Assembly (NCBI GenBank): GCA_016208495.1
Contig: JACQXX010000073.1
Coordinates: 1-39,745, forward strand
Direction: 5' to 3'
DNA: 39,745 nucleotides
Origin: Acidobacteriota bacterium
Lineage (GTDB): Bacteria > Acidobacteriota > Blastocatellia > Chloracidobacteriales > Chloracidobacteriaceae
The number at the start of each line of letters is the position of its first letter. The first letter of the stretch is position 1. Position numbers and translations under genes: made by a program. Shown here piece after piece: positions 1 to 39,745 of the stretch. The notes beneath the pieces are model-generated. The model worked only from the letters and a program-made list of their open reading frames with translations. It was not told the DNA's origin and made no database searches.

Positions 1-183
1 ACGGTGGTCACGTTTGCCAGTGGCCCATTTTCGAGTGGTGGACCAATGCTGGTCATTGGGGATACTTTGAACAACCGGATTCAGGGACGGTTTGTCCCAA
101 CCGGACAGTGGAATCTGATTGGCGCGCCAAACGGTATCGGCAGCGGTGTCGGGCAGTTCCGGGCGCCGTCAAAGATTCAGTAG
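1..183 (+). CDS. C-terminal end of a giant NHL-repeat protein (partial)
   Basis: The first 60 codons of the window are open in frame 1 and end at TAG (181-183). The peptide contains an NHL signature (GDTLNNRIQG) and ends in GSGVGQFRAPSKIQ. The two complete paralogues downstream end in GSGVGQFRSPSKVQ and GSGVGQFRGPSKIQ, so this is the tail of a third member of the same tandem family. The terminal GQFR strand matches the GQFRLPEAV strand that opens the NHL domain in the paralogues and may close the propeller. The rest of the gene lies upstream of the window, so domain content and start are unknown. Identity of the family is clear; function is not. Confidence 0.9.
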   Translation, partial: TVVTFASGPFSSGGPMLVIGDTLNNRIQGRFVPTGQWNLIGAPNGIGSGVGQFRAPSKIQ

Positions 184-209
184 CCTTTACCAGGGAAGCC
201 AGGTCTTTT

Positions 210-292
210 TTCACCACAGAGGACGCAGAGGAGCACAGAGAAAACTCAACAAGCTTGATCCTCCGTGTTCCTTCGGTGTCCTGTGTGGTGAA
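210..292. repeat. Imperfect 31-bp inverted repeat downstream of the partial NHL gene
   Basis: The arms 210-240 (TTCACCACAGAGGACGCAG...) and 261-292 (...GTCCTGTGTGGTGAA) are near reverse complements around a loop of about 20 bp. The structure lies just after the stop at 183 and could form a long RNA hairpin acting as a transcript end. The intergenic stretch 184-705 otherwise holds the duplicated block at 430-541 and the leader of the next gene; no gene was seen in it. Confidence 0.6.
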
Positions 293-429
293 TTTTTATT
301 TTTCCATCAACATATCTCATTTGTTGAATGTGTCGAAAAAGTTCAGTAGTATCTCCGACGTCTTCATCAAGACCATCCAAGCTTTATTCCACATTGCCTC
401 CAGGCCAACAGAGAAAACGCAACCCGCAG

Positions 430-541
430 TTTTTTCTGAAATATATTTCGGTTCTTACCCACTTCTCAGTGTTGACACCACAAAAGACACTGCATGCAAG
501 GTGCTGCGCAAATCGGGAATGTGATTTTTGGCCTGGGAAAA
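430..541 (+). repeat. Upstream block duplicated before both giant propeller genes (copy A)
   Basis: This block shares order and sequence with 6619-6729. Both begin TTTTTTCTGAAATAT, continue through CCACTTCTCAGT and end with a CAAATC-GGAATGTG-TTTT-GCCTG stretch. Each copy lies a few hundred bases before a giant propeller gene (165 bp before 706; 280 bp before 7009). It is either a shared regulatory region or simply part of the duplicated unit. Confidence 0.6.
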
Positions 542-705
542 CGACGTGGCAATTGATAAACCGCTTGTTGAACACATTGAGTGGTTATCCGCCATTTTCG
601 TGCTCCTCAATCTGATTTCCCCATTGATTTGCGTCCTCACCTTGATACCCGAAACTTCGTTTGTGCTCCTCCCTATTCGCACAAATGATTCAATGAGAGG
701 AATCT

Positions 706-3700
706 ATGCCGCAAATCAAAGCTCTGAACGGAACTTTCCGTACCCGCTGGGGCGTGAGTTTAATGTTGATTCTGGGACTGATGGTCCTGGCGATTTCACC
801 TGTTTCCCACTCCGAAGTCAGAAATTCGGTTTCTGAAAAACGAGGCACATTTGCTGCAAGTGCTGCTTTTACACTTGATGCGGTATCAAAAGCCGCGCTA
901 CCACTGGCTGATTCAGTCGCCGGGCAGAGTTTTATTTCGCCGACTTCGGTCAGTGCCGATGGCCGATATGTGGTGTATGTCAGCGATGCGCTCAACGTTG
1001 TGGCTGGTCAGGTAGACACCAACGGCGGGCAGGATATTTTCCTTTTTGACCGGGTAGCCGGAACGACTCAGTTGGTTAGCCGGGCGGCTGGGACCACCAC
1101 CACGACGGCTGATGCCCTTTCGGCAAACCCCTCAATCAGTGCCGATGGGCAATATATTGCCTTTGTGAGTGGCGCCACGAATTTGGTTGTTGGTCAATCC
1201 GACACCAACTTCAGTGGTGACGTTTTCGTCTTTGATCGGGTGTCAGAAACCACCCAGTTGGTGAGTCGCGTCGCTGGGACAACGACCACAACCGGGGATC
1301 GCGGGTCGGATACAGCCATGATCAGCGCTGATGGGAACTTCATTGCCTTCCGCAGTCTGTTTACCAATCTGGTAACCGGCCAAAGCGACGGCAATTTTGA
1401 CTTCGACATTTTCCTCTTCAATCGGGTAGCAGGCACTACTCAACTGGTCAGTCGGACGGCGGGTTCAGCCACCTCGACTGGGAATTTTACTTCAGATACA
1501 CCCGTGATCAGCGCCAATGGTCAATATGTGGCATTCATGAGTGTTTCAACCAATCTGGTGACGGGACAGAGCGACACCAATTTTGGTGGAGATGTTTTTG
1601 TCTTTGACCGGATAGCGGGGACTAATCAACTGGTCAGCCGAAACGCCAGTTCAGCCACCACAACCGGGGATGGCGGGTCGGATTTCCCCGTGATCAGTGG
1701 GGATGGGAATTTTATTGCCTTTCGGAGTACCGCCTCCAATCTGGTGACGGGGCAGACCGATACCAATTTTGGTTTTGATATTTTCGTCTTTGATCGGGCT
1801 GGTGGAACAAACCAGTTGGTCAGCCGGGCGGCTGGAACAACCACCACGACTGGGGATGCTGGCTCAGATACCCCGGTGGTCAGTTCAACCGGACAATTCA
1901 TTGCCTATAAAAGTGACTCCACCAATCTGGTGACAGGACAAACGGATACCAATTTCGGCTCAGATGTTTTTGTGTTTGACCGGACGGGTGGAACAACCAC
2001 CCTGGTCAGTCGGGTTGGAAGTTCGAGTACGGCAACCGGGGATGGGGCATCGGATACGCCTGGTATCAGTAGCGACGGGAATTTCATTTCGTTTCAAAGT
2101 ACGGCCACCAATCTGGTGACCGGTGTCACGGATACCAATGCAACCAATGACGTGTTTGTGTTTAATCGAACTGGCGGCACCTCACAGTTGGCCAGTCGTG
2201 ATTCGGGGTCAAGTACCACCACGGCCAACAACTTCTCATTGTCTCCGGTGATCAGTAGCGATGGGAACTTTATTGCGTTTTCGAGCAGTGCCACCAATCT
2301 GGTGGCCGGAAGTCCTGATTTATCGAATTTTGACATCTTTGAATTTAATCGGGGTGCGGGAACCTCGGTGCTGGTCTCATTCCACGCGGCAGGTTTGCCC
2401 AATGTCACCGCAACTGACGACAGCACCCTCGCCACAGTCAATTCAATCAGCGATGATGGGCGCTATGTGGTGTTTACCAGCACGGCCACCAATCTGGTAC
2501 CTGGCCAGATAGATACCAATACCGCCGAAGATATTTTTGTCTATGATCGCGTGGCGGACACGACCCAGTTGGTCAGTCGGGCGGCTGGTACCACCACCAC
2601 GGCGGCCAACTTCTTTTCGGCGTTACCAGTGATCAGTGCCAACGGAAATTACATTGCGTACCAGAGCCGGGCCACGAATCTGGTCACCGGGCAGACCGAT
2701 ACCAATAATGGAACTGATATTTTCCTCTTTGACCGGGTGGCGGGCACCACTCGATTGATCAGCGGGAATGGAAATTCAACCACCATGACCGGGAGTTCGC
2801 TTTCGTCAAATCCAGAAATCAGCGGCGACGGGAACTTCATTACCTATCTGAGTTTTTCCACCAACCTGGTGACCGGGCAAAGCGACAGCAATTTCAATTC
2901 GGACGTTTTTGTCTTTGATCGGGTCGGTGACACCAATCAATTGGTCAGCCGTCAGATTGGCATGACCACAACCACGTCGGATGGAGGTTCCGCGTTGCCA
3001 ACGATCAGTGGCAATGGTCAATATATTGCGTTCCATAGTTCGTCCACCAATCTGGTGACCGGGCAGAACGATACCAACAACAATAACGACGTCTTTGTGT
3101 TTGATCGGGTTGGGGGCACGATGCAACTGGTCAGTGGCGCTGGTGGTTCGAGCACCACCACCGGAAATGCCCAATCAGAATTTCCGGTGATTAGCACTGA
3201 CGGTGGGTTTATTACGTATCGAAGCCTCGGCACTGACATCATCACTGGTTTGACAGATACCAATTCGACTTTTGATATGTTTGTCTTTAACCGAACGGGC
3301 GGTACCACTCAGTTGGTCAGCCGCACTGGTAGTTCAGCGACGACAACGGCGAATGGGTTTTCATTTGGTCCACAGATTACGGCCAACGGCGGGTATATTG
3401 TCTTTCAAAGTACCGCGACCGATGTGGTCACAGGCCAAACGGATACCAACAGCAACACCGATATCTTTGTGTTTGATCGGGTGGGCGGTACAAACCAGCT
3501 TGTCAGTCGAACCGCCGGCTCAGCCACGACCACCGGGGATGGCGTTTCAGATTCTCCGGTCATCAGTGACAGCGGGCAATTGATTGCCTTTCGAAGTGAA
3601 GCCACGAATCTGGTGGCTGGCCAAACAGATACCAACGCGATGGGTGATGTTTTTGTCTTTGATCGAATGACACCTGAAATGATGTTGCTCAGCGGAGCCG

Positions 3701-6327
3701 GCGGATCCACGACTACCACCGGAAATGGGGCTTCATCCGCGCCGGCGATGAATACCAACGGGGTCTATATTGGATTCAATAGCCTCGCCAGTAATTTGAT
3801 CGCCAATGATTTTAATGCCAACGGCGATGTGTTTCTGGCTGCGTTCCCCCAACCCATCACGGCGACAATCAGCGGCGGCGGCGCGATTTGTAGCGGTGCA
3901 AATGCGACGGTTACAGCCACAATTACAGGTGGAACGCCGCCCTACACGGTGACGCTGACCAATGGCGGTGGTACCGAGACGGGTCCAAGTCCATTGATGT
4001 TTACGGTCTCCCCAGGTGCCGACACGACCTATGAGTTGCAATCAGGAATGGATGCGAATGGAATGCCAATTGCGGGGAGCGGAAGTGCCCAGGTGACTGT
4101 AACCCCGGTGGCCACAGTCAACGCCGGCCCTGATCAAACCGTCTGCACCACTGACCTGCCAGTGACCCTGGCGGGAATGATTGGTGGAAGTGCCACCACG
4201 GGAACGTGGAGCGGCGGCGCCGGCACCTTCTCGCCAAATGCCACCACGTTAAATGCCACCTACACACCGACCGCTGGTGAAATTGCGGCTGGAACCGTGA
4301 CCTTAACCCTGACCACGAGCGGTTCAGGGGGAGCCTGTTCGGTTGCAACCGACACGGTGACAATCACTATTTCAGTGTGTGCCACGATCAGTGGCGGCGG
4401 CACGATTTGTAGCGGCGAGAATGCGACGGTTACAGCCACAATTACAGGTGGAACCCCACCGTACACGGTGACGCTGACCAATGGCGGTGGTACCGAGACG
4501 GGTCCAAGTCCGTTGATGTTTACGGTCTCTCCAGGCGTGGACACGACCTATGCCCTGCAATCGGGAATGGACGCAAATGGAAGGCCGATCACGGGGAGCG
4601 GAAGCGCCCAGGTAACGGTTACCCCGGTGGCCACGGTCAACGCGGGTCCTGACCAAAGCGTCTGCACCACTGACCTGCCGGTGACCCTGGCGGGAATGAT
4701 CGGTGGGAGTGCCACCACGGGAACCTGGAGTGGCGGCGGCGGTACTTTCTCGCCAAATGCCACCACGTTAAATGCCACCTACACGCCGACGGCGGGTGAG
4801 ATTTCAGCCGGGTCGGTGACTCTGACGCTGACCACAAGCGGTTCAGGGGGATCATGTTCGGTGGCAAGCGACACGGTGACGATCACCATTTCAGCGTGTG
4901 CCACGATCAGTGGCGGGGGAACGCTCTGCGACGGCGGCGGTGGCCGAAATCCAGTGGTCATGGTCACCATTACCGGGGGAACACCGCCCTACACGGTGAC
5001 TTTGACCAATGGCGGGGGAACCCAAACCGGCGCCAGTCCCTTGCTGTTTAATGTATCTCCGGCAAGCACCACGACCTATATGTTTCAGTCGGGGATGGAT
5101 TCGACCGGAATGCCAATCACCGCTGAGGGAAGTGCGGTGGTGACGGTTTTGACGGCGGGAACCTCCGATGCCGGGCCGGATCAATCGGTGTGTGAAAGCA
5201 GTGGGAGCGTGACGCTGGCGGGTGTCATCGGCGGCGGCGCGACCACCGGTACCTGGAGCGGAGGCGCCGGCACGTTTTCACCCAACGCCACGACGCTCAA
5301 CGCGACCTACACGCCGACAGCAGGAGAACTTGCGGCAGGAACCGTGACCTTGACGCTGACCACGAGTGGTGGGGGCGGGGATTGTTCGGTTGCCAGCGAC
5401 ACGGTGACGATTACCTTCCTGGACTGTGATCCAGCCAGTGTGTTGATGGTGGCGGACACAACCAATAACCGGGTGCAACGCTTTGACGGTACTGCCTGGA
5501 GCGTCATTGGCGTTGGAACGGTTGGTTCCGGCAATGGTCAGTTCCGACTTCCGGAAGCGGTCGCTTTTGATACCGCCGGTCGAATCTATGTGGCCGACAC
5601 CGGCAACAACCGAATTCAATGGTCAACGGATGCGGGAGTGAGTTGGGCGGATTTTGCCACATCGGGTTCGGCAACGAATCAGGTGCAGGGGCCGCAAGGA
5701 TTGACGCTCGACAGCACCGGGAATTTGTATGTTTCGGATACTGGAAATCGTCGGGTGCTGCGGTTCGATACCGGGGTGCCGGGCACTGGGGTGGTGATTG
5801 CCAGTACTGGCACCACGGGCGGCCAGGTGATGAGCCCACGCGGGTTAGTCATTGATGATACCTTCCGGTTGTTTGTGGCCGATGAAGGGAACAGTAAAAT
5901 CATGCGCATTCCCAATGCCAACACCGTGACGACGCCGGCCAGCGGATCAATTGTTGCCGGCTCGGGAACGGGGTTGAATAAAGTGCAAAATCCACAGGGC
6001 GTAGCAATTGGCCCAACCGGAACCCTCTATGTTGCCGACACGGGCAATTCGCGAATCCTGGCGTGGCTCAATGCCAACCCGGCCACCGGCGTTGCGCTGG
6101 CCACAACTGGTACCCTGCTGGGGAAAGTCAACAACGCGGAAGGTATTGTGGTCAAAAGCTTTACCGTTGGACCATTTGCCGGAACCACGGTGCTGGTCGT
6201 GAGCGACACCGGAAATAACCGAATTCAGGGGAAAGAATTGCCGACCGGAGGTTGGTCGTTGATTGGTTCTCCCAACAACATCGGAAGTGGCGTCGGCCAG
6301 TTCCGGAGCCCATCGAAAGTGCAGTAA
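706..6327 (+). CDS. Giant exported protein: 16 PD40/TolB-like units, three PKD/Ig-like modules, NHL propeller
   Basis: This is an 1873-residue protein. The start ATG has AGAGGAA just upstream and is followed by a signal peptide (basic residues, then a hydrophobic stretch near 17-33 ending around SHS). Residues about 77-1046 hold sixteen units of about 62 residues of the form ISADGxYIAFxSxATNLVTG, DTNxxxDVFVFDR, TTQLVSR, as in TolB/PD40 propeller blades. The DTNxxxD stretch could bind a metal (inference). Units 8 and 16 are degenerate, suggesting two eight-bladed propellers. Three modules of about 173 residues follow (about 1052-1572), each with TITGGTPPYTV, an AGPDQ(T/S)VC motif and TGTWSGG, as in PKD/Ig-like adhesion domains. 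Residues about 1574-1873 carry six NHL motifs (VADTGNNRIQ). It is probably a cell-surface or secreted recognition or structural protein; no catalytic site was seen. The next gene is a paralogue. Confidence 0.9.
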   Translation: MPQIKALNGTFRTRWGVSLMLILGLMVLAISPVSHSEVRNSVSEKRGTFAASAAFTLDAVSKAALPLADSVAGQSFISPTSVSADGRYVVYVSDALNVVAGQVDTNGGQDIFLFDRVAGTTQLVSRAAGTTTTTADALSANPSISADGQYIAFVSGATNLVVGQSDTNFSGDVFVFDRVSETTQLVSRVAGTTTTTGDRGSDTAMISADGNFIAFRSLFTNLVTGQSDGNFDFDIFLFNRVAGTTQLVSRTAGSATSTGNFTSDTPVISANGQYVAFMSVSTNLVTGQSDTNFGGDVFVFDRIAGTNQLVSRNASSATTTGDGGSDFPVISGDGNFIAFRSTASNLVTGQTDTNFGFDIFVFDRAGGTNQLVSRAAGTTTTTGDAGSDTPVVSSTGQFIAYKSDSTNLVTGQTDTNFGSDVFVFDRTGGTTTLVSRVGSSSTATGDGASDTPGISSDGNFISFQSTATNLVTGVTDTNATNDVFVFNRTGGTSQLASRDSGSSTTTANNFSLSPVISSDGNFIAFSSSATNLVAGSPDLSNFDIFEFNRGAGTSVLVSFHAAGLPNVTATDDSTLATVNSISDDGRYVVFTSTATNLVPGQIDTNTAEDIFVYDRVADTTQLVSRAAGTTTTAANFFSALPVISANGNYIAYQSRATNLVTGQTDTNNGTDIFLFDRVAGTTRLISGNGNSTTMTGSSLSSNPEISGDGNFITYLSFSTNLVTGQSDSNFNSDVFVFDRVGDTNQLVSRQIGMTTTTSDGGSALPTISGNGQYIAFHSSSTNLVTGQNDTNNNNDVFVFDRVGGTMQLVSGAGGSSTTTGNAQSEFPVISTDGGFITYRSLGTDIITGLTDTNSTFDMFVFNRTGGTTQLVSRTGSSATTTANGFSFGPQITANGGYIVFQSTATDVVTGQTDTNSNTDIFVFDRVGGTNQLVSRTAGSATTTGDGVSDSPVISDSGQLIAFRSEATNLVAGQTDTNAMGDVFVFDRMTPEMMLLSGAGGSTTTTGNGASSAPAMNTNGVYIGFNSLASNLIANDFNANGDVFLAAFPQPITATISGGGAICSGANATVTATITGGTPPYTVTLTNGGGTETGPSPLMFTVSPGADTTYELQSGMDANGMPIAGSGSAQVTVTPVATVNAGPDQTVCTTDLPVTLAGMIGGSATTGTWSGGAGTFSPNATTLNATYTPTAGEIAAGTVTLTLTTSGSGGACSVATDTVTITISVCATISGGGTICSGENATVTATITGGTPPYTVTLTNGGGTETGPSPLMFTVSPGVDTTYALQSGMDANGRPITGSGSAQVTVTPVATVNAGPDQSVCTTDLPVTLAGMIGGSATTGTWSGGGGTFSPNATTLNATYTPTAGEISAGSVTLTLTTSGSGGSCSVASDTVTITISACATISGGGTLCDGGGGRNPVVMVTITGGTPPYTVTLTNGGGTQTGASPLLFNVSPASTTTYMFQSGMDSTGMPITAEGSAVVTVLTAGTSDAGPDQSVCESSGSVTLAGVIGGGATTGTWSGGAGTFSPNATTLNATYTPTAGELAAGTVTLTLTTSGGGGDCSVASDTVTITFLDCDPASVLMVADTTNNRVQRFDGTAWSVIGVGTVGSGNGQFRLPEAVAFDTAGRIYVADTGNNRIQWSTDAGVSWADFATSGSATNQVQGPQGLTLDSTGNLYVSDTGNRRVLRFDTGVPGTGVVIASTGTTGGQVMSPRGLVIDDTFRLFVADEGNSKIMRIPNANTVTTPASGSIVAGSGTGLNKVQNPQGVAIGPTGTLYVADTGNSRILAWLNANPATGVALATTGTLLGKVNNAEGIVVKSFTVGPFAGTTVLVVSDTGNNRIQGKELPTGGWSLIGSPNNIGSGVGQFRSPSKVQ
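3861..5426 (+). repeat. Three tandem ~520-bp PKD/Ig-like modules within the CDS
   Basis: The module starts are near 3861, 4381 and 4900. Modules 1 and 2 are nearly identical in DNA over long stretches, for example around the TGGAAC-CC-CC-TACACGGTGACG segment. Module 3 is more diverged and instead matches the single module of the downstream paralogue (10156-10680). This looks like recent internal amplification of module 1/2. Confidence 0.85.
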
Positions 6328-6337
6328 AGCCAGGTTA

Positions 6338-6401
6338 GGGCTGAAAATTCTCGAGCTGAAGACGACGGGCTTGGAGTTGAATTGCCCGAGTTCTTCAGCC
6401 C
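6338..6401. repeat. Inverted repeat with GGGCTGAA/TTCAGCCC ends
   Basis: GGGCTGAAAATTCTCG (6338-6353) is matched by CGAGTTCTTCAGCCC (6387-6401) in opposite orientation. It lies 11 bp after the stop of the giant gene. Its ends resemble the GGGCTNA heptamers seen at 26727-26846, but it has only one unit per arm. Confidence 0.45.
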
Positions 6402-6453
6402 GAAGTTTTCATCCCAAGCATGCGGTACGGATAAAACCCTATCCAGGCATTCC

Positions 6454-6487
6454 AGCCCTACTTGCTCAAGCAGGTGGGGCTTTTTTA
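6454..6487 (+). terminator. Rho-independent terminator after the giant propeller gene
   Basis: AGCCCTACTTGCT and AGCAGGTGGGGCT form a 13-bp stem (allowing G-U pairs) with a 2-base loop, followed by TTTTTTATTT. It is 127 bp after the stop at 6327. It would separate transcription of the two tandem paralogues. The rest of 6328-7008 holds the inverted repeat at 6338, the duplicated block at 6619 and a 9-bp repeat at 6794; no gene was seen. Confidence 0.8.
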
Positions 6488-6618
6488 TTTCAAAAACACC
6501 TTTGGTTTATATGTATAAGTCATTAAATGATTTAAGAAAATGGATTTAACTGATTGCAAGTGGAAAATCCATCTAACTCTCAGTTGTGAATAAATCGAAG
6601 ATAAAAAGCAAGAATTAA

Positions 6619-6729
6619 TTTTTTCTGAAATATTTTTCAACGCTCAACCACTTCTCAGTAATGGTACCAGAAAAAAGTGAATGGAAGTTGCCGCTCAAAT
6701 CAGAAATGTGGATTTTGAGCCTGAGGAAA
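6619..6729 (+). repeat. Upstream block duplicated before both giant propeller genes (copy B)
   Basis: This is the counterpart of 430-541, sharing TTTTTTCTGAAATAT, CCACTTCTCAGT and the CAAATC-GAAATGTG-TTTTGAGCCTG tail. Both giant genes also share the leader-proximal GAGGAATCT ATGCCGCAA, so the duplication included upstream DNA and not only coding sequence. Confidence 0.6.
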
Positions 6730-6793
6730 TCAACCGATTAAGTACCTTGTCATAAGTTTCCTGAAATATTGGATTTGGTAAGTGTTTGATTTT

Positions 6794-6820
6794 TTTCGTG
6801 TATTTCGTGTGTTTCGTGGT
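6794..6820 (+). repeat. Three 9-bp direct units (TTTCGTGTA type)
   Basis: TTTCGTGTA, TTTCGTGTG and TTTCGTGGT follow each other directly. A closely related array, TTCCGTGTA twice then TTCCGTGGT, is at 35749-35775. Both end in the GTGGT variant. It is a second, 9-bp class of intergenic micro-repeat. Confidence 0.75.
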
Positions 6821-7008
6821 TAAAAATGTCTGGAAATTTTCGGTAAGGTACTTAAAAGAGAAAGTTACAAACAAAATTGGTGAGCACCCACCACTTTTCT
6901 CCCCTCAGTTTGTCTGCACCTCTGATGTGTACTCAACTTTCGAATGTCCACAACCTCGTTGGTGCGATTCCATATGTTTGGTACCAACAATTTTAGTATG
7001 AGGAATCT

Positions 7009-10000
7009 ATGCCGCAATTAAAAACATTCAACAACACTTTCCGCACAGGTTGGAGTGTGAGTTTCATCATTGTCCTGGAATTGTTGATTCTGGCCCTTGT
7101 GCCGGTTTCCCAATCAAAAACTAGAAATTTGGAGAAAGGGCGAAGTGCGGTGGCCCCAAATGCCACCGTGACTGTCGAAGGTATATCGCTGGCTGTCCCA
7201 CCTTTTCCCGATTCAGCTACTGGAAATAGTTTTATTGGGCTGAATGCCTTTAGCTCAGATGGGCGGTATGTGGCCTATACCAGCGGCGCCGGCAATCTGG
7301 TGACTGGGCAGATTGATACGAACAACGACAGTGATGTCTTTGTCTTTGATCGCCAGACGGGAACCAGCGAAATCGTGAGTCGGGCCGCCGGGACGACCAC
7401 AACCACCGGAAACGTGGGTTCAGCTTCACCAGTGATCAGCGCCGATGGGAGATTCGTTGCCTATGAAAGCACCGCCACCAATCTGGTGGCGGGACAGGTT
7501 GATTCGAGTGGCAAGGATATTTTTGTTTTTGATCGTCAGACCGGCACCACTGAGCTGGTAAATCGGGCGGCTGGGACGAGCACCACGACCGGGAATAATA
7601 GTGCCGATACACCAGCGATCAGCGCTGATGGGCGATACATTGCCTTTCGAAGCGGTGCGACCAATCTGGTGATAGGCCAAACCGATACCAACAACGCCAA
7701 CGATGTCTTTATCTTTGATCGCCAGACAGGAATAACCCAGTTGGTCAGCCGGGCTGCCGCAGTGAGCACGACGACTGCCAATGGGGTTTCAGAAGCTCCA
7801 GCCATCAACGGCGATGGACAATTCGTTGTGTTTCGAAGCCAGGCAACCAATCTGGTGACGGGCCAAACTGATACCAATTCCGCTTTTGATAGTTTTGTCT
7901 TTGACCGTCAGACCGGAACTGTTGCCCTGGTCAGTCGGGCGGTTGGAACGACCACAACGACTGGGAATCAATTTTCACAATCAGCAGTGATCAGTGCCGA
8001 TGGGAGATACATTGTGCATCGAAGCCGGGCGACCAATCTGGTGGCTGGGCAGGTTGATATTGCGTCCACGGACGACCTTTTTGTTTTTGACCGCCAGGCA
8101 GGCACCACTGAACTGGTCACTCGGGCGGCTGGGACGAGCACCACGACTGGAAATGCCTCTTCGACTTTACCAGTGGTTAGCTCCGACGGGAGATACATTG
8201 CCTATCAAAGCCTGGCGACCAATCTCGTCACGAGTTTGACGGATTCGAATTCCAACTTTGACATCTTTATTTTTGACCGCCAGACAGGCACCACCGAGCT
8301 GGTTAGTCGCGTGGCTGGGACGAGTACCGTGACTGCTAACACCAGTTCAGAAAACGCCGTGGTCAGTGCTGATGGGCGATATATTGCCTTTCGAAGTGGT
8401 GCGACCAATCTGGTAACAGGTCAAACTGATTCCAATAGTGGCAATGATGTCTTCGTCTTTGATCGCCAAACAGGCACCACCCAGTTGGTCAGCCGGGCCG
8501 CTGGAATAAGCACGACGACCGCAAATGGAGTTTCAGATTCCCTTGCGATTAGTGCTAATGGGCAATACATTGGGATTGGAAGCCTGGCTACGGATCTGGT
8601 ATCAGGGATTTTTGATCTTGGAAATCCAGATGTCTTTTTGTTTGATCGAACAGCCGGGACAAACAGCCTCATCACCCTCCACTTTCCAGGGGGAATACCT
8701 CAAACCGGATCAAATACCAGTGGGCTTACCAACTTGAATTTAATCAGTGGTGATGGGAGATATGTCACGTTTCGAAGCAGTGCCGTCAATTTAGTGACAG
8801 GCCAGATCGATACCAACACCATGAATGATATCTTCGTTTTTGATCGGCAAACGGGCACCGCTGAAATTGTCAGTCGGGCTGCCGGACTGAGTACCACGAC
8901 GGCAAACAATCTCTCAGATCTCGCGATGATGAGTGCCGATGGGAGATACATTGCGATTCGAAGCCGGGCGACAAATCTGGTGACGGGCCAAACTGACGCC
9001 AACAACAATAATGATATCTTTGTCTTTGATCGCTTGACTGGAACGAACGAACTCGTCAGCCGGGCGGCTGGAACAACCACCACGACTGCGAACAACAGCT
9101 CAGATACACCGGTGATCAGTGCTGATGGGCGATACATTGTCTTTCGAAGCGGTGCGACCAATCTGGTGACAGGCCAAACCGATACCAACAACGCCAACGA
9201 TGTCTTTATCTTTGATCGTCAGACCGGAACGACGGAACTGGTCAGTCGAGCGGCTGGAACAACGACGACGACTGGGAGCGCTCTTTCAGAATCCCCTGTC
9301 ATCAGTGCTGATGGGCAATACATTGCTTTTCGGAGTTCAGCCATCAATCTGGTGACTGGCCAAACCGATACCAACAACAACCCTGATGTATTTGTCTTTG
9401 ATCGCCAGGCCGGAACGACAGAGTTAGTCAGCCGGGCGGCTGGAACGACCACCACGACCGGGAGTGCAATCGCCGAATCACCCGTGATCAGTGCCGATGG
9501 GCGGTACATTGCGTTTCGGAGTGGTGCCAACAATCTAGTACCGGGCCAAACTGATACCAACTCCGCTTTTGATATCTTTGTTTTTGATCGCCAGACAGGA
9601 ACAACGGAACTGGTCAGTCGGGCTGCCGGGACCACCACTACAACTGGGGTCTTTTTTTCTGATTCACCAACGATCAATGCTGATGGACGGTACATTGCGT
9701 TTCGAAGTCTGGCGAATAATCTGGTGATAGGCCAAATTGATACCAACGACGCCATTGATGTTTTTGTCTTTGACCGCCAGACCGGAACCACCGAACTGGT
9801 CAGTCGGGCTGTTGGGACGAGTATCACAACTGGGAATGGCCTTTCAGAAGTGCCGATGATCAGTGCTGATGGACAGGTGATTGCGTTTCAAAGTAGTGCC
9901 ACGAATCTGGTAGCGGGCCAAACTGATACCAAGGCTCTAAGTGATGTTTTTGTATTGAATCGAACCAATCAAGAAATTATCCTGGTGAGTGGGGCCGCTG

Positions 10001-11583
10001 GATCACCGACGATCACTGGAAATGCGGCTTCTGCCTTCCCGGTGATGACCCCCAATGGTCAATATATCGGTTTCAACAGCAATGCGACTGACTTGATTCC
10101 AGGCGATTTGAACGCTGCCCAGGATGTTTTTCTGGCTGAGATTGGGCAACCAATCGCGGCGACAATCAGTGGTGGAGGTGTCATTTGCGGCAGCAGCGGA
10201 CGAAATCCTGTGGTCATGGTTACCATCACCGGGGGAACGCCGCCATACACAGTGGCTTTGACCAATGGCGGGGGAACCCAAACCGGAGCCAGTCCCTTGC
10301 TGTTTAATGTATCTCCGGCAAGCACTACGACCTATATGTTCCAGTCGGGGATGGATTCCATCGGAATGCCAATCATGGCTGAGGGAAGCGCGGTGGTGAC
10401 GGTTTTGACGGAGGGAACCGCTGATGCCGGGCCGGATCAAACGGTGTGTGATAGCAATCCGAACGTGACGCTGGCGGGTGTCATCGGCGGCAGTGCCACC
10501 ACGGGCACCTGGAGCGGAGGGGCTGGCACGTTTTCACCCAACGCGACGACGGTCAATGCGACCTACACGCCGACAGCAGGAGAACTTGCGGCAGGAACAG
10601 TGACCTTGACGCTGACCACGAGCGGTTCGGACGGGGACTGTTCGGTTGACAGCGACACGGTGACGATCAATTTCGTGAGTTGTGATCCAGCCAGTGTGTT
10701 GATGGTGGCGGACACAACCAATAACCGGGTACAACGCTTTGACGGCGAGACGTGGAGTGTCATCGGCGTGGGAACCGTGGGTTCGGGCAATGGCCAGTTC
10801 CGGCTGCCGGAAGCGGTCTCTTTTGATACTGCCGGTCGAATCTACGTGGCGGATACCGGCAACAACCGGATTCAATGGTCAACGGATGCTGGGGTCACCT
10901 GGGCGGATTTTGCCACATCGGGTTCGGCGACGAATCAGGTGCAAGGGCCGCAAGGGGTGACGCTTGACAGCACTGGGAATTTGTATGTGTCGGATACTGG
11001 AAATCGTCGGGTGCTGCGGTTCAATGGTGGAGTGCCGGGTACTGGGGTGGTGATTGCCAGTACCGGGACGACTGGCGGTCAAGTGATGAGCCCACGCGGG
11101 TTAGTCATTGATGATACCTTCCGGTTGTTTGTCGCCGATGAAGGGAACAGTAAAATCATGCGCATTCCCAATGCCAACACCGTGACGACACCGGCCAGTG
11201 GATCAATTGTGGCCGGCTCGGGAACGGGGTTGAATAAAGTGCAAAATCCACAGGGCGTGGCAATTGGCCCAGCCGGAACCCTCTATGTTGCCGACACGGG
11301 TAATTCGCGGATTCTGGCCTGGCTCAATGCCAACCCGAACAATAGCACGGCGCTGGCCACGACTGGTACCCTGCTGGGGAAAGTCAACAACGCCGAGGGC
11401 ATTGTGGTCAAAACCTTTACCGCTGGACCATCTGCCGGAACCACGTTGCTGGTCGTGAGCGACACTGGAAATAACCGAATCCAGGGGAAAGAGTTGCCGA
11501 CGGGTGGTTGGTCGCTGGTCGGTGCTCCGAATAATGTCGGAAGTGGTGTCGGGCAGTTCCGGGGGCCGAGCAAAATCCAGTAG
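7009..11583 (+). CDS. Giant exported protein: 16 PD40/TolB-like units, one PKD/Ig-like module, NHL propeller
   Basis: This 1524-residue protein is a paralogue of the gene at 706. The start ATG is preceded by GAGGAATCT, and the same MPQ(I/L)K N-terminus leads into a hydrophobic signal segment (about 15-34). Sixteen 62-residue units (ISADGRYIAFRSGATNLV, DTNxxNDVFVFDRQTG, TTELVSRAAG) span about 78-1046. Units 8 and 16 are degenerate, as in the paralogue. One PKD/Ig-like module (about 1050-1224, with AGPDQTVC and TGTWSGG) precedes a 300-residue six-motif NHL domain. The propeller units differ from the paralogue in a gene-wide way (RQTGTTELVSR here, V(A/G)GT(T/N)QLVSR there), while the module and NHL region are almost identical in DNA. 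Surface recognition or a structural role is inferred; no enzyme motif was seen. Confidence 0.9.
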   Translation: MPQLKTFNNTFRTGWSVSFIIVLELLILALVPVSQSKTRNLEKGRSAVAPNATVTVEGISLAVPPFPDSATGNSFIGLNAFSSDGRYVAYTSGAGNLVTGQIDTNNDSDVFVFDRQTGTSEIVSRAAGTTTTTGNVGSASPVISADGRFVAYESTATNLVAGQVDSSGKDIFVFDRQTGTTELVNRAAGTSTTTGNNSADTPAISADGRYIAFRSGATNLVIGQTDTNNANDVFIFDRQTGITQLVSRAAAVSTTTANGVSEAPAINGDGQFVVFRSQATNLVTGQTDTNSAFDSFVFDRQTGTVALVSRAVGTTTTTGNQFSQSAVISADGRYIVHRSRATNLVAGQVDIASTDDLFVFDRQAGTTELVTRAAGTSTTTGNASSTLPVVSSDGRYIAYQSLATNLVTSLTDSNSNFDIFIFDRQTGTTELVSRVAGTSTVTANTSSENAVVSADGRYIAFRSGATNLVTGQTDSNSGNDVFVFDRQTGTTQLVSRAAGISTTTANGVSDSLAISANGQYIGIGSLATDLVSGIFDLGNPDVFLFDRTAGTNSLITLHFPGGIPQTGSNTSGLTNLNLISGDGRYVTFRSSAVNLVTGQIDTNTMNDIFVFDRQTGTAEIVSRAAGLSTTTANNLSDLAMMSADGRYIAIRSRATNLVTGQTDANNNNDIFVFDRLTGTNELVSRAAGTTTTTANNSSDTPVISADGRYIVFRSGATNLVTGQTDTNNANDVFIFDRQTGTTELVSRAAGTTTTTGSALSESPVISADGQYIAFRSSAINLVTGQTDTNNNPDVFVFDRQAGTTELVSRAAGTTTTTGSAIAESPVISADGRYIAFRSGANNLVPGQTDTNSAFDIFVFDRQTGTTELVSRAAGTTTTTGVFFSDSPTINADGRYIAFRSLANNLVIGQIDTNDAIDVFVFDRQTGTTELVSRAVGTSITTGNGLSEVPMISADGQVIAFQSSATNLVAGQTDTKALSDVFVLNRTNQEIILVSGAAGSPTITGNAASAFPVMTPNGQYIGFNSNATDLIPGDLNAAQDVFLAEIGQPIAATISGGGVICGSSGRNPVVMVTITGGTPPYTVALTNGGGTQTGASPLLFNVSPASTTTYMFQSGMDSIGMPIMAEGSAVVTVLTEGTADAGPDQTVCDSNPNVTLAGVIGGSATTGTWSGGAGTFSPNATTVNATYTPTAGELAAGTVTLTLTTSGSDGDCSVDSDTVTINFVSCDPASVLMVADTTNNRVQRFDGETWSVIGVGTVGSGNGQFRLPEAVSFDTAGRIYVADTGNNRIQWSTDAGVTWADFATSGSATNQVQGPQGVTLDSTGNLYVSDTGNRRVLRFNGGVPGTGVVIASTGTTGGQVMSPRGLVIDDTFRLFVADEGNSKIMRIPNANTVTTPASGSIVAGSGTGLNKVQNPQGVAIGPAGTLYVADTGNSRILAWLNANPNNSTALATTGTLLGKVNNAEGIVVKTFTAGPSAGTTLLVVSDTGNNRIQGKELPTGGWSLVGAPNNVGSGVGQFRGPSKIQ

Positions 11584-11586
11584 CCG

Positions 11587-11814
11587 GGGTTCGGGTTCTT
11601 TAAGGGATGAGGGATGAAGGATGAGGGATGAAAAAAATCACCCTGTCACCCTGTCATCTTGTCATCTTGTTCGGGTTTCGGGTTTCGGGTTTTCGAAAAC
11701 CTGGTGTGTCATTGGCGTTCGGTTGGTCCTTTGTTTTGGGAAATACAAAAAGGGCAGAAGGGACGCAAAGGACAAAAAAGGTTTGAAAATCCGGAACCCG
11801 GAACCCGGAACCCG
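11587..11814. repeat. Composite palindromic element built of 7- to 9-bp arrays (GGGTTC class)
   Basis: In order: GGGTTC units; four GGGATGA-type heptamers; AAAAAAATCA; four 8-bp TCACCCTG/TCATCTTG units; three GGGTTTC heptamers; TTTTCGAAAAC; a mixed centre with AAGGGAC/AAAGGAC units; and finally three GGAACCC heptamers. The GGGTTTC and GGAACCC arrays are opposed arms. The same module order recurs at 37407-37631. It fills most of the 11584-12020 gap, whose remainder holds the promoter at 11855. Confidence 0.8.
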
Positions 11815-11854
11815 AAATTCTTCAGCTCTAAATTCCTAAATTCCACCTCCTTTA

Positions 11855-11882
11855 TTGACTCTGAGTTGGCCTTTTGTATCAT
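11855..11882 (+). promoter_or_regulatory. Candidate sigma-70-type promoter for the DHH phosphoesterase gene
   Basis: TTGACT (11855-11860) and TATCAT (11877-11882) are separated by 16 bp, each one mismatch from consensus. The next gene on this strand starts at 12021, giving a leader of about 130 nt. No transcript data, so this is a prediction. Confidence 0.5.
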
Positions 11883-12020
11883 GCGGCAGCCTCAATGTTG
11901 TGATTCCTTGCCTTAACCATTGTATTCCCAATACATTGCAGCTTTTCTCTATTTCGACTCTGTGATGTCTTTCCTGCAGGGTTGCATCCATTCAACTGCT
12001 TTCAGGATTTGTGAGGTTTT

Positions 12021-12953
12021 ATGTCCGCAGAACCCAAAACGTTTCGTCTGGTCACTCGGAGTGATTTTGACGGCCTGGTCACCGCCGTCCTTTTAAAAAA
12101 ATTGAATTTGATTGACGATATTTTGTTTGTGCATCCCAAGGATGTTCAGGATGGCGTGGTCGAGATTACCAGCCGCGACATCACGACCAACTTGCCTTAC
12201 AACGAGCAATGCCATCTGGCGATTGACCACCACTTGAGCGAGTCTGTTCGTGTAGATTCGGCTCGCCCCAACTTTGTCAACAACCCGACGGCGCCTTCAG
12301 CCGCCAGAGTCGTGTTTACCCATTTTGGCGGTGAAGCCACGTTCGGAGACCAGTTCGACGAGATGCTGGCTGCCGTTGATCAGGCGGATTCAGCCCAGTA
12401 TTCGGCTGAGGAGATCTTCTCGCCGACGAGATGGACCTTGTTGAACTTCCTGACCGACCCGCGCACCGGGTTGGGCCGGTTTCGGGAATTTCGCATCTCA
12501 AATTATCAATTGATGATGGCATTGGTGGACCATCTGGCGACCAAATCAATTGATGAAATCCTGGAATTGCCCGACGTGAAGGAACGCAGCGAAATCTATT
12601 TTGCCCACAACGATCGGTTCCAGGCCCAACTCAAAAACTGCACCATGGTCAATGGCAAAGTCGCCCTTCTCGACCTCCGCAACGAAGAGGTCATTCACCC
12701 TGGCAACCGGTTTGCACTCTATGTTTTGTTTCCAGATTGCCACACCTCAATTCACGTGTTATGGGGCAAGCAGAAACAAAACGTCATTCTGGCGGTCGGG
12801 AAGTCAATTACCAATCGGACCTCAAACGCCGACATTGGGACCTTGCTCCTGAAGTATGGCGGCGGTGGGCATGCCAATGCCGGCACCTGTCAGGTTGGCG
12901 TTGATCAGGTTGACACAACCTTGGAAGAAATTCTTTCTCATCTGAATGAGTGA
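12021..12953 (+). CDS. DHH/DHHA1 family phosphoesterase
   Basis: This 310-residue protein belongs to the DHH superfamily, whose metal-dependent members cleave phosphoester or phosphoanhydride bonds in polyphosphate, cyclic dinucleotides or very short RNAs. The N-terminal domain has the early Asp motif (SDFDG, residues 14-18) and the DHH triad (IDHHLS, Asp69-His70-His71). The C-terminal DHHA1 domain has the GGGGH motif (about 280-284) followed by ANAGT. There is no signal peptide, so it is cytoplasmic. GAGG lies 7 bases before the ATG. The length fits NrnA-like or exopolyphosphatase-like members, but the substrate cannot be decided from sequence. The gene stands alone between repeat elements. 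Confidence 0.88.
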   Translation: MSAEPKTFRLVTRSDFDGLVTAVLLKKLNLIDDILFVHPKDVQDGVVEITSRDITTNLPYNEQCHLAIDHHLSESVRVDSARPNFVNNPTAPSAARVVFTHFGGEATFGDQFDEMLAAVDQADSAQYSAEEIFSPTRWTLLNFLTDPRTGLGRFREFRISNYQLMMALVDHLATKSIDEILELPDVKERSEIYFAHNDRFQAQLKNCTMVNGKVALLDLRNEEVIHPGNRFALYVLFPDCHTSIHVLWGKQKQNVILAVGKSITNRTSNADIGTLLLKYGGGGHANAGTCQVGVDQVDTTLEEILSHLNE

Positions 12954-13092
12954 AGGCGCGAAAGAGCAAACAACCGCTAAAGGTTCAGTGTTCGGAGCAT
13001 CGTCTTTAGACGAAAGGGTTTGTCTTGCGTTTCACCTGGCACTTCTCACGCCTGAAGGCGTTACTCTGAACTCTTTTTCTGAAGATGATTTT

Positions 13093-13203
13093 ATACCATT
13101 TTGTAATGGAATGCTCGCGTTAGAAAATAGTCAAGTAATTCAATCAAATAAACTTAGTGAACTACTGACTACTGACTACTGACTACTGACTACAAACTGG
13201 TAT
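13093..13203 (+). mobile_element. 111-bp TIR element with internal heptamer array, copy 1
   Basis: The ends ATACCATTTTGT and ACAAACTGGTAT match with one mismatch and are flanked by TTA (TTATACCA ... TGGTATTA). A conserved half (AATGGAAT..., GTCAAGTAATTCAATCAAATAAAC) is followed by four ACTACTG heptamers directly before the right end. It lacks coding capacity, like a MITE. It ends 21 bp before the ATG of the first TPR-CHAT gene, which has no clear Shine-Dalgarno sequence, so it may supply or disrupt the leader. The gap 12954-13224 holds little else. Confidence 0.8.
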
Positions 13204-13224
13204 TATCTTCTGGTTCGCAACCAT

Positions 13225-16200
13225 ATGAAAACAGTCAGACTTGTATTTATGGTGAGTGCCATTTTCTGGCTCTTCGGGGCCGAATTGTATCTGCTGCCAG
13301 TCGTTCGAACCGATGGTATCCTACGAACTAGCCTGAATTGCCAAACCCAGAGCCCGGAATCCCAATCCCAAATCTTGAAACCTGGGGAAAAACAAACCCA
13401 TTTGATCACACTCAAGGTAGGTGACCTGGTCAATGCCGTAGTCGAACAGCAGGGAATTGATATTGTGGTTCGGTTGGTATCGCCAGATGGGACAGTGGTA
13501 ACGGAAGTGGACAATTCAAGCCCCACGGAAGGACCAGAAACGTTGACCTGGGTAATGGAAACCGGTGGCACCTTCCAGCTTGAAATCGAATCGGTCGAAA
13601 AAGACGCCGCTCCGGGAACATATGTCCTCAAGTTGGATCCACCTCGCCCCGCTACGGAAACTGAACGTGCCCGCGTTGAAATTGAAAAAATCAGCTACCA
13701 GGTTCAGGAGTTGTTTCACCAGCGGAAATATGATCAGGCAATTACACTGGCTCAACAGGTGCTTGAACTGGCTGAAAAAGCACTTGGCCCGGATCATTCA
13801 GATGTGGGTGACTGTTTAAATAATCTGGCGGCGCTATATTGGGGGCGGGGAAACTACGACAAAGCCGAACCGCTATTTATCCGGGCGCTGGCCATTACAG
13901 AACAGAACTTTGGTCCAGAGCATCCTGATACGGTGGTGGGCGTGAACAATCTGGCGCAGCTCTATCGGGCCAAAGGTGATTTTGCCAAAGCCGCACCTTT
14001 GTACCAGCGGAGTTTGGTGATTCGGGAAAAGTTGTTCGGTACCGCCTCACTCGAAGTTTCTGAAAGTCTGAACAGTCTTGGTATGCTCAATCAAGGGTTG
14101 AGCAATTATTCCGAAGCTGAGACGCTCCTGACTCGTGCCCTGGCAATCCGTGAGAAAAAATTAGGGGCTGACCATCCCGATGTTGGTAAAGTGGTATCCA
14201 ATCTGGCATCACTTTATTTTGAAATCGGGAAATATACCAGAGCTGAACCTCTTTTTCTGCAGGCTATTGCGATTGATGAGAAAGCATTTGGTCCTAACCA
14301 TCCGAATGCTGCTGGCAGTCTGAATGATCTGGCCGGATTTTATCAGGCGAGAGCTGAATATACAAAGGCGGAACCACTTTTTCAGCGGTCGCTGGCCATC
14401 TGGGAAAAAGCAGTGGGGCCAAACCACCCGGAAGTTGCCCTCAGCCTGAACAACCTGGCCGATTTGTACTGGACCAAAGGTGACTTTGCGCGGGCGGAAC
14501 CGCTCTTTGTGCGGTCGCTGGCGATCCGAGAGAAAACAGTTGGCCCCAACCATCCGGATGTGGCAGTGAGTCTTAACAATCTGGCCAGTGTGTATATGTC
14601 ACAAAAGGACTATGCGAAAGCCGGGCCATTGTTTCAGCGGTCACTGGCGATTCGCGAAAAAGTGTTCGGTCCAGAACATCCATCGGTTGCCAGAGCTCTC
14701 GACAATTTGGCAGGGCTGTACCGAAGACAGGGCGACCGGGAAAAGATGGAACCGCTGATGCTCCGGGCACTGGCGATTCGAGAGAAAACACTTGATGCGG
14801 ATCATCCCGAACTGGCCTATTCTTTGAACCGGCTGGGCTGGTTGTATAAGGGGAAAGGTGATTACCAGCGAGCCGAGTCGCTTTTTCTGCGTGATCTGGC
14901 CATAAGTGAGAAAGCATTTGGGCCAGATCATCCAGAAGTTGCTAAAACGCTCAATAGTCTGGCGGAGTTGTCCCAGGGCAAAGGTGAAATCGCAAAGGCG
15001 ATTGCCTATCGGGTGCGTGGGAACGATACAACGGAACGCGATCTGGTTAGAAACCTGGTGGCCGGCTCTGAAAACCAGAAAATGTTGTATTTGAAAACCA
15101 CTGATTACCGAACCGACGAGACGATTACACTGCATGTCCAGTCGGCGCCGCAGAATCAAGCCGCACTCCAGGCTGCGCTGACGGTTATCTTGCGCCGGAA
15201 AGGTCGGTCACTTGATGCTGCAAGCCAGAGTATTGAACTGATAAGACAGCGGGCCAGCGCCGAAGACAAAAAATTACTGGACGAACTGACCGAAGCCAAA
15301 TCAGAACTCTCACGCTTGACCTTGCGTGGACCTGGAAAAGAAGGAATTCCTCGACATCAGGAATTTCTGAAGGAACTCGAAGTCAGAGCAGATCAACTTG
15401 AAGGTCAGGTCAATGCACGCAGTGCCGAATATCGGTCACATTCCCAACCGATCACGCTGGAAGCGGTTCAGAAAGCTATTCCGGCAAATGCGGCATTGAT
15501 TGAGTTTGCCTTATACAAGCCGTATGACCTCGAAACTCAAACGTACGGCAACTGGCGATATGTAGCCTATGTTATTCCGGGTTCCGGGCATGGAAAACAG
15601 GGTTCCGGGTTCCGGGTTCCGGGTTCCGGGCCAACCCCGAGTCGAAATCGTGACCAAAAGTCTAACCGACGAGTGATCAATCCACGGAAAAAAGGCAAAA
15701 TCCCGGAACCCGGAACCCGGAACCCGGAACCCGGAACCCTGGATTTTGAACCCGGAACCCGGAACCCGGAACCCTGTTCCTGGGTTGACCTTGGTGAAGC
15801 CGAACCGATTGACCAGGTCGTGAGCGAATTTCGCAAGGTTCTAAGCGACCGGCGCACAGACATTGCCAAAGACGTGACTCCTATCGCGCAGGTGCTTGAC
15901 GCCCTGGTGATGAAGCCGGTTCGGAAGTTGATTGGACTCAAGCGACATCTTCTGATTTCCCCGGATGGCGCATTAAATCTGGTGCCGTTTTCAGCCCTGA
16001 TGGATGAACAGGGAAAATATCTGGTGGAAAATTACACTTTGACTTACCTGACCAGCGGGCGTGATTTGCTGCGACTGGGCGTCAACTTTATCTCAGAGGA
16101 ACCAGTGCTGGTGATTGCCAATCCGGATTATGCCCAGGGAAGTGGGCCGGTTTTGGCTGGACAGGCGATGAAACCATTGCTGCCGCTTCCCGGCACGGAG

Positions 16201-16851
16201 CGCGAAGGCAAGGAAATTCAGAAATTGCTGCCGGGGTCAAGACTGGTGGTTCAGGGGGAGGCGACAAAAGAAATCGTCAAGCAGGTTCACCGTCCGGAAA
16301 TGCTCCATATCGCCACCCACGGTTACTTTCTGGAAGACGCTCCGGAGGAATTCCCGACTGAAGATGACCGGCGTCTGCAATCAACTGACCCAATCAACCT
16401 TGGAAAGCTGCACGTTGACAATCCGCTTCTTCGATCCTGGCTGTTTTTTGCCAGTGCCAATCAGGGAAACGAGAAAAGCAACGGGGTTCTGACGGCGCTC
16501 GAAGCCTCGCAACTCGATTTGTGGGGCACCCGGCTGGTGGTGCTTTCAGCCTGTGACACGGGGTTGGGCGAAGTTAAAAACGGCGACGGGGTTTTTGGCC
16601 TCCGCCGGGCACTGGTTCTGGCCGGAAGTGAAGCCCAGATGATGAGTCTCTGGGCGGTGTCGGATACTGGAACCCGTGAATTGATGACCGAATACTATCG
16701 CCGCCTCAAAGCTGGGGAAGGTCGTTCGGAGGCACTTCGCAACACCCAGCTTAAATTGCTCAAAGATCCAAAGCGCCAGCATCCATTTTACTGGGCGAGT
16801 TTTATTCAATCAGGCGAATGGAGGCCATTGGAGCGGAAGCAAGCGAAATAG
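13225..16851 (+). CDS. Exported PPC-TPR-CHAT protein (caspase-like), paralogue 1
   Basis: This 1208-residue protein starts with a signal peptide (MKTVRL, then a hydrophobic run to about 20). A PPC-type beta-sandwich (about 45-140) has the QGIDIVVRLVSPDG and GGTFQLEIE strands. About ten 42-residue kinesin-light-chain-type TPRs follow (about 155-600; A-PLFxRSLAIREK, GPxHPDVAxSLNNLA). The C-terminal CHAT domain has the His of HIATHG (His1032) and the Cys of LSACDTG (Cys1110), the caspase-like dyad, so peptidase activity is plausible. Residues 785-852 are an in-frame repeat-derived insert (GSGFRVP and PEPGTRN heptapeptides) between YVAYVI and WVDLGEA, which would normally be close together. The downstream gene at 17196 is a paralogue. 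Targets are unknown. An extracytoplasmic location is inferred from the signal peptide and PPC domain. Confidence 0.88.
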   Translation: MKTVRLVFMVSAIFWLFGAELYLLPVVRTDGILRTSLNCQTQSPESQSQILKPGEKQTHLITLKVGDLVNAVVEQQGIDIVVRLVSPDGTVVTEVDNSSPTEGPETLTWVMETGGTFQLEIESVEKDAAPGTYVLKLDPPRPATETERARVEIEKISYQVQELFHQRKYDQAITLAQQVLELAEKALGPDHSDVGDCLNNLAALYWGRGNYDKAEPLFIRALAITEQNFGPEHPDTVVGVNNLAQLYRAKGDFAKAAPLYQRSLVIREKLFGTASLEVSESLNSLGMLNQGLSNYSEAETLLTRALAIREKKLGADHPDVGKVVSNLASLYFEIGKYTRAEPLFLQAIAIDEKAFGPNHPNAAGSLNDLAGFYQARAEYTKAEPLFQRSLAIWEKAVGPNHPEVALSLNNLADLYWTKGDFARAEPLFVRSLAIREKTVGPNHPDVAVSLNNLASVYMSQKDYAKAGPLFQRSLAIREKVFGPEHPSVARALDNLAGLYRRQGDREKMEPLMLRALAIREKTLDADHPELAYSLNRLGWLYKGKGDYQRAESLFLRDLAISEKAFGPDHPEVAKTLNSLAELSQGKGEIAKAIAYRVRGNDTTERDLVRNLVAGSENQKMLYLKTTDYRTDETITLHVQSAPQNQAALQAALTVILRRKGRSLDAASQSIELIRQRASAEDKKLLDELTEAKSELSRLTLRGPGKEGIPRHQEFLKELEVRADQLEGQVNARSAEYRSHSQPITLEAVQKAIPANAALIEFALYKPYDLETQTYGNWRYVAYVIPGSGHGKQGSGFRVPGSGPTPSRNRDQKSNRRVINPRKKGKIPEPGTRNPEPGTLDFEPGTRNPEPCSWVDLGEAEPIDQVVSEFRKVLSDRRTDIAKDVTPIAQVLDALVMKPVRKLIGLKRHLLISPDGALNLVPFSALMDEQGKYLVENYTLTYLTSGRDLLRLGVNFISEEPVLVIANPDYAQGSGPVLAGQAMKPLLPLPGTEREGKEIQKLLPGSRLVVQGEATKEIVKQVHRPEMLHIATHGYFLEDAPEEFPTEDDRRLQSTDPINLGKLHVDNPLLRSWLFFASANQGNEKSNGVLTALEASQLDLWGTRLVVLSACDTGLGEVKNGDGVFGLRRALVLAGSEAQMMSLWAVSDTGTRELMTEYYRRLKAGEGRSEALRNTQLKLLKDPKRQHPFYWASFIQSGEWRPLERKQAK
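15577..15780. repeat. In-frame palindromic heptamer element inside CHAT paralogue 1
   Basis: The left arm has GGGTTCC heptamers (15577-15632) and the right arm GGAACCC heptamers (about 15702-15777), around a centre of about 70 bp. The whole is 204 bp, a multiple of 3, with no stop codon. It encodes residues 785-852. The arms could pair as a long hairpin in DNA or mRNA. The same kind of element occupies the equivalent site in the second paralogue. Confidence 0.85.
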
Positions 16852-17033
16852 CGAGTCACGAAGGAGTGAAGTCGTCAATCCAGGACAATCTCAGAGAAAA
16901 ATTGCCCAAACCGGCCCTGGATTTGCTATGGTTGAATGGTGTAACCCCGCACCACTCTTCAACATAGGTATTGCAGTCTGACAGATATCTCTCGGATTAT
17001 TCAGAGCACGAACAAGCTGAAAAATAAGTGGTT

Positions 17034-17144
17034 ATACCAATTTGCAATGGAATCCTCGTATGAGAAAACAGTCAAGTAATTCAATCAAATAAACTGAGTG
17101 AACTACGGACTACGGACTACGGACTACTGACTACAAACTGGTAT
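17034..17144 (+). mobile_element. 111-bp TIR element with internal heptamer array, copy 2
   Basis: This copy has the same length and layout as 13093-13203: ATACCAATTTGC left end, the conserved GTCAAGTAATTCAATCAAATAAAC core, a heptamer array, and ACAAACTGGTAT right end, flanked by TTA. Here three of the four heptamers are ACTACGG and one ACTACTG, so the array unit has changed within an otherwise conserved element. It lies between the two TPR-CHAT genes. The rest of 16852-17195 shows no gene; TAGGAG precedes the next ATG. Confidence 0.8.
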
Positions 17145-17195
17145 TAGACTGCTCATAATCCATATATTCACAATTGGATTCAGATAGGAGTTTCA

Positions 17196-20100
17196 ATGCG
17201 GGCAATTGTAAGGCACGCCGCGCTGACTGCGGTATTGATTTTCGGGCCGGGTGGAGTGGATTTTGGAGCTCAACCGCTCAGGCCATCACTTCCTCCATTT
17301 CAAAAACACAATTCCGATGTACCAGTCTTGGTTCCAGGCAAGGTCATTGACCAGGAACTCAAAGGCGGAGAGGTCAATCGTTTCCAAATTCGTTTAAAAG
17401 CCCGGCAGTTCCTTGATTTGAGCGTTGAGCAGCAGGGGATTGATGTCGTGGTCCGGTTGCTTGGTCCAGGTGGAAAACAACTCATCGAGGTTGATAGTCC
17501 AAATGGTCCTGACGGTCCGGAACCAGTCGTGCTGATTGTGAACCAATCGGGAACCTACACTCTTGAGATCGAAGCCCCCGACCCGGCTGCTTCGACGGGC
17601 AAGTATCAGGTCAAATGTGAACCTTTGCACCGGGCAACGCCGCAAGATCAAAAAAGAGCCCGTCAGATTCAAGCCGGGAACGAATTTAACCGGCTTTTAA
17701 ATGAGGGAACGGCGCTTCGTCAGGCTGGAAAATATCAGAACGCACAGGCAGTTTTGCAACAAGCGGTAACCCTGGCTGAGCAAATATTTGGACCGGAGCA
17801 CATGGATACCGCCGCGGCCTACAACAATCTGGCGGATGTGTTTGCTTCGACGGATGACTTTTCCAAAGCGGAATCTCTCTACAAACGGGCACTGGCGATT
17901 TGTGAAAAGATAGCTGGGCCAGAGCATCTTGATACGGCGATCACACTTAACAATCTGGGCCAGCTCTATAAGAGCAAAGGCGATTTTGAGACCGCGCTCA
18001 GGTACTATCAGCGATCTTCCTCAATTATTGAGAAAGCACTTGGGCCTGAGCATCCACAAACCGGCGCTATGCTCAATAATTTGGGAATGCTGTACCGGGC
18101 GATGGGCAAGACTAATCAGGCTGAACAATTGCTCCAGCGGACGCTTGAAATTTGGGAAAAAACACTTGGCCCGGAACATCCGCAAACCATCACCTGCCTC
18201 AACAATCTGGCTGGGCTTTGTCTGGTAATGGGCAACTATGACCGTTCGCTCAAACTGTACCAGCAGGTGGTTGTCCTGCGTGAGAAAGTGTTAGGACCCA
18301 ATCACCCGGAAACGGCGGTGAGTCTCAATGAACTGGCTACGTTGCTGCGAATTATGGGCAAGTACGAACAGGCAGAACCACTCTTTCGACGGTCACTCGC
18401 CAGCCTTGAGAAAAGCCTGGGTCCAGAACACTCGTTGATTGCCAAAGCTCTCAATGATGGTGCGACGTTGTACAGCGCGAAAGGCGACTTCGCTCAGGCT
18501 GAGGCGCTCTATCAGCGGGCACTGACGATGAATGAGCATCTTTTGGGTAAAGATCATCCATCCGTGGCCTCGACCTTGAACAATCTGGCACTGCTATACC
18601 GGACAAAAGGTGAGTATGTGAAAGCTGAATCACTTTTTGAGCGGTCATTGAAGATTGATGAAAAGGCGTTAGGCCCTGATCATCCAGGGGTTTCAGCGAC
18701 ACTGAGTAATCTGGCCGGTCTGTACAAAGACATGGGCGAATTTAAAAAAGCCGAGGTGCTCTATCAACGCTCACTCACCATCAGTGAGAAAACACAGGGG
18801 AGCACTCATCCGGAAACAGCAGCCAGTATCAATAATTTAGCGGAGCTATACCGTGAACTGGGTGACTATCCAAACGCTGAGACGTTGTTTCAGCGGTCGC
18901 TGACGATTTTTGAAACAGCATTGGGGGAGGATCACCCGGAAACCGCCAATATCTATACCAATCTGGCCGGAATCCATATGGCGCAAGGGGATTTTGCCCA
19001 GGCAGAACCCCTGTATCAGCGGGCCCTTGCGATTCTTGAAAAAAAGCTTGGCCCATTCCATCCAGAGGTTGCCCGCACGCTCAATAACCTGGCAACGGTC
19101 TATCGGTACAAAGGGGACTTTCAGCAGGCTGAAGTCCTGCACCGACGCTCACTGGCCATCATTGAGCAAGCCTTTGGTCCTGACCATCCATCAGTCGCCT
19201 CGGCGTTAAACAATCTGGCGATGGTATTGCTTTTAAAACACGAGTATCCGGAAGCCGAACCCCTGCTTCGGCGTGGCCAGGCGATCCGCGAAAAAAACTT
19301 TGGGAAGGACCATCCCGATGTGGCTGCCAGTTTGGGAACCCTGGCCAACCTGATGGTCCTCAAAGGTGATTTAACTCAGGCTGAATTCCTCAATGAGCAG
19401 GCGCTGGCCATTCGTGAAAAGACCTTTGGAACCGATCATCCGGATATTGCACTCACGTTGTTGAATCTTGGAAATGTGTATCGGGTCAAGGGAAACTTTG
19501 CCAGAGCCGAGGCCCACCTCACCCGTGCGCTGGCAATCGTCAAAACCACCTTGGGGCCAGATCACCCACAACGGGCAAACTGTCTCAGCAAACTGGCGTT
19601 GATGTCTTTAGGCCGTAATCAGGTAGGGGAGGCCATTCGCTATCAGGCGCAATGCGGTGAAATTCGCGAACGGGACCTGCTCAGGAACCTGGTCACCGGT
19701 TCTGAAAGCCAAAAGATATCGTACTTGAAACTCACCCAAAATGAGGTAGATACCGCCCTCTCACTCAACCAGCAGTTTGCCCCAAAGAGTTCCGAAGCAG
19801 CACAATCGGCACTGACGATGCTGCTTCGCCGCAAAGGACGGGCGCTCGATGCCGCAACCAATGCGATAGAGATTGTTCGTCAGCGTGCCACCCCCGAAGA
19901 CCGGAAAATTCTGGATGAGTTGTTTCGGCTGCGATCACAAATTTCGGTTTTAACACTCCGGGGGCCAGGCAAAGACTCAAGTCAACGGTATCTGGCAACC
20001 TTAAAAGCGCTCAATGAACAGGCTGAACAGCTTGAAGCCCAGATCAGCGCCCGCAGTGTTGAGTTTAAAGTCCAAACCACACCGATTACTTTAGAGTCCA

Positions 20101-21578
20101 TTCAGAAGTTGATTCCAGCCGATGCCGCACTGGTCGAATTTGCTCTCTACCACCCCTATGACCCAAAGACGGACACGTTTAACCCGCCGCATTATGCTGT
20201 CTATGTGCTGAAAAACCAGGGTTCAGGGACAGGAAACCAGGGTTCAGGGTTCAGGGTTCAGGGTTCAGGGCCAGAAACCCAGGGTTCAGGGTTCAGGGTT
20301 CAAGGTTCAGGGCTTGATTCAACAAAAAATCAGTACTCTCAAATTCAGCATCTTCAACCTGTGGCCAATCACAAGGACCAAGATCAACGGAATAAAACTG
20401 AAAACCCGGAACCCGGAACCCGGAACCCGGAACCCGGCTTTTCAAACCCGGAACCTGGAACCCTGCTCTGGGCCGATCTGGGGGAAGCCAGTGAAATCGA
20501 ACCGGTCATCAAGGCTTTTCGACAGGAACTTCAGTCAGTTACCGCCGACCCTGGGCGGCGGCTGGTTTTAGGTTCTGGACAATCATCAAAAAAGCCCAGA
20601 CTCAAAGAACTGGGACGAAAGCTGGAGAAGCTTATTTTTCAGCCGGTTCGCCATCTGTTGGGGGCAAAAACTCGGGTTCTGTTGTCGCCGGATGGCAGCC
20701 TCAATTTAATCCCGTTTGATGCCCTTGTTGATGAGCAGGGAAAATATCTGGTCGAGCGCTATGAATTTTCATATTTGACCAGTGGCCGGGATTTGCTGAG
20801 ACTTCAATCACACATTCCCAGCGAACAACCTCCGTTAATTATTGCCAATCCAGACTATGCAAAAGGAAAAGGGCCGGCATTATTTGGACTCCAATTTGAG
20901 CCCCTTACCCGTCTGGAAGGAACTGAACGAGAGGCTCAACAACTCAAGGCAACGTTTCCTCAATCCGTGGTTTACCTTGATCGCCAGGCCACCAAATCAG
21001 TCTTGACCCTGACGCACCGCCCGTTGTTTTTACACATCAGTACCCATGGTGCCTTCCTGGAAGATCAGGCGACAGGACCAGATCTGGTCAACGATCAAAT
21101 ACGGCTTCTGGAGCGGACTGATGAGTCACGCGGGTTGGTACTGCAATCCTTCAGTCAGACCAATCCATTGCTCAGGTCGTGTCTCTTTTTTGCTGGGGCA
21201 AACCAGCCAACCACAAAGACCAATAACGGGGTATTAACCGCGCTCGAAGTGGCTGGGCTTGATTTGTGGGGGACCCGGCTGGTGGTACTTTCGGCCTGTG
21301 ACAGTGGATTGGGAGACATCAAAACCAGAGATGGCGTATACGGTTTGCGTCGGGCGCTGGTCCTGGCCGGTGCCGAAAGTCAGTTGGTCAGCCTGTGGCC
21401 AGTTTCGGATGCTGGTACTCAGGAATTAATGAGCCGGTATTATCAGCTTTTGAAAACCGGAGTTGGGCGTTCTGCCGCACTTCGGCAGGTCCGGTTGGAA
21501 CTACTGAAAAACCCGGTGCGACGACATCCCTACTACTGGGCCAGCTTTATCCTTTCGGGTGACTGGAAACCGCTTTAG
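17196..21578 (+). CDS. Exported PPC-TPR-CHAT protein (caspase-like), paralogue 2
   Basis: This 1460-residue paralogue of the previous gene has TAGGAG eight bases before its ATG. Its parts are a signal peptide (to about 28), a PPC-type domain (about 48-150; QGIDVVVRLLGPGG, SGTYTLEIE), about fifteen 42-residue KLC-type TPRs (about 170-830; five more than paralogue 1) and a C-terminal CHAT domain. The dyad is His1284 (HISTHG) and Cys1368 (LSACDSG). Residues 1006-1091 are an in-frame heptamer-derived insert between YAVYVL and WADLGEA, the same site as in paralogue 1. TPRs in such proteins usually bind partners that control the CHAT domain (family knowledge). An envelope-located protease or signalling scaffold is inferred. 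Neighbours do not identify a substrate. Confidence 0.88.
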   Translation: MRAIVRHAALTAVLIFGPGGVDFGAQPLRPSLPPFQKHNSDVPVLVPGKVIDQELKGGEVNRFQIRLKARQFLDLSVEQQGIDVVVRLLGPGGKQLIEVDSPNGPDGPEPVVLIVNQSGTYTLEIEAPDPAASTGKYQVKCEPLHRATPQDQKRARQIQAGNEFNRLLNEGTALRQAGKYQNAQAVLQQAVTLAEQIFGPEHMDTAAAYNNLADVFASTDDFSKAESLYKRALAICEKIAGPEHLDTAITLNNLGQLYKSKGDFETALRYYQRSSSIIEKALGPEHPQTGAMLNNLGMLYRAMGKTNQAEQLLQRTLEIWEKTLGPEHPQTITCLNNLAGLCLVMGNYDRSLKLYQQVVVLREKVLGPNHPETAVSLNELATLLRIMGKYEQAEPLFRRSLASLEKSLGPEHSLIAKALNDGATLYSAKGDFAQAEALYQRALTMNEHLLGKDHPSVASTLNNLALLYRTKGEYVKAESLFERSLKIDEKALGPDHPGVSATLSNLAGLYKDMGEFKKAEVLYQRSLTISEKTQGSTHPETAASINNLAELYRELGDYPNAETLFQRSLTIFETALGEDHPETANIYTNLAGIHMAQGDFAQAEPLYQRALAILEKKLGPFHPEVARTLNNLATVYRYKGDFQQAEVLHRRSLAIIEQAFGPDHPSVASALNNLAMVLLLKHEYPEAEPLLRRGQAIREKNFGKDHPDVAASLGTLANLMVLKGDLTQAEFLNEQALAIREKTFGTDHPDIALTLLNLGNVYRVKGNFARAEAHLTRALAIVKTTLGPDHPQRANCLSKLALMSLGRNQVGEAIRYQAQCGEIRERDLLRNLVTGSESQKISYLKLTQNEVDTALSLNQQFAPKSSEAAQSALTMLLRRKGRALDAATNAIEIVRQRATPEDRKILDELFRLRSQISVLTLRGPGKDSSQRYLATLKALNEQAEQLEAQISARSVEFKVQTTPITLESIQKLIPADAALVEFALYHPYDPKTDTFNPPHYAVYVLKNQGSGTGNQGSGFRVQGSGPETQGSGFRVQGSGLDSTKNQYSQIQHLQPVANHKDQDQRNKTENPEPGTRNPEPGFSNPEPGTLLWADLGEASEIEPVIKAFRQELQSVTADPGRRLVLGSGQSSKKPRLKELGRKLEKLIFQPVRHLLGAKTRVLLSPDGSLNLIPFDALVDEQGKYLVERYEFSYLTSGRDLLRLQSHIPSEQPPLIIANPDYAKGKGPALFGLQFEPLTRLEGTEREAQQLKATFPQSVVYLDRQATKSVLTLTHRPLFLHISTHGAFLEDQATGPDLVNDQIRLLERTDESRGLVLQSFSQTNPLLRSCLFFAGANQPTTKTNNGVLTALEVAGLDLWGTRLVVLSACDSGLGDIKTRDGVYGLRRALVLAGAESQLVSLWPVSDAGTQELMSRYYQLLKTGVGRSAALRQVRLELLKNPVRRHPYYWASFILSGDWKPL
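20211..20468. repeat. In-frame palindromic heptamer element inside CHAT paralogue 2
   Basis: The left part has GGGTTCA heptamers in two blocks (20219-20310). The right part has GGAACCC heptamers (about 20405-20464). The centre of about 90 bp is unlike that in paralogue 1. The whole is 258 bp (86 codons) with no stop. The left unit differs from paralogue 1 (A instead of C at position 7), which argues for separate arrival or later conversion of the array. Confidence 0.85.
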
Positions 21579-21600
21579 GTATGAAGAATGAAGAAACCAT

Positions 21601-21632
21601 TTAGTGGTTAGTGGTTAGTGGTTAGTGGTTAG
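21601..21632 (+). repeat. TTAGTGG heptamer array
   Basis: Four TTAGTGG units plus TTAG lie between the second TPR-CHAT gene and the RraA-family gene. A related array (GGTTAGT/GATTAGT) is at 30931-30958. No opposed arm was seen here. Confidence 0.85.
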
Positions 21633-21668
21633 AAATCAATACTTTCAAAGTAGAACCAGGAGAGAGTT

Positions 21669-22277
21669 ATGGAAAACAAAATCAAACAACTGGCGGAATG
21701 TTCCGTCCCGGAAATCAGTGATGTGGGCGGGAATCAGGTGCAGATTACAACCGATTTGCGTCCGGTCTGGACCGGCGCCAAAGTGTGCGGCCCCGTGTTT
21801 ACCATCGGCGGGAAAGGTGGCGACAATCTGGCGATGCATCAGGCGCTCTATCACTGCCCACCAGGTTCAGTGATTGTCGGTTCGGTTGACGGAAACACGG
21901 CGTTTGGTCACTGGGGCGGCCTGATGGCTGTGGCGGCTAAGGCCAAAGGGATCGCCGGGCTGGTCCTTGATGGGGCGGTGCGGGATGTAGATGAATTTGA
22001 AACGCTGGGATTTCCAGTCATTGCCCTTGGAATTAATCCCCGCAAATCAAATAAGGATTTTCGGGGGAAAGTCAATGAATCAATTCAGCTAGCTGGTATT
22101 GAAGTTAATCCTGGGGATGTCATTCTGGCTGATATTCACGGAGTTGCAGTTTTTGCTTCTGAAATTCTGGATGGATTGCTCCAAACAGTTGCCACACTGA
22201 AAGAACGTGAAGCCGGCATCATCAAACGGCTTGAAGCCGGAGAACGCTTTGCCGACATTTTAGGACTCTCACTGTGA
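21669..22277 (+). CDS. RraA-family protein (HMG/oxaloacetate aldolase-like)
   Basis: This 202-residue protein matches the RraA/dimethylmenaquinone methyltransferase-like fold. Key motifs are GGLMAVAAKAKGIAG (83-97) and DGAVRD (101-106), whose Arg105 and Asp106 correspond to the substrate- and metal-binding pair in 4-hydroxy-4-methyl-2-oxoglutarate aldolases. Family members are either aldolases/oxaloacetate decarboxylases or RNase E inhibitors. Those with the Arg-Asp motif are usually enzymes, so aldolase or decarboxylase activity is the better guess. GGAGAG lies eight bases before the ATG. It is cytoplasmic and about the family's usual length or slightly longer. An aromatic-catabolism-type gene (25625) lies a few genes away, but no operon link is evident. 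Confidence 0.85.
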   Translation: MENKIKQLAECSVPEISDVGGNQVQITTDLRPVWTGAKVCGPVFTIGGKGGDNLAMHQALYHCPPGSVIVGSVDGNTAFGHWGGLMAVAAKAKGIAGLVLDGAVRDVDEFETLGFPVIALGINPRKSNKDFRGKVNESIQLAGIEVNPGDVILADIHGVAVFASEILDGLLQTVATLKEREAGIIKRLEAGERFADILGLSL

Positions 22278-22284
22278 GAACTTA

Positions 22285-22519
22285 GGGTTCCGGGTTCCGG
22301 GTTCCGGGTTCCGGGTTCCGGGTTCCGGGTTTTCGACTGGTTTCATTCAGAAATCTCCTTGTACCATTTTGAAATCATTCAATCGTATTTCACTAAACCC
22401 TGAACCCCGAACCCTGAACCCTGAACCCTGAACCCCGAACCCTGAACCCTGAACCCTGAACCCCGAACCCCGAACCCCGAACCCTGAACCCCGAACCCTG
22501 AACCCCGAACCCCGAACCC
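22285..22519. repeat. Palindromic heptamer element, GGGTTCC arm opposed to (T/C)GAACCC arm
   Basis: Five to six GGGTTCC units (22285-22329) run into TTTTCGACTGG. A centre of about 60 bp follows, then about 18 units of TGAACCC mixed with CGAACCC (22394-22519). The arms are of very unequal length. The right arm ends two bases before the AAGGAG ribosome-binding site of the next gene. TGAACCC contains a stop in the cyclic reading, unlike the heptamers found inside genes. Confidence 0.88.
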
Positions 22520-22539
22520 GAAAAGGAGCCCCTGCTACT

Positions 22540-23778
22540 GTGTCTTCAAAAAAACGTCTGGTTATTTTAGGGACTGGCTTTGCCGCCGTGAGTCTGGTCA
22601 AAAAGATCAATCTTCGAGCCTATGATGTAACGATAGTCAGTCCCCGCAATCATTTTCTGTTTACTCCGCTGCTTCCAAGCACCACGGTTGGAACAATTGA
22701 ATTTCGCAGCATTATCGAACCAATTCGCAAAGTCCGCCGTGGCGTCAAATTTCTTCAAGGGGCCTGTACCCGCGTTGACGACAAAAACCGCATCATTCAT
22801 TGCAAAAGCGTAGACGATCAGGTCGAGTTTAGTGTCGAGTATGACCAGCTTGTCATTTCAGTCGGTGCTGAAAATAACACCTTCAATATTCCTGGTGTCC
22901 GCGAACATGCATTGTTTTTAAAAGAGTTAACTGATGCCCGCAACATCCGCGAACGCATCGTCAGTTGCCTTGAACGGGCCAGCGTTCCCGGCATTAGCAA
23001 AAAAGAGCGCGACAAATACCTGCATTTTGTTGTGGTTGGTGGCGGACCAACCGGCATCGAATTTGCCGCTGAACTCCACGACTTGCTCGATGATGATCTC
23101 AAGAAAAGCTACCCCGAACTGGTCAATCAGGTCAGAATCACACTGTTTGAAGCCGGCAAATCGGTCTTGAACTCATTTGACGTCACCCTTGGCGATTACA
23201 CCAAGAAACACTTTAACCGGCAGGGAATCGAACTCCGGCTTGAAACCCCGGTGGCACAGGTCGGGACCGATTTTCTTAAGCTCAAAACCGGTGAGGTGAT
23301 TCCAACCGGGTTGATTGTCTGGTCCACCGGCTATGGACCAACACCGTTTATCAAGTCGCTGCCGTTTGAAAAAGACCGTTCCGGGCGGATTCTCACCAAT
23401 GAATTCTTGCAGATTACGGCTGAACCGACGATTTATGCCATGGGTGATTGCGCGACGATTACCGGCATTCAGCTTCCGCAAACCGCTCAACTTGCGATGC
23501 AACAGGGCAAATATCTGGCGGAAGCTCTCAATAAAGTTGCCCGTGACAAACAGCCGAAACCGTTTAAATTTGTGAATTTGGGGATGCTGGCTTATATTGG
23601 GGAAAGCCAGGCTCTGGCTGAAATCCCAATGGCTGGGGTGCGTGGCAGTGGAATGACGACGTTTCTGTTTTGGCGCTCAGCCTATTTGACAAGACTCGTC
23701 AGCCTGAAAAACAAAGTCCTGGTCTTGTTTGACTGGTTCAAAACCTTCATTTTTGGCCGGGATTTGAGCAAATTCTGA
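22540..23778 (+). CDS. ndh: Type II NADH dehydrogenase (NDH-2), FAD/NAD-binding
   Basis: This 412-residue protein starts at GTG with AAGGAG eleven bases upstream. NDH-2 oxidises NADH and reduces quinone at the inner face of the membrane without pumping protons. The FAD-binding GxGxxA-type motif is near the N-terminus (LGTGFAAVSL, 8-17). The NAD(P)-binding Rossmann motif is VVVGGGPTGIEFAAEL (about 164-179). YAMGDCATI (about 300) is the second FAD contact. The hydrophobic and basic C-terminal segment (FLFWRSAYLTRLVS, FDWFKTFIFGRDL) is the usual membrane-attachment helix of the family. A long heptamer array abuts its ribosome-binding site, so changes in array length could affect translation (inference). 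Confidence 0.88.
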   Translation: MSSKKRLVILGTGFAAVSLVKKINLRAYDVTIVSPRNHFLFTPLLPSTTVGTIEFRSIIEPIRKVRRGVKFLQGACTRVDDKNRIIHCKSVDDQVEFSVEYDQLVISVGAENNTFNIPGVREHALFLKELTDARNIRERIVSCLERASVPGISKKERDKYLHFVVVGGGPTGIEFAAELHDLLDDDLKKSYPELVNQVRITLFEAGKSVLNSFDVTLGDYTKKHFNRQGIELRLETPVAQVGTDFLKLKTGEVIPTGLIVWSTGYGPTPFIKSLPFEKDRSGRILTNEFLQITAEPTIYAMGDCATITGIQLPQTAQLAMQQGKYLAEALNKVARDKQPKPFKFVNLGMLAYIGESQALAEIPMAGVRGSGMTTFLFWRSAYLTRLVSLKNKVLVLFDWFKTFIFGRDLSKF

Positions 23779-23800
23779 GGTTGAGTAAGGAGGGATGGAA

Positions 23801-24145
23801 ATGACGGATGACGAACTGAATCGAAAAATGGAATTTATTATTGAACAACAAGCCCAGTTCACTGTGGATATCCAACTCCTCAAAGAAGCGCAGGCGACTA
23901 CCAATGCTTCGATAGCCCAACTGACCAAAGATGTGCTGATGCTGGCTGATACTCAATCGCAAATGCAGGAGCAGGCTGAAGTAGATCGTCAGGAGATGCG
24001 AGATGGTATCAATCAAATGATTTCGATTGCCGAGGAAATGCGGAATCTGGCTCGTGGGCTGGTGACAGCCCAGATTGGGACGTCACAACGGGTTTCAAAA
24101 GTGGAAGACCGGCTTGATCGGCTGGAATCTGGGTCCTCATCCTAA
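23801..24145 (+). CDS. Small coiled-coil protein, tandem copy 1
   Basis: I do not recognise a named family. The 114-residue protein begins MTDDELNRKMEFI and is predicted to be mostly helical with heptad character (VDIQLLKEAQATTNASIAQL, then LEDRLDRLES-like end). It has no signal peptide, Cys or membrane segment. An in-frame ATG six bases upstream (23795) overlaps the ribosome-binding region. AAGGAGG is spaced well for 23801, and that start matches the paralogue, so I use it. It starts 22 bases after ndh, in a likely operon with it. The next gene is a close duplicate. A structural or adaptor role is all that can be guessed. Confidence 0.75.
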   Translation: MTDDELNRKMEFIIEQQAQFTVDIQLLKEAQATTNASIAQLTKDVLMLADTQSQMQEQAEVDRQEMRDGINQMISIAEEMRNLARGLVTAQIGTSQRVSKVEDRLDRLESGSSS

Positions 24146-24190
24146 AGGGCAGGCTTTAAATTGGCCTGGGGTTGAAAAGGAGAGACGAAC

Positions 24191-24553
24191 ATGACAGATG
24201 ACGAACTGAATCGAAAAATGGAATTTATTGTTGAACAGCAGGCTCAGTTTACCGTGGATATTCAACTGCTCAAAGAAGCACAGGCGACTACCAATGCTTC
24301 GATAGCCCAACTGACCAAAGATGTGCTGATGCTGGCGGATGCTCAATCCCAAATGCGAGAAGTTCAATCGCAAATGCAGGAGCAGGCTGAAGCAGATCGT
24401 CAGGAGATGCGAGATGGTATCAATCAAATGATTTCGATTGCCGAGGAGATGCGGAATCTGGCTCGTGGGCTGGTGACAGCCCAGATTGGGACGTCACAAC
24501 GGGTGTTAAAAGTGGAAGACCGGCTTGATCGGCTTGAGTCCGACCAACCCTGA
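24191..24553 (+). CDS. Small coiled-coil protein, tandem copy 2
   Basis: This 120-residue near-duplicate of the preceding protein shares MTDDELNRKMEFI, the AQFTVDIQLLKEAQATTNAS core and the VEDRLDRLES end. It has an extra stretch (AQSQMREVQSQMQEQ) at about 52-66, a short internal duplication of a QSQM-containing segment. AAGGAG precedes the ATG by 11 bases. High DNA identity with copy 1 over most of the gene indicates a recent tandem duplication. The predicted structure is a long helical coiled coil; function is unknown. Confidence 0.75.
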   Translation: MTDDELNRKMEFIVEQQAQFTVDIQLLKEAQATTNASIAQLTKDVLMLADAQSQMREVQSQMQEQAEADRQEMRDGINQMISIAEEMRNLARGLVTAQIGTSQRVLKVEDRLDRLESDQP

Positions 24554-24572
24554 ATATTCAATCGAGGTGAAT

Positions 24573-25184
24573 ATGGCGTTTCGAGTTCGACAACTTCAAA
24601 TTCTAGCCCTGGCCCTGGTTCATTTGATTCTTTTTGGCGTGACTGGCTGCGCTGATTCAGCCGCTTCTGATGCTCCCAGCCCAAAAAACAGTGTGGCGGT
24701 GCAGACCCAACCACCTGCTTCCATTCTCAATGAAATTGCTGGCTATACCGGGTGGCGAAAAGCCAATCCTGGTCCGTATCTTGTCCCCAATCGAACAGCC
24801 GTGTTGTGTGCTGCTCCCGTTCCACCGCCAACATCAACCCCCAATCCCCACGAAGACAAATTCATCACCGTGTATGTCAACGAAATTGGTCGCCAGGCGC
24901 TGACCGAAGCCGTGGAACCCAAATTCCCGGTTGGTTCGATCATTGTGAAGGCAAAACATCCGACCCGTGAAAGCACCCAGCCGGAACTGCTGACCGTGAT
25001 GATCAAACGTCAGGCTGGTTTTAACCCGGAGGCTGGTGATTGGGAATTTGCTGCCATTGACGGTGATGCGAAAAAGGTTCAGGCCCAGGGGAAGCTTGAA
25101 ACCTGTCAAGGGTGCCACATTCCACAAAAAGCGCAGGATTTTGTCTTTCGAACCTATATGGCGCGTGGGGTACGGCGGCTGTAA
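24573..25184 (+). CDS. Cytochrome P460-family lipoprotein
   Basis: This 203-residue protein has GAGGTGA spaced for ATG 24573; a longer in-frame reading from 24525 would add 16 residues without a better start signal. The N-terminus is a lipoprotein signal (FRVRQ, hydrophobic run, VTGC lipobox with Cys near residue 25). The mature part has PVGSIIVKAKH, a GDWEFAAIDGDAKK strand and a CQGCH haem c motif near the C-terminus, then QDFVFRTYM. This layout is that of cytochrome P460 family proteins, which include hydroxylamine- or NO-oxidising enzymes, though most members have no tested function. It is probably anchored on the periplasmic side. It lies 19 bases after the coiled-coil pair. Confidence 0.82.
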   Translation: MAFRVRQLQILALALVHLILFGVTGCADSAASDAPSPKNSVAVQTQPPASILNEIAGYTGWRKANPGPYLVPNRTAVLCAAPVPPPTSTPNPHEDKFITVYVNEIGRQALTEAVEPKFPVGSIIVKAKHPTRESTQPELLTVMIKRQAGFNPEAGDWEFAAIDGDAKKVQAQGKLETCQGCHIPQKAQDFVFRTYMARGVRRL

Positions 25185-25187
25185 CTG

Positions 25188-25374
25188 TTCAGGGTTCAGG
25201 GTTCAGGGTTCAGGGTTCAGGGTTCAGGGTTCAGGGTTCAGGGTTCAGGGTTCAGGGTTCAGGGTTCAGGGTTCAGGGTTCAGGGTTTTCGAATTCATGT
25301 CCCTTATGTCCCTTATGTCCTTTTTGTCCTTTTGTTTGTTTGCCCGGAACCCAGAACCCCGAGCCCGGAACCCG
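25188..25374. repeat. Palindromic heptamer element with 14 TTCAGGG units
   Basis: Fourteen perfect TTCAGGG units (25188-25285) run into TTTTCGAATTC. Then come 9-bp ATGTCCCTT/ATGTCCTTT-type units and a short opposed arm of GGAACCC-type units (25343-25374, imperfect). It starts three bases after the P460 gene stop. With the repeat at 25490-25604 it fills the gap 25185-25624, in which no gene was seen. Confidence 0.88.
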
Positions 25375-25489
25375 AGAAATTAAGCTTTTGCTTGCAAGGG
25401 AATTCACGATTGAGACAAAGTAGGGGGTGCCCAAACGTTGAGCCAACCTCCATGTGCTCAACACCTCTGTGTCGAGAAATCAAAAAATC

Positions 25490-25604
25490 TTACCCGTTAT
25501 GAACTGAATCCGCTGAATTATGAAAAATCTATCTGATTGAATTATAACTATTTACCCGCTTCATAATTCATAATTCATAATTCATCCTTCATAACTGGTT
25601 TTAC
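25490..25604 (+). repeat. TIR-like element with TTCATAA heptamers, possible diverged relative of the 104/111-bp element
   Basis: The ends ACCCGTTATGAA (25492-25503) and TTCATAACTGGTTTT (25588-25602) are opposed. A GATTGAATTATAAC-containing core and five TTCATAA-type heptamers precede the right end. Length, order of parts and the CTGGT end resemble the 104/111-bp elements, but sequence similarity is weak. Confidence 0.5.
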
Positions 25605-25624
25605 CCCCTTGGAGCATTTCTTGT

Positions 25625-26713
25625 ATGTACTACAACAAAGGAAAGACAACCAAACAGGCTCACGTCAATGTTCCTGAAGGTACGTTTGAAGAGCAGCACG
25701 GACGTGAAGGTTTTTTCGGCCCGGTTTCGCATCTCTACCACAATCATCCCCCGACCAGTTGGACCCGCATTGAAGGTCCGTGCCGACCACGGGCGTTTGA
25801 TGCCAATCGGATTGAGGCATCGGGTACCAATCAGGTAACGCCGCTGCTGTACAACAATGATGTCTCGTTTTCGATTGCCACCTGGACGCAGTCAATGGAT
25901 CACTTTGCTCGCAACGGCGATGGTGATGAAATCTGGTTTGTGCATAAAGGCGCCGGGATTCTGGAAACGGATTACGGCCCGCTGACTTTTTCACGTGGAG
26001 ATTATCTGGTCCTGCCACGGGGTGTGACCTACAGGTTTGACCTGGCCCAGGATTGCTTTTTCGTCTTGATCGAAACCAATGGAACACCCCTTGAGCAACC
26101 CAGCCGGGGCATTATTGGTCAGTATTCGCTCTATGATGCCAGTGCGGTTCGGGTGCCGGATCCAACGCCCGTAACCGCTACCCAGGCCGAGTATGAAGTC
26201 CGCATCAAGCGCGAAGGCGAATACACCTCAGTCTATTATCCATTTCACCCGCTTGATATTGCCGGATGGAAAGGCGACCTGTTTCCCTGGGCGCTCAACA
26301 TCGCCGATTTTTGCCCAATTATGAGCCACCGGGCACACTTGCCGCCGAGTGTGCATACCACGCTGGTTGGAAAAGGATTTGTGGTGTGTTCGTTTGTGCC
26401 GCGCCCGCTCGAAGAAACACCAGGGGCGATGCGCGTTCCGTTCTGGCACCGCAACATTGATTTTGACGAAGTGCTGTTTTACCACGACGGCGATTTCTTC
26501 AGCCGTGACAACATCACGGCGGGAATGATTACCTTCCACCCGGTTGGCATCCATCACGGGCCACACCCAAAAGCAATTGAAAAGAGCTGGGCGCCAGGCA
26601 AGACCCACACCGATGAATACGCGGTGATGCTTGACACCCGACGGCCTTTGACAGTCGCTGAATCGGCAGCGGCGCTTGAATGGCTCGAATATCATCAGTC
26701 CTGGCGGACGTAG
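25625..26713 (+). CDS. Homogentisate 1,2-dioxygenase family protein
   Basis: This 362-residue cupin protein resembles homogentisate 1,2-dioxygenases, which use Fe(II) to open the homogentisate ring in tyrosine/phenylalanine breakdown. It is shorter than the well-studied enzymes of about 430-450 residues, as in a shorter bacterial subgroup. An N-terminal cupin half (GDGDEIWFVHKGAG, FSRGDYLVLPRG) precedes the metal-binding half. Candidate iron ligands are His275 with Asp281/Glu282 (WHRNIDFDEVLFYH) and the His of FHPVGIHHGPHP (305-314). There is no signal peptide. No fumarylacetoacetase or maleylacetoacetate isomerase gene is nearby, so the pathway role is not confirmed by context. Other ring-cleaving cupin activities are possible. 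Confidence 0.82.
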   Translation: MYYNKGKTTKQAHVNVPEGTFEEQHGREGFFGPVSHLYHNHPPTSWTRIEGPCRPRAFDANRIEASGTNQVTPLLYNNDVSFSIATWTQSMDHFARNGDGDEIWFVHKGAGILETDYGPLTFSRGDYLVLPRGVTYRFDLAQDCFFVLIETNGTPLEQPSRGIIGQYSLYDASAVRVPDPTPVTATQAEYEVRIKREGEYTSVYYPFHPLDIAGWKGDLFPWALNIADFCPIMSHRAHLPPSVHTTLVGKGFVVCSFVPRPLEETPGAMRVPFWHRNIDFDEVLFYHDGDFFSRDNITAGMITFHPVGIHHGPHPKAIEKSWAPGKTHTDEYAVMLDTRRPLTVAESAAALEWLEYHQSWRT

Positions 26714-26726
26714 GTCTAAAGGCGTC

Positions 26727-26846
26727 GGGCTAAGGGCTTGGGGCTGAGGGCTGAAGAAATTGAGTGATTCTGTCTTGAACCCCACTTCTTCAGTCCTCAG
26801 CCTCAAGCCCAATACCTTCAGCCCTGAGCCCATTTTCTTCAGCCCT
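26727..26846. repeat. Palindromic element with GGGCTNA heptamer arms
   Basis: The left arm is GGGCTAA, GGGCTTG, GGGCTGA, GGGCTGA followed by AGAAAT (26727-26760). The right arm (26784-26846) has CTTCAGTCCTCAGCCTCAAG-type units and ends CTTCTTCAGCCCT. It sits between the dioxygenase-family gene and the Uma2 gene and ends just before the Shine-Dalgarno AGGGGG. Confidence 0.7.
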
Positions 26847-26863
26847 AAAAAGGGGGAATGGAT

Positions 26864-27685
26864 ATGTCCAGTGTCGTCAATCCGATAACCCAAACCAGTG
26901 TTAGTCCTGGGCAACGAGTCCTGGAAGCTGCGGAACCGAGATTGGCGGTACCAGATCACACCATGCTTCCAGATCGAGATGGAACTTTTGTGAAAAACTT
27001 TCAGGAGCACCCACAAAGTATCCTTTTGACGGAGACCCTCCGTCCAGTATTAAGTCAGCGGTTTCCAGATGGTCAGTATTGTATTGGCCAGGACAGCGGA
27101 ATTTACTGGCGGTTGAACATGGACCCACCGGAGCGCGGTGCCGAATCTCCCGATTGGTTTTTGGTCGTTGGTGTTTCGCCAGCACTGGATGGAAAACCCC
27201 GGCGGTCCTACGTGATGTGGAAAGAATTCATTGCGCCGTTGATTGCGCTGGAGTTTGTTTCCGGAAATGGCTCAGAAGAACGAGACCGAACGCCGCTCAA
27301 AGGGAAATTCTGGATCTATGAACAGGCATTGCGGATTCCGTTCTATGGTATTTATGAACCTGAGAAATCCATTATTGAAATGCACCATTTGGTGGATGGA
27401 ACCTATCGGTTGCTCCCGCCGACTGAGCTGGGGCGATATGTGATTGAACCACTGGGTGTGGAATTGGGACTCTGGCAGGGTTTGTATTTTGGGTTTGACT
27501 TACCCTGGATGCGCTGGTGGAGCCGCGAAGGGGAACTGCTCCCAACCGGAGATGAGCGGGCAATTCGAGCTGAAGCTGAAGCCAAACAGGCGCAGGCGGA
27601 AAGGGAAGCCGCTGAATCGCGGGCCCAGTTGTTCGCCGAAAAACTCAGGGAACTGGGCATTGATCCAGACACGGTTGGGAAATAA
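26864..27685 (+). CDS. Uma2-family (DUF820) PD-(D/E)XK nuclease-like protein
   Basis: This 273-residue protein has AGGGGG seven bases before ATG 26864; the ATG at 26858 is only one base from it and is less likely. The core matches the Uma2/DUF820 restriction-endonuclease-like fold: SPDWFLVVG with the PD Asp, ALEFVSG with the acidic residue, KGKFWIY with the Lys, then IPFYGIYEP. The C-terminal 45 residues are an Ala/Glu-rich coiled coil (EAEAKQAQAEREAAESRAQ), common in this family. These proteins are expanded in cyanobacteria and some other phyla. Their biological role is largely unknown, although a nuclease fold is accepted. The stop codon TAA directly joins a TIR element. Confidence 0.82.
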   Translation: MSSVVNPITQTSVSPGQRVLEAAEPRLAVPDHTMLPDRDGTFVKNFQEHPQSILLTETLRPVLSQRFPDGQYCIGQDSGIYWRLNMDPPERGAESPDWFLVVGVSPALDGKPRRSYVMWKEFIAPLIALEFVSGNGSEERDRTPLKGKFWIYEQALRIPFYGIYEPEKSIIEMHHLVDGTYRLLPPTELGRYVIEPLGVELGLWQGLYFGFDLPWMRWWSREGELLPTGDERAIRAEAEAKQAQAEREAAESRAQLFAEKLRELGIDPDTVGK

Positions 27686-27788
27686 TACCATTTGGGGCTG
27701 AGGGTATCGGGCTAAGGGCTAAGGGAAATACAATTTTTTCAATAATTTAGCTTTTCCGTAATGCGATAGGTTCATTCCAAAATGGTAT
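27685..27788 (-). mobile_element. 104-bp TIR element with internal heptamer array, copy 3 (inverted)
   Basis: Read on the minus strand: ATACCATTTTGGAATG left end, CGCATTACGGAAAAG (compare CGCGTTAGAAAATAG in copy 1), an AT-rich centre, TTAGCCC-type heptamers, and CAAATGGTAT right end, flanked by TTA. The heptamer here is TTAGCCC instead of ACTACTG. Its first base is the last base of the Uma2 stop codon. Confidence 0.65.
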
Positions 27789-27848
27789 AATATCAATTTG
27801 TTGTCAGTAGCTTAACTCTATTTCTTTGAGTTACTCCGTTACGGAAAG

Positions 27849-28117
27849 GTCGGATTGAGCATCCTGAAAGGCTGCAGTTCGGATAGCCGGTCGGTTGCGA
27901 GGTTTTGGGAGCTACCACCGGGAAAGAGTTTATTCTTCCCATATTCTCCCTGCGTCGCCGCGCCCTGGGGCGCGGGCGACGCAGGGAAAAAAAGAGAACC
28001 TTCGTGTCCGGTGGTAGGCCCAAAGCGGCCAACCGACCAGCTATCCGAACCGCAACGCTTCGCGGTGCACAACCAAAAACTCCACCTGAAAGCAGCTCTC
28101 AGTTCCTAATCCGACTT
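27849..28117. repeat. Large nested palindrome of about 270 bp
   Basis: Several paired segments are nested: GTCGGATT (27850-27857) with AATCCGAC (28108-28115); 27877-27896 with 28031-28050 (19 of 20 paired); GCTACCACCGG (27911-27921) with CCGGTGGTAGGC (28009-28020); and a central CCCTGCGTCGCC-GCGCCC with its complement (27948-27986). It could fold as a long cruciform or RNA. It lies between the convergent ends of the Uma2 gene and fabF. It has no coding capacity that I can support. Confidence 0.8.
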
Positions 28118-28146
28118 CTTCTGCCCCAAGTCTTCAGTCCCAAATG

Positions 28147-28186
28147 AAAAAAGCCCGGTGGCAGTTTGGATTCTGCCACCAGGCTT
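28147..28186 (-). terminator. Rho-independent terminator of the fab cluster
   Basis: On the minus strand, AAGCCTGGTGGCAG and CTGCCACCGGGCTT form a 14-bp stem with an 8-base loop, followed by TTTTTT (AAAAAA at 28147-28152 on the plus strand). It is about 135 bases after the fabF stop, beyond the TIR element at 28219-28322. Confidence 0.85.
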
Positions 28187-28218
28187 CAACCTGGAAAAAG
28201 AAGATAAAAGCGTGAATG

Positions 28219-28322
28219 ATACCAGTTTGTGATGGAACTCTGGTATGAGTAAACAGTCAAGTGATTCAACCAAATAAACTTAGCGAACTACTGACTACTG
28301 ACTACTGACTACAAACTGGTAT
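28219..28322 (+). mobile_element. 104-bp TIR element with internal heptamer array, copy 4
   Basis: Perfect 12-bp terminal inverted repeats (ATACCAGTTTGT, ACAAACTGGTAT) enclose the conserved core (ATGGAACTC, GTCAAGTGATTCAACCAAATAAAC) and three ACTACTG heptamers. It is exactly one heptamer shorter than copies 1 and 2. It lies between the fabF stop codon, which shares its last base, and the terminator, so it is probably transcribed. Confidence 0.85.
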
Positions 28323-29563
28323 TAATTTTCAAACCGTTTGAACAGCAATGAGGCATTTGTCCCGCCAAAGCCGAACGAGTTGCTCAGTGCATAGGTCAAA
28401 TCGGCCTGCACAGACTGGTTGGGAACATAATTTAAGTCACAATCCGGGTCTGGCTCTTGATAATTGATCGTTGGGGCAATGTGCTGGTCACGCAATGTCA
28501 ACGCCAGGACACAGGCTTCAACCGCTCCGGCGGCACCAAGCAAGTGCCCGGTCATGGATTTGGTTGAACTGACTTTCAGGTTGGCCGCATGGTCACCAAA
28601 AAGGTCCTTGATGGCAGCGGTTTCGTGTTTGTCGTTCAACGGTGTCGAAGTGCCATGAGCATTGATATAGCCAACCTGCTCAGGCGCAACACCGGCATCT
28701 TTCAGGGCATTGTGCATTGAACGCCGGGCACCGTCGCCGTCTTCAGGTGGTTGGGTAAAGTGATAGGCATCACTCGACATTCCATACCCGACGACTTCGG
28801 CATAAATTTTGGCACCGCGAGCACGGGCCTGTTCCAGTTCTTCAAGCACCAGGATCCCCGCACCTTCACCCATCACAAATCCATCCCGCAACCGATCAAA
28901 TGGCCGGCTGGCTTGTGGTCCCCGGTCATTATGGGTTGACAGGGCACGCATAGCGGCAAACCCGCCAATACCCATGGGCGTGATCGTGGCTTCGGCGCCA
29001 CCACAGAGCATGGCGTCACATTCGCCCCGACGGATGATGCGATAGGCATCTCCGACCGAATGCGCCCCAGCCGCACAGGCCGTCGAAACCGCCGAGTTTG
29101 GACCTTTGATGCCAAATCGAATTGACATCTGACCCGCCGCCAGGTTGATGATGGATGATGGGATAAAGAAGGGCGAAATACGGTCTGGGCCACCGGTAAA
29201 CAATTTGGTCTGTTCACGTTCAATGATCGTGAACCCACCCAGCGCCGAACCGACAAAAATACCGACCCGTTCGCTGTTGTCCTCGGTGATTTTGAGACCA
29301 CTGTCATCCAATGCCTCTTGCGATGCCGCAATGGCGTAATGGATGAAAGGATCCATTTTCTTGATTTCTTTTTTTTCGATGAATTTTGCCGGATCGAAGT
29401 CTTTGACTTCGGCTGCGATGTGGACTGAAAACCCGGTGGTATCGAAGTGGGTAATTTGACCAATCCCACTTCGACCCGCCAACAACGCTGCCCAGGTTTC
29501 TTCAGCGGTGTTCCCCACGGGGCTGACAATGCCGACTCCGGTGATAACAACGCGACGTTTCAC
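28322..29563 (-). CDS. fabF: 3-oxoacyl-ACP synthase II
   Basis: This 413-residue KAS II condenses malonyl-ACP with acyl-ACP to elongate fatty acids. The start is GTG at 29561-29563, five bases after GGAGG. A longer reading from a TTG at 29575 would include the ribosome-binding site and is rejected. The catalytic triad is Cys163 (STACAAGAHS), the His of NAHGTSTPLND and the His of MTGHLLGAAGA. The end NSFGFGGTNAS(L) is typical. Spacing to acpP is short (21 bases), so they are co-transcribed. The TAA stop forms the junction with the TIR element. Confidence 0.96.
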   Translation of the reverse strand: MKRRVVITGVGIVSPVGNTAEETWAALLAGRSGIGQITHFDTTGFSVHIAAEVKDFDPAKFIEKKEIKKMDPFIHYAIAASQEALDDSGLKITEDNSERVGIFVGSALGGFTIIEREQTKLFTGGPDRISPFFIPSSIINLAAGQMSIRFGIKGPNSAVSTACAAGAHSVGDAYRIIRRGECDAMLCGGAEATITPMGIGGFAAMRALSTHNDRGPQASRPFDRLRDGFVMGEGAGILVLEELEQARARGAKIYAEVVGYGMSSDAYHFTQPPEDGDGARRSMHNALKDAGVAPEQVGYINAHGTSTPLNDKHETAAIKDLFGDHAANLKVSSTKSMTGHLLGAAGAVEACVLALTLRDQHIAPTINYQEPDPDCDLNYVPNQSVQADLTYALSNSFGFGGTNASLLFKRFEN

Positions 29564-29584
29564 AGGGGCCTCCAAAAAACGGGA

Positions 29585-29839
29585 CTATTTGAGTGATTCG
29601 AGGTGGGCTTCGATATAGGTGACGGCTTCGCGGACGCTGGTGATTTTTTCAGCATCTTCGTCCGGAATTTCAATTCCGAACTCTTCTTCAAAACGCATGA
29701 CCAGTTCGACCGTGTCGAGTGAATCGGCGCCCAGGTCATCAATAAACCGGGCTTTCGGAGTGACTTCGCTTTCATCAACCCCCAGTTCTTCGACAATGAT
29801 TTGCCGCACCTTCTCTTCAATGGCTGAGATATCTGACAT
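29585..29839 (-). CDS. acpP: Acyl carrier protein
   Basis: This 84-residue acidic protein carries the growing acyl chain on a phosphopantetheine attached to Ser40 in the [12 protein letters not shown] motif. Its length is slightly above the usual 77-80. AGGAGGAAGGA precedes the ATG. It is followed by fabF in the usual acpP-fabF order. fabG, which commonly sits between fabD and acpP, is absent: the 160 bp between acpP and fabD hold no gene I can support. Confidence 0.97.
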
Positions 29840-29999
29840 AAAAAAGGTCCTTCCTCCTGATTTGTGAAAAAAATTTTGCGTACCTTATTTTTTTTGGTTC
29901 AAAGAAGCAAGTCACAATCGAAAGATTCAACTTGCGAAAGCTGCCAGGGAAGCGGGAACGTGCCTGTTTGCAAGCGCATCGCCAATCCCGCCGACCAGT

Positions 30000-30929
30000 T
30001 TAGGAACAGGCTTCACGGACCGCTTCCAACTGGTCCGGCTGTTCAAAATTGAGAACTTTGACCTGATTGTTGATCTGGCGAACCAAACCACTAAGCACGG
30101 TTTTGGGGCCGACTTCAACAAAGGTCGTCACGCCTTCGGCGACCAGTTTTTGAATCGAGCCCACCCATCTGACCGGTGAACAGACTTGAGCAATCAGATT
30201 GGCGCGAGCCTCGGCACCGGTTCGTTCCAGGTCGGCATTGACGTTAGCCACCACTGGAAATGCCGGATCGGCAAAATCAAGCTGGTTTAAATCAACCGCC
30301 AGTCGTTCTTCAGCCGGTTTCATCAGCGCGCAATGAAACGGAGCGCTGACGGGGAGCATCACGGCGCGGGCACCTTTGGCTTTGAGCAACGCGGCGGCAC
30401 GGGTGACGGCTTCGGCGTGGCCGGCAATGACGATTTGGGCTGGTGAATTCATATTGGCCGGGCTGCAGACCTGATCCTGGGCGGCTTCGGCACAGACGGC
30501 TTCGATAGTGGCCAGATCGGCTTTGAGTACTGCCGCCATCGCGCCGACTCCGGGTGGAACGGCTTCCTGCATATAGGTGCCACGTCGCCGAACAGCCACC
30601 ACGGCATCTTTTAATGACAGCGTTCCAGCAGCCACCAGCGCGCTGTATTCGCCGAGTGAGTGCCCCGCCACAAAAGCTGGCGTCAGGCCCTGACTGGCCA
30701 GAACACGATAGGCGGCGACCGAAACGGTCAAAATCGCGGGTTGGGTGTTTGCTGTCAACGCCAGATCCGCTTCCGGGCCTTCAAAACAAAGCTGGCTGAT
30801 CGAAAAACCTAAACTGGCGTCGGCTTCTTCAAAAACAGTGCGGGCGTCAGTAAAGGTCTCCGCCAGTGCTTTGCCCATGCCAGCATACTGCGAAGCCTGT
30901 CCAGGAAATAAAAAGGCAATTGATCCCAT
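30000..30929 (-). CDS. fabD: Malonyl-CoA:ACP transacylase
   Basis: This 309-residue protein transfers malonyl groups from CoA to ACP. It has the FPGQASQYAGMG N-terminus, the nucleophile Ser91 in GHSLGEYSAL, and the PVSAPFHCALM motif with the catalytic His. No Shine-Dalgarno sequence is visible: the bases before the ATG (30931 onward) are heptamer repeats (CACTAAC on this strand), so the repeat may have replaced the native leader. It lies between the acpP-fabF pair and a lipoprotein gene rather than next to fabH. Confidence 0.96.
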   Translation of the reverse strand: MGSIAFLFPGQASQYAGMGKALAETFTDARTVFEEADASLGFSISQLCFEGPEADLALTANTQPAILTVSVAAYRVLASQGLTPAFVAGHSLGEYSALVAAGTLSLKDAVVAVRRRGTYMQEAVPPGVGAMAAVLKADLATIEAVCAEAAQDQVCSPANMNSPAQIVIAGHAEAVTRAAALLKAKGARAVMLPVSAPFHCALMKPAEERLAVDLNQLDFADPAFPVVANVNADLERTGAEARANLIAQVCSPVRWVGSIQKLVAEGVTTFVEVGPKTVLSGLVRQINNQVKVLNFEQPDQLEAVREACS

Positions 30930-30930
30930 A

Positions 30931-31189
30931 GGTTAGTGGTTAGTGATTAGTGATTAGTGATGAGTTGATGAGTCAGTAGTCAGTAGTCAGTAGTCAGTAG
31001 TCAGTAGTCAGTAGTCAGTAGTCAGTAGTCAGTAGTCAGTAGTCAGTAGTCGAGTGTTGGGATTTGAGGACTTGTGTCAAGTGTATTTAGTTCGATTTGA
31101 GTTATTTAGGGACAATTCTTTTCAAGAATTTGACGAATTCAAATATCCGGGTTTGGTCTACTGACAACTAACTCATCAACGACTGACTT
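30931..31189. repeat. Heptamer-armed element with unique core, copy X
   Basis: TTAGTGG-like units (30931-30958) are followed by about eleven AGTCAGT units (30971-31050). Then comes a core (CGAGTGTTGGGATTTGAGG ... GACAATTCTT) and a short degenerate opposed arm (TCTACTGACAAC ... ACGACTGACT). The core is matched in reverse orientation at 39496-39745. It fills the space between the fabD start and the stop of the lipoprotein gene. Confidence 0.85.
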
Positions 31190-32032
31190 TCAGAATTTGT
31201 ATTTGCCCAACCCGCAGTCATCCAGTAGTTTCTGAACAAATGGCGCCATGGTGTCATAATATTTGACACTCTGACTGTATTGTCCACCTTTCAACTGGGG
31301 GTTATTGGAAACCGCTTTGAGCAGGGCAGGGCGATCCATTTTGTCGGTCAGGAGCCAGATAACAAGCTGAACTGGGGCCAAATCAACTTTGCCGGGTTGG
31401 GCGGGTGTCGGTGCCGGTTGTGACAGAGCCGATGAGGAAACCCCGGTTTCAGGCCGCCGTCGAGCAAAGCAATCAAGAAAAGTTTTGGCATCGCCTTCAA
31501 TCAGATTTCCCAAACTGTATTTGGTTGAGCGAACAGGTGAAAACTTCTGGAAATTGATGGAAAAAACCTCAACTGTAATGATTCTCAGGCTCTTTGGTGC
31601 AATCAGTACCTGTTCGTTCGATGAGACCACCAGGTTAGTGTAGTACTGCTGGTTTTCGCTCCGCAGTACTGTACCGGCTTGGATGGCAACTGCAATTGGA
31701 TGATCGGTCTGATTGGTGATTTTGAAATCTATGTTGCGCCCATAGATGGTCTGTTCCGGATTGGTGGTCAAGACAATGCCATCCACCGAAACATCCCCTC
31801 GTTCAACTTGATCCTGAAGCTTTGCGCGCTGGTCTGACTCAATCGGAAGCCGGGCGCCATCTTTGCAACTGACGGTGAAACAGAGCCCAACCAGGAAAAA
31901 AAAGAGACATAGGGGTGAAGCGGAGCGAGGAGCGAACTGAGAGCGAGTAGCGAGTAGCGAGTAGCGAGTCGTCAATCCAGGAAAGCGAGAGGTCAGCCAG
32001 TTTTTTTGAATTTTGAGAGATTGATAACTCAT
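31190..32032 (-). CDS. Predicted lipoprotein of unknown function, repeat-derived N-terminus
   Basis: I do not recognise the family. The 280-residue reading has a hydrophobic segment followed by a lipobox-like TVSC (Cys at about 56), then a mature part with a beta-rich Ig-like stretch (DFKITNQTDHPIAVAIQAG, about 101-119) and a Ser/Pro/Gln-rich linker (about 200-215). It ends in a helical region (VIWLLTDKMDRPALLKAV). The first 37 or so codons run through a GCTACTC heptamer array (TRYSLLATRS), so the long N-region is made from a repeat element. No good Shine-Dalgarno precedes 32032 and the start is uncertain. The gene interrupts the fab cluster and seems functionally unrelated. Confidence 0.7.
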   Translation of the reverse strand: MSYQSLKIQKNWLTSRFPGLTTRYSLLATRSQFAPRSASPLCLFFFLVGLCFTVSCKDGARLPIESDQRAKLQDQVERGDVSVDGIVLTTNPEQTIYGRNIDFKITNQTDHPIAVAIQAGTVLRSENQQYYTNLVVSSNEQVLIAPKSLRIITVEVFSINFQKFSPVRSTKYSLGNLIEGDAKTFLDCFARRRPETGVSSSALSQPAPTPAQPGKVDLAPVQLVIWLLTDKMDRPALLKAVSNNPQLKGGQYSQSVKYYDTMAPFVQKLLDDCGLGKYKF

Positions 32033-32147
32033 TTGAAAGAAGCTGCTCTGTTGAATTGTTGATTGACTACTCGCTACTTGCTACTGGCTCTTTTCTGACT
32101 ACTCGCTACTCGCTACTCGCTACTCGCTCTCAGTTCGCTCCTCGCTC
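31923..32147. repeat. Palindromic element with perfect 47-bp inverted arms (GAGTAGC heptamers)
   Basis: 31923-31969 and 32101-32147 are perfect reverse complements over 47 bp. Each arm has a GAGCGAGGAGCGAACTGAGA segment plus three to four GAGTAGC units. The 131-bp centre holds the start codon of the lipoprotein gene. The left arm is coding and the right arm is in the spacer to fabH. Confidence 0.93.
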
Positions 32148-32170
32148 TCGGTTCGCGCTACTTCACTCAC

Positions 32171-33151
32171 CTACCACCGAACCACCATACTGCCCCAGGT
32201 GGCACCGGCGCCAAAGGAAGAAAACATCAGGACGTTTCCACGCTGGATTCGACCAACGCGGACACATTCATCCAGGGCAATTGGAATTGAAGCTGATGAT
32301 GTGTTGCCAATCCGGCTGATGTTGGAATAAACCTTCGTGGCTGGTATCTGTAACCGCTCTGCGACAGCATCGGTAATGCGCTGGTTGGCTTGATGGGGAA
32401 TCAACAGGTCAATGTCAGCCGCAGTCATTTTGACTTCATCCAGCACCTGGCGGGAGGTTTCGGTCATACTGCGGACAGCGACTTTAAACAGTTCATTGCC
32501 GCGCATTTTGATAAAGTGAAGCCGGTTTTCAAGTGATTGCTCACTGGCTGGATGCAGGGTGCCTCCGCCTGGAGTGAACAGATAGTCGGCAAAATCGCCA
32601 TCACTTTGGATCCGACTGGCCAGAATTCCACGCCCAGTTTCCACACGGGTCATGATGGCAGCGCCAGCACCGTCACCGAAAATCACACAGGTGGACCGGT
32701 CAGTGTAATCAACATATCGGGACAGGATTTCAGCGCCAATCACCAGCACATTTTTGGCCTGCCCGGTGGCAATAAAGGCATTGGCCGTGGTGACGCCATA
32801 TAAAAATCCTGAACAGGCAGCCACCAGATCATAGGCCGCGGCCTTTTTGGCCCCGAGCCGGGATTGGATAAAGCAGGCGGTCGAAGGCAGAGCCATATCC
32901 GGGCAAACCGTGGCGCACAAGATCAAGTCAATTTCGGTGGCTTTCAAGCCGGCGGCATCCAGGGCCTGCTGAGCGGCAGCCGAGGCAATCATTGAAGTCG
33001 TTTCGCCAACTGCGGCAATGTGGCGTTCCCGGATGCCGGTGCGGGTCATAATCCAGTCATCAGAGGTCTCGACCAGTTTTTCAAGATCGGCATTGGTCAA
33101 AACTTTCTCTGGCAACATGTGCCCGGTACCGACAATTCCTGCTGAATACAT
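32171..33151 (-). CDS. fabH: 3-oxoacyl-ACP synthase III
   Basis: This 326-residue KAS III starts fatty-acid synthesis by condensing an acyl-CoA with malonyl-ACP. The catalytic Cys113 lies in AACSGFLYG, the His in PHQANQRI and the Asn in GNTSSASIP. AAGGAG precedes the ATG. It lies downstream of plsX, as in many bacteria, with a spacer of about 160 bp that contains a perfect hairpin. Confidence 0.96.
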   Translation of the reverse strand: MYSAGIVGTGHMLPEKVLTNADLEKLVETSDDWIMTRTGIRERHIAAVGETTSMIASAAAQQALDAAGLKATEIDLILCATVCPDMALPSTACFIQSRLGAKKAAAYDLVAACSGFLYGVTTANAFIATGQAKNVLVIGAEILSRYVDYTDRSTCVIFGDGAGAAIMTRVETGRGILASRIQSDGDFADYLFTPGGGTLHPASEQSLENRLHFIKMRGNELFKVAVRSMTETSRQVLDEVKMTAADIDLLIPHQANQRITDAVAERLQIPATKVYSNISRIGNTSSASIPIALDECVRVGRIQRGNVLMFSSFGAGATWGSMVVRW

Positions 33152-33218
33152 AACACTGAATCTCCTTGGAAACTAATACTACGGCGAGACTTCGGATTTA
33201 ACCTGCGAAGCGGGTGTT

Positions 33219-33264
33219 GGCTCGTAGCCCAGGGTGGAGTCTTCGAAACCCTGGGCTACGAGCC
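33219..33264. repeat. Perfect 16-bp-stem hairpin between plsX and fabH
   Basis: GGCTCGTAGCCCAGGG (33219-33234) and CCCTGGGCTACGAGCC (33249-33264) are perfect reverse complements around a 14-base loop. There is no T-run on either side, so it is not a standard terminator. It could be an mRNA processing or stability element, or a small mobile palindrome. Confidence 0.85.
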
Positions 33265-33309
33265 ATCGCTCAGTTCCTGGGCTGAAAATCAAGTCTTCCG
33301 CCCTCAGTT

Positions 33310-34347
33310 CTAGGGTTTGGCGGAATTTCGGCGCTTGCTGGAAACTTGATAGGTCTCAGCAAGTTCGGATTCGATCAGCCGGTTGACTTCGAGTTGGAGT
33401 GATTCTTTGGCGACTCGGATCGCGTTGCGGATGGCTTTGGCGGTTGAGCGCCCATGACAGATAATGACCGTTCCTCGTGCTCCCAACAAGGGAGCCCCGC
33501 CGTATTCCTCATAATCCAGACGTTTTTTAAATGCCTGAAATGCCGGACGCACCAGATAGGCACCCGCCTGGGTATCAATCCGGCGCATCATTTCCTCTTT
33601 GAGCATCTTTTGAATGGCATCAATGAGCCCTTCGCTGGTTTTGAGGACCACATTGCCGGTAAATCCATCGCACACGGCCACGTCAACCGAGCCGGTCCAG
33701 AGGTCTTTCCCTTCAATGTTGCCAACGAAGTGAATCGAGGAGGAGCTTTTGAGGAGTTTGTGGGCTTCGCGTGTGACTTCATTGCCTTTGCTTTCCTCTT
33801 CGCCGATGGAAAGCAACCCAATGCGTGGGCGCGGATGATGCAGAATTTTTTCCGCATACAGTCCACCCATCACCGCAAATTGTTCCAAAAAGGCAGGTTT
33901 ACAGTCCGCATTCGCGCCGACGTCAAGCAGGAGTGTTCCCTGGCCATTAACCGTGGGAAGCATCATGGCCAGTGCTGGACGTTCGACTCCGTCGAGGGTG
34001 CCGAGCAGAAGCGCGCTGGTCATCATCACGGCACCGGTGTTTCCGGCACTGACGACGGCGTCCACCCGTCCATCGCGGAGTAACTGCATGCACACACGAA
34101 TGGTTGAATCTTTTTTGCGCCGAACGGCCCGGGCCACATCCTCACCCATGGTGATGACTTCGGTCGCATTCACAATTTCGATTGGTTCGTTGGTCCACCC
34201 CAGGTCACGAAGTGCATTTTCAATCAACCCGGATGGCCCAACCAACACAATATGAACGCCCAATTGACGGGCTGCTTGCAGAGAACCCTCTAGTTCGCTG
34301 GCGGGTGCGTGGTCTCCGCCCAATGCATCAACGGCAACTCGCAGCAT
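33310..34347 (-). CDS. plsX: Phosphate acyltransferase PlsX
   Basis: This 345-residue protein makes acyl-phosphate from acyl-ACP for phospholipid synthesis. The N-terminus RVAVDALGGDHAP, the SAGNTGA motif, DVGANADCKP and the VCDGFTGNVVLK segment are characteristic. The ATG follows the mini-rpmF stop by 17 bases, with AGGAA overlapping that stop, so translation may be coupled. It is the second gene of the cluster led by the promoter at 34730. Confidence 0.96.
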   Translation of the reverse strand: MLRVAVDALGGDHAPASELEGSLQAARQLGVHIVLVGPSGLIENALRDLGWTNEPIEIVNATEVITMGEDVARAVRRKKDSTIRVCMQLLRDGRVDAVVSAGNTGAVMMTSALLLGTLDGVERPALAMMLPTVNGQGTLLLDVGANADCKPAFLEQFAVMGGLYAEKILHHPRPRIGLLSIGEEESKGNEVTREAHKLLKSSSSIHFVGNIEGKDLWTGSVDVAVCDGFTGNVVLKTSEGLIDAIQKMLKEEMMRRIDTQAGAYLVRPAFQAFKKRLDYEEYGGAPLLGARGTVIICHGRSTAKAIRNAIRVAKESLQLEVNRLIESELAETYQVSSKRRNSAKP

Positions 34348-34364
34348 ACGTGTTTTGATAATTC

Positions 34365-34469
34365 CTAAAACTGAAAGAATTCGACCGGGTGTCCGTCGGA
34401 GAGGGGCAGGTTAGAAAAAACCTTCCTGCCACGGCGGGATGAAGAATGGCGTCGTTTTGGATTTGGCAT
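34365..34469 (-). CDS. Short L32-like ORF (34 aa) in the rpmF position
   Basis: This 34-codon ORF has AGGAG ten bases before its ATG and lies directly upstream of plsX, where rpmF (ribosomal protein bL32) normally sits. It begins MPNPKRRHSSSRRG, very like the bL32 N-terminus, and continues RGRKVF, which resembles the bL32 C-terminal YYRGRKV. The middle part, normally about 30-40 residues with zinc-ligand Cys pairs in many bacteria, is missing, and the last 16 residues (SNLPLSDGHPVEFFQF) look unrelated. It may be an internally deleted remnant, a minimal peptide kept for coupling to plsX, or a pseudogene. A full rpmF would have to be elsewhere. Confidence 0.6.
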   Translation of the reverse strand: MPNPKRRHSSSRRGRKVFSNLPLSDGHPVEFFQF

Positions 34470-34729
34470 GACCTTTACTCTCCTGGCACAAAGTCTTGAA
34501 AAGAATAGATTTTTTTGGCACTTGAGCTATCCATTCCGAAGGAAGGTCTGAGATGTGAATTCCGGGTCCGATTGGCAAAAACATGCTTGAGTCCCAAAAA
34601 TTGACTTGAGGTCGAACTTCATTTTGTGGGTCAGAAGCCGTGCAATTGAGGGCAACCAGACAGGTGAGTGGAAGGCATCAACATGGGTGAACCCACTCGG
34701 GCGGAAGCCAAGGAGCGCAAAAGTGCGTT

Positions 34730-34757
34730 ATTATAAGGGCATACGCGTTTTTGTCAA
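34730..34757 (-). promoter_or_regulatory. Consensus sigma-70-type promoter for the rpmF-like-plsX-fab cluster
   Basis: On the minus strand, TTGACA (34752-34757) and TATAAT (34730-34735), both exact consensus, are separated by 16 bp. Transcription would start near 34722 and leave a leader of about 250 nt before the mini-rpmF ATG (34469). The divergent region 34470-34930 holds nothing else I can support. A 31-codon reading in the leader was not called. Confidence 0.8.
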
Positions 34758-34930
34758 TCGCAGAGCAGCAGAGCGTGCGGCATGAACTGGGGGTGCTTGT
34801 CCGAAGGGACGCATTGTGGTAGTTCTAAGGCACACGCACTGAGTTCTCGTTCTTCGATTCCAGGTACCAGGTTTTCAATTCCCAAATACCAGATTCAATG
34901 TGATTTGAGTCCGACTACAGGTTATTGATT

Positions 34931-35656
34931 ATGATTCGAAACTTGAAGTTTGATGACCGGGGGTTACTTCCAACAACTGTCCAGGATACCCGTTCGCACC
35001 AAATTTTAGTCCAGGATTTTATGAACGCCGAAAGCCTGGCACTGACCGTTCAATCGGGAACGGTGTGGTTTTATAGTGCCAGTCGCAACGAAGTCTGGTG
35101 CTCGCGCTCGTCATTTGGTCACGTTCATCGCGTGGTGGACATTGCCCCAGACCCGGAAGGCACAGGGCTGCGGATCCAGGTTGAAGTCTGTGACCCAGTA
35201 GCGGATGAGTCAAAATCACCTGATGCCCGCCGTGCCCGTTTATTGTCAGCCGTTCCACCAACCCGATCCGTCGTGTCAGATCCATTAAAGTCTACGCTCT
35301 CAGTACCTGAAGTTGGTGTGGTGGATGTCAATGCGCTCGAAGTCGGTATTTTGCTTGAGCAATTGTACCGGTTTATTGAACAGCGCAAGCATCTCCGCCC
35401 AGAAGGGTCCTACACCACCTATCTGCTCAATGCCGGGTTGGATCGAATCCTCAAAAAAATTGGCGAAGAAGTCACCGAAACGATCCTGGCCGCTAAAAAT
35501 GGTTCACCCAAGGAACTGTCGGCTGAAGTGGCCGATATATTGTTTCATATTCTGGTGTTACTGGTTGACCGGGGTATTCCGCTCCGGGAAATTCTGCTGG
35601 AACTGAATCAACGAGTCGGAAAACCATCAGAGCCAAAATCAGGAATGAAGAATTGA
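34931..35656 (+). CDS. hisIE: HisIE-like protein with intact HisE and degenerate HisI domain
   Basis: This 241-residue protein has the two-domain layout of bifunctional phosphoribosyl-AMP cyclohydrolase/phosphoribosyl-ATP pyrophosphatase in histidine synthesis. The start ATG 34931 is preferred over a TTG six bases earlier. The N-terminal domain (1-105) keeps the HisI fold signature (LKFDDRGLLPTTVQD, FMNAESL, SASRNEVW, FGHVHRV). However, the metal motif D-C-D-x-D reads D-P-E-G-T (74-78) and the usual C-H-T-G ... C-F segment is absent. The C-terminal HisE domain (about 135-225) is well kept (YLLNAGLDRILKKIGEEVTETILAAK, ELSAEVADILFHILVLL). Pyrophosphatase activity is likely. Cyclohydrolase activity is doubtful and may be supplied by another gene. 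Confidence 0.82.
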   Translation: MIRNLKFDDRGLLPTTVQDTRSHQILVQDFMNAESLALTVQSGTVWFYSASRNEVWCSRSSFGHVHRVVDIAPDPEGTGLRIQVEVCDPVADESKSPDARRARLLSAVPPTRSVVSDPLKSTLSVPEVGVVDVNALEVGILLEQLYRFIEQRKHLRPEGSYTTYLLNAGLDRILKKIGEEVTETILAAKNGSPKELSAEVADILFHILVLLVDRGIPLREILLELNQRVGKPSEPKSGMKN

Positions 35657-35748
35657 GAATGAAGAATGAGGTATAGCTTTTCAGATAAATATTTCCTGAG
35701 TTTCTATTGTGGGAAATCTCAGAAACTATTGAGAAATTTGGTTTTATT

Positions 35749-35775
35749 TTCCGTGTATTCCGTGTATTCCGTGGT
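35749..35775 (+). repeat. Three 9-bp direct units (TTCCGTGTA type)
   Basis: TTCCGTGTA, TTCCGTGTA and TTCCGTGGT, directly adjacent; compare 6794-6820. It lies in the spacer between the hisIE-like and trpE-like genes, which otherwise shows no gene. Confidence 0.75.
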
Positions 35776-35914
35776 TTCTTATTCTGAAAATCTATAGAAT
35801 AGAAAACACAAACAGATCGAGGCGACAAAAACAACCAGAACTTCAATCGCCATTCCCCAAGGATTCATTCACTGAACTCTTCCCAACTGCCCTAAATCCT
35901 GACCAATACTTTTT

Positions 35915-37402
35915 ATGCCTGACATGACACCTGCCACCTATGCTGATTTTCTCAAATTGACCGAACAGGGAACTGTGATTCCGGTGATGAAAACCATTCC
36001 ATCGGATTTACACACTCCGGTCAGTACCTACTTGAAAATCCAACCCCGAAGTCCCTATTCGTTTCTCCTGGAATCAGTTGACGGTGAAGAAAAGATTTCC
36101 CGCTACTCACTGGTGGGAAGCAAACCCTACCTGATCGCTCGGGGTCATGGGGTGGAAATGGAAATGACAGGTGATTCAGTCACCGAATTTCAACACGTCA
36201 ACCTGTTTGAAGGGCTGCGAAAATATATGGGGCGGTTTATTCCGGTGCATATTCCCGACCTGCCCCATTTTGCAGGCGGAGCGGTTGGATATATTGCCTA
36301 TGACGCCAACCACTGGTTTGAACCAGCCGTTTCAGCCAAGGCTCAGGACGACACCCAGATGGATGAAGGGGTGATGATGTTTTTTTCGTCGGTTCTGGTA
36401 TTTGACCATTTGCTCCAACAGATAAAGATTGTGAGCAATGTGTTTACCGATGGGCAAACCAGTGGACTGGAGGAAAAATACCAGCAGGCGGTGGCCGAAA
36501 TTGAGGAACTTGAAAACCTGATGATGATGGCGCCGGTCACGCCGCGCCGCCGCAAGCGAACCGAAGCCCCAATGCTGAAATCAAGTGTGACCAAAGATCA
36601 GTTTCAGGCACTGGTGGAACGGGCCAAGGAAGCCATTCATACAGGCGATGTCTTCCAACTTCTGCTGGCACAACGGTTTGAGTTCAATATTGCCAGTCAT
36701 CCGTTTCAAATCTATCGTGCCTTGCGGATGGTGCACCCTTCGCCGTTTATGTTCTTCCTGAATATGAATGATGTTTCGATGATGGGAGCTTCGCACGAAA
36801 TGTTGTTGCGCTGTACTGGCCGCCGGATTGATTACCGGGTGGTTGCCGGAATGCGGGCGCGGGGGAAAACCGATGTGGAAGACGATTTGCTCGGGGCCGA
36901 ACTCGGTTCTGATGAAAAAGAAGTGGCCCAGCACAGTATGATGGTTGATGTTGGTCGCAGTGATGTAGGCAAAGTTGCCGATTATGGGTCAATTGAAGTG
37001 ACCAAACTGGTCAACGTCGAACGCAATACCCAGGCGATTCAACTGGTTTCAAATCTCAAGGCTGTTTTGCGCACAGGCACTGATCGGTTTGATGCGCTGG
37101 CAGGTTGTTTTCCGATGGCAACCATGCTGGGCGTTCCAAAAATTGCAGCGATGAAATTGATTGATGAATTAGAGCCAGTCCGGCGCGGTGTTTTTGGGGG
37201 AACGGTTCTCCATCTGGATTATTCCGGGAATCTGGATGCCTGTGTGGCGCTCCGGACGATTGTCGTCAAAGGGCAACGGGCACTGGTTCAGGCGGGAACC
37301 ACGATTGTGCATAACTCTTCACCTGAGCGAGAATTTGTTGAAACGGTCAATCAGGTCCGCACATTGATCAAAGCCATCGAAATTGCTGAGAAAGAACTGT
37401 GA
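35915..37402 (+). CDS. TrpE-like chorismate-binding enzyme with altered active-site motifs
   Basis: This 495-residue protein has full anthranilate synthase component I length and layout: an N-terminal lobe with SPYSFLLESVDG, then the chorismate-binding domain (KDQFQALVERAKEAIHTGDVFQ, GASHEMLLR, VERN...LVSNL, DELEPVRRG, QAGTTIV...SPEREF). Several positions almost fixed in TrpE differ here. GSSPE is GASHE, AGTRPRG is AGMRARG, LGRND is VGRSD, SGAPK is LGVPK (405-409), and GAGIVADS is GTTIVHNS. The conserved His of the RYSxVMHLVS motif is Gln376. The corresponding His in Salmonella TrpE is needed for the pyruvate-release step. It may be an aminodeoxyisochorismate-type synthase, another chorismate enzyme, or impaired. 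No trpG is adjacent. Confidence 0.82.
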   Translation: MPDMTPATYADFLKLTEQGTVIPVMKTIPSDLHTPVSTYLKIQPRSPYSFLLESVDGEEKISRYSLVGSKPYLIARGHGVEMEMTGDSVTEFQHVNLFEGLRKYMGRFIPVHIPDLPHFAGGAVGYIAYDANHWFEPAVSAKAQDDTQMDEGVMMFFSSVLVFDHLLQQIKIVSNVFTDGQTSGLEEKYQQAVAEIEELENLMMMAPVTPRRRKRTEAPMLKSSVTKDQFQALVERAKEAIHTGDVFQLLLAQRFEFNIASHPFQIYRALRMVHPSPFMFFLNMNDVSMMGASHEMLLRCTGRRIDYRVVAGMRARGKTDVEDDLLGAELGSDEKEVAQHSMMVDVGRSDVGKVADYGSIEVTKLVNVERNTQAIQLVSNLKAVLRTGTDRFDALAGCFPMATMLGVPKIAAMKLIDELEPVRRGVFGGTVLHLDYSGNLDACVALRTIVVKGQRALVQAGTTIVHNSSPEREFVETVNQVRTLIKAIEIAEKEL

Positions 37403-37406
37403 ATCA

Positions 37407-37631
37407 GGGTTCAGGGTTTTCGGAAGGGATGAGGGATGAGGGATGAGGGATGAAAAAAATCACCTTGTCACCTTGTCATTCTGTCACCTTGTCATCCTGT
37501 TAGGGTTCCGGGTTCCGGGTCTTCGAATTTATGTCCTTTAAGTCCTTTAAGTCCCTTTCGTCCTTTTCTTTCCCTGACCCCCGACCCCTAACCCCCGAAC
37601 CCTGACCCCGGAACCCTGAACCCGGAACCCC
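37407..37631. repeat. Composite palindromic element (GGGTTC class), same module order as 11587-11814
   Basis: In order: GGGTTCA units, TTTTCGG, four GGGATGA heptamers, AAAAAAATCA, five 8-bp TCACCTTG/TCATTCTG units, GGGTTCC units, TCTTCGAATTTATG, 9-bp TCCTTTAAG units, TCCCTTTCG, then opposed GGAACCC/TGAACCC/CGACCCC units up to 37631. It ends eight bases before the ATG of the next gene and leaves no Shine-Dalgarno sequence there. Confidence 0.85.
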
Positions 37632-37638
37632 AATCAAT

Positions 37639-39489
37639 ATGAAACCTTTTCGTGAAACACTGCAGGAAGATCGCATCTATGTTTTTGATGGTGCGATGGG
37701 AACGATGCTCTATTCCAAGGGCGTCTATGTGAACCGATGCTATGACGAGATTTGCCTTTCAAATCCGGGGCTGGTTCAGGAAGTCCATCGCGAATACATC
37801 AAAGCTGGTGCTGAAATCATTGAAACCAATACCTTTGCGGCGAATTTCCCCAAGCTCGAAGCTTTTGGCCATGCCAATTTACTCCAGGAAATCAACTACA
37901 AAGCAGCCAAAATTGCCCGCGAAGTTGCTGGGACACAAGCCTGGGTTGCCGGGGCGATTGGTCCACTGGGCATCCGCATTGAACCCTGGGGGCCGACTTC
38001 GTTTGATGAAGCCCGCAAAATGTTTCGTGAGCAGGCTGAAGCATTGCTTGATGGCGGTGTGGATCTGATTGTTCTGGAAACATTTACCGATCTTTCGGAA
38101 ATTCGGCAGGCAATGCTGGCAGTTCGCGAACTGGATCAGGAAATTCCGATTGCCACGCTGATGGCGATTCAAGAAGACGGCACCACCGGATATGGGACCA
38201 GCCCCGAAGTCTTCACCAAACGCCTGGAAGAATGGGGCGCTGACATTGTGGGCCTTAATTGCAGCGTTGGGCCAAAACCCATGCTCGAAGCGATTGAACG
38301 CATGGCCCTGGTCACCGATTTAAAACTCTGTGCCGAACCAAATGCCGGTCTTCCACGCGATTACCAGGGGCGCAAGATTTATCTTTGTTCGGCTGACTAC
38401 ATGGCAAAATATGCCAAGCGGTTGATCCAGGCCGGAGTCAAATTTATTGGTGGATGTTGTGGAACGACGCCAGAGCACATCAAAGCCATCAGTTCCGCCG
38501 TCCGGGCACTTTCTCCCGCGCAACGCCACGAACATCACGCCGTCCAGATTGATTTCAACAGCCGTCCGCATATTGAAGCCGTTCCACAAGCCGAAAAATC
38601 AAACTTCGCTCGAAAAATTGTCAACGGCGAATTTGTCACCAGCATCGAAGTCGTGCCGCCCAAAGGCTGCGATCCTACGAAAATGATTGAAAGTGTTCGA
38701 CTTTTAAAGGCGGCGGGCGTGGATGCCGTCAATGTGCCTGATGGTCCGCGTGCTCAGTCCCGAATGGGTGCCATTGCCACGTCGGTGATTTTGCAACAGC
38801 AAGTCGGCATCGAAGCTGTGGTTCATTATTGCTGCCGGGATCGAAATTTGCTGGGGATGAACTCTGATTTGCTTGGTGCCGCCGCACTTGGAATCCACAA
38901 TGTGCTCTTGATTACCGGAGACCCGCCGAAAATGGGCCCCTACCCGGATGCCACCGCCGTGTTTGACATTGACTCGATTGGGTTAACGAACATGGTCAAC
39001 CAACTCAACCAGGGAATGGACCTGGGCGGCAACCCGGTCGGCAAACCGACCTCGTTTTTCATTGGCGTTGGCGTCAACCCGACCGCAATTGATTTGAATC
39101 ACGAATTGCGGCGCTTTGAATGGAAAGTGGATGCTGGCGCCGAATATGCGATTACCCAGCCGATTTTCGACATTGATGTGCTGAAAAACTTCCTGCGTCG
39201 GATCGAACATTGCCGGATTCCAGTGATTGCTGGTATCTGGCCGCTGACAAGCTTCCGCAACGCTGAGTTTCTCCACAACGAAGTCCCCGGCGTGGTGGTC
39301 TCTCCCGAAATTCTTGACCGAATGCGCAAGGCTGACAGCCAGGAAGCCGCCCAGCGCGAAGGTCTGGCGATTGCCCGCGAAATGCTCGAAGAAATTCGTC
39401 CACTGGTGCAGGGCGTGCAAGTCAGCGCTCCGTTTGGCCGCGTCCCCTATGCACTGGAAGTTCTTGAAGTGCTGAAGGTTAATCAATAG
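37639..39489 (+). CDS. Bifunctional homocysteine S-methyltransferase / 5,10-methylenetetrahydrofolate reductase
   Basis: This 616-residue fusion has the layout of Bacillus YitJ-type proteins. The N-terminal half (1-295) is a homocysteine methyltransferase: VFDGAMGTML, the first zinc Cys in GLNCSVGP, and the GGCCGTTPEHI Cys pair near residue 275. The C-terminal half (about 325-610) is a MetF-type reductase: FVTSIEVVPPKG, VNVPDGPRAQSRM, LLITGDPPKMG, GAEYAITQPIFD and PVIAGIWPL. Together they would reduce methylene-THF and pass the methyl group to homocysteine in methionine synthesis; the natural methyl donor of the first half is not decided by sequence. The ATG lies directly after a heptamer array and has no visible Shine-Dalgarno sequence. 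Confidence 0.93.
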   Translation: MKPFRETLQEDRIYVFDGAMGTMLYSKGVYVNRCYDEICLSNPGLVQEVHREYIKAGAEIIETNTFAANFPKLEAFGHANLLQEINYKAAKIAREVAGTQAWVAGAIGPLGIRIEPWGPTSFDEARKMFREQAEALLDGGVDLIVLETFTDLSEIRQAMLAVRELDQEIPIATLMAIQEDGTTGYGTSPEVFTKRLEEWGADIVGLNCSVGPKPMLEAIERMALVTDLKLCAEPNAGLPRDYQGRKIYLCSADYMAKYAKRLIQAGVKFIGGCCGTTPEHIKAISSAVRALSPAQRHEHHAVQIDFNSRPHIEAVPQAEKSNFARKIVNGEFVTSIEVVPPKGCDPTKMIESVRLLKAAGVDAVNVPDGPRAQSRMGAIATSVILQQQVGIEAVVHYCCRDRNLLGMNSDLLGAAALGIHNVLLITGDPPKMGPYPDATAVFDIDSIGLTNMVNQLNQGMDLGGNPVGKPTSFFIGVGVNPTAIDLNHELRRFEWKVDAGAEYAITQPIFDIDVLKNFLRRIEHCRIPVIAGIWPLTSFRNAEFLHNEVPGVVVSPEILDRMRKADSQEAAQREGLAIAREMLEEIRPLVQGVQVSAPFGRVPYALEVLEVLKVNQ

Positions 39490-39495
39490 TTGATA

Positions 39496-39745
39496 AGTCA
39501 GTAGTCAGTAGTCAGTAGACAAAACCAGGATGTTTCGGTTTAGAGATTTTTTGGGAAGAATTGTTCATAACTGACTCAAATAGAATCAAATGCACTTGAC
39601 AAAGAATTCAAAACCCCAACACTCGACTACTGACTACTGACTACTGACTACTGACTACTGACTACTGACTACTGACTACTGACTACTGACTACTGACTAC
39701 TGACTACTGACTACTGACTACTGACTACTGACTACTGACTACTGA
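39496..39745. repeat. Heptamer-armed element with unique core, copy Y (inverted, cut by window end)
   Basis: Three AGTCAGT units (39496-39518) are followed by a core that in reverse complement matches copy X (GTCGAGTGTTGGGGTTTTGA ... GTCAAGTG ... GACAATTCTT...). An opposed array of about 17 ACTACTG units then runs to the end of the window. It begins seven bases after the stop of the methyltransferase/reductase gene. Confidence 0.85.

Follow-up and report, generated by a model that had tools for sequence, protein, structure and literature searches.

The window, the whole 39,745-nucleotide stretch of DNA that we analysed, carries two genes, W1 and W2, whose products are TPR-CHAT proteins with an insert at the same position (Table 1). 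In each protein, the insert lies between the strand YVAYVI or YAVYVL and the strand WVDLGEA or WADLGEA, and G-rich heptamer arrays lead into a polar, non-repeat centre that is followed by C-rich heptamer arrays. Direct reading and repeat finders bore out what the sequence-only reading had described: heptamer arrays face each other in frame at one turn in both genes, the inserts measure 68 and 86 residues (204 nt and 258 nt), and the two centres differ, to the point of looking unrelated. Compared to the insert-free spacing of 36 residues, the net gain is 61 residues in W1 and 79 residues in W2. The right side of W1 also has a single TGAACCC unit, which is read outside the stop frame. The arms are able to pair, and RNA folding gave −121.3 kcal/mol for W1 and −101.3 kcal/mol for W2, both being raw energies; the left arms contain four GGG tracts with 4-base loops, a putative G-quadruplex motif only.

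Upstream of each CHAT gene lies one of two 115-bp repeats (13091-13205 and 17032-17146) that are 90% alike. By eye, these MITE-like repeats have imperfect inverted ends (TATACCA...TGGTATTA) flanking an ACTACTG or ACTACGG heptamer array.

Table 1. Positions of the TPR-CHAT genes, the parts of their inserts and the intergenic convergent elements in the window
Feature	Position	Strand	Remarks
TPR-CHAT gene W1, insert carrier, 1208 aa	13225..16851	+	TPR families; CHAT PF12770 at residues 886-1197
W1 in-frame insert, beta-hairpin turn upstream of CHAT	15577..15780	+	204 nt, 68 codons
W1 left arm, GGGTTCC x4.4	15600..15630	+	repeat finder
W1 centre, not repeat-built	15631..15701	+	
W1 right arm	15702..15774	+	GGAACCC arrays 15702-15739, 15748-15774
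W1 CHAT domain	15880..16815	+	Pfam CHAT match
TPR-CHAT gene W2, insert carrier, 1460 aa	17196..21578	+	TPR + CHAT
W2 in-frame insert, turn position as in W1	20211..20468	+	258 nt, 86 codons
W2 left arm	20217..20313	+	GGGTTCA arrays, incl. 20238-20302
W2 centre, not repeat-built	20314..20402	+	
W2 right arm, GGAACCC units	20403..20465	+	perfect 20403-20437, degenerate beyond
W2 CHAT domain	20607..21563	+	Pfam CHAT match; CHAT begins at residue 1138
Intergenic convergent element	22285..22519	.	GGGTTCC x6, then TGAACCC/CGAACCC units
Intergenic convergent element	25187..25373	.	core GGGTTTTCGAATTCATGTCC
Intergenic convergent element	37503..37630	.	core GGGTCTTCGAATTTATGTCC

In-frame insertion at a beta-hairpin turn

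The W1 and W2 segments are in-frame insertions at a beta-hairpin turn before the CHAT domain. A survey of 80 named loci from Acidobacteriota, Cyanobacteria, Myxococcota and other groups, at least three of them from the sister genome itself, yielded 84 homologous ORFs, of which 81 were scored and 3 were unscored. The segment that a native CHAT linker would share with distant CHAT homologues was absent from 78 of the 81 scored ORFs, which had 0 extra residues at the turn, and a native linker was rejected on this ground. The other scored ORFs had +1, +2 and +3 residues in one case each, the +3 homologue (L183) reading like the gene L036 of the sister-genus genome. This genome, placed in the same family, is referred to below as G001, and that of the window as G000. 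Their 55 close paralogues (32 from G000 and 23 from G001) had a spacing between fixed motifs of 36 residues in 35 cases, longer in 13 and shorter in 4; the other three were missed by the motif expression and have a turn that is ordinary by eye. Insert-free relatives have a short turn, e.g., LLNNEGEIDW, and the existence of insert-free paralogues with tight boundaries upholds the earlier view that the DNA entered the turn in frame.

An AlphaFold2 model of 548 W1 residues, computed from an alignment of 24 sequences out of 33 first tried, reached a mean pLDDT of 76.7 and a pTM of 0.76. Confident strands were predicted at 118-125 and 192-198 around a low-confidence loop (pLDDT <50 at 128-176 and 178-188). 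The surface loop suggested by the sequence-only reading is consistent with this model insofar as a low-confidence loop is placed between two strands; that the protein tolerates it is, as before, presumed. By structure, the nearest solved folds were Craspase TPR-CHAT (Csx29) and separase, which suggests a shared CHAT/separase peptidase fold, whereas identity to the Craspase chains was only 11-16% among the matches listed and a sequence-profile search of the PDB found no solved relative.

Recurrence of the inserts among CHAT paralogues

CHAT genes are greatly expanded in both genomes, with 60 Pfam CHAT matches in G000 and 65 in G001; 52 and 43 CHAT ORFs, respectively, were examined, the rest being mostly weaker, truncated or, in G001, lower-ranked. 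A longer turn was found in 5 of the 32 close paralogues of G000 and 8 of the 23 of G001. Both genes that had been named as carriers are carriers, and the set is wider than these two paralogues, taking in L021, L129 and L127 of G000 and eight sister-genus genes. The G000 carriers have GGGTTCC or GGGTTCA units, plus GGAACCC. In G001, long inserts are carried by L029, L030, L031, L160 and L035, and three short cases, L032 (5573), L154 and L036, have +3 to +5 residues only. Across the ten long inserts, the extra residues number 14-79. In L029 to L031, the left arm is made of AGTCCTGGG-like 9-mers and the right arm of the complementary 9-mers. L160 has a right arm but no left arm, L035 contains units resembling AAGCCCC, and tandem units are hardly present in L127 and L035. 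The doublet of AGTCCTGGG (x2) had 102 overlapping matches in G001 and 0 in G000, and eight opposite-strand pairs of AGTCCTGGG within 250 bp, identified by eye among the matches listed, were all convergent.

The insert label was then mapped on a tree of the 71 rows scoring >400 bits, built under the simple model LG+G4 and with 22 of its 68 inner branches weak; 41 lower-scoring rows, 40 of them from a second CHAT subfamily, were left out. The label showed 9 changes (bootstrap range, 9-11), at least 6 of them forced by starred (strong) branches, and 5 of 500 label shuffles were as low as observed. There were 7 changes for the ten long inserts alone and 4 for the five G000 carriers alone, all of these being counts that cannot separate gain from loss. 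At L021, the sister of a carrier is an insert-free gene (100/100). The inserts at the turn have undergone repeated gain or loss. The nearest tree rows of W1 and of W2 each include insert-free genes, and the tree does not require a single insertion before the W1/W2 duplication; such a shared origin may nevertheless apply, W1 and W2 as a single clade being not rejected (AU p = 0.076).

The centres of W1, W2, L021 and L129 look unrelated, and matches between these inserts come from the arms. A blastn comparison of the ten inserts with the loci examined returned many hits, led by the repeat arms among the matches listed (up to 14 per insert), and an element of constant sequence, with one centre common to its copies, was rejected on this basis.

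Between the L031 insert and the inserts of L029 and L030, identity is 87-90%, and the L031 flanks show 53-79% identity in 75-nt windows, with the maximum just upstream. L029 and L030 are sisters whose downstream identity (91% in the nearest window) is about equal to that of their inserts, and the case for conversion therefore rests on L031. A search of the whole G001 genome with the L029-L031 centre found those three genes only, at ≤3 mismatches, with 2 matches for the reversed control; moreover, L029, L030 and L031 as one clade, a group chosen after seeing the tree, were rejected (AU p = 0.022). These data fit best with a short conversion tract that would have carried the insert between paralogues.

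Heptamer arrays across the genome and within genes

Pairs of heptamer arrays that face each other across a non-repeat centre form a genome-wide class that is mostly intergenic, and the inserts consist of units that are common in the genome carrying them. A G000 sample of 719,674 bases (0.72 Mb, window included) contained 146 period-7 arrays of ≥20 bp, and a single letter shuffle of this sample gave 0; at other periods there were 0 arrays of period 2-6, 22 of period 8 and a few longer ones. Overlapping matches to GGGTTCN x3 numbered 2532 in G000 (reversed control, 21), 813 in G001, 144 in G021 and 20, 13 and 7 in three further genomes, with 0 in 52 of 58 genomes. In 1.17 Mb (84% ORF) made up of loci partly picked for arrays or CHAT genes, 255 of 293 arrays were intergenic, 19 lay at ORF edges and 19 inside ORFs. 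Neighbouring GGGTTCN pairs within 250 bp were convergent in 19 of 27 cases, on the same strand in 8 and divergent in 0, in a sample that includes the window. Over a wider set of G000 loci, 40 of 64 such pairs were convergent and none was divergent. In total, the analysis covered ~1.3 of 8.4 Mb of G000, some of the loci having been selected for arrays. Among 34 convergent pairs from loci partly chosen for arrays, 28 lay between co-directional genes, 2 inside ORFs and 4 otherwise. Of 162 genomes belonging to the class, 4 had close convergent pairs.

Many intergenic copies share a core, GGGTTTTCGAATTTATGTCC, with 90 matches in G000 at ≤2 mismatches and 0 in 19 relatives; this core was found in none of the CHAT-turn inserts. 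The elements at 25187-25373 and 37503-37630 combine the 90-match core with 9-mer TGTCCTTTA-like repeats, and G000 also has 8-mer arrays of AAGGTGAC and ACAGGGTG. The window and the contig both end inside 17 GACTACT copies (39625-39745), so that the break in the assembly may be due to a heptamer array.

Interior GGGTTCN arrays, defined as two or more units in an array lying away from the ORF ends (with a cut of 100 residues from the start for CHAT genes and 30 for others), were detected in 4 of 32 CHAT paralogues versus 2 of 391 other ORFs of G000 (p = 4e-4). The preference for CHAT is modest, because without the window genes only 2 of 30 CHAT paralogues have such arrays (p = 0.027). L127 falls below this rule, and a cut of 30 would add the CHAT gene L123, whose array lies near the start. 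The two non-CHAT ORFs are a hybrid kinase (L066), with the array within its receiver domain, and a TPR protein (L071), with the array in a linker; in the former, a hybrid histidine kinase at L066:836-5155, the heptamer-derived peptide within the receiver domain reads TLNPEPRTP. In the second, more distant CHAT subfamily, heptamer-like DNA occupies a different, naturally variable loop after the PFAALP motif (L144, L170, L172 and L173, and L136 with one unit). A polyketide-synthase-like gene of G001 (L084:3022-11748) has VQGSGSGVQGS-type heptamer peptides in its linkers.

Frame 0 is open in 10 of the 10 long inserts, frame 1 in 7 and frame 2 in 1, compared to 39 of 168 open frames in 28 other convergent elements, a stop avoidance that is partly circular because only open genes get counted. 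Frame 0 is also the least hydrophobic of the three frames in 9 of the 10, although L029, L030 and L031 do not count as independent cases. In long runs of TGAACCC, one of three units has a stop, whichever the frame. The right arms at the CHAT turn are mostly GGAACCC, so that each unit loses one pair when the left arm is GGGTTCA (W2 and L021); TGAACCC in short runs occurs within genes elsewhere (L144 and L066). Between the arms of one element, the variable base agreed in 20 of 36 cases versus 14.2 expected (p = 0.023), and strict arm complementarity was discarded, this being only a weak excess over chance. Judging from the reading frames, the inserts are probably translated, and an excised, intron-like element appears disfavoured because the frame is kept in every long insert.

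Origin of the inserts and their place among known repeats

It is unlikely that a discrete mobile element, comparable to Rickettsia palindromic elements or to MITEs, was inserted in frame at a preferred target. The modules are indeed compact, palindromic overall and found both inside and between genes, many intergenic copies have in common the core that 19 relatives lack, and there is some excess in CHAT genes; however, that core is missing from the turn, only L029-L031 have centres that do not look unrelated, their centre having been found in G001 at these genes alone, and a different unit occupies the same turn in three sister-genus genes. The likeness to Rickettsia elements drawn in the sequence-only reading holds for the in-frame effect but not for one discrete element with a consensus, since the heptamer arms are genome-wide, the centres differ, three genes use 9-mers, and gain or loss was repeated. 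As reviewed in PMC2229807, Rickettsia palindromic elements form a family of 105-146 bp whose members end in inverted repeats. Compared by anatomy, palindromic DNA occupies intergenic sites in both systems and is also found in frame within protein-coding genes, in Rickettsia translated and tolerated, and conserved protein genes carry such in-frame insertions here as well. Unlike that family, the arms here are simple repeats, the centres are unrelated, and a family sequence along the whole copy was not found among the W1, W2, L021 and L129 inserts.

A little more doubtful still is a phase-variation switch, in which the number of heptamers would shift the frame and turn CHAT off or on. Seven is not a multiple of three, and in silico, adding or removing one left-arm unit ends W1 at residue 811 or 814, before CHAT (886), and W2 at residue 1042 or 1122, before CHAT (1138), while the loss of three units keeps the frame. 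Against such a switch, L029-L031 use 9-mers, which cause no frame shift, L127 and L035 are nearly without tandem units, and the open state is found in each of the ten long inserts. The least probable of these alternatives is a selected functional loop, a repeat-made regulatory or bait loop of the protease diversified by paralogues. Such a loop would agree with the finding that a single turn was enlarged repeatedly in both genera, with heptamer peptides in another loop of the distant CHAT subfamily, with Craspase TPR-CHAT and separase as the nearest solved folds, and with the low hydrophobicity of frame 0 in 9 of 10 inserts. Nonetheless, 27 of 32 and 15 of 23 paralogues lack an enlarged turn, most carriers differ in sequence, and plain tolerance accounts for the same facts.

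Dispersed heptamer simple-sequence repeats are known as STRR, and Vioque reportedly described STRR in RNase P RNA in 1997. The arrays described here share with STRR many head-to-tail 7-nt arrays, a mostly intergenic location and convergent pairing. According to the accessible text of PMC4692102, G-rich heptamers of Xanthomonas (GGGAATC) and Nostoc (GGGGAYT) are dispersed, preferably between co-directional genes, form convergent pairs (70 and 75 cases) and are under-represented in coding regions. Likewise, we observed convergent G-tract arrays, with 28 of 32 intergenic convergent pairs between co-directional genes in loci partly chosen for arrays; the unit differs, however, and the in-frame loop insertion seen here was not found in that text. 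P6b of the Nostoc tRNA-Leu intron, a heptanucleotide stem-loop that varies in copy number and takes up non-repeat sequence (PMC3488679, in part), also has pairing heptamer arms at a variable stem-loop, but it is located in intron RNA and the heptamers here in a protein gene. Borg tandem repeats give disordered protein regions, and their in-gene units are direct and all divisible by three according to PMC9879509; in both systems, in-gene repeats of a few genomes would create new disordered segments, but the units here are of 7 and face each other. Beggiatoaceae TAACTGA heptamers, which the available portion of PMC4679880 presents as one unit, mostly direct and upstream of starts, are similarly dispersed, mostly intergenic and patchy across phyla. 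One further known coding-repeat family shares dyad symmetry and shuffling within genomes, but has a conserved 25-residue motif that the inserts here lack. Altogether, the component parts are each known already, and their combination was not found in the literature searched; in that literature, which contained no preprints and few subscription papers, no report was found that describes an insertion of heptamer arrays into CHAT proteins or into genes of Blastocatellia.

We consider it likely that the inserts are coding versions of the genome's simple-repeat stem-loop DNA, tolerated and translated as a disordered loop. Arrays would arise and alter their length through slippage, and the facing arm would be made through hairpin-coupled copying. 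Inside genes, such DNA may survive only at sites that accept extra peptide without harm, in this case the hairpin turn. Long stop-bearing runs would be purged from genes, so that GGAACCC would come to prevail over TGAACCC in the right arms at the turn, to the detriment of arm pairing, and the insert may pass to paralogues through a short conversion tract. The outcome would be a translated, disordered loop of 14-79 extra residues in the long cases, with the CHAT fold intact, most likely near neutral. Our confidence in this explanation is slightly reduced by the modest like-for-like excess at the CHAT site and by the fact that most inserts have frame 1 open as well. It is improbable, in our judgment, that stop-free repeat modules are repeatedly built into the same hairpin turns of the expanded TPR-CHAT protease family, renewed with the current unit and passed between paralogues, such that loop diversification is repeat-driven and then selected. 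In one gene family of two genera, versions of the loop without an insert, with a short one and with a long one form a natural series, for which the 60 and 65 CHAT matches of the two genomes serve as replicates. With differing repeat units at the same turn, simple repeats as a source of disordered segments become directly testable.
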